In this document: in pieces, positions 1-40,143 of the stretch | Position numbering within the stretch: the first letter of the stretch is position 1 | How the letters are laid out: each line of letters starts with the position of its first letter | Origin: Helicobacteraceae bacterium | Lineage (GTDB): Bacteria; Campylobacterota; Campylobacteria; Campylobacterales; Sulfurimonadaceae | Assembly (NCBI GenBank): GCA_015484575.1 | Contig: WFND01000161.1 | Coordinates: 1-40,143, forward strand | Length of the DNA: 40,143 nt | Reading direction: 5' to 3' | Translations under genes and position numbers: made by a program | The notes under the pieces: generated by a model | Databases searched by the model: none | What the model was told of the DNA's origin: nothing | What the model saw: the letters and a program-made list of their open reading frames with translations, nothing else

Positions 1-84
1 CATTTTTTTGATTGATTATGAATAAAGAGGATAATAAATATTTGTTATATAAGTTTAGTAGATTATTATTATTGTTGTAGATTA

Positions 85-118
85 TTTATAATATAGAGAA
101 TATGCTCTATATTATAAA
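85..118. terminator. 14-bp perfect inverted repeat downstream of the DUF302-like gene, possible transcript 3' end
   Basis: TTTATAATATAGAG - AATATG - CTCTATATTATAAA (85-98 / 105-118, 6-nt loop), 13 bp before the stop side of the 131-721 (-) ORF; no clear U-tract follows on the - strand. Confidence 0.45.
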
Positions 119-130
119 GTTTATAACTCT

Positions 131-721
131 TTAAAAGTCACCTTCAGCGCCAAGATCCATCATTTTATACATAGTATCTCTAACATGCTCCGCTTTTTTC
201 ATCATCTCAGGAGGAAGAGTTTTTCCACCAAAGAGCATTAACTCCATAGCCATTGTTTCAAGCCATCTGTCACCGTTGTCATCTTCAACAATCATAATTC
301 TACAAGGCATAAATGCACCGAATGCTTCCGAATATCCTATGAATAGTTTTGCAATACTAGGACTACAGTAGTGAAGAATTCTGATATATCTCTGTCTGTT
401 TCCATTTGGATCAAACTCTTCAGCCATATGAGAATCACCAACTTGAAGCATATTTGCATCTTCTGCAATTGCTTTCATAGCTTCAACTACATCATCAGTA
501 GAGACTTCAGGGTTTATTTTCACTCTTCTAACCATAGCATCTGCTGATGAACCTGTCTCTAAAACCTTGTTAAACATCTCCATATATGCACCCATTGCTC
601 TAGGGTCCAACTTGGATACTTGATCCATTTTAGTTCCTAAATCAAACTTAGTATATGCAAAAAGCAGACCTGCTACAACTATAACACCTATAAGACTAAA
701 AATACTTTTTAAAAAGCCCAT
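131..721 (-). CDS. DUF302-like protein with N-terminal membrane anchor
   Basis: 196-aa ORF; N-terminal hydrophobic helix; 'FMPCRIMIVEDDNGDRWLETM' resembles the DUF302 core. Confidence 0.65.
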   Translation of the reverse strand: MGFLKSIFSLIGVIVVAGLLFAYTKFDLGTKMDQVSKLDPRAMGAYMEMFNKVLETGSSADAMVRRVKINPEVSTDDVVEAMKAIAEDANMLQVGDSHMAEEFDPNGNRQRYIRILHYCSPSIAKLFIGYSEAFGAFMPCRIMIVEDDNGDRWLETMAMELMLFGGKTLPPEMMKKAEHVRDTMYKMMDLGAEGDF

Positions 722-910
722 TCTTTTCCTTTGGAAAATTATTTCTGATAGATTATAAAATAATCCACAGTTTGTTAGAGCTATTATAGATTAAAAATCT
801 TTATTTAAACATAAGAAAAAAGTATATATGCTTACCTAATGTGTAGTTAGATAGAGCAATATAGGGATTTAGCAGGGGGTGAGAGTAGATTTAGTTATTG
901 TGATTATTTT

Positions 911-945
911 GTATAGATATGTTTACTTTGGTAACATATCTATAC
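911..945. terminator. 13-bp inverted repeat downstream of the FccB-like gene
   Basis: GTATAGATATGTT (911-923) and AACATATCTATAC (933-945), 9-nt loop, 13 bp from the stop of the 959-2323 (-) ORF; no strong U-tract. Confidence 0.45.
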
Positions 946-958
946 TTGCAGAGTAGTT

Positions 959-2323
959 TTAGACTAAATTGTTTTTAAACATATCGTTGTACAGTGCAGT
1001 TGCCCAATCGGTGATTGAGTCTGCATTTACGGCTCCGTTTTTGTGCCAATCTTCACTACTGATAGTTTCGCTGAAGCTAAATGTCTTATCTTTTTCATCA
1101 TATGCGTACTGTGTATATATGTATATAGCCTTTTCAGGAGCGATTGAGACTGCTGAAAAGCATGTGGTTGTCGGTGATTGCCACTTTAAGATTTTTGTCT
1201 TATTTATCTTTTGAGCTACAAGTTTAGCAACAAAATGACCTTCCGAGTTAGAGGTGTTTCCAGATTTAGAGAAACCCATAGGTCTAGAATCACCGGAAAC
1301 AAATATATTTTTCTCTCCTATAACTTCATAGGTCAAAGGGTTTATATGAGCTTCTAGCATATTTTTTGCATCTTTCGCAAATCCGCATCTTTCCAGTATC
1401 TTTGCACCTCTTACATGTGGATAAAATGCGGCATCTTCAAACTCTATCTCATCAAATTCCGTCACAACTACTTTTTTGTCCAAGTCTATACTTAATATAG
1501 CTGTATTTGGATGATACTCTAAATAATCCGCATACATCTCATCAAAAGCCGATTGAAAACCTTTCTCTTTTATTGTTATTTTATTGTTTTCATCAAGTAA
1601 GATGACTTTTGCATCTAGTTTGTTCTGCTTAAAGTAGTCTGCAATAACACAAGCTCTCTCGTAAGGCGCAGGAAGACATCTGTAATTTCCACTAGGAACG
1701 GTAAGAATAAAGTTACCGCCTTTAAAGTTTAAAACTTTATTTCTCAGTGAGATATGTTCAGAACCCGGTATAAATCCTGCAGGATACTCCTGTCTTAGTC
1801 TTGTTTCAAAAGCTATATCTTTAGTCCAGCGAGAGTAGTCGTAGTCGATACCCGGAGCGAAAACCAGATAGTCATAGTTTATATCGCCGTTACTCGTGTG
1901 TAAGATACGATTTTTCTTATCTATACCTGTTGCACTAGCGTGAAAGAATGTGTAGTTATTTTCTCTAGCAGCTTGCAGATAGTCATGTGTTAGAAATTCA
2001 AGGTCTATCTTATCGACTATCCATAAATTACTCAATGGGCATGAGATAAACTCATATCTCTGTTCTACCAATATAACATCAGCATCAGGAGCAAATATCT
2101 TTGTATATTTTGCAACTGACAGTCCTGACCATCCTCCGCCAACAACTACTACACGCGGCTTGTCTGTATCTGTTATCGGTGCTTTATAATCTGTTTTGGT
2201 TTCTATTTTTGGGTTTGAATCTGCTTTTGGTTCGGGAGTACCAGAGTTAGTACATCCGCTTATTGCTGTTGATGCAGCAACTAAACCTGAAATTTTGAGA
2301 GCTTCTCTTCTTGATATTGCCAT
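959..2323 (-). CDS. FAD/NAD(P)-dependent oxidoreductase, FccB-like (flavocytochrome c sulfide dehydrogenase flavoprotein), Tat/lipobox-type N-terminus
   Basis: 454 aa; 'SRREALKISGLVAASTAISGC' twin-arginine-like plus lipobox; 'VVVVGGGWSGLSVAKY' Rossmann motif; 'CPLSNLWI', 'YRCLPAPYERACVIADYF' and 'TTTCFSAVS' resemble FccB. Confidence 0.75.
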   Translation of the reverse strand: MAISRREALKISGLVAASTAISGCTNSGTPEPKADSNPKIETKTDYKAPITDTDKPRVVVVGGGWSGLSVAKYTKIFAPDADVILVEQRYEFISCPLSNLWIVDKIDLEFLTHDYLQAARENNYTFFHASATGIDKKNRILHTSNGDINYDYLVFAPGIDYDYSRWTKDIAFETRLRQEYPAGFIPGSEHISLRNKVLNFKGGNFILTVPSGNYRCLPAPYERACVIADYFKQNKLDAKVILLDENNKITIKEKGFQSAFDEMYADYLEYHPNTAILSIDLDKKVVVTEFDEIEFEDAAFYPHVRGAKILERCGFAKDAKNMLEAHINPLTYEVIGEKNIFVSGDSRPMGFSKSGNTSNSEGHFVAKLVAQKINKTKILKWQSPTTTCFSAVSIAPEKAIYIYTQYAYDEKDKTFSFSETISSEDWHKNGAVNADSITDWATALYNDMFKNNLV

Positions 2324-2380
2324 ATATATACCTCACATAATTGATGTTTGTACATTAGCATTATCAAACTTACTATATGC

Positions 2381-2390
2381 TTACATGTAA
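2381..2390. repeat. TTACATGTAA palindrome, first of 16 exact copies seen across the window
   Basis: Exact copies start at 2381, 5361, 5520, 5600, 7069, 10860, 11418, 14263, 15273, 18346, 20336, 25112, 31827, 32115, 37277, 38355 (counted by eye). Confidence 0.9.
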
Positions 2391-2393
2391 AAG

Positions 2394-2939
2394 TTACTCT
2401 TGTTCATCCATTCCTACAATTTCATCAATGGCATCTTCGTAAACTTCTAGCTTTTCATCTGCATCTTCTACTTCATCAGCATCTGCAGATAGCCCTTTTA
2501 ATGTATTTTTAATCTTGAAAGCTTGAAACGGCATACCGTGTTCGTAAACAATCTCTCCACCATGTTTACCTTGTAGCAGTGTTGTACCTGTTACTCCAAA
2601 AAGCAGTAAAATTGCTAAAAGCTCAACGGCAAATTTTTTCATTTTACAGCCTAAGATTTTAATGATGGCGACGATAGAGATAGCTATCGCCAGATACAGA
2701 CCGAGTTGTTTATGTCCAAGAAGCTCTTGTTTACCGGCTGCACTTAGATAATCAAATATATGAGGACCGGCTTGATTTCCCGTGTACCAGACAACAATCA
2801 TAGCGACTGCGGCGATTAAAGTAGTCCTTGATGATAATTTGGACATAGACTCAGAACGAGTAAAAATATAAATCAGAGAAAAGACTGAAGCGACAATAGG
2901 TAAAACTATAGCAAAATGCACTGTGGCAGGATGTAACAT
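2394..2939 (-). CDS. DUF2231-like multi-pass membrane protein
   Basis: 181 aa; N-terminus 'MLHPATVHFAIVLPIVASVFSLIYIF' typical of DUF2231; several TM segments. Confidence 0.7.
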   Translation of the reverse strand: MLHPATVHFAIVLPIVASVFSLIYIFTRSESMSKLSSRTTLIAAVAMIVVWYTGNQAGPHIFDYLSAAGKQELLGHKQLGLYLAIAISIVAIIKILGCKMKKFAVELLAILLLFGVTGTTLLQGKHGGEIVYEHGMPFQAFKIKNTLKGLSADADEVEDADEKLEVYEDAIDEIVGMDEQE

Positions 2940-3036
2940 TTGAATTCCTTATATTATAAATGTTTCAGATTATATATAAAACTTATAGTCAGTTCTGCTA
3001 TAAGCTGACTCTTAATATATAAATTTAAGATTGATT

Positions 3037-3309
3037 TCAACTATCTTTTATAATCGCCAGTATTACATAAGTTTCTGACTCCTCTTGAATTAAAAAGATT
3101 ATCGTATATCCTTGGTGTTGTATATCTTTTATGTTTTCATCATCAAAATAGATAGAACTCTTATATTTTTTTGCTTTAGTCGGCATATTAAAAAGAATCG
3201 TATCTAGGTACATCTTAAAGCTTTGTGCTGTTTTTATATCCTCTTTTGCAAAAGAAGATAGTATCTCTTTTAGCTGCTGTTGAAAAAGTTCTGAGCATAA
3301 TATATTCAT
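3037..3309 (-). CDS. RelE/ParE-like type II toxin
   Basis: Track ORF 3037-3333; internal Met (MNIL) at 3309 gives an ATGA overlap with the upstream 49-aa ORF; ~90-aa protein ending 'YKSSIYFDDENIKDIQHQGYTIIFLIQEESETYVILAIIKDS'. Confidence 0.6.
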   Translation of the reverse strand: MNILCSELFQQQLKEILSSFAKEDIKTAQSFKMYLDTILFNMPTKAKKYKSSIYFDDENIKDIQHQGYTIIFLIQEESETYVILAIIKDS

Positions 3310-3455
3310 GATGAAGCCTTTTGCTCTAGCCACTCGTTTAATTTTTCCATACTCTCATACAGAGGGGAAAAACCTGCTTTTGAGTTTAGATACTTCTGTA
3401 ACTCTTTTTTGATTTTTTCTCTATCTTGTATAAATTTTTTATCTCTATTTTGCAT
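3306..3455 (-). CDS. putative antitoxin partner, 49 aa, not in supplied ORF track
   Basis: Manual translation: MQNRDKKFIQDREKIKKELQKYLNSKAGFSPLYESMEKLNEWLEQKASS*; stop overlaps toxin start as ATGA; start overlaps the 3' end of the 3445-4458 ORF. Confidence 0.6.
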   Translation of the reverse strand: MQNRDKKFIQDREKIKKELQKYLNSKAGFSPLYESMEKLNEWLEQKASS

Positions 3456-4458
3456 CTATTTTATCTTTAGCTGTTTGAATGGCACTGTTCATAGCGGTTT
3501 TTGCTGAACTCCAAGCACTTATTCCCATACGTTTTGCCTCTTTTGCCGTTTTTGAATTAAGCATTTTACTACTAGCAAAACGCTCTTTCATAACATCAAT
3601 GGTTTCACGAGAAAGCTCTATAAGCTCTTGCATATCGTAGTTGATTTCACTTGTGATTTTGCTAAGAAGTTGGGAACTGCTTTTGTTTGTCTCTAGTGAA
3701 CACTCTTGGATAACTTGAGTAAAGAGTTGATCTACTTTCAGAGGCTCTCTCTCATCTTCAAAAAGAGTCTCTTTTGCCTCTTGAGGCATATATAACAGCT
3801 GTTTTTTAAATCTGCTGAGCGAACGTACGAGTCCTGAACGTATTCCACGGAGTGAGCCACGTAGTATCTCTTTTGCGTGAGTCGGTGATGCCTCTGCCAT
3901 ATCTATGGAGGTGTGTAATATAATAGATATGACTTTGCGGATACGAATAGAGCTTAATGCTCCTTGACTTAATGTTTCATAGGTGACATCTTTTGTAATC
4001 TCACGAATTGTTTCATCAATATCTTGACCTTTTTCAAGTGTGATTATAATAGCTGATTCAACCATCTCTTCTAACATATCAAACAGGTCTAGTGATTGAA
4101 GTTTAACCTGATGAACTCTAGCTTTTAGTTCTTGAGAAGAGTCATCAAAATTTGCTTCTATTGCGTCAAATACTCTGTATTTTGAATCTTGAAAGGTGCC
4201 ACGTTTTCGCTCTATCTGTCTCTCAATTCTCTCTTTTTGAGCGAGTAGGTCTTGCAACTCATCATGTAGCGTTGTAGTCTCTTGGGCAATTACGGTATTT
4301 GCGATAACTTTTAATTGAGAAAGTGTCAAATTTTCTTTGGATATTTCCCACTCATTTTGTATATGCTCTATTAACTCTTGCATACGAATTTCCAATGTTT
4401 CAGAGCTGTTTTTTTTGTAGCTGTCTATTACATCACGTTCAAATTTTTGAATTTCCAT
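3445..4458 (-). CDS. coiled-coil-rich hypothetical protein (possibly DUF6781-like)
   Basis: 337 aa, charged helical protein with heptad-like character; no catalytic motif recognised. Confidence 0.5.
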   Translation of the reverse strand: MEIQKFERDVIDSYKKNSSETLEIRMQELIEHIQNEWEISKENLTLSQLKVIANTVIAQETTTLHDELQDLLAQKERIERQIERKRGTFQDSKYRVFDAIEANFDDSSQELKARVHQVKLQSLDLFDMLEEMVESAIIITLEKGQDIDETIREITKDVTYETLSQGALSSIRIRKVISIILHTSIDMAEASPTHAKEILRGSLRGIRSGLVRSLSRFKKQLLYMPQEAKETLFEDEREPLKVDQLFTQVIQECSLETNKSSSQLLSKITSEINYDMQELIELSRETIDVMKERFASSKMLNSKTAKEAKRMGISAWSSAKTAMNSAIQTAKDKIDAK

Positions 4459-4470
4459 CTATACGTCTCC

Positions 4471-4743
4471 TTATAAGACCATTTTAATATGCTGATGTGC
4501 TTTTAAAGCCTCGTATATAAAATTGCGTTCATCTTCATTGTGTACAAGCAGATCAAGATTTAAGCTGGTATATTTACCGTTTTTTGAGCTGTTTGACTCC
4601 TCTATTGAGTGTTCTTTCTCAGATATAACATCACAAACTGCCGTAATCATTTTATCTTTCTGTTCACCTACGATTTTGTATCTCCATTGACATGGATAAT
4701 CAAGTTCTAGTTTGGGTTGTTTATTGTTTGCGTCTAAAATCAC
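4471..4743 (-). CDS. DUF493/YbeD-like protein (GTG start proposed; track ORF extends to 4779)
   Basis: '[30 protein letters not shown]' and '[33 protein letters not shown]' fit DUF493; GGAGGA lies upstream of a GTG codon at 4743. Confidence 0.75.
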
Positions 4744-5197
4744 CGCTTTTTCCTCCAGATTTTGATTCAAGTTGAACATTTTTGATAATCATACCCTTGT
4801 CGATAGCTTTTACCATGTCATAAATGGTTAAAAGTCCTATACTAGTACCGGTTAATGCCTCCATCTCAACACCTGTTTGACCAGTCAATTTGGCTGTTGT
4901 TATAAGCTTAAAGCCCGGTAATTCAGGCAGTTCTTCTATATCACAGTTAATTCCGCTAAGATTTAGAGGATGGCACATAGGAATAAGTTCACTTGTCTTT
5001 TTAGTACCCATTATCGCTGCTATAACTGCTGTTTGAATAACAGGACCTTTTTTTGTCTTTTCGCTTACTATAGCATCAAAAGCGTCTTGACTCATCTGTA
5101 TAATACCACTAGCAACGGCAACTCTTGTTGTTAAGTTTTTCTCCGAGACATCAACCATCTTTGGGCGGTCTTTTTCATCTAAGTGTGTTAATTTCAT
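4721..5197 (-). CDS. moaC: cyclic pyranopterin monophosphate synthase MoaC
   Basis: 158 aa; '[30 protein letters not shown]', '[13 protein letters not shown]', 'SGGKSGDF' MoaC signatures. Confidence 0.95.
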
Positions 5198-5790
5198 AGT
5201 TTCTCTTGTTTTTTTAACTCAATTATAGCAGATTTATACTCATGAGGGTGGTTTATGTTTGTAAAAATAGCTTCATTTTCAAAATATATGTAATTAGTTT
5301 TGGCATTTTTTAGAAGTTTTCCAAGACGATGATCACTGTTTTTGAGCATCTGTCTAAACTTTACATGTAAACTGTCATGATATACGCCACACATAGGATG
5401 AGTTCCGCTATCTGTCTTCGCAACAGTTGCATCAAAGTCACTGTCATCTGAATTTATAAGTGTTAAAATAGTATCTTTATCTATAAATGGGCTATCTACG
5501 CTCAATACAAACACCCTCTTTACATGTAAATTGTCAAATATAGAGACAAACCCTGCTGTTGGAGTAGATACCTCATACTCTTTTGAATCTTCTATCACTT
5601 TACATGTAAAGTTAAACTTATCTGCTGATTTTGCGGATATATAGACGGAGGAAAATATCTCTCTCATACGCTCGTGCTGATATTGTGTTAAAGAGTTATA
5701 CTCTCCAAAAGGTAAAAGTGCTTTATCTTTTCCCATGCGAGAGCTTTTCCCACCGGCAAAGATTACGCAGGGTATCTCTATTTTTTGCAC
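5194..5790 (-). CDS. mobA: molybdenum cofactor guanylyltransferase MobA
   Basis: 198 aa; '[21 protein letters not shown]' nucleotidyltransferase signature; 4-bp overlap with moaC. Confidence 0.85.
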
Positions 5791-5791
5791 T

Positions 5792-7057
5792 TTACTCTTT
5801 TGAAGGAGAGATGATCTTTCCAGCTATTGCAGAAGCTGCAGCTATAGCTGAATTTGCCAGATAGACTTTTGAGCTACGACTTCCCATACGTCCTACAAAG
5901 TTACGATTTGTTGTAGATATAGCAACTTCATCATCTCCTAATATGCCCATATATCCACCAAGACAAGCTCCACAGGTTGGATTTGATACTACTCCACCGG
6001 CATCTACGATAATGTCAATATATCCTAAATGATTTGCTTCACGCAAAATTCGTTGAGTTCCGGGAGTGACTATCAAGCGTACATCTTCATGCACCTTTTT
6101 GCCCTTTAGTATCTCTGCTGCCATCTTAAGGTCAGAGAGTCTTCCGTTTGTGCAACTTCCTATAAAGGCTTGGTCTATCTTAATATCATCACTTACGGCT
6201 TGAGAGACAGAGTGGCCGTTTGAGGGTAAAAACGGATAAGCGATAACCGGCTCTAACTGTGCTACATCTATCTCTAAGATTTTTGAGTATGAAGCGTCTG
6301 CATCAGAGTGATGAATCTGAGGTTTTCGTGCTAAATCTCTCTCATTTAAAAAGGCTTCTGTTATCTTGTCATAAGCTACGATACCGCTTTTTGCACCGGC
6401 TTCTATAGCCATATTGCAGAGGCTAAATCTATCATCCATACTTAGATGTTCTATCGTATCTCCCGTAAATTCAAGAGTCTGATACAAAGCCCCGTCAACA
6501 CCAATCATACGTATAACTTCAAGAATCAGATCTTTCCCGCTGACAAACTCCTTTGGTTTTCCGCTAAATACGACTTTGATGGATTCTGGAACTTTAAACC
6601 AGTTTCCTCCCGTAATCATCGCAAAAGCCAAATCTGTTGAGCCCATACCTGTTGAGAATGCTCCCAATGCACCATGAGTACATGTGTGTGAATCTGCACC
6701 GATAATAACATCACCGGGAACTACAAGCCCTTTTTCAGGGAGTAAGGCGTGTTCAATTCCCATATCTTTCTCATCAAAAAAGTGAGGCAGTTTATGTTTT
6801 TTAGCAAAATCTCGACTGATACGTGCTTGATTTGCTGAAGCTATATCTTTGGCGGGTATAAAGTGGTCTAGTACGATACAAAAACCTTCAGGGTTAGCAA
6901 GTTTTTTAGCACCGCTATCTTGAAACGCTTTTATGGATATAGGAGTTGTTATATCATTCCCTATAACCATATCTATGGGTGAACGCACTATCTCTCCGGC
7001 ATAAACATCATGTCCGACATGCTGTGAGAATATCTTTTCGGTTATGGTCTGTCCCAT
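5792..7057 (-). CDS. leuC: 3-isopropylmalate dehydratase large subunit
   Basis: 421 aa aconitase superfamily; 'GADSHTCTHGALGAFSTGMGSTDLA', 'IGSCTNGRLSDL', 'NPTCGACLGG', 'TTNRNFVGRMG'. Confidence 0.9.
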   Translation of the reverse strand: MGQTITEKIFSQHVGHDVYAGEIVRSPIDMVIGNDITTPISIKAFQDSGAKKLANPEGFCIVLDHFIPAKDIASANQARISRDFAKKHKLPHFFDEKDMGIEHALLPEKGLVVPGDVIIGADSHTCTHGALGAFSTGMGSTDLAFAMITGGNWFKVPESIKVVFSGKPKEFVSGKDLILEVIRMIGVDGALYQTLEFTGDTIEHLSMDDRFSLCNMAIEAGAKSGIVAYDKITEAFLNERDLARKPQIHHSDADASYSKILEIDVAQLEPVIAYPFLPSNGHSVSQAVSDDIKIDQAFIGSCTNGRLSDLKMAAEILKGKKVHEDVRLIVTPGTQRILREANHLGYIDIIVDAGGVVSNPTCGACLGGYMGILGDDEVAISTTNRNFVGRMGSRSSKVYLANSAIAAASAIAGKIISPSKE

Positions 7058-7106
7058 GTATTAAATCCTTACATGTAAATAATTGGCGAATTATAGCATT
7101 ATTTTT

Positions 7107-7553
7107 TTACTCTATATTTGGACAATCTTTTCTGCTGACGTTAAATTGAAAAAGTTCTGTTTTTGATGTGGCACTGATGTAGATGTATGATAGTGAGATA
7201 CCACTGTGCAAAAAACGTTGAGATGTCATACATGTTCCTTTGGTTATCGCCTTTCTCATGCGAGTATGATCCTCATTTTTTATAGTTTCATCACTTTTTG
7301 AACCACTGTTAATCTCATAAGTTTTTATCAGAGTTAAATCTTTTGTATCCACTTTTACAAGAGTAGTGTAAGGGTCTATCTTTTGAGGAAGATGTCTATT
7401 CAACTCCTCTTTTGCAAGACGTAAAACTTCATGGTTTTGAAACTTATTTAGGTCAACTTCACGTTGGCGTATCTTCTCTGATTTGATAGGAGGATTGTTT
7501 GCCGATACTACCGAAAACAGTAGAGCTGAGATGATGATGAGATATTTTAACAT
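7107..7553 (-). CDS. hypothetical secreted/periplasmic protein
   Basis: 148 aa with N-terminal signal peptide-like segment. Confidence 0.5.
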   Translation of the reverse strand: MLKYLIIISALLFSVVSANNPPIKSEKIRQREVDLNKFQNHEVLRLAKEELNRHLPQKIDPYTTLVKVDTKDLTLIKTYEINSGSKSDETIKNEDHTRMRKAITKGTCMTSQRFLHSGISLSYIYISATSKTELFQFNVSRKDCPNIE

Positions 7554-7579
7554 AGAGTTAGTCTCCTTTTTGTTTTTGC

Positions 7580-8647
7580 TTATGATAGCATAGTAGAGTT
7601 ATGAAAAGGTAAAACAAGAGAGGCTTTCTCTCTTTTTTTGGATAAATTTCTTTTTCGTCTGCTACTTACTGTTTTTGCTCGTCTTGCACTGAACTTTTCT
7701 ATTCTCTCTTGTCTTATATTTTGCCAACTTTTCTGTTTAAGCACCTTTTTTCTAAACAGCTCTCTTATACGTTTTGAAAAAGAGCTGTTTTTTTTAGCTT
7801 TTTTCTGCATATAGTTATATCTCTGTGTAGATATACGCTCAACTATATTTATATATCTATCTCTTGAATTTTGCAGTTTTAAGATGTGGCTTAGACCGTA
7901 ATCTAGTATGCTCTCAAGCCATCTGTTAAAGATTTGAGATTTTCTTATTAACCAAAGTTTTGGATTTATACCTATGTATTTTAGCAGGTTGTTTAAGAGA
8001 TTTAGTATTATGGCTATAAGAGATACAAACTTATTGATAAGATAGAGAAATTTTCTACCCCAACTATAGTGGTTGAGAGCATCTATAACAAGGTTTAGCA
8101 TCATCACTTTGATAATAAATGAGATAAAATCAAAACTACTGCTGATAAATCTCCAGATTAGTGAAAACAGAGGAAAGACAAGAGCATAGATAAATTTCTG
8201 TATGGCAGTACCTAAAACTTTTGTCCATAAAAAATAGATTAGAGGGATAGAGAGTAACATACTGCCAAAAGCACGTACTCTCTGCATAGGTGCACTGTAG
8301 TAGAGTTCGTTTAGTTTTTTTAAAAATACGGCTATAAGATTTTTTTTGTATCTGTTTAGAGAGTGTTTTGTGAAAAATTTTGAAAACAGGTCGATTAGAT
8401 GACGTTTTGTCAGCATGGTTGCTGTTGCTGCTGCTATGGCTTTTTTGCCACCCGCTTTTACTACGGCATGAGCAAATGTCTTTGCTCCTACTATATTTGC
8501 TCCCAATCCAAACTTTAGATATAAGAGAGCTATCGCCTCCCACAATCCAAAAAAGTTGATTGTTAAAATAAGAATAACAGCAGCCGTGAAGATAATAAGT
8601 GCCGGTTTGTGCTTATCAATCCATGGGTGTAGTTTAATGTTTTTCAT
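7580..8647 (-). CDS. hypothetical multi-pass membrane protein with Arg/Lys-rich C-terminus
   Basis: 355 aa, several hydrophobic segments, basic C-terminal tail; 14-bp overlap with upstream ORF. Confidence 0.55.
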   Translation of the reverse strand: MKNIKLHPWIDKHKPALIIFTAAVILILTINFFGLWEAIALLYLKFGLGANIVGAKTFAHAVVKAGGKKAIAAATATMLTKRHLIDLFSKFFTKHSLNRYKKNLIAVFLKKLNELYYSAPMQRVRAFGSMLLSIPLIYFLWTKVLGTAIQKFIYALVFPLFSLIWRFISSSFDFISFIIKVMMLNLVIDALNHYSWGRKFLYLINKFVSLIAIILNLLNNLLKYIGINPKLWLIRKSQIFNRWLESILDYGLSHILKLQNSRDRYINIVERISTQRYNYMQKKAKKNSSFSKRIRELFRKKVLKQKSWQNIRQERIEKFSARRAKTVSSRRKRNLSKKREKASLVLPFHNSTMLS

Positions 8648-9506
8648 TTTTTAACTTTATATGCCTGTCTATACACTCGAAAAATTTTTTATACATTGTG
8701 CCTGTCGGCTGCTGTGAACTCTTCGCTTTTATAATATCTTGACGTATCTGTTCGCACTCATCAGAGAGTAAATCACTCTGTTCAAATGCTTTTTTTAATA
8801 TATTGACGGTTTTATAAAATCTCTCTTTTAGTGCTGATAGATAGGCTTTTATATTTATGATAATATTGTGAACTTTGATGTAGGTTTGTGTCTTTTTAAA
8901 CCATATTAATATAGAGTTTACAATCTCATATCGGCGTTTAAACCAAGCTATCGTTAGTAGTTTGCTTTTGGCTACATGTAAGATAAAATGTACAGGTATA
9001 AAGAGTAATACCTTACTAGCATACAGACTCACACCAAGCCAAAATTGAGCAGACATAAAGGCACTTAATGCAAGAATACCGAGTAGCTCCATAAAGATAA
9101 AAGGAAGTGCAAATATAGCCAATACAGCCCACGGGTGCATTTTGCGTATCGCATCTTCGGCATAAAAAGCTAGAGAGCTTTTTTCCAATTTTTTTGTGAT
9201 AGTTTTAAAACCCATCTCCCAAAATATCTCAAGAAAGATTATAACTATTGAAGAGAGTATGAAAAATATTATTCTTGCTAGTATATTGTTGAATTTAATA
9301 TCTATCTTTCTGTTTTGCAGATATATCTCTCTCTCATCATATAGTCTGTTTTCATAAGAGTCTATAAACCACTGCGATAGTGTTGTGAATTTTGAGCCTA
9401 TATTTTTATATAGCGATGAGCTAAAAGGTATATATTCGGCAAAAAAGATAAAAATGATTAAAAGAGCAACCCAAGGATTACTAAATAACTCTATAAGATG
9501 ATGCAA
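8634..9506 (-). CDS. hypothetical multi-pass membrane protein
   Basis: 290 aa, multiple hydrophobic segments; overlaps the downstream membrane protein gene. Confidence 0.55.
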   Translation of the reverse strand: MHHLIELFSNPWVALLIIFIFFAEYIPFSSSLYKNIGSKFTTLSQWFIDSYENRLYDEREIYLQNRKIDIKFNNILARIIFFILSSIVIIFLEIFWEMGFKTITKKLEKSSLAFYAEDAIRKMHPWAVLAIFALPFIFMELLGILALSAFMSAQFWLGVSLYASKVLLFIPVHFILHVAKSKLLTIAWFKRRYEIVNSILIWFKKTQTYIKVHNIIINIKAYLSALKERFYKTVNILKKAFEQSDLLSDECEQIRQDIIKAKSSQQPTGTMYKKFFECIDRHIKLKNEKH

Positions 9507-9569
9507 GTGACTCCTTTTTTTTGATATTTTAGCTAAATTTTAATAGAATTATCATAGAAAGGTTTTTTT

Positions 9570-10193
9570 ATGATACGTATTTTAAGTTTAATCGCTTTTT
9601 TGGTTTTAGGACTCCATGGAGATACTTTGATAGGAAAATGGGTATCTAAAAACCCTCAAGGCGGAGTGTATCTGACATTTTTATCTGATTCGCAGTTGAT
9701 ATATGATGGAGACAGAGTTCAGTATGTGCGTAAAAAAAATGTTATTCGTGTAGCGGGTGATTATGGATATGTTGATTATCCGTACACTTTAAAAAAAGAT
9801 ACTCTTAGGATAAGTTTTCCAGAGGGTTATCAACTCAATTTTTCACGTATAAAAAATGTTAAATTGACAAAAAATTCAGGTGGCTTAAGAGGTAAATTTT
9901 GCAACTACTCGAGTAGCCTCAACGGTGGATACTCCTCTACTCGTTGGGTTATTTTCGACGGTAGAGGAAATCTTCAGACAGGCTCCGGTGCTTCATATAG
10001 TGGTGCAGACGGCTCATATAGCGGAGATGGTGCAGATGCCAGAGGCAGATATAGACTTGAAAATAGTAATATAATCATAGACACAGATGGTGGCTATCAC
10101 TATGTGGGAGCTGTTATTGAGAGATTTGGTAACGGTAGAATAAGTGCTCTCAAGATAAACGGCTTAATTTATGCACGTACATTGTGTGATTAA
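9570..10193 (+). CDS. hypothetical secreted protein, Gly/Ser/Tyr-rich central part
   Basis: 207 aa, signal peptide 'MIRILSLIAFLVLGLHG'; lipocalin-like start 'LIGKWVSKNPQGGVYLTFLSDSQLIYDGDRVQYV'. Confidence 0.5.
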   Translation: MIRILSLIAFLVLGLHGDTLIGKWVSKNPQGGVYLTFLSDSQLIYDGDRVQYVRKKNVIRVAGDYGYVDYPYTLKKDTLRISFPEGYQLNFSRIKNVKLTKNSGGLRGKFCNYSSSLNGGYSSTRWVIFDGRGNLQTGSGASYSGADGSYSGDGADARGRYRLENSNIIIDTDGGYHYVGAVIERFGNGRISALKINGLIYARTLCD

Positions 10194-10226
10194 TAAGCTA
10201 TAATTTTAAAAAAAGGATATATCGAA

Positions 10227-10499
10227 ATGAAACCGTGTGAAGAGCTTTACGATTTACTGATAAAAGATGTCATTCCGGATGTGCAGAGTGTTTTGACTAA
10301 GATGAATGAGTACTCAAAAGATAATGAGATAACAGATGAGATGAGAGAAGAGCAGAACAACCTTGTAGCTGTTCATGAGAATTTTTTGAATATACAAAAT
10401 GCTATAGAATCTAAAGATATAGATATGAAAAACTGCGAAGATATTTTAAATGAGTTATCTGTAATTCGCCAGATGGATGAAAATGCAGTTCAATCATAG
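10227..10499 (+). CDS. small acidic hypothetical protein
   Basis: 90 aa; upstream 'aaaaggatatatcgaaATG' RBS-like. Confidence 0.5.
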   Translation: MKPCEELYDLLIKDVIPDVQSVLTKMNEYSKDNEITDEMREEQNNLVAVHENFLNIQNAIESKDIDMKNCEDILNELSVIRQMDENAVQS

Positions 10500-10508
10500 G
10501 ATGTTTTA

Positions 10509-11396
10509 ATGTCTGCCGGTTTTTTTGCTGTTTTTGATGATATAGCGACTATTTTAGATGATGCCGCAGCTATAACAAAGGTTGCTGCTAAAAAAACTGC
10601 TGGAATTTTAGGCGATGATTTAGCTGTTAATGCACAAAAAGCTTCAGATTTTGCGGCTTCAAGAGAGCTTCCCGTATTGTGGGCCATAACAAAAGGCTCA
10701 TTTTTAAATAAGCTTATTATTTTACCCGTAATATTTCTGCTTAGTGCTTTTGCCTCTTGGATAATTACTCCTATCTTGATGCTTGGCGGTATATATCTGG
10801 CTTTTGAGGGGGCTGAAAAGATATATGAATACCTTTTTCCGGATGAAGAGAGAAATATCTTACATGTAAGAGAAAAACTAAGTAAAGAGGAGTTCTTAAT
10901 TCATGAAAAAAAGAAGGTAAAGTCTGCTATTGTTACCGATTTTATACTCTCTATAGAGATAATTGTTATCACATTATCAACGGTAATACAAGAGACTTTG
11001 CCCATACAGATAATAGCAGTTTCAGTGGTGGCAACTCTTGCCACTATCGGTGTTTACGGCATAGTTGCACTGATTGTAAGAATGGATGATATGGGTTATA
11101 AGCTTATCAAGATAGCCGGGAATGATAAAGTTTTTATGAGACGATTTGGTGAGATTTTGGTACACTCTTTACCAAAAGTCATTAGATTTTTGAGTGTTGT
11201 GGGAACTTTGGCTATGCTGATGGTTGCCGGTGGTATCTTTATGCACAATATTGAGCAGATAGATGAGGTTTTGCACTTTATGCCATCTTTAATAGCTCAA
11301 CTGTGTGTTGGAGTTGTTGTCGGCATGTCGGCTTTTGGAGTTGAAAAAAGTTTTATGCTTTTAATCCCTCAAAAAGAGTCTTCGTCCCGGCATTAA
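10509..11396 (+). CDS. yedI: DUF808 (YedI-like) inner membrane protein
   Basis: 'AGFFAVFDDIATILDDAAAITKVAAKKTAGILGDDLAVNAQKASDF..RELPVLWAITKGSFLNK' is characteristic of DUF808. Confidence 0.85.
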   Translation: MSAGFFAVFDDIATILDDAAAITKVAAKKTAGILGDDLAVNAQKASDFAASRELPVLWAITKGSFLNKLIILPVIFLLSAFASWIITPILMLGGIYLAFEGAEKIYEYLFPDEERNILHVREKLSKEEFLIHEKKKVKSAIVTDFILSIEIIVITLSTVIQETLPIQIIAVSVVATLATIGVYGIVALIVRMDDMGYKLIKIAGNDKVFMRRFGEILVHSLPKVIRFLSVVGTLAMLMVAGGIFMHNIEQIDEVLHFMPSLIAQLCVGVVVGMSAFGVEKSFMLLIPQKESSSRH

Positions 11397-11952
11397 AGAT
11401 AGCTTCTAAGTTCTCTTTTACATGTAAATGCCCGTCTATAAAGAGATTTGCCAATCCATGTATCATTGACCAGACTACGGTAGCTTGAATCATAGGGTCA
11501 TCTTTTTTAAACAGTCCGCTCTCTTGTCCTTCAACAAGTAGAGCTATAAGGGCATGAAAGCCGGTTGCTTGTGTCTCATCATTGATGTCGCAACTCTCTT
11601 CACGCTGTTGTTGAAGCTCATGACCGAATATCATTCTATATATAGCCGGATTTTCGATGGCAAAGTTTATGTAAGCACTGCCCATATTGTGAAAACGTAC
11701 CATGACGTCCAACTCTTTTTGCAATAAAGTAGGTGTAATGACAGCATCAAGTTTTTTAAATGCAGCTAAAATAACCTCTTGCATTAACGCTTCTTTGGAG
11801 TCAAAATGACGATATATGGCAGAGCGAGAAGTTCCTACTCTTTTTGTCAGCTCACGCAGTGTAAGTGTCCCTAAGCCCTCTTTTTCGATAATCTCTAAGG
11901 CTGTTTGTATCAGTGAGTGTTTCAAATTTCCATGATGATAAGATGTTTTCAT
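11353..11952 (-). CDS. TetR family transcriptional regulator
   Basis: 199 aa; 'TALEIIEKEGLGTLTLRELTKRVGTSRSAIYRHFDSKEALMQEVI' TetR HTH. Confidence 0.9.
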   Translation of the reverse strand: MKTSYHHGNLKHSLIQTALEIIEKEGLGTLTLRELTKRVGTSRSAIYRHFDSKEALMQEVILAAFKKLDAVITPTLLQKELDVMVRFHNMGSAYINFAIENPAIYRMIFGHELQQQREESCDINDETQATGFHALIALLVEGQESGLFKKDDPMIQATVVWSMIHGLANLFIDGHLHVKENLEAIFNAGTKTLFEGLKA

Positions 11953-11968
11953 AAGGTATTATAACATA

Positions 11969-12009
11969 ATGTTGACATAGTTTACATAATATGTTAACAT
12001 TGTCAACAT
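11969..12009. promoter_or_regulatory. candidate TetR operator overlapping a sigma70-like promoter
   Basis: Inverted repeat ATGTTGACA (11969-11977) / TGTCAACAT (12001-12009), inner palindrome ATGTTAACAT (11991-12000); TTGACA-17 nt-TAACAT reading toward 12023. Confidence 0.65.
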
Positions 12010-12022
12010 AAAAGGAGTCCAT

Positions 12023-12775
12023 ATGAGAAAAATATTGATATTTGTGGCTTTTGCTACATCAATTTATGCCGTAAGTTTTGCTGAGTTAGCACAAAAAAGT
12101 GATGATGCCCAATCTGGATTTGTGGATTCACAATCACAGATGAAGATGACACTTGTAAATGCAAACAATCAAAAGCGTGAAAGATTGATGAAGATGAAAG
12201 TCCTTGAAGGTAAAGACGGAGATAAATCTTTGATGGAATTTCTCTCTCCAGCCGATGTTAAGGGTACAAAGTTTTTAAATTATGAACATGTAAACAGAGA
12301 TGATGATCAGTGGTTGTATCTTCCTGCTTTAAAACGTATAAAACGTATCGCTTCAAAAAATAAGTCCGGTGCTTTTATGGGAAGTGAGTTCTCTTATGAA
12401 GATTTGAGTGCTTTTAATGTTGATAAATATACATATCCTGAAGGTGAGGCTAAAAAAACACAATTTGAGGGTAAAGATGTATATATAGGCGAGAGCAAGC
12501 CTGTTTCTAAATATTCAGGCTACACAAAACTGATAACTTGGGTAGATGCAGAGACCTTTTTAATTCAAAAGATAGAGTATTATGATAGAAAAAAAGAGCT
12601 ACTTAAGAGAGCAGTATTTTCTGACTATAAGAAGATTAAAGGCTCTTGGAGAATAGGTAAAATTGTTATGAGTAATGTTCAAAATGATAAAAAAACTATT
12701 CTTGTCTGGAGTGAGGAGCGTATAAAAACCGGACTTAAAGATAGAGACTTTAATAAACGTGTATTAAAAAGATGA
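12023..12775 (+). CDS. LolA-like outer membrane lipoprotein-sorting protein
   Basis: 250 aa, signal peptide; 'LMEFLSPADVKGTKFLNYEHVNRDDDQWLYLPALKRIKRIASKNKSGAFMGSEFSYEDL' typical of the RND-operon LolA-like family. Confidence 0.85.
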   Translation: MRKILIFVAFATSIYAVSFAELAQKSDDAQSGFVDSQSQMKMTLVNANNQKRERLMKMKVLEGKDGDKSLMEFLSPADVKGTKFLNYEHVNRDDDQWLYLPALKRIKRIASKNKSGAFMGSEFSYEDLSAFNVDKYTYPEGEAKKTQFEGKDVYIGESKPVSKYSGYTKLITWVDAETFLIQKIEYYDRKKELLKRAVFSDYKKIKGSWRIGKIVMSNVQNDKKTILVWSEERIKTGLKDRDFNKRVLKR

Positions 12776-14001
12776 AACTTTTAATATCTCTGCTTACATG
12801 TAGCGTATTGCTTTTTGCAGATTTTGAGTATCAGGGGCATATAGGTTTGGATTCACAAGCTTTTTTACTCTTGCCGGATGATAAGCATAAAAATAATTTT
12901 ACCGCATACGAGCAGTTAGAGATGAGTTATACGCATGAAGCACTTAAGCTCTCTACTCGTCTTTATGCACAGCAAGACTATTATGATTTTTCAGATGATA
13001 GGAAAAATGAGCGTACTTTTGGGCGTATAGATGAACTTTATGGTGTTTATGAGTTTGATAATGATTCTGTTTTTGCAGGTAAAAATATTCGATATTGGGG
13101 TGCTTTGGAGGCTAGAAATATTGTAGATGGATTTAATACGCAGGATTTGAGAAATGACCTTTTTAATCCTGACAAGATGGGTGCTTACAATGTGGCGTAT
13201 TCTCACTATACGGATAACGGAGAGTTCTCTATCATATTTAAGCTAAGTGAAAATGAGCAGAAGATGGCATCTTCGCCTTATGTTTACTATTTTTTCCCAT
13301 CATTTGTAACGTATGATTCTAAACTTAAAAGTGAAAAATCTTTAGAGCGTCCTAGTCTGTTTTTGAGCTATTCCGGTACAACTGACAGTAAGTATCCTCT
13401 TGATTATGCCGTTATTTACGAAAATGGTTATGATTCACAACGTTACTTTAGAAGTGACGGCCCGTTAGATGGTTCTGATGTAACATTTAGCGAACATGCC
13501 TATCTTGTAAATAAATTTATGACATATGACACTTTAGTTGTTGATGCGACACTTATTAAGCTTGAAGCTCTCTATAGTGATGTGATTGATGATAAGTTTA
13601 TTTCTGATTATTATCATATCGGTTTAGGAGCCGAACATACCATCAACTTTGATGATTTAGATGGAGATTTGGGATTGATTGGGGAGTACTATCGATATGA
13701 GACACTACAGAGTGGAAAATATAGTGACTTACAGCTTTTTGAAACCTTTCAAAATGATCTGTTCTTGGGTCTTAGATACTCTTTTAATGATGAAGATGAC
13801 AGCAGTTTTGTCGGTGGCGTAATCTCGGATATGGAGTATAATGAACAGGTGTATTATGTGGAGTATGAGAGTAGATTTGCCGAATCATTTAAGTTAAATT
13901 TTGATTATCGTTATATCGAACCATCTACAAGTGATTTGACTGCTTACTCACTCTTGAAGCGTCATGAACGTATCGGCTTGAAAATAGCCTACTATTTTTA
14001 G
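12772..14001 (+). CDS. putative outer membrane beta-barrel protein
   Basis: 409 aa, signal peptide, alternating beta-strand composition, ends in aromatic residue 'KIAYYF'; ATGA overlap with upstream gene. Confidence 0.65.
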   Translation: MKLLISLLTCSVLLFADFEYQGHIGLDSQAFLLLPDDKHKNNFTAYEQLEMSYTHEALKLSTRLYAQQDYYDFSDDRKNERTFGRIDELYGVYEFDNDSVFAGKNIRYWGALEARNIVDGFNTQDLRNDLFNPDKMGAYNVAYSHYTDNGEFSIIFKLSENEQKMASSPYVYYFFPSFVTYDSKLKSEKSLERPSLFLSYSGTTDSKYPLDYAVIYENGYDSQRYFRSDGPLDGSDVTFSEHAYLVNKFMTYDTLVVDATLIKLEALYSDVIDDKFISDYYHIGLGAEHTINFDDLDGDLGLIGEYYRYETLQSGKYSDLQLFETFQNDLFLGLRYSFNDEDDSSFVGGVISDMEYNEQVYYVEYESRFAESFKLNFDYRYIEPSTSDLTAYSLLKRHERIGLKIAYYF

Positions 14002-14009
14002 GAAAATTT

Positions 14010-16304
14010 ATGGATAAATTTGTTGATAAGATTATTAAGTTTAGATGGTATATAGCTATTATAATACCTCTTGTAACAGTTATGTTTGCTACACAGTTAA
14101 AACATCTGGAGTTTGAAGGCAGTTATCGTATCTGGTTTGATAAAGACTCTAGTATCTTAAAAAATTATGATAATTTCAGGGCTGTTTTTGGTAATGATGA
14201 CGGTGTGAGTATTATCTTTAAAGATGAAAATGGTGTTTTTAATAAAAAGGCTTTACATGTAATAGAGAGAATTACTAAAAAATTGTGGGAAACTAAAGAT
14301 ATTGCCCGTGTCGATTCTTTGGTTAATTATCAGTACGTCCATGCAGATAGTGAGTACCCGGATGATGTGGTGGTAGAAGACTTTATAGAAGATGTAGATG
14401 CCTTGACACCAGAGCAGTTAAAGCAAAAATCACAAGAGATTTTGAGTGAGGATATGATACTTGGAAGAGTTATCAGTAAGGATCTCAAAACTACTATGAT
14501 AATGGCTAGAATGACTCCAAAAGCAGGGGATGACCCTTTTGTATCTGCAAGACTGAAAAAGGCTGTTGAAGATATTGTTGCGGCTGAAAGCGATAGCGGA
14601 TATAAGTTTCATTTGGTAGGCGGACCTATATTAAATATGTCATTTATAAATTTAGGTCAGCATGATTCTGCCACTTTTACACCTCTTGTTTTGCTGATAG
14701 CTATGATTTTATTGTTAGTCATATTTCGCCGTCCATCTGCTATGTTTTTGAGTATCTCGGTTGTTATATTTACCTTTTTGATTGTTCTTGCTATTCAGGT
14801 TTTACTAGGTTATCGTATGAATAACTTTACGGCAAATATGCCCGTATTTATCGTAGCTATCGGTATAGCTGATGCTATGCATCTATTTTGGATATATACT
14901 TTGGGTCGTAAAAAAGGGATGGGTAATCATGAAGCCATCCATTACAGTGTTCATAAAAATCTACTTCCTATATTTTTAACTTCTTTAACGACTGCTGTCG
15001 GGTTTGCTTCTTTGGGTATTTCGCATGTTATTCCTATTAGAACATTAGGAATTGCAACAGCAAATGCCGCACTTCTTGCATTTGTATTAACTATACTGTT
15101 TGTTCCTGCTATGTTGGCTATTGTAAATCCAAAAGTTAAGGTAAAAGAGAGTGAAGATGAGGATGTTAAAAAGAGTATTTTAGCTCATAAATTTAGCCAC
15201 TTTATTGTTACTCATGATACTAAGATACTGATTATTAGTTCTCTCTTTTTTATTATTGTCGGTGCAGGTCTTTTACATGTAAAGGTGGATTCTAATACTG
15301 TTAGATACTTCTCGGAAAATGTTCCGTTTAGAAAAACGGTAGAGTTTATGCAAAAAAATATCTCTGGACCTATGAGTTATGAGATAGTTGTTGATTCAAA
15401 AGCTAAAGACGGTATTAAAGAGCCTAAGTTTATGAAAACGGTAGAGCGTTTTTATAAAGAGTTTCATGATAAATATCCCGATATGCGTCATATCTCCTCT
15501 TTAACTGATGTTGTCAAGAAATTTAACAAGGTGTTAAATAACTCAAATACCATTCCAGATGATAAAAATCTTATTGCACAGTATCTTCTGTTATACTCTC
15601 TGTCTCTGCCACAGGGTATGGAGATAAATGATAAGATGGATGTTAATGAGAGACTGCTTCGTGTCTCTGCCGCTATGAATATAGTAGATACTTCTAAAGA
15701 TTTAGAGATGATTAATTGGGTAGAGTCTTGGTGGGATAAAACTCCATATAGTGCTAAAATAAATGGGCAGACGGTTATGTTTGCACATATGCAACATGAT
15801 GTTACGGCAACTTTGATTAACTCTATTGTTTTAGCTATTGTTGCCGTCTCTATTATGATGCTCTTTATATTTAGAAATTTACGTATGATTCCTCTGTTTA
15901 TTATTCCAAATGTTTTGCCGATTATACTGGTTGTAGGTGTTATGGGATGGCTTGGACTGACTATAGATATTGGAGTGGCTATCTCCGGGGCGATTATTAT
16001 AGGTGTTGCGGTTGATGATACCATCCATTTTCTAGTGAAGTATCGTGAGGCTAGGGCGAGAGGTGAGAGGGTTGAAGAGGCTCTTGAGTATGTTATGCAC
16101 TATGCCGGTAGTGCCATAATATTTACAACTCTTGTTTTAAGTTCTGCATTTATGATTTTTATATTTAGTGAGTTTTTGCCAAATGTAAACTTCGGTATAG
16201 TAACCTCCATAGCTCTTATAATTGCTGTTTTGGTTGATCTGTTTATGCTTCCTGCGGTGCTTAGCAAATTTGATAATAACGATAAGAGCCTACTTCTTAA
16301 CTAG
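14010..16304 (+). CDS. MMPL/RND superfamily exporter
   Basis: 764 aa; two TM blocks, 'FIVAIGIADAMHLFWIY' and 'AIIIGVAVDDTIHFLVKYREA' duplicated RND/MMPL motifs. Confidence 0.9.
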   Translation: MDKFVDKIIKFRWYIAIIIPLVTVMFATQLKHLEFEGSYRIWFDKDSSILKNYDNFRAVFGNDDGVSIIFKDENGVFNKKALHVIERITKKLWETKDIARVDSLVNYQYVHADSEYPDDVVVEDFIEDVDALTPEQLKQKSQEILSEDMILGRVISKDLKTTMIMARMTPKAGDDPFVSARLKKAVEDIVAAESDSGYKFHLVGGPILNMSFINLGQHDSATFTPLVLLIAMILLLVIFRRPSAMFLSISVVIFTFLIVLAIQVLLGYRMNNFTANMPVFIVAIGIADAMHLFWIYTLGRKKGMGNHEAIHYSVHKNLLPIFLTSLTTAVGFASLGISHVIPIRTLGIATANAALLAFVLTILFVPAMLAIVNPKVKVKESEDEDVKKSILAHKFSHFIVTHDTKILIISSLFFIIVGAGLLHVKVDSNTVRYFSENVPFRKTVEFMQKNISGPMSYEIVVDSKAKDGIKEPKFMKTVERFYKEFHDKYPDMRHISSLTDVVKKFNKVLNNSNTIPDDKNLIAQYLLLYSLSLPQGMEINDKMDVNERLLRVSAAMNIVDTSKDLEMINWVESWWDKTPYSAKINGQTVMFAHMQHDVTATLINSIVLAIVAVSIMMLFIFRNLRMIPLFIIPNVLPIILVVGVMGWLGLTIDIGVAISGAIIIGVAVDDTIHFLVKYREARARGERVEEALEYVMHYAGSAIIFTTLVLSSAFMIFIFSEFLPNVNFGIVTSIALIIAVLVDLFMLPAVLSKFDNNDKSLLLN

Positions 16305-16309
16305 GCTCT
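16285..16309. terminator. hairpin between convergent genes, containing stop codon sequence of both
   Basis: AGAGCCTA (16285-16292) / TAGGCTCT (16302-16309), 9-nt loop; no long U-tract. Confidence 0.5.
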
Positions 16310-18776
16310 AATGTACGGATATGCTTATGGTGTCTGAAAGCTTATTGTATTTAGCTGTAACTGTGGCATTTCCATCTGAGACACCATGTATCACTCCATG
16401 TGAATTAACGCTTAAAACAGAGTTGTCAGATGAACTCCAGTTGCAATCAGGCGAGGAGTTAACATACTCTATAGAGTCATCACTGTAACGTACAGCAGCA
16501 TTTAGTTGTAAATCTTCACTCACATTAATATCTCTAGTGCTTGATTGTATTGTTAAGCTCTGTTGAGATTTAAAGACAGTGATAGTTGTTGAAGCTGTAT
16601 GCCCTTCATAAAGAGCTTTGATTTTTGTATCACCTACACTTATGCCGGTTACCGTAGCGTTACTATCTACCGAAGCTATCGCTTCATTAAAAGATACCCA
16701 CTGAACTTTTGTTGTCGCCTCATCTCTTCTGCCATCTTTATAATCTATATAGGCTCTTAAAGAGATACTCTTGTTTACATCAACTCTGTTAGCTAACTCT
16801 TGGATTATCACAGAGATTATCTTAGGTTCAATAACATTGATAGATTGAGTAGCAGTTATGTCGTTGTATGTGGCATTTACATATACTCTGCCAATATTAA
16901 CGGCATAAAAGTTGCCTCTGGCACTTACACTAGCAACATAAGATGGGTATGTACTCCATTTAACCGCATATGTAAAATCTCGTTTGGCTCCATTTGAGTA
17001 GATAGCATATGCTTTAATTTTCATGCTATCGCTTCGATTTATGGTAGTTTGTGGTGCATCTATAATTAAAGAGACAACTTCCGGTTCAACCACGTTTAGT
17101 ATAAAAGTTGTGATTACTGCTCCATAAGAAGCTGTTATAGTAGTGCTTCCTTTAGAGAGAGCCTTGAGTTCACCTCTGTTTGTCTCATCATTTGATACGG
17201 TTGCAATATGCTCTTTAGAACTTTTAAAAAATACACTTTGAGTTATCTCTTGTGTAGTTCCATCAATGTAATAAGCATATACTTTAAGGTTCTTACCGTA
17301 GCCTACGGGTACACTTTCATTAATATCCGGTACTATTTTTAACTCTTTAAGTGCAGGAGTTCCGACTGTTACATCCATAGAAGCATACAGAGAGCCAAAA
17401 TCAGTTTTTATGGTGCTTATACCACTTTTTCTGGCTAAAATTTGACCTGAACTCTCTTTTGTGTTTGCGACAGAGATTATCTCCTGATTGGAGCTGTGCC
17501 AAAAACTTTCACTGTTGACTCTGTATCGGTTTTTCTCTTTATCTATGGCTACGCTCTGTAAAAGTGCATTTAGCCCCTCTTTTATGGATGTAACCGGAGA
17601 GTGTAACTGCAAAGAGACTATATCTGTATTTTGTACTTTTAGGGAGATGGTATCACTCATATCATCAAAAGATGCTTCAATATCCACATTGCCAGAAGAT
17701 AGAGTTTTATAGCAACCTCTTTTATCTATATCCAATATTTTTATATCACTGCTTTTCCATTTTACGCCTCTGTTTACAAGCTGTTTTAAGCCATCATCAA
17801 AATTTACTAAAAGATTAAAACATCCATAAGAGGAGATGTTTTGATCTTTTAACTTAAAGAGTCTTAGCTTCTCTTGGGGAGAGATTATCTTTATGTTGGT
17901 AGGCGATGATTTTAAGACGGTGACTCTTGCTGTTTGAGTAAAGTTACCCACTTTTGCCTCTATATTGCACAAACCTTGTTGATTTGCTTTTAAAAGTGCA
18001 TCTGTATCGATTTGAGCAACTTGAGGAGATGTCGAACTCCATAAAACATCTTTTGTAATATCTTCATCGCTGCCGTCACTAAAGTGAGCTCTTGCAGAAA
18101 ATTGATGATATGTCTGTTCGTGAAGCGAGAGGGTATCTTCACTCAATATAAGTGAATCCATAGAGCCAGAGAGTATCTTTGTAGTGAAAAAAGAGCTTTT
18201 ATCTCTGTATCTTGCTGTTATATTTACATTGCCGGGCGAAACTGCTTGAACTCTTTGTGATAATATTTTAGCTCTGCTGTCATCACTACTGCTCCAAGCA
18301 ACATCATAGCTTATATCTTGAGAAGTACGATCACTAAAGTAAGCTTTACATGTAAGTGATGAGGTAAAATTTTCATGTAGCGAATAGGTGTCGCTAGAAG
18401 CTTGAATATACAACATATCTGCATCGGAAACTTTAAGAGTAAAAGTTGATTTAACTCCCTTGTAGTATATGTTTAGCGTAGTCTCTCCACTATTTTGTGC
18501 ATAAATTCTTCTATTTTTATAATAAGCAATATCTACATCATCAATAGATATATATGATTCATAGGTTATATCTTTTGAGCTGTTTGTATCGTAAACCTTG
18601 TAGCTTGAACTACTCATAGTGTGTAAAATATCTGTATCTAGCAAAAAGATGATATTGGACTTTTTCCCATCTGTATTTGAACTGCTGCTTGAGCTGTTGC
18701 AAGAGATAAATGTGAAAAGTATAAGTAGTGTTGTTAAAAATATCTTTATAGTTTTACTGCTTTGCATGATAACCAC
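16308..18776 (-). CDS. lipoprotein with multiple Big_2 (Ig-like) repeats, adhesin-like
   Basis: 822 aa; lipobox 'LFTFISC'; repeated 'A.Y.DG...D.T..V.WSSS...VA.V...G...A...G...I.A.Y' units. Confidence 0.8.
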   Translation of the reverse strand: MVIMQSSKTIKIFLTTLLILFTFISCNSSSSSSNTDGKKSNIIFLLDTDILHTMSSSSYKVYDTNSSKDITYESYISIDDVDIAYYKNRRIYAQNSGETTLNIYYKGVKSTFTLKVSDADMLYIQASSDTYSLHENFTSSLTCKAYFSDRTSQDISYDVAWSSSDDSRAKILSQRVQAVSPGNVNITARYRDKSSFFTTKILSGSMDSLILSEDTLSLHEQTYHQFSARAHFSDGSDEDITKDVLWSSTSPQVAQIDTDALLKANQQGLCNIEAKVGNFTQTARVTVLKSSPTNIKIISPQEKLRLFKLKDQNISSYGCFNLLVNFDDGLKQLVNRGVKWKSSDIKILDIDKRGCYKTLSSGNVDIEASFDDMSDTISLKVQNTDIVSLQLHSPVTSIKEGLNALLQSVAIDKEKNRYRVNSESFWHSSNQEIISVANTKESSGQILARKSGISTIKTDFGSLYASMDVTVGTPALKELKIVPDINESVPVGYGKNLKVYAYYIDGTTQEITQSVFFKSSKEHIATVSNDETNRGELKALSKGSTTITASYGAVITTFILNVVEPEVVSLIIDAPQTTINRSDSMKIKAYAIYSNGAKRDFTYAVKWSTYPSYVASVSARGNFYAVNIGRVYVNATYNDITATQSINVIEPKIISVIIQELANRVDVNKSISLRAYIDYKDGRRDEATTKVQWVSFNEAIASVDSNATVTGISVGDTKIKALYEGHTASTTITVFKSQQSLTIQSSTRDINVSEDLQLNAAVRYSDDSIEYVNSSPDCNWSSSDNSVLSVNSHGVIHGVSDGNATVTAKYNKLSDTISISVH

Positions 18777-20034
18777 ACCTTACACATCTAATTCTATAAT
18801 ACGGCTCACTATTGTTAGCGTCATAAAAGCTCTCATGAATTCTACTGTTTTTCTCAATACGTTGAGGAAGAGGTCCACATGTATTTAGTTGATAGTTGCT
18901 CTGTTCACATGTTCCTGTACCCAAATCGTAACAGCTGTCTGATGAGGAGTGGTATTTGCATGAACAGCTGTATCTAAAACTATCATGAAGCACAAAGTTG
19001 CTTTCAGCTCTATAGTTGATTATAGAAGCCAACTCTAAGATAGTCGGTACTCTCCAATCTTTATATCCGCCTAACTCCAAATCTTTGCAGTACTGTATAG
19101 ATTTTCCCCACTGTATCTGAACATCTATTACATCTAAATTGTCCTGCCACATCAGACCCGATTTTGTATCTGTTACAATCTCTTTTTTGTCATCTCTGAC
19201 AAAATGTCCCATATCCAACTCATCTCCGCGTACACATTTGATATAGCGTGTTGGCGGTGGAACTACCGGTATAACACCAAAATCATTTGGTTTGATATTT
19301 GTAAAACTATTTTCACTTGTCAAAAGACCTGATTTTATATCATATTGAGAATAGGTAACTAGTTCTGTTGTATTTTCATCATTTTGATAAGTTTTTGTAC
19401 TCTCAACACTAACTAAAAAACCGTCATTATTAAAAAATGGTACACTCTTTTGTGATATTAAGATGCCATATATTGAGCTCTTTTCCAGCTGGATATTTTC
19501 CCAACTGATATTGAAATCATTGGCACTAAAATTTATCATTGCAACTTTTGATGCTTGTGTAAGAATATTTGATGTGTAATACTCTCCATAAGGCATATGG
19601 TTAAATGCACTCTCTTTTGAGTTTGTAGAAGCTCCAATATTTACAAGAGTCATGAGTTCATATATATTTGGAAGTCGCCAGTCGCCATGGTTATTTAGAT
19701 TTAGTGTTGAGCAGTACTCTTGTGCCATGGATACATTGTTCTCTTCGACGGCAACATCATCTTGCCACTGAAGATGATACATAGGCTCTTCTACCACTTT
19801 TGTGCTACTTCTTATAAAATTTCTCTCTGCTCCGTATTGAAAGTAGCCGTCATCATAATAGTTTTTGTTTTCATTTATATCTTTATATGTAAATACTGTT
19901 TTCTGTCCTGTTCTTGGTGGATAATTGATGCTTGATTTTTGGCATGGACTTATATATGTATTAGAACTTTTAGACTCTTGACAGGCACTAAAAAAGAGCA
20001 AAGGCAGTAATAGATATATAAAAATCTTCATCAA
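18754..20034 (-). CDS. lipoprotein with two DUF1566 (Lcl C-terminal) domains
   Basis: 426 aa; lipobox 'LLFFSAC'; 'QEYCSTLNLNNHGDWRLPNIYELMTLVN' and 'GLMWQDNL..IQYCKDLELGGYKDWRVPTILELASIIN'. Confidence 0.8.
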   Translation of the reverse strand: MMKIFIYLLLPLLFFSACQESKSSNTYISPCQKSSINYPPRTGQKTVFTYKDINENKNYYDDGYFQYGAERNFIRSSTKVVEEPMYHLQWQDDVAVEENNVSMAQEYCSTLNLNNHGDWRLPNIYELMTLVNIGASTNSKESAFNHMPYGEYYTSNILTQASKVAMINFSANDFNISWENIQLEKSSIYGILISQKSVPFFNNDGFLVSVESTKTYQNDENTTELVTYSQYDIKSGLLTSENSFTNIKPNDFGVIPVVPPPTRYIKCVRGDELDMGHFVRDDKKEIVTDTKSGLMWQDNLDVIDVQIQWGKSIQYCKDLELGGYKDWRVPTILELASIINYRAESNFVLHDSFRYSCSCKYHSSSDSCYDLGTGTCEQSNYQLNTCGPLPQRIEKNSRIHESFYDANNSEPYYRIRCVRCGYHAKQ

Positions 20035-20498
20035 TCACTCTCTTTTATATTTAAATAAGAGGATCTGTTTGAAAAATATATGTCATAAGGCAGTGCCATC
20101 TTTGTCAGATTTGCATCCTCTTTTAGCAGAGCAACCGTTTTAGTCTTTACTTTCTCTTTTTTAGGCTCGTACAGATTTACATCTATCACCTCATTTGGAT
20201 AGACAATCTTCTTTTTTACGACTCTGTATTTAGGTAGCTTTTTATATCTGTTTCTATTTAGATTATAAAATTTTAAAAGATGTTTCTTTACATAGCCGTG
20301 TTTTACTTTACACCAGCCGTATCTGTTACATGCTCTTACATGTAAGAGTGTTCCTCTTTTATAGTATGAAGCACGTTTTTGAGATGTTTCAAAAGGGAGG
20401 CGGTAGAGGTCTATGTCTCTTGCATTTACAACTGCTTTAACGCTTGAATATGATAAAAGTTCTGCACTTATAATCAATATAAATATAAATATTTTCAC
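20031..20498 (-). CDS. secreted protein with SH3-like region
   Basis: 155 aa, signal peptide; 'VNARDIDLYRLPFETSQKRASYYKRGTLLHVRACNRYGWCKVKHGYVKKHLL' resembles a bacterial SH3 domain. Confidence 0.6.
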   Translation of the reverse strand: MKIFIFILIISAELLSYSSVKAVVNARDIDLYRLPFETSQKRASYYKRGTLLHVRACNRYGWCKVKHGYVKKHLLKFYNLNRNRYKKLPKYRVVKKKIVYPNEVIDVNLYEPKKEKVKTKTVALLKEDANLTKMALPYDIYFSNRSSYLNIKESD

Positions 20499-20508
20499 TT
20501 AATCTCCT

Positions 20509-21108
20509 TTATCTTTGAGAGAGCAGGTACATCATTTCACAAGTCATAGGCAGTTTTTTTGCGTATGAGCCTTCTATGATACCACTCTCCAAATTGATTA
20601 ATTTTACAAAAAATACAATCTCTTCATCTGTATATGTATATGTTCCTACAACAACACGCGTAACATCAAATGTCTGTGTTCTCATATTGTCAACATTTCG
20701 AGATAGAATTTTTAGACCATTTCCAGATATTTTAAAGTATTTTGAGACCTCCGCTTCTATTACGTTTACATTATATTTATGTATCAGAGAGTTTTTTATA
20801 CTATTTGAAAAAACATAACCTAAGCGTGAAAAGTTATTTAACGAAGTTAAATCTACAAAGTCTGTTACTAAAACTTTTTGCGGTACCGTATCTATCGTCT
20901 GAAATACAGAAACTATGGCATCATCACTAAGTTTGATATAATCTACATCAATATCATAGTACGATTTTATGCCGCGGTTTACATCACATGGAACTTTTTT
21001 ATACTCTTTTTCTCTAACGGCACTGCTTTGCGTACAAGCACTTAAGAGCAGAGCAGATATAAGAGTTAAAACGATATGGTACTTTCTCATGGTAGTGTTC
21101 TCCAGCAA
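20509..21108 (-). CDS. FlgO-like outer membrane lipoprotein (copy 2); Met at 21090 is a plausible alternative start
   Basis: 199 aa; lipobox 'ALLLSAC'; 'VLVTDFVDLTSLNNFSRLGYVFSNSIKNSLIHKY..VNVIEAEVSKYFKISGNGLKILSR' FlgO-like. Confidence 0.65.
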   Translation of the reverse strand: MLENTTMRKYHIVLTLISALLLSACTQSSAVREKEYKKVPCDVNRGIKSYYDIDVDYIKLSDDAIVSVFQTIDTVPQKVLVTDFVDLTSLNNFSRLGYVFSNSIKNSLIHKYNVNVIEAEVSKYFKISGNGLKILSRNVDNMRTQTFDVTRVVVGTYTYTDEEIVFFVKLINLESGIIEGSYAKKLPMTCEMMYLLSQR

Positions 21109-21686
21109 AATTCTTCATCAGAGCAGTCGTCGCGAAGCACGTTAATAGTATAATTTTTTTCAATTTTAGTTGTATTTATATCCTCTTTTTCGTATGCCAT
21201 GTCTATTATATCCTTGTCGTGAATTGTTACACTAGCGGCGGATATGACTTCACTGACACTTGAGTTTATGAGGCGTGTATTTACAACAAGGTCTCCTTTG
21301 ACTAAACCGTATGTTCCTACTAATACCAAAACATCTCCGCTTAACTCTCTAAGTTTTCCTCTATTTAGCATAAATTCACCGTGCTGTGAGAGAGTGACTA
21401 TATCCGTGCCGCGATACTCTAATACTCTCCAACCGTTAATTTTGAAATCTGTCATCAAAGATTCAGAGAAGAGCCTTCCAAATTTTGAAGAATTTTCCAT
21501 ATTGTCTATATTTACCATAGAGGTAAATAGAACAGTCTTGCTCTTTTGTGCTTCAAAGTCAGCATTTTGAAGAAGATCTGCAGATACCTGATGCACTCCT
21601 TGTGAAAAACTCTGGACTACGACCAAGCTTCTTGTGCTACATCCTAGTAGTAATATTAAAATTGTCGTGCTAATTAACCATTTCAT
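21087..21686 (-). CDS. FlgO-like outer membrane lipoprotein (copy 1)
   Basis: 199 aa; lipobox 'ILLLGC'; 'TVLFTSMVNIDNMENSSKFGRLFSESLMTDFKINGWRVLEYRGTDIVTLSQHGEFMLNRGKLREL'. Confidence 0.65.
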   Translation of the reverse strand: MKWLISTTILILLLGCSTRSLVVVQSFSQGVHQVSADLLQNADFEAQKSKTVLFTSMVNIDNMENSSKFGRLFSESLMTDFKINGWRVLEYRGTDIVTLSQHGEFMLNRGKLRELSGDVLVLVGTYGLVKGDLVVNTRLINSSVSEVISAASVTIHDKDIIDMAYEKEDINTTKIEKNYTINVLRDDCSDEEFCWRTLP

Positions 21687-21695
21687 TGTTATCCT

Positions 21696-24600
21696 TTATC
21701 TTAAAGTATTTTGTATCTGATGCGAGGCATCAAAGTTGTGTAAAGTACCTTTATGAGTGTTATCAAAAAAGTAAACCAGAGAGAATCCTGCCTGTAGCAT
21801 CTCATAGCTGTATATGCTCTCAAAAGATGCAGCTGAAATAATATCTACGTTATCTGTAAGTCTGTAGCCTATGCCAAGAGAGGCTTTATAAGTAAGACCA
21901 CCATTTCTATAACCGCTGACTATGCCTGTTAATTGTGCATCATCTATATCATGAAGAGGATATTTATCTACATCATCAACTATATATCCTTCAAAACCGA
22001 GTGAACCTTTTGCTTTATAATAAAATTTTGAGCCAAAAGTATCTCCCACATCTACTATAAAGTTACCTAGCCAGAACTCCTGAGGGCTAAAATATCCACC
22101 ATGACCATAGGTGAAAAGGTCGCTGTTTTTATCAAAACTGTCATAAACAAACAAGAGACCGAAATCAGCATATGAGAGATCTTCTATACTGCTATGATAT
22201 ATAGCACTGCTAACAAGTTTAAACTCACTGTTTTTCATAACATTTAAACCATGAATGTTCGGATAGTACGAGAGATCAAGATTTAACGTAACATCTGAAT
22301 CATAACTGACACCTGCCTCAAAACCCTCTTTAAGCACACGTCCCCAGTTTACTTCTAAGTTGTTTTTGTTTGCACGTTCTCCAACATACGAGAGCATAGT
22401 CTCATCAAGACCTTTTTGTAAAAATGAGATATGAGCACCCCATGAATCTATACTGCCTTGAACTCTTGCCAACCAAGTCAGTTCCGCAGATAGTTTTGCT
22501 CCTAAAGGAGTAGAGCCTATCTCAAGCTTAAAGTTAGAAGTTTCAACACCTATTTTAGGTTCAAAGCCAATATCACTTGCAATCTCATCTTGTCTTTGTG
22601 ATTCACCCAACCCAAAGTCTAAAAAACTACTGTTGCTGTCAGATACAAAACCGTCGTAAAGGTATAAAATATCTCCATCACCATACCAGTGAATAGTCGG
22701 GCTTTGGTATATATCTACATCTAGCGGCAGAGAGTATGTTTCAAGCCAGTGGAGACCTTTTAATCCGCTTCTGCGTTTATAGTGAAGTCCACCTGCTAGA
22801 AGGTCTTGTTTATCTGTGCTTTTGTAGCTTTTATTTATCTGAGTAAGCAGCTCATGACGCTCTTTTGAATCTGGCAATGGGTAGAGAATCTTTTTTGCTC
22901 TGGCTTGTTCTTTTAGATCCATATATAGTTTGGCAATATTATAGCTCTGCTCTTCATTAAGATTTGAGTCTATGCGATTTAATGCTTTTACGGCACTTTC
23001 GTTATCACCGTTTTGATATGCACTTAGAGCATAAGCGTATGTGTCATCAATATTTTGACCGTAATCCAAATTTAGTTTGGCAAATAATTTTTCTGACACC
23101 TCATAGTGCTTGGTATAATAAGCACACCAAGCGTGAACCCTCTCAAGACCTCTGCTCTTTTGATCAACCAAAACAGCATTTGCATATCGGTAGCAGAGAT
23201 TAAAACGTCTGTTTTTATAGTAGCTTAATAGTCTGGCTCTCTCATACTCATGTTTTAGTGCAATAAGTTTTATATGCTCATCTCTTTTTGTATGTTTTTT
23301 TAAAGCATCTTTCATTGTTGATTCAAATAGATAATCCTCTTTTGAATCTTTAATTCTGTATAGATAGAGCATCAATATATTAAAATCGTCGGGATTAAAC
23401 TTTAATGCTTTTTTATATGCCAGTAGAGCTTCTCTGTTTTTATCAAACTCATAAGACTCTGCTACTTGAAGATACAGAGCACTTTTTGTCTGATTTGAGT
23501 CTATATTGTTTATAAGTGCGACCGCTTTGTTATAGTTGTGATTTAAAAGCTCTACTTTAGCACTACAGGTTAAAAAAGGCTCCTTCTCATAATACTCTAT
23601 AGCACTTAGACGTTGATAATATTTTAAAGATTTTATACATTTTTCCTGCTGAGCAAGTAGAAAAGCCTCTGTACTAATAGCATAACGGTTATCTTTATCT
23701 AGCTGAAATATTTTGCTGATAGTTCTCTCTACTTCATCATAAGATTTTAGATTTAATAGTATCTCAATTCGTTTTTGCAAGATGTGTATATCATTGGGAT
23801 ATATAGTATCAAGATACTGTATCATCTGCAGTGCTTCTTGGTATGAGCCTTTTTTAATAACTTTATCAACATCATTTAAAAATGATATTTTATAAGGATC
23901 TGCTACACCTTTTTTATTTTTTAATTTGTCATACCAGAAGGCCGCACGTCTGTAGTCATTCATATTCATTGCACTGTTAAAAGAGAGCTGAACTGCTTTT
24001 TGACTTTTTGTGTAGTAGTATAGTTTTTGTGATAATTTAGATGATTTTGAATAATATTTTAGATTATAATATGCGTACATTTTACCTTCAAGATTACTGT
24101 ATGTTTTTCTGATTTTACCTGCGATATTGAAAAGATTTATAGATTTTTTTGGATCAGATTCAACACTTTTCCACGCTTCATCCATCAGTTTTTGATACTG
24201 AGCATCAAGATATAGACGCTTTGCTTTTTTTGAGCCGTCTATTAGAGGGTATAATATCTTTTTAGCACTCTCATAATTTTTATTTTGTATATATTTACCG
24301 GCTCGTGAGAGAGTTATGTTTTCAATTAGCTCTCTAGCTTTTGTATGAGTATTTATGTAAGGAATCATAAGTTTAACAGCTTTTTTATATTGTAGATTTT
24401 TCTGGTATAAAAGAGCTTCTCGGTAATCAATCTCAAATTTGTATTTTTTACTTTTTACATCTTTGCTCAACTCTCTTGCTCTTGTAAAATCACCTTTTTT
24501 TGTAGCTTCATCTATTTTGGCGATTGCAATAGATTTTCTATATTTTTCAAGTGATGGAAACTGTTTTACGTATGAGCTTAGCAGGGAGTCTGCTGATTTA

Positions 24601-25187
24601 TATCTTTTAGAGTGTAGATGTGCATAAAATTCAGTGACTATTGAGTCATAATATAACTTTTTTGCTTTCTTGTCGGTTTTTATAAAAGGTTCTAAATATT
24701 TACGTGTTTTAGCATATCTGTAGCGTTTCATGGAGACTAGGGCAAGAGCGTAAGAGTGTTTTAAATTTGGACTGTTTTTATAGTATGGTAAAAATATACT
24801 CTCTGCCTCTTTGTATCTTTTTTGATTATAGGCGTTGTATCCTGCATAAAACGGTATTGCTGAGATGTATGAGTCTCTCTTTTTTACCTTTTTCTTATTT
24901 AGATCGACAATAGTATATTCTATATTTGACTTTTTTAGAATTTTGATGGTTCTGTTTAGCGATTTTGTACTGTTAGTGTCGTTACATCTTAAAAAAAGTT
25001 TTTTATTTTTTCTGTTTAATATATAACATTTTAGACCTAATTTACGATATTTAAACGCTTTTTTTTGTAAAACATCTATGTACTCAGGGGTACTTTGAAT
25101 TAATTCAAATGTTACATGTAAGGGTTTAGCATGTAATATATTAAATAGTAGTGAAAAGATAAAGAGAGTACGCAAAATAGTTTTCAT
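21696..25187 (-). CDS. bcsC: BcsC-like TPR plus outer membrane beta-barrel export protein
   Basis: 1163 aa; TPR-like helical repeats then a C-terminal barrel with 'YGHGGYFSPQEFWLGNF' (BCSC_C-like). Confidence 0.8.
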   Translation of the reverse strand: MKTILRTLFIFSLLFNILHAKPLHVTFELIQSTPEYIDVLQKKAFKYRKLGLKCYILNRKNKKLFLRCNDTNSTKSLNRTIKILKKSNIEYTIVDLNKKKVKKRDSYISAIPFYAGYNAYNQKRYKEAESIFLPYYKNSPNLKHSYALALVSMKRYRYAKTRKYLEPFIKTDKKAKKLYYDSIVTEFYAHLHSKRYKSADSLLSSYVKQFPSLEKYRKSIAIAKIDEATKKGDFTRARELSKDVKSKKYKFEIDYREALLYQKNLQYKKAVKLMIPYINTHTKARELIENITLSRAGKYIQNKNYESAKKILYPLIDGSKKAKRLYLDAQYQKLMDEAWKSVESDPKKSINLFNIAGKIRKTYSNLEGKMYAYYNLKYYSKSSKLSQKLYYYTKSQKAVQLSFNSAMNMNDYRRAAFWYDKLKNKKGVADPYKISFLNDVDKVIKKGSYQEALQMIQYLDTIYPNDIHILQKRIEILLNLKSYDEVERTISKIFQLDKDNRYAISTEAFLLAQQEKCIKSLKYYQRLSAIEYYEKEPFLTCSAKVELLNHNYNKAVALINNIDSNQTKSALYLQVAESYEFDKNREALLAYKKALKFNPDDFNILMLYLYRIKDSKEDYLFESTMKDALKKHTKRDEHIKLIALKHEYERARLLSYYKNRRFNLCYRYANAVLVDQKSRGLERVHAWCAYYTKHYEVSEKLFAKLNLDYGQNIDDTYAYALSAYQNGDNESAVKALNRIDSNLNEEQSYNIAKLYMDLKEQARAKKILYPLPDSKERHELLTQINKSYKSTDKQDLLAGGLHYKRRSGLKGLHWLETYSLPLDVDIYQSPTIHWYGDGDILYLYDGFVSDSNSSFLDFGLGESQRQDEIASDIGFEPKIGVETSNFKLEIGSTPLGAKLSAELTWLARVQGSIDSWGAHISFLQKGLDETMLSYVGERANKNNLEVNWGRVLKEGFEAGVSYDSDVTLNLDLSYYPNIHGLNVMKNSEFKLVSSAIYHSSIEDLSYADFGLLFVYDSFDKNSDLFTYGHGGYFSPQEFWLGNFIVDVGDTFGSKFYYKAKGSLGFEGYIVDDVDKYPLHDIDDAQLTGIVSGYRNGGLTYKASLGIGYRLTDNVDIISAASFESIYSYEMLQAGFSLVYFFDNTHKGTLHNFDASHQIQNTLR

Positions 25188-26172
25188 GCTCTTTTTTCAT
25201 CCTTTTTTTAAGTTCAGTATCGATAGTTGTCGTATCGAGATTATACTGTTTTGCTATCTTCTTATAGATAGCTAAATGTCCAAATGACAAGTTATATAAA
25301 GAGATCTCTCCAGAGTCTAAGTTAACAGAACCCAATGTATGCTCTTTCATCATAGCCACATAGTCTATATACGGTTTTAGGAGCCTCTTTTTTTCATCTT
25401 GTGTCAGTGAGCTTCTTATAATATTTAGAGGTATCCTAATGGCATCATAAGAGAAATAGGGCTTTTTTTTATCTAATGAAAATTTATTATTTTGTATATC
25501 TAAAATCATCCAGTCGGGATTTAGTTGCAACTTTGAAAATCGTCCCTTTAAAAGTATCTGTTTTGAACTCTCTATAAGCTCTTGCCAGATGCTATTGTTG
25601 TCGTGTTTGGATAGATATTCAAAAATTTCAAATAACATATATGATGGATTTAGTGTCAATGTTTTTTTATCTAAAAAACCTTTTTCTCCGGGTAAAAGAT
25701 AGGCTTTTGAATCAATTGTTTTAATCTGGTGCAGTTTTATATTTTTTAAAAGTGAGTCTGCTTCACTTTTGTATATGGAGTTTTTCTCTTTTTCATTCAT
25801 CAAAAGCAGAGAGTATGCAATCCATAGATTTGCATCAGATGCACTGTTTAAATCGAGCATTTTCCAGTTGCCGTCTTTGGCTTTTCCCCATTTCCATCCG
25901 GGAAGATTTAGAGTGTTCTTTTTAATATTGTTTTTATACCAAGTATATATAAGTGAAAAAGTTTTTTTATCATTAAAGTGCTGTGCAAAATAGAGGGCAT
26001 AACCTATGCCCTCTGTATGAGTTACATCGTTATTGTTATAATCTATAACTCTTCCATCTTTTTGTATAAATATACTTTTATACTCTTGCCAAGAGTTGCT
26101 TTGATGGCTCAAAGCAGATAGATTTGCCGTAACACTTAAGGTGATAATAAAAAATTTTAGCTTATTTAACAT
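25141..26172 (-). CDS. bcsZ: glycoside hydrolase family 8 endoglucanase, BcsZ-like
   Basis: 343 aa; 'VTHTEGIGYALYFAQHFNDKKTFSLIYTWYKNN', 'GWKWGK', 'NSASDANLWIAYSLLL' GH8 features; position between bcsB and bcsC. Confidence 0.8.
   Translation of the reverse strand: MLNKLKFFIITLSVTANLSALSHQSNSWQEYKSIFIQKDGRVIDYNNNDVTHTEGIGYALYFAQHFNDKKTFSLIYTWYKNNIKKNTLNLPGWKWGKAKDGNWKMLDLNSASDANLWIAYSLLLMNEKEKNSIYKSEADSLLKNIKLHQIKTIDSKAYLLPGEKGFLDKKTLTLNPSYMLFEIFEYLSKHDNNSIWQELIESSKQILLKGRFSKLQLNPDWMILDIQNNKFSLDKKKPYFSYDAIRIPLNIIRSSLTQDEKKRLLKPYIDYVAMMKEHTLGSVNLDSGEISLYNLSFGHLAIYKKIAKQYNLDTTTIDTELKKRMKKEHENYFAYSLYLFTTI
25992..26014. repeat. 10-bp perfect inverted repeat with 3-nt loop inside the GH8 gene
   Basis: AGAGGGCATA - ACC - TATGCCCTCT. 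Confidence 0.85.
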
Positions 26173-28393
26173 CTTTATGTTTGCGTCCTTTAAATGCTAA
26201 TAACAGTCTTCTAATCAACCACGTTGCAAATAGAAGAACAGCTATCATTATAAGTACATATCTAAGTGGATTTGCACTAACTATCAAGCTCACTTTATCT
26301 AGCCAGTTCATAGAACTTAATATGTATTTGTCTTTCACATCAAAAGAGATACCCTCTTCATCTATATGATCATAAAGTAGTGTATCTCCTTGAATTAGGT
26401 GGCGGTTTTCGTATTTTAAGATAGACTTTACACCTCTGTTTAAGTTGTTTGCATCTTCTGCACTAAACATTAAGACTGTTTTTTGAGAGTTATAAGGCGA
26501 ACGATACAGTTGCATAAGCAGAGTGCTGTCTAGTTGATTTGTTTCGTACATATTTTTTATAAAACGGTATTTTTTAGTTCTGTCATTATCTAGTATGCTC
26601 TCATGCTCTATAAAACGTTTTATAAAAGGGTATGCTCTGTTCATTTTAACACCCTCAAACGAGATAGGTGCATCGGTGCTTAACTCTTGCATAAGGCTGT
26701 CGTGAATAGAGCCGAAAAAGATTAACTGTTTATCTTTGGCATCAGAGCTTAAAGCTTGTGATATACCTAGGTATGATGGGAAGCTTTGCATCTGCTGTGT
26801 TAAAAAAAACGTGAAGTTCATTGCCGCTGCGATGGTATCTAATTTTGTATTGCTAAGCACAAACTGTGTATCTTGCAGATCCGGATAGATTGAGTATGGG
26901 TATGTTGAAGTTGAGATGAGTTGTAGATACGGCATCTCTATCCAACGTTTTGACTCTGGAAGTATAAAGTATGAATCATCCATAATCATGGCTAAAAGAT
27001 TTTCAGTATTATATATCTCACAGTGTCCTTTTTTATCTGGAACTAAAGAGAAATCAAATTTTAGTTTATTAAAACCTTTTCCTACTAGATATGCCGGTAG
27101 TCCATCTTCATCAGTCCAATCAAAAAGTGCTCCGACTTTTAAAGTTACGGTACTCTCTTGAGAAACTTTCATAATATCTATCTGCTTTGCAAATAGATCA
27201 TTAAGATAGATATTTACTACAGAATCATAATGCACGGTTGTAGGAAAAACGTAACGTATATGGGTTTTTATTCTATCTTTTTTATTAAAATAGTGGTCGG
27301 GATAGACTTTGAAACTCAGCTCTACCTTTGGAGGATACCAGCCTTTTAAAACCTCTGTCTTGTATCCTAGCTCTTTAAAATATATCTTCTCATTTACCGG
27401 AATATATTTTTTTGCCGAATATGCAGGAGCTTTTTCGGGGATGGTGACTTTTTCTATATTTAGAGCAGCTCTTCTGTAGAGAGTTAAGTCCTCTTTATAT
27501 AGTGCATATATCGTTTCATCTATCTTTGAGCTGTCATCAGGTGTGATTAGCACTATAGCCTTGTCCGGTTCAAATGGATTTCGTATGATATTTATATCGT
27601 TTGCAACCGCTTTTGATACGTCAAGTGTAGTATCTAAGTCTTGTAAAATCTCTTTTGCTCTGCTTTTTGATGAGATTATAATATTGTGAGCGTTGTTCTT
27701 TATGCTGTGAGATGCTGAAATAGGTGCGATACGATACTTTAGCTGATTTGCGGCTGCACCGGTAAATAGCATATAGTGTCTAAGCTCCTCATCGCTTGGA
27801 TTCCTTGATATAACATAATTTATCGGTTTGACCTCATACTGTTTGTCATCAAGCATATAGGTTACGATAGAGCGTATCTCTTGCGGAATAGGTTTTAATC
27901 TTACATGAAACTCAAGATAACTTTTCTCTAGGTTAATATCACTCCATAATTCAGAACTTGAACCATCCTCGCACTCATGCGTATAGTGTTGAATCATCTC
28001 TAGGCTAAGAGTATTATGCGAAGTAAAAAGTTTAGGAGGAATAGAAAATTTTACTCCCGTGTTCATATTGTCAAAAAGTTTAAATTGAGTCAATAGGGCA
28101 TTGTTAAAAAGAACCAGACCCGCAGAGTGTTCTTTCATCATAAGAATAGATGAATCATAATCTATATAACCTCTTGCATCAAGTATCTCCCAGCTTCCCG
28201 GCAGAGGAAACTCTATGCTGTGAATTCCATCCACTCCTCTAATTCTCTGTATTTTTTGATTTGTATTGACATAATTTAAATCAACCCGTACTAAAAATGT
28301 CCCATCTTTAAGAGTGGTGGTTGTGATTGGATCTATTTTTGTTTGAGCTATTAAAACCCCAACAGTTATAAATAGTAGCAGTAGCAGACGCAT
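26162..28393 (-). CDS. bcsB: cellulose synthase regulatory/periplasmic subunit BcsB
   Basis: 743 aa; signal peptide, beta-rich periplasmic region, C-terminal TM anchor 'PLRYVLIMIAVLLFATWLIRRLL'; located directly after bcsA. Confidence 0.85.
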   Translation of the reverse strand: MRLLLLLFITVGVLIAQTKIDPITTTTLKDGTFLVRVDLNYVNTNQKIQRIRGVDGIHSIEFPLPGSWEILDARGYIDYDSSILMMKEHSAGLVLFNNALLTQFKLFDNMNTGVKFSIPPKLFTSHNTLSLEMIQHYTHECEDGSSSELWSDINLEKSYLEFHVRLKPIPQEIRSIVTYMLDDKQYEVKPINYVISRNPSDEELRHYMLFTGAAANQLKYRIAPISASHSIKNNAHNIIISSKSRAKEILQDLDTTLDVSKAVANDINIIRNPFEPDKAIVLITPDDSSKIDETIYALYKEDLTLYRRAALNIEKVTIPEKAPAYSAKKYIPVNEKIYFKELGYKTEVLKGWYPPKVELSFKVYPDHYFNKKDRIKTHIRYVFPTTVHYDSVVNIYLNDLFAKQIDIMKVSQESTVTLKVGALFDWTDEDGLPAYLVGKGFNKLKFDFSLVPDKKGHCEIYNTENLLAMIMDDSYFILPESKRWIEMPYLQLISTSTYPYSIYPDLQDTQFVLSNTKLDTIAAAMNFTFFLTQQMQSFPSYLGISQALSSDAKDKQLIFFGSIHDSLMQELSTDAPISFEGVKMNRAYPFIKRFIEHESILDNDRTKKYRFIKNMYETNQLDSTLLMQLYRSPYNSQKTVLMFSAEDANNLNRGVKSILKYENRHLIQGDTLLYDHIDEEGISFDVKDKYILSSMNWLDKVSLIVSANPLRYVLIMIAVLLFATWLIRRLLLAFKGRKHKDVK

Positions 28394-30609
28394 TAGTACC
28401 CCTTTTTTGTGAATAATATATTTTTCATATATGAAAATGTTAATGAAAACGCCTCTCTAAAGAGGGCATTTTGAAAACTCTGTTTTACAATATATGCAAA
28501 ACTTTCAAATGGATTCATCACTTTGTGACTGTCATCAAACTCTTTCCAGATAGTAGTATTGCCGTATATGATTTGAATCAGTTTTTGTCTCGGTTTAATT
28601 AACTTACTAATATCTTTAAATATAAATATCAGATTTGAACCCCAGCCAAAAGCTCTTAAAAACTCGGCAGGTATTTCAAATGATTTATTATCTACATCTG
28701 CTAAATGTATAGTTACGCTTTTATGTTTAAGAAGCAGATTCTCTTTTCCCTCTTTCTCATCCGGTGTGATACTCATGCCGCCCTCTCCAATATCTGAAAT
28801 AGTTCCTGTATAAGATACGTTATCGATGAAAAATTTACATTTTGCATTGATAGGAACACGTATATATTTTCTAACATCACCTTTTTCGCTAGTAACGGCT
28901 ATAGCAGAGATTAGCAGGAAAAAATTTAGCAGATTCCAAAAGGTGGTCATTACTACTATATCTCTCTCATCAGGGTAAGCATAAAACTTTATAGCAGAGG
29001 CAACAAAACCTAAGATAACAATACAGAGCATAATAACAAAAGGGATGGCAAGTTCACTTACATGAGTTTTACTCTGATCCTCTCCTTTTGGTGTAACTTT
29101 GAAAGTAGGATGGCGTGGACTCCATAGTGTCTGAACAATAGCAGGAAGCGTAAAAAATGACAAAACGGTCTCATATAGCTCGGAAAAGAATGGATTTCTC
29201 ACCTTTGCATATAGAAAAAACGACATCATTACCGCCATAAACATATGAGGCACGACATAGGCTAACATCTCAACGCTGTTTGCATTATATATTCGTAGAT
29301 TAAAAAAGAGATACATAAGCGGGGCTAAATAAAAAACAACTCTTGAAAATGCAAAAAACCAGAAAAAACTTGCACTCAGATAGCTTAATTTCTGGTACCA
29401 CTTTAAATTTTTAGAGAGAAACGGATTTTTAAGCATAAAAATCTGAACCATTCCCTGCGTCCATCTAATACGTTGCGTAACCAATGCACTAAAACTTTCA
29501 GCCTGTAATCCACGAATAAGAGGTTCACTGATATATGCACTTTTGTAGCCTCTATCGTGAAGTTTAATGGCTGTTTCTGCATCTTCTGTAATAGTCTCTC
29601 CGGCAATTCCGCCTAACTCATCTATATATTTTCTTCTTAAAATTGCTGCTGAACCACAAAAAAATGAACTCTCCCAAAAATCGTGACCTAGCTGAATATA
29701 TCTATAAAACATATCATTTTCACTGATAGATGTTCCAAACATTTTAAGATTTTTCTCGATGGGATCGGCATTGTAAAAGGCGTGAGGAGTCTGAACAAGA
29801 AACATCTTCTCATCTTTTAAAAACCAACCTGTTGTACGCTTTAAAAACTGTTTTGCAGGTACGTGATCCGTATCTAGGATAAGTATTAAATCGTTGTTGG
29901 CATGAGATAGTGCGGAGTTTAGATTACCCGCTTTTGCACTGACATTTTTCTCTCTTGTTACGTAAGTAGCACCGACAAATTTGCAAAATTTTTGTAGATA
30001 TGCTCTACGCTCTCTTGCCTCTTTTGCACTCTCTTGATTGGAGTCATTGCATTTTTGGTCGGTTCCGCCGTCATCACAGAGAAAAACTTTAAATTTATCT
30101 TTGGGATAATCGAAGGCCAATGCTGCTAAAACGGTATTTTCAATCATTAGATAAGGTTCATTGTACGTAGGTATTAAAACATCAACCGAGGGTAGCTCCT
30201 CTTGTGAATATTCAGAAAGTTCGATAGGTTTTCTTTTTAAGATATTTAGCGAGGTAAAGATACCAAGAAGATAGATAACTATAGCAATCAGTTCAGCTAA
30301 ATAGAGAAACAGAGCACCTATATAATCAAAAAACCCCTCATAAATCAGTGAATCAAAAGTTCTCCAATAGAGGTATCTTAAAACTACGATAACAGCTAAA
30401 AGTTTTATAAACAGCCTGAGAAAATCCGGTATATTTTTAAATTGCAACACTATAAGAAGTAAAAGTGAGCTTCCATAGCCTATGACAAATTGTGTCTCAA
30501 TAGTGTAGTGCGAACTTATAAGTATATAAAAAAGCGTTACAATAAATATGATAGCGACAAAACGTACCACTGCATTTTCAAATATTGCTGATACGATTTT
30601 TTCAGTCAC
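28393..30609 (-). CDS. bcsA: cellulose synthase catalytic subunit BcsA with C-terminal PilZ domain
   Basis: 738 aa GT2; 'LCDDGGTD', 'LILDTDHVP', 'TITEDAETAIKLHDRGYKSAYI', 'TQRIRWTQGM' (QxxRW); PilZ 'RKYIRVPINAKCKFFI..GTISDIGEGGMSI'. Confidence 0.95.
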   Translation of the reverse strand: MTEKIVSAIFENAVVRFVAIIFIVTLFYILISSHYTIETQFVIGYGSSLLLLIVLQFKNIPDFLRLFIKLLAVIVVLRYLYWRTFDSLIYEGFFDYIGALFLYLAELIAIVIYLLGIFTSLNILKRKPIELSEYSQEELPSVDVLIPTYNEPYLMIENTVLAALAFDYPKDKFKVFLCDDGGTDQKCNDSNQESAKEARERRAYLQKFCKFVGATYVTREKNVSAKAGNLNSALSHANNDLILILDTDHVPAKQFLKRTTGWFLKDEKMFLVQTPHAFYNADPIEKNLKMFGTSISENDMFYRYIQLGHDFWESSFFCGSAAILRRKYIDELGGIAGETITEDAETAIKLHDRGYKSAYISEPLIRGLQAESFSALVTQRIRWTQGMVQIFMLKNPFLSKNLKWYQKLSYLSASFFWFFAFSRVVFYLAPLMYLFFNLRIYNANSVEMLAYVVPHMFMAVMMSFFLYAKVRNPFFSELYETVLSFFTLPAIVQTLWSPRHPTFKVTPKGEDQSKTHVSELAIPFVIMLCIVILGFVASAIKFYAYPDERDIVVMTTFWNLLNFFLLISAIAVTSEKGDVRKYIRVPINAKCKFFIDNVSYTGTISDIGEGGMSITPDEKEGKENLLLKHKSVTIHLADVDNKSFEIPAEFLRAFGWGSNLIFIFKDISKLIKPRQKLIQIIYGNTTIWKEFDDSHKVMNPFESFAYIVKQSFQNALFREAFSLTFSYMKNILFTKKGY

Positions 30610-30623
30610 TTTTTGCTCTTTGC

Positions 30624-31376
30624 TTAATACTGATCGGTGTCTATTTGTGGATAATAGTCTGGGTTGTATGAGCCTTTGGAGTCTGTAGTTGAACTCTCTT
30701 TATCAACTGCTTCTACCCAGAAATCATCATCTGCTTTTGGTGTAGGTTTATATCTTTTTTTGCTTATCTCTTCTCTCTTTTTAACTTTTATTGGTTTTTT
30801 TGGTTTTTGAACAACATCGTCTTCAGGCTCACTATCATCTTCCTCTTCAAGATATACGGGTGCAAAACATTTTTGGCAATCTCTCCAAAGCGTATCAGTA
30901 TAATATGCCTTTTCAGGCTTAGGCTGCTCATATTTACGTTTTTTTACAACTTGGCTCTTATGTTTTTTAATTGGAGTATAATTTTTTTCATAACCCATCT
31001 CTCTTTTAGGTGGAATATCTCTTCTTTCATATTTAGGTAATTTTTTCTCAATTGGAGTAGAGTACTTTGGATATATTATTCTTGAAGTATCAAAATCACA
31101 CTTTCTGATATAAGCATCACTATAATATTTTTTAACACCGTTTATAACTTCAAGTGCTTGAGAATAAGAGCTGTAATCACCAACTCTCAGTACAAGATAT
31201 GAGCCTCTCTCTTCAACTCTTGAGTTATTGAAGTTTGTTAACACATCTGATTGTCTTGAACTTATTCGGTTTTCATCAAACCTATATAAAGTCACTGCCT
31301 GTATGCAGTAATTTGCCAAAACCGGAATAGACGATAATAAAAGTATATAAACAAGTTTCATAAAATAGATAACCAC
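30624..31376 (-). CDS. secreted SPOR-like protein with Lys/Pro-rich middle, first gene of the bcs-type operon
   Basis: 250 aa; 'YCIQAVTLYRFDENRISSRQSDVLTNFNNSRVEERGSYLVLRVGDYSSYSQALEVINGVKKYYSDAYIRKC' resembles SPOR. Confidence 0.55.
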   Translation of the reverse strand: MVIYFMKLVYILLLSSIPVLANYCIQAVTLYRFDENRISSRQSDVLTNFNNSRVEERGSYLVLRVGDYSSYSQALEVINGVKKYYSDAYIRKCDFDTSRIIYPKYSTPIEKKLPKYERRDIPPKREMGYEKNYTPIKKHKSQVVKKRKYEQPKPEKAYYTDTLWRDCQKCFAPVYLEEEDDSEPEDDVVQKPKKPIKVKKREEISKKRYKPTPKADDDFWVEAVDKESSTTDSKGSYNPDYYPQIDTDQY

Positions 31377-31499
31377 CCTAAATAATATAACTGAAATGAT
31401 ACACTATAAATGTATCACAAATATATCAATAAATAAGGGGATAGTATAGCTAAATTTATATATACTTAGTATAAAATATGGAAAATTAAAAGGTTTTAA
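31377..31499. promoter_or_regulatory. divergent intergenic region between the bcs-type operon and the SPOR/TolC-like gene
   Basis: 123 bp AT-rich gap; contains inverted repeat TGATACA (31397-31403) / TGTATCA (31411-31417). Confidence 0.5.
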
Positions 31500-33401
31500 A
31501 TGATTAAAAAAAATATTTTTATGCTTTTTATATTGCAGATCTCTCTATTTGCGAATTACTGTATAGAGGTAGATAAATTTTCAGTCTCAGAAGCTCAGAA
31601 AAATACACAAGAGATAAGAGAACTTTTAAAAGAGTTGCCTTATCCGAGTACAGTGGTTAAAGATGGTTACATCTCAGTGTGTACAGGTAAGTTTAAAGAT
31701 AGAGCATCAGCAAAGTCACTTCTACCGCTTACAAAATCGAGATATGTAAAAGCAACGGTAATCTCTAGTGAGGGAGCAAAAAGTTTTATACCTGTGATGC
31801 AGATAAAATCAGCCAAAACAGATGATTTACATGTAAGTCAAAAATTTAGAAAAAGAGATGAGTATTATGCAATTGAGATTGATAAGCTAACTCCTAAAGA
31901 GTATAAAAACAGACAAGAGTATGTTCAAAATATTTTAAATCATATCCCTTTTAGTGAAGTTGTTGAGTATAGAGATTTTTATGTTCTTAGAACGGGTGCG
32001 TTTAAGGAAAAAGAGAGTGCAGATACGATCTGTTCAGTTATAAAACGTATCTATCCTGATGCAAAGATAGTGAGCTATAGCGTAGATGAGAAAAAGATGC
32101 AAAGTGAAGATACTTTACATGTAAGAGAGTATGAAAAACAGAGCAATATTGTCAATGATAGCACAAAAGATATGAAAGAAGATATTGATACATTTAATAT
32201 AAGAACTTTAGACGGCACGATAAGCAGAAAACTTATAAGTAGAAAAAAAGAGGATGAATCTCTTTTATCAAAATATAATGATATACAAAAAGCTGTTATA
32301 TCAAACAAAGATGACTCATTTAGCGGTTTTTATCTCAAATCAAATACTGCTTGGGATACTTTAAACAACGAGACAGCTTATGATGTTAGATTGGAGTGGG
32401 ATATGTATGATCAGGGATATTACCACTCCAAACGCATAGATGAACAAAAAGAGATAGAGAAGAAAGTAGAACTTTACCGCTCTTTAAATTATATACAGTC
32501 TCTCTCAAAAGATGAGGCTTTTAGAAAGATGAAGTATTATTTAAATAGTGTAAACTCCTTTGAAACCATAATAAGATTAAAAATTCAGGAGAGATTTTTA
32601 AAACAGCTAAAACAGAAGTATAAAGCAAGATTGATTACTCAATATGAGTATGACAGTATGCTTTTTAGAGTAGAAAAGGATAAGGAATCTCTGAAGTATT
32701 ATCATAATTTAACTCTCTTGAAGATACCAGAGAAACTTTGGCAACTGCTAAATCAGATAGAGTATGTTCACTTAAAAGATAGCGTAAAACTTTTTGCCAA
32801 ACAGAAAGAGAATAGTGTTGATAATGAATTGTATAACTCTTTAGTTAAAAAAAATCTAATTCATAAAAGTTGGAGTGATAAGTTGAGACTCAATTTCTAT
32901 GTCGGTCAACGCAAAATGTATGCTGCTCAAAATCAGAGTTTATTGGGAATTGATGCAAAAATTCCACTGACTTCATATACTCAAAGTGCCGAACTTGAAA
33001 CTTTACAAAATAGAATTTTGAAAGAGCAGATTTTGCTAAAAGAGCGTCAAGACAAGGATAATCTAACAGAAGCAATCTCTCTTTTTATCTATAAGCAGAC
33101 TCAGCTAAAAAGAAAAAAAGAGGAGTTAAAAAGATTGGCTAAATATCTTAAAACTGTTCAAAAAATAGATGAATTGGGTTATAGTGAGCTTATATCAACG
33201 AGAGGAAAAAGCATAGATGATATATCTCTGCAGTATCATGATAAACATTTAGAGATTTTATTGGGTCGTTTTGAGGTATATAAGCTACTTCTTGAGATTT
33301 TATATCAGACAAAAAGCAGTGATTTTAGCGATTTACTTCAATATGCTCTACCAAATTACGCGGACCATCGGGGGGAGCGTATCTCGCATTTAATGGAGTA
33401 A
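31500..33401 (+). CDS. secreted protein with two SPOR-like N-terminal units and a coiled-coil, TolC/OMF-like C-terminal region
   Basis: 633 aa; signal peptide; 'NYCIEVDKFSVSEA..GYISVCTGKFKDRASAKSLLPLTKSRY' and 'YYAIEIDKLTPKEY..FYVLRTGAFKEKESADTICSVIKRIYPDAKIVSY'; long helical remainder. Confidence 0.55.
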   Translation: MIKKNIFMLFILQISLFANYCIEVDKFSVSEAQKNTQEIRELLKELPYPSTVVKDGYISVCTGKFKDRASAKSLLPLTKSRYVKATVISSEGAKSFIPVMQIKSAKTDDLHVSQKFRKRDEYYAIEIDKLTPKEYKNRQEYVQNILNHIPFSEVVEYRDFYVLRTGAFKEKESADTICSVIKRIYPDAKIVSYSVDEKKMQSEDTLHVREYEKQSNIVNDSTKDMKEDIDTFNIRTLDGTISRKLISRKKEDESLLSKYNDIQKAVISNKDDSFSGFYLKSNTAWDTLNNETAYDVRLEWDMYDQGYYHSKRIDEQKEIEKKVELYRSLNYIQSLSKDEAFRKMKYYLNSVNSFETIIRLKIQERFLKQLKQKYKARLITQYEYDSMLFRVEKDKESLKYYHNLTLLKIPEKLWQLLNQIEYVHLKDSVKLFAKQKENSVDNELYNSLVKKNLIHKSWSDKLRLNFYVGQRKMYAAQNQSLLGIDAKIPLTSYTQSAELETLQNRILKEQILLKERQDKDNLTEAISLFIYKQTQLKRKKEELKRLAKYLKTVQKIDELGYSELISTRGKSIDDISLQYHDKHLEILLGRFEVYKLLLEILYQTKSSDFSDLLQYALPNYADHRGERISHLME

Positions 33402-36003
33402 AGGTTATCTCTTTCCAGAGATGTTTATAGCTTAGGGTGCTTTTGATATTACGAACTGTGTTATCATGAGCATATCCGCCGTGAAAATTAATATCTACAT
33501 TTGTCAGTTTTAGATTTTCTAAAAGATTGTTGCTACTACTCCACTGCAGTGTGATGTGGCGAATATTTTTTATCTGTGAATCTCTTAGCGTTGAGTTGTA
33601 AGTTCTTGCAAAACGGACATATCCATTTCCTTTTTTTCCTTTGTTCCATGCACCGTTTATGTAGAGATTTCTATGCTCTGCCATAAGTACATTTTCCATC
33701 ACCAAAGGATGTCTTCCGCTATTTAAAATCTTAATATTATCGGCAGATACTTTGGCACAATACTCAAAACGAATCATATCAACCATGTTATCAGGATAGA
33801 CATTTTCATATACAAACTGAACACTCTGTATATTTTTACCTTTTATATCATGTGCAATTGTAAAATCTTTCAATCTAATATCTTCTATCAGATTAAGACC
33901 CCAAATCTCAGAGATATTTTTTGGAAATATTGTCTCTATTTTATGTGAAAGTGTTAATAATTTAGCTCTGCGGTTATAGCGATATAGCTGAAATATCTGC
34001 TGTCTTAAATATGGATATTTTTTTCTCCATATTTGAGAACCTATATTGTGTAAAAATCTATCTGTATTTGGGGTGCGTATAAGTATGTATCTATATGTAG
34101 TATTATCTTTTATTTTAGCTTCTGCTATTGTATTGTTTAGTTTTGTACTCTCTTTTAAGTGTCCAATTTTCTTGCCTCTTGAGCCTTTGACATATATAGC
34201 AGCTATATCTTTTGTGTGTAGATGAGAGATAATAATACTATTGTCTCTGCCCTCTCCCTCTAGCGTAATATGGTTTTTGTTGATAATTATAGAGCTATAT
34301 AGATCTATTTTTCCTTCCGCAAGAGTGATTTTACAAGGTTTAATTCCATCACATTTTTGTATGAGTTTATTTATGGCAACTGCATCATCTCTATCATCAT
34401 TTACGATTACTCCATAATTTTCAGCCAGAAAAAACTGATGTTTTTGAATATTTGATGATTTTAATATATCCGTATCTGGAAGGGCAAGTGCATCATGAGA
34501 GAGAAGCATAACAAAAATAAAAAAGATATAAGAGCCGACCATCATAAAATCAGGCATAAAATTAACAAGAGGGTGATCTACTTTAGCTACAGAATCATCA
34601 CTTGACTGCACATCACCACCTTTTGACCACTTTTGATCTGATATATTAAATAGAGCTTTAATTTTTACAACTGAGCCTATCCACTGCCCGTATAGCATTA
34701 GAGGAAGACTTCTCCATGAGACTATATGACCATTATAGGCTATAAAAGCTATCTGTATAGTACGCACAATAAGTATCCATGCAAAATAGAATAAAAAGTA
34801 GTAAAAAGCTTTAAAGATGCCTAAAATAATAGCACCGGTTATACCTACTAGAGATGTCCACATAGATATTCTCTGATCCAATATAGCCCACCAGATAAAG
34901 AATCCTACATGTTTTGGACCCAAAGCTAACGCTCTGTTTGAATTTCTTAAAGTGTTACCATACCAGCGATATGGTAAAGAACGACTAAGTTCAAAAAAGT
35001 CGGCATCACGACTCTCTAGTGAATAACAGAGTGTATCCGGAAGGTATCGCATATTCCAGCCATCTTTTAACAGGTTGTACCAAGTTGTCTTGTCGTCTCC
35101 CATTAAAAATCTAAATTTTCCGTGCATTACGGTTGTAATTACATCATTTTCCAATCGTCTGATAAACTCATCTTCTATAACTAAATTGGTTCTGTAAGCA
35201 GAGAGTCTTCCTGTGAGAGTTAGCACTTTGTTTGAGAGTGAGTGTGACTGAAAGAGCATGTGGCGTTGCCCGAATTTAAGATTAAACCAATCTTTGTACC
35301 AGTCTGAATTTGTTCTGATAAAAGCAGCTTCATTTGTAGTTAACGCACCCAATTTTGGATCAATTGCAAAATGTGGCAAAAGTTTTTTGAAAAAACCTTT
35401 CTCAAGATAACTGTCACCATCCATGAAAAAAGTTACACTATGATAATCATGTCCCTCTTTTAGATAGCGTCTAGCTATCGCCCTAAGACCATGTCCCATA
35501 GCGATTCTTTTTCCCTCTTTTTGATGTTGAAAAACAAGATCTACCTTTTTTCTTACGGTATGTGTGCGATAGAGTTTTTCTATAATTGTATCTTCTTCAG
35601 ATGAGCCGCTTGTGGAGACTACTATAGTAGCGTGTGAGGGAATGGTTAATAGTTCGTTAAATATAGACTTAAATGTCTCAATACTGACCCAGGCCTCTTC
35701 TTTGTATGATGGAATTAAAAAGTAGATATGATCTGGGTATCTTTTGGATTTATCAAGTTTTTCAATCTTTTTCAGATAGCCTTTATAGACAAATTTATTA
35801 TATATAAAACCACGAGCCATATTGAGACCCAACCAGCCGTAACGCCAAAAAGCAAACAGTCCTATAACAATAATTGTCTCATTTTTCGCATAATACACAT
35901 ATGGCCACATTATGTATATGATAACCATAGCTAAGCTTACATAGATAAGAGTCGGCTCTATAAGAGAGATTAAAGCATCACGTTTTCCATATCTTAAACG
36001 CAT
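33325..36003 (-). CDS. Alg8-like GT2 polysaccharide synthase fused to a C-terminal parallel beta-helix domain
   Basis: 892 aa; 'FFMDGDSYLEKGF', 'GDDKTTWYNLLKDGWNMRYLPDT', 'ALALGPKHVGFFIWWAILDQRISMWTSLVG' resemble Alg8; residues ~530-892 'AENYGVIVNDDRDDAVAINKLIQ...ITLEGEGRDNSIII' pectate-lyase-like beta-helix. Confidence 0.75.
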   Translation of the reverse strand: MRLRYGKRDALISLIEPTLIYVSLAMVIIYIMWPYVYYAKNETIIVIGLFAFWRYGWLGLNMARGFIYNKFVYKGYLKKIEKLDKSKRYPDHIYFLIPSYKEEAWVSIETFKSIFNELLTIPSHATIVVSTSGSSEEDTIIEKLYRTHTVRKKVDLVFQHQKEGKRIAMGHGLRAIARRYLKEGHDYHSVTFFMDGDSYLEKGFFKKLLPHFAIDPKLGALTTNEAAFIRTNSDWYKDWFNLKFGQRHMLFQSHSLSNKVLTLTGRLSAYRTNLVIEDEFIRRLENDVITTVMHGKFRFLMGDDKTTWYNLLKDGWNMRYLPDTLCYSLESRDADFFELSRSLPYRWYGNTLRNSNRALALGPKHVGFFIWWAILDQRISMWTSLVGITGAIILGIFKAFYYFLFYFAWILIVRTIQIAFIAYNGHIVSWRSLPLMLYGQWIGSVVKIKALFNISDQKWSKGGDVQSSDDSVAKVDHPLVNFMPDFMMVGSYIFFIFVMLLSHDALALPDTDILKSSNIQKHQFFLAENYGVIVNDDRDDAVAINKLIQKCDGIKPCKITLAEGKIDLYSSIIINKNHITLEGEGRDNSIIISHLHTKDIAAIYVKGSRGKKIGHLKESTKLNNTIAEAKIKDNTTYRYILIRTPNTDRFLHNIGSQIWRKKYPYLRQQIFQLYRYNRRAKLLTLSHKIETIFPKNISEIWGLNLIEDIRLKDFTIAHDIKGKNIQSVQFVYENVYPDNMVDMIRFEYCAKVSADNIKILNSGRHPLVMENVLMAEHRNLYINGAWNKGKKGNGYVRFARTYNSTLRDSQIKNIRHITLQWSSSNNLLENLKLTNVDINFHGGYAHDNTVRNIKSTLSYKHLWKEITFTPLNARYAPPDGPRNLVEHIEVNR

Positions 36004-36006
36004 AAT

Positions 36007-37374
36007 TTACCACAAAGGCTTATGAAACCACACTTTTACACGCTCATTTAGATTTAAAGAATCTACATGCTCATCTAAAAGTAATTTAACAGTAACTTCA
36101 TTTAAGCTAACCTCATTAGATATCATAGACTCTGTATTTATGGAGAGATTTCCTAGTGTCTGTACATGAGCCTTAAATGTTCTGTCTAAACTGGGAATAT
36201 AGACCTCTGCACTCATACCTTTTTTTATATTTATCACTTCGTTTTTGAGCACTTTGCATACGATATATGGTTGATTGTCTGTCTGAATAACCATAACTTC
36301 ATCACCTGAACCGACATGATTTCCTACATGAGATTTAATGGCATATATGCTACCGTAAGCAGATGCAAATACACGTAGGTAGTTTAGACTGTTTACGAGT
36401 TCTGAGCGTCTTAATTCTAAATCTGTTTTGAGTGCTATAAGAGATTGATTTGTACTAGGGTATGATCTGTTTTTCTCTTGTAAATAACGTATATTTGCAC
36501 GTTGATAACGCTCTTTTTCTCTGTTTAATTCACTCAAAGTAATTAATCTGTTGTGATAGAGGGATTTTATCTTTTTATATCGCTTTTGTGCCTCTTTTTT
36601 CTCTAAATATAGTATATCTAACAGTGGTGATTTTCCTCTTTTTGCAGGAGTGTTTTCATTAAGAGATAGAAGTTTTTTATCTAAAATTTCAATTTTATCT
36701 ACAGTAGATTGTTCATCTAGCTCAAAAAGCAGAGTATTTGGCTCAACACGATCGCCCACCTTGACATAAATTGCACTTATTTTTCCTGTTGCGTTTGGAG
36801 ATACTTTTATAAAATTACCAGATACTATGCCTATAGAGCGATACACATACTGAATATTGTAAAAAATGGTTATGAAAATAAGCACTAAAAGAGAAAATCC
36901 AAGTGTTAAGTATAGACGAGAACGTTTTTTAAAAGCCACTTCTAAAGCTCCCATCTCACTGTCGCTTAGAGCAACTGACTCTTTAAGGGGAGTGTCTAAA
37001 ATAGGCTCATTGTATATACCTATAACTCCATCGGCATTTTCTAAGTTTCCTTCTATAGACAGCTCAAGGTACTCTCTTAAGACTCTTCTGTTGGATTCGG
37101 ATAGATCGACAAACTCAAAACCGCTGACATCATCTCTTGTGTTTTTGTACTTTAAGGTAACAGGAATCTCTAGCCTAGCTTCTGAAAATCTTAAGAGCAA
37201 TGAGGCGTCAATTATCTGATCGAGTTCATAACTACTTTCTAATTTATCTACCCCTACACCTGTCAATGACCAGTTTTTACATGTAAATATTTTATTGTCA
37301 ATAATTATCTGTATGGGTATATCGATACGATGTGAACGACGCATCTGATTTGATTCTATTTTTATTCCTGCCAT
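36007..37374 (-). CDS. PilZ plus HlyD-type membrane fusion protein, Alg44-like
   Basis: 455 aa; PilZ 'RRSHRIDIPIQIIIDNKIFTCKNWSLTGVGVDKL'; TM; HlyD lipoyl-like 'VSPNATGKISAIYVKVGDRVEPNTLLFELD' and coiled coil. Confidence 0.8.
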   Translation of the reverse strand: MAGIKIESNQMRRSHRIDIPIQIIIDNKIFTCKNWSLTGVGVDKLESSYELDQIIDASLLLRFSEARLEIPVTLKYKNTRDDVSGFEFVDLSESNRRVLREYLELSIEGNLENADGVIGIYNEPILDTPLKESVALSDSEMGALEVAFKKRSRLYLTLGFSLLVLIFITIFYNIQYVYRSIGIVSGNFIKVSPNATGKISAIYVKVGDRVEPNTLLFELDEQSTVDKIEILDKKLLSLNENTPAKRGKSPLLDILYLEKKEAQKRYKKIKSLYHNRLITLSELNREKERYQRANIRYLQEKNRSYPSTNQSLIALKTDLELRRSELVNSLNYLRVFASAYGSIYAIKSHVGNHVGSGDEVMVIQTDNQPYIVCKVLKNEVINIKKGMSAEVYIPSLDRTFKAHVQTLGNLSINTESMISNEVSLNEVTVKLLLDEHVDSLNLNERVKVWFHKPLW

Positions 37375-37418
37375 TATTTATAACCTAAATTTATCTGTGT
37401 TATTGTATCTAATTGGAA

Positions 37419-38324
37419 CTATTTTTCTTCATATAAGTCAAATATATTTATATTATCGGGAACTTTTTTAACACCATCACGATATGAACGTGTATGAGAG
37501 ATGATTCTTTTAAAATGTTTGCGAAGCGATGCGGCATCTAAAACATTTGGACGGAACCAGTCTCCTTTTGCTGAAAATAACCAATCTATGGCACTTTTGA
37601 TGTCTAAAAGTGTGTAATTTTGCTCATACATCAGAAATTTTATCTCTTTTGCCCACGACATAACATCAAAAGGTTCTTGAAATTGTGGGTCTATGGCAGA
37701 TAATTTAGAGATAAAATATTCTGTCATGGCAAACTGCTCTTGACTTGGTTTATACTCATCTAGTACGATATCTTTTGAGCTACTCGTGCTTTTGTCTGCT
37801 AATTCTCGATGCATCCAGCGTAAAAATTCGGCACGCCAATCAAAAGAGCGTCTGTTTTTTGAACGTTGATATAGGTGAAAATCTGTAAATATATCCGAAC
37901 TTAGAGCATTTTTGTCAAGTTGTGAGAGTGCAAAAGTCTCTAAAGAGAGAGCATCTTCATCTGAAATATTTAGATAATATGTTGCATCGCTGTACTCGCT
38001 GTTTAGTGTTTGAGAGATGCTTGTAGATGCTACGCTTGGGTTGTTTATGGCCTCAATAAGCTGGATATTGATGTCATATAAAATATAGGTATTTACCCCC
38101 TCGCGCTGACGAAAAATTTGTAATATATTTTTACTTACCAAAGCATCTAGTGCAGAGATAACTTCAGTTATAGGAGTTGTAAGCTTTTGAGATAGCAATT
38201 TTGCATCTACTCCGTTTTTTTTAGCTCCCCATTGAAAAGTGTATCTTATTATCAGAGGTATTAAAGCACGTTGGAGTATATTTAAGTCTGCTCTGTCTAT
38301 AAGGGTCTTAGGTATTTGAACCAT
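37419..38324 (-). CDS. hypothetical protein with winged-helix-like N-terminus (possible replication/regulatory protein)
   Basis: 301 aa; 'GVDAKLLSQKLTTPITEVISALDALVSKNILQIF' wHTH-like; C-terminal helical region. Confidence 0.4.
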   Translation of the reverse strand: MVQIPKTLIDRADLNILQRALIPLIIRYTFQWGAKKNGVDAKLLSQKLTTPITEVISALDALVSKNILQIFRQREGVNTYILYDINIQLIEAINNPSVASTSISQTLNSEYSDATYYLNISDEDALSLETFALSQLDKNALSSDIFTDFHLYQRSKNRRSFDWRAEFLRWMHRELADKSTSSSKDIVLDEYKPSQEQFAMTEYFISKLSAIDPQFQEPFDVMSWAKEIKFLMYEQNYTLLDIKSAIDWLFSAKGDWFRPNVLDAASLRKHFKRIISHTRSYRDGVKKVPDNINIFDLYEEK

Positions 38325-38877
38325 TTTTTGCCCTTTTATCTGTCAATTTGGCTCTTACATGTAACTCTTTAACATGTTTATACTCTACATCTACAATATT
38401 TAAGAAGTAGGACTTGTCACCTGCTACGTTATCAAATATCCAGCTCTTTCCAAGATTACGAATAACTTCAATATCGTCTGAATCTAAAAGAAATTCCCCG
38501 CTGTTTTTATCTTTTATTTTACTTATATATATCGCCTCAAACCTCTCTTTTGCAGGTTTTGTTCCATTTTCATCTAAGATGATGTTTTTACGCAGTTCAT
38601 ACATGATGTTATAGAGTTTTTTAGATCTTTTATCCTCTTTTATATCATCTATAACAAAGCTTTTTGATACTAGCGATATTTTCTCAAAAGGATTTTTAAA
38701 AGACATCTCCCCAGAGGAGAGCCTACGAAAAAATTCACGATACTGCGAACGCTCTATCTTACTGGTTAAATCATCAATGTGAGCTCTTAAATTCACATCC
38801 TCTTCTATCTTAAAATAGTTCATAAGAGAGGTGATAAATTGAGTTCTTATAGCAATATCGTAATTTTCCAATGACAT
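38308..38877 (-). CDS. hypothetical protein
   Basis: 189 aa; 17-bp overlap with the downstream ORF suggests co-transcription. Confidence 0.45.
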   Translation of the reverse strand: MSLENYDIAIRTQFITSLMNYFKIEEDVNLRAHIDDLTSKIERSQYREFFRRLSSGEMSFKNPFEKISLVSKSFVIDDIKEDKRSKKLYNIMYELRKNIILDENGTKPAKERFEAIYISKIKDKNSGEFLLDSDDIEVIRNLGKSWIFDNVAGDKSYFLNIVDVEYKHVKELHVRAKLTDKRAKNGSNT

Positions 38878-38944
38878 ATCCTTTTCTTAACTGTAATGAT
38901 ACCAATTTTGTATATAATTAGGAATATTTTTTATAGGTGAGTGT

Positions 38945-39511
38945 GTGAAAAATTTAAATAATGAAAAAATTTTCCTGTCAATAGTTATTTTTATAGGGCT
39001 TCTTTTAATGTTCAAAACTATAAAACTACCTTTAAATGAAACAGTAAATGTCACGATTATGCAACAAAAAGGTTCTATATCCACAATAGATACGATACAA
39101 AAAATATCTTCAACAAAGAAAATCACTGTTGATAGTTTGAATTTTTTAGTATCTAGGACATTAGAACACCCTAATTTGGGTAAATTGGGTTACAGCAGAA
39201 ATATATTTTTAAAGGCAGAGACAAAAATGAGTGTCTTAAAATCTGGAATCTATGATTTTTTAGTAGCTTCTGATGATGGATTTAGATTAAAAATTGATAA
39301 CAAAAAAGTATGCGAACATGTTGGAGATCGTCCTATGCAGACAACTATATGTAAAGTAAAATTATCCAAATCGGTACATAAATTTGAGTTACTGTATTTT
39401 CAAGGCGGTGGACCAATGGGCTTAAAAGTAAAATATAAATCAATAGATGGCAAAAGTAGCTATTTTGTAGGTAAAAGCTCTGAATATATAGATTTTCAGG
39501 AGATAAAATGA
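38945..39511 (+). CDS. membrane-anchored PA14-like domain protein
   Basis: 188 aa; N-terminal TM; 'SGIYDFLVASDDGFRLKIDNKKVCEH..VKLSKSVHKFELLYFQGGGPMGLKVKY' resembles PA14. Confidence 0.55.
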   Translation: MKNLNNEKIFLSIVIFIGLLLMFKTIKLPLNETVNVTIMQQKGSISTIDTIQKISSTKKITVDSLNFLVSRTLEHPNLGKLGYSRNIFLKAETKMSVLKSGIYDFLVASDDGFRLKIDNKKVCEHVGDRPMQTTICKVKLSKSVHKFELLYFQGGGPMGLKVKYKSIDGKSSYFVGKSSEYIDFQEIK

Positions 39512-40143
39512 TAAATAATCTATCTTCGCAAAATAGAGAACTCCTAGTTTACGTTTTTGCCGTTTTAATCATAGCATTAAGTACATATGTTTTTAATTAT
39601 TACAATCCTGCATCAGTTTTTTGGGATGAAAATTATCATATAGCTTCAGCACAAAAGTATATAGATGGAGTAATGTACATGGAACCACACCCACCATTGG
39701 GTAAACTTTTTATAGCTTTAGGAGAGGTGATTTTACACCCAAATGATTCTATAGATACATCTTATTTTTTGCATACGGATTATATTAAAAAGTTTCCGCA
39801 AGGTTACTCTTTTGTGGGAATGAGACTCTTTCCTACGCTTTTTGGTGGAGCATCATCTGCTCTATTTTTTCTTATACTGTACCGTTTTTCACGTCAGATG
39901 CAACTATCATTTTTATTTACTTCATTTTATCTGTTTGCTAACGCTTTTATACTTCAAAGTCGTTCGGCTATGCTTGAATCGACTCAGATGTTTTTTATAT
40001 TTGCATCAATATTGTGGTTTATGATTTTATTTGATAAAGAAGAGAAGTCTTATCGTGATTATTTTATATTGGGAATTCTTGTAGGTTTGGCTACTGCTGT
40101 AAAGGTAAATGGTCTTATTTTAATACTTTTACACCCATTTTTA
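39508..40143 (+). CDS. GT39/PMT-like membrane glycosyltransferase, truncated by window end
   Basis: Manual translation, absent from track: MINNLSSQNRELLVYVFAVLIIALSTYVFNYYNPASVFWDENYHIASAQKYIDGVMYMEPHPPLGKLFIALGE...; 'DE..YH' and 'HPPLGK' are PMT-like; AGGAG upstream; ATGA overlap. Confidence 0.75.
   Translation, partial: MINNLSSQNRELLVYVFAVLIIALSTYVFNYYNPASVFWDENYHIASAQKYIDGVMYMEPHPPLGKLFIALGEVILHPNDSIDTSYFLHTDYIKKFPQGYSFVGMRLFPTLFGGASSALFFLILYRFSRQMQLSFLFTSFYLFANAFILQSRSAMLESTQMFFIFASILWFMILFDKEEKSYRDYFILGILVGLATAVKVNGLILILLHPFL

Follow-up and report, generated by a model that had tools for sequence, protein, structure and literature searches.

The stretch of DNA analysed here (40,143 nucleotides, hereafter the window) carries a genuine fusion gene, in which an Alg8-like synthase and a right-handed beta-helix are confirmed to reside in one polypeptide. 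The database search proposed with the original prediction found the complete fusion in at least 20 further genomes, spread over Campylobacterota, Gammaproteobacteria, Burkholderiales and Desulfobacterota, and the gene belongs to a conserved multi-gene system. It consists of known parts in a new arrangement, and no description of such a fusion was found in the literature searched, mainly open-access journal papers. The features of the window considered below are as follows.

33325..36003, minus strand: fusion gene, Alg8-like GT2 synthase plus predicted periplasmic beta-helix, 892 aa
34489..36003, minus strand: Alg8-like synthase half (residues 1-505), processive GT2 with five TM helices
33328..34437, minus strand: right-handed beta-helix domain (residues 523-892), from AlphaFold2 and Foldseek against the PDB
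33460..33645, minus strand: outward polar patch (residues 787-848), proposed active-site groove, from conservation and AlphaFold2 strand register
36007..37374, minus strand: Alg44-like co-polymerase, PilZ (R12xxxR16, N34-W-S-x-x-G39) plus HlyD/EmrA-type membrane-fusion region
31500..33401, plus strand: SPOR plus candidate TolC-like (OEP) outer-membrane factor, convergent with the fusion gene
30624..31376, minus strand: small SPOR-domain protein between the module and the bcs operon (PF05036, E 0.008), position conserved
21696..30609, minus strand: complete cellulose operon bcsA-bcsB-bcsZ-bcsC, a neighbour outside the fusion system proper

Architecture of the fusion protein

The open reading frame starts at an ATG and runs through all 892 codons with no interruption, and the peptides quoted in the original prediction lie inside it. 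The full-length AlphaFold model (pLDDT 86.7, pTM 0.56) has membrane helices at residues 15-38, within 41-82, and at 368-397, 401-423 and 478-502; the last of these, the fifth, stands just before the beta-helix, where a transmembrane segment had been anticipated. Five membrane helices have also been described for Alg8 (PMC8461298), a number that matches the fusion model. Five helices and a cytosolic GT domain would place the C-terminus in the periplasm, and the periplasmic location predicted for the beta-helix gains support from this topology model as well as from a stand-alone homologue with its own signal/lipobox-like N-terminus.

The N-terminal half matches GT2 families (PF13641, E 1.2e-27) and contains the invariant synthase motifs DGD (195-197), GDDK (302-305) and RW (346-347), with D195, D197, D303, D304 and K305 unchanged in 21/21 fusion sequences. 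Over 462 aa it is 34% identical to the Alg8 encoded in a complete alginate-type operon (L018); the DxD and GDDK motifs and this Alg8-level similarity mark it as an Alg8-type GT2, as had been proposed for residues ~1-500. In a Foldseek search of the full-length model, the GT half groups with hyaluronan, cellulose and chitin synthases. Derivation from the neighbouring BcsA was considered and rejected, as BLAST similarity between BcsA and the fusion GT is not significant. The reference operon itself (L018:1875-12710 of G051, another member of the Campylobacterota) is compact and encodes AlgA, a PL7 lyase, an AlgD-like protein, Alg8, Alg44, AlgG (with DPHD) and AlgE.

The beta-helix domain and its invariant polar patch

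The C-terminal half of the window protein alone matches the pectate-lyase-like family PF12708 at E 0.0026, under the gathering cut-off, and the beta-helix claim was therefore tested through its relatives. PF12708 is matched by 19 of the 26 family members (best 2.9e-7), and AlphaFold2, with the alignment of the 26 sequences as input, returned an all-beta domain with a mean pLDDT of 94.7 and a pTM of 0.92. In Foldseek, the domain is closest to right-handed beta-helix proteins that act on polysaccharides as lyases, depolymerases or epimerases, among them K1 capsule lyase, RbmB, phage depolymerases and the epimerase modules of AlgE4/AlgE6. The matches, which also include GH28 and GH110 enzymes, are generic (TM <= 0.57, ~10% identity). 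The beta-helix foreseen at residues ~530-892 thus withstands both structural checks. One family member also matches GH28. A PDB search with the single sequence gave nothing useful, and the family profile hit just the generic cap at the N-terminus of pectate-lyase-like proteins, from which no functional inference was drawn.

One polar face of the beta-helix, alternating with buried hydrophobics, is invariant. Y795, H816, Q820, D837, N839 and H841 are invariant in 26/26 beta-helix sequences, likewise K788, R815, W821, N848 and the APPD tail, while H846 and D847 are conserved in 25 of the 26; the patch is kept down to 32% identity. Y795/H816/D837 and Q820/H841 are exactly 21 residues apart, matching the AlphaFold2 strands, so that three successive coils with this spacing can be read as Y795/H816/D837, (R or K)797/T818/N839 and (A/S/N)799/Q820/H841. 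The side chains listed for these coils should share one orientation and have hydrophobics in between, an assignment based on strand register and conservation rather than on measured distances. An invariant polar patch of this kind looks like an active site, although a conserved surface could instead reflect binding.

For AlgE7, a mechanism with His as the base and Tyr as the acid has been proposed, the counterparts in AlgG being the His of its DPHD motif and Tyr314 (PMC8824271, PMC4444821). The search for AlgG or lyase catalytic residues in the fusion had a divided outcome: the DPHD motif of AlgG is absent from the beta-helix, and a different invariant polar patch is present on one face. The AlgG model NF038177, which scores in a control alginate genome, has no match in 15 fusion genomes. 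The domain shares the right-handed beta-helix of AlgG and lacks its DPHD, and its identification as AlgG was abandoned.

Partner genes and genomic neighbourhood

Almost every fusion locus with sufficient flanking sequence also encodes an Alg44-like and a TolC-like protein. The Alg44-like protein has the features of Alg44, i.e. a PilZ domain with RxxxR and (D/N)xSxxG, one TM helix and a membrane-fusion region; the c-di-GMP residues of its PilZ domain are invariant in 17/17 sequences, and its profile matches Alg44 PilZ structures (4xrn/4rt0), the periplasmic part being nearest to EmrA. The signal for the outer-membrane factor is weak and consistent: PF02321 is matched by 3 of 17 members (best 2.7e-4, the window member itself lying under threshold), and hhalign against the OEP proteins of the genome gives a probability of 96%. 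SPOR-type repeats occur in the candidate of the window and in its close relatives. Its gene (31500-33401, plus strand) overlaps the 3' end of the fusion gene (33325-36003, minus strand) tail to tail by 77 bp, and comparable overlaps of about 60-80 bp are seen in L041-L043.

The module lies beside bcsA in 6/6 Campylobacterota loci of the window's subtype with enough flank, a shared neighbourhood that suggests co-regulation of cellulose and a second polymer. The fusion locus is not a canonical alginate operon, as none of algD, algA, algG, algE/K and algX occurs in it; AlgG is absent genome-wide, and the AlgE family (PF13372) is absent from the window's own genome. Elsewhere in the window, an 822-aa lipoprotein-like open reading frame with repeated Ig-like units (16308-18776, minus strand; Big2-type by eye) adjoins a possible DUF1566-type one, and a frame leaving the window end (39508-40143, plus strand) resembles, by eye, a dolichyl-phosphate-mannose-type mannosyltransferase.

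Nature of the polymer

The polymer of the fusion system is probably a polyuronate, as suggested by gene neighbourhoods. In a second fusion subtype, PL7 alginate-lyase-like lipoproteins (motifs RSEL(R), Q(I/V)H and Y(F/Y)KAG-type) are encoded directly downstream, and the nearest unfused synthases adjoin either AlgD and AlgA, at L154, or, at L150, AlgL together with an AlgG-like beta-helix. Some genomes hold both subtypes (L004 with L009/L010 in G022; L025 with L031/L039 in G498), and here it is the second that has the PL7-like genes. The domain also occurs as a separate, probably exported protein: a stand-alone homologue (L040, in G516) begins with a signal/lipobox-like sequence, and two PL7-like genes come after it; this group (L040:204-3085) is located downstream of a GT2/deacetylase locus.

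Mannuronan is unlikely in the window's organism, because a GDP-mannose-dehydrogenase-like (AlgD-type) gene was not found in its genome (92% complete), in which no PL7 gene was found either. The two PF03721 matches of this genome are a UDP-glucose 6-dehydrogenase and a TviB-like protein; if the product is a uronan, UDP-GlcA or an amino-uronate would thus be a likelier precursor than GDP-ManA. For the fusion genome G498, only a UDP-ManNAc dehydrogenase is shown.

Proposed mechanism and alternatives

What the analysis establishes is the fusion, its folds, a topology model and the conservation of module and patch; the catalytic function, the sugar and the export route are inferred. A synthase-dependent, alginate-related exopolysaccharide system, in which a c-di-GMP-controlled synthase carries a built-in epimerase/lyase acting on the nascent chain, is favoured by a modest margin over even odds. 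The missing DPHD motif, the generic nature of the fold matches, the failure to find PL7 or GDP-mannose-dehydrogenase-like genes in the window's genome and the lone UDP-ManNAc dehydrogenase of G498 count against it. The substrate of the Alg8-like half would be a nucleotide-activated sugar, probably a uronic acid, polymerised on the cytosolic side; fold and motifs suggest that this half also forms the membrane channel through which it pushes the product. Homology and gene conservation suggest that the Alg44-like PilZ/HlyD protein activates the synthase through c-di-GMP and spans the periplasm to reach the TolC-like outer-membrane factor. At the channel exit, the fused beta-helix would take the place of a separate AlgG protein and modify the chain in line as it emerges. 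The likeliest reactions are C5-epimerisation and beta-elimination, carried out by the invariant Tyr/His pair.

A broader reading, advanced tentatively and with roughly one chance in three, would make the system a distinct and hitherto undescribed c-di-GMP-controlled exopolysaccharide secretion class, with polymerase and modifier in one polypeptide, an EmrA/HlyD adaptor, a TolC-like exit instead of AlgK/AlgE, a non-alginate uronan (for example, from UDP-GlcA) and a new beta-helix active site. It appears rather improbable that the beta-helix is a non-catalytic cradle, which shields the nascent chain or steers it towards the HlyD/TolC-like exit, a structural task that AlgG performs in addition to its enzyme activity: the scaffold role of AlgG is separable from catalysis (PMC3815931), the domain is tethered to the synthase and a periplasmic bridge is encoded next door, but the stand-alone copy beside lyase genes looks enzyme-like, and catalysis is favoured over pure guiding because the Tyr/His/Asp/Asn/Gln/His patch is invariant. 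Similarly low in probability is a glycoside hydrolase or lyase that trims a uronate or neutral chain for length control or release, in the manner of BcsZ. The depolymerase, GH28 and GH110 matches and the BcsZ encoded in the adjacent operon are in keeping with such trimming; nevertheless, the domain has no family-level GH match, the catalytic Asp triad of GH28 was not identified at the sequence level, and the PL7-like lyase genes of the second subtype already provide clean-up.

Comparison with known systems

The alginate polymerase complex of Pseudomonas and Azotobacter, of which L018 is a Campylobacterota example, comprises Alg8 and Alg44 with a separate AlgG. The fusion system resembles it in the five-helix Alg8-like GT2, the adjacent PilZ-membrane-fusion partner and the synthase-associated periplasmic beta-helix, but differs in that the beta-helix is joined to the polymerase and lacks DPHD, the Alg44-like partner is nearest to EmrA/HlyD, a putative TolC-like factor lies beside it in place of AlgK/AlgE, and AlgD, AlgA, AlgX and AlgG are missing from the locus. 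With AlgE-type epimerases and beta-helix lyases (AlgE4/6, RbmB, K1 capsule lyase) the domain shares the right-handed beta-helix and a polar catalytic-type face, whereas its identity of about 10%, its other invariant motif and its tether to a synthase set it apart. Like BcsA-BcsB-BcsZ-BcsC, the system has a processive GT2 under PilZ/c-di-GMP, and the cellulose operon too encodes a periplasmic processing enzyme; however, PilZ is inside BcsA itself and BcsZ, a GH8, is a protein of its own. The closest published precedent comes from a survey that reported 'atypical' alginate operons without algKE in deep-sea bacteria (PMC7112194).

A covalent polymerase-modifier fusion would provide one modifying site per synthase and render synthesis-coupled modification directly testable. 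The placement of the periplasmic epimerase on the growing chain is, to our knowledge, a standing question in alginate systems. The fusion system further hints that a polymer made by a synthase may leave through a tripartite-pump-like exit, and it may be of use for the one-step production of defined polyuronates.

Distribution and origin of the fusion

Homologues of the fusion have 81% identity within the genus and 43-66% in other genera of the family, and the 21 full-length fusions, counting that of the window, can be aligned over their whole length. Relatives of the C-terminal domain were found in 23 named loci, including Gammaproteobacteria, Burkholderiales/Ramlibacter, Desulfocapsa and Halodesulfovibrio. 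That two genes were joined by an error of annotation or assembly, for which only the fragmented assembly (192 contigs) might speak, has virtually no probability left and is refuted by the same uninterrupted fusion in those other genomes of several phyla; a sequencing error, named beforehand as a possible refutation, is excluded by the continuity of the fusion in the same genus, other genera and other phyla.

Fused and unfused synthases also separate in an unbiased search of 369 gammaproteobacterial genomes in which only the GT half served as query: four matches at 59-60% identity all lie in frames of 882-959 aa, and six at 37-42% all lie in ordinary frames of 500-556 aa. In a tree against seven Alg8s, the fusions form a single clade with full support, next to Alg8-like synthases; on addition of the nearest unfused synthases the support is 78/69, and L149 and the long-branched Halodesulfovibrio row are not placed firmly. 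As the trees group the fusions together beside Alg8-like synthases, a single fusion origin is likely, though not proven. A viral or phage origin of the beta-helix was rejected, the scan of viral contigs having found no relative, and in the plasmid collection the Alg8-like synthases are all unfused and lie, where annotated, in alginate-type operons. The fusion clade is rare, with full-strength matches in 4/369 sampled Gammaproteobacteria and, family-wide, matches in 17 of 228 genomes, a count that includes a true Alg8 and fragments.
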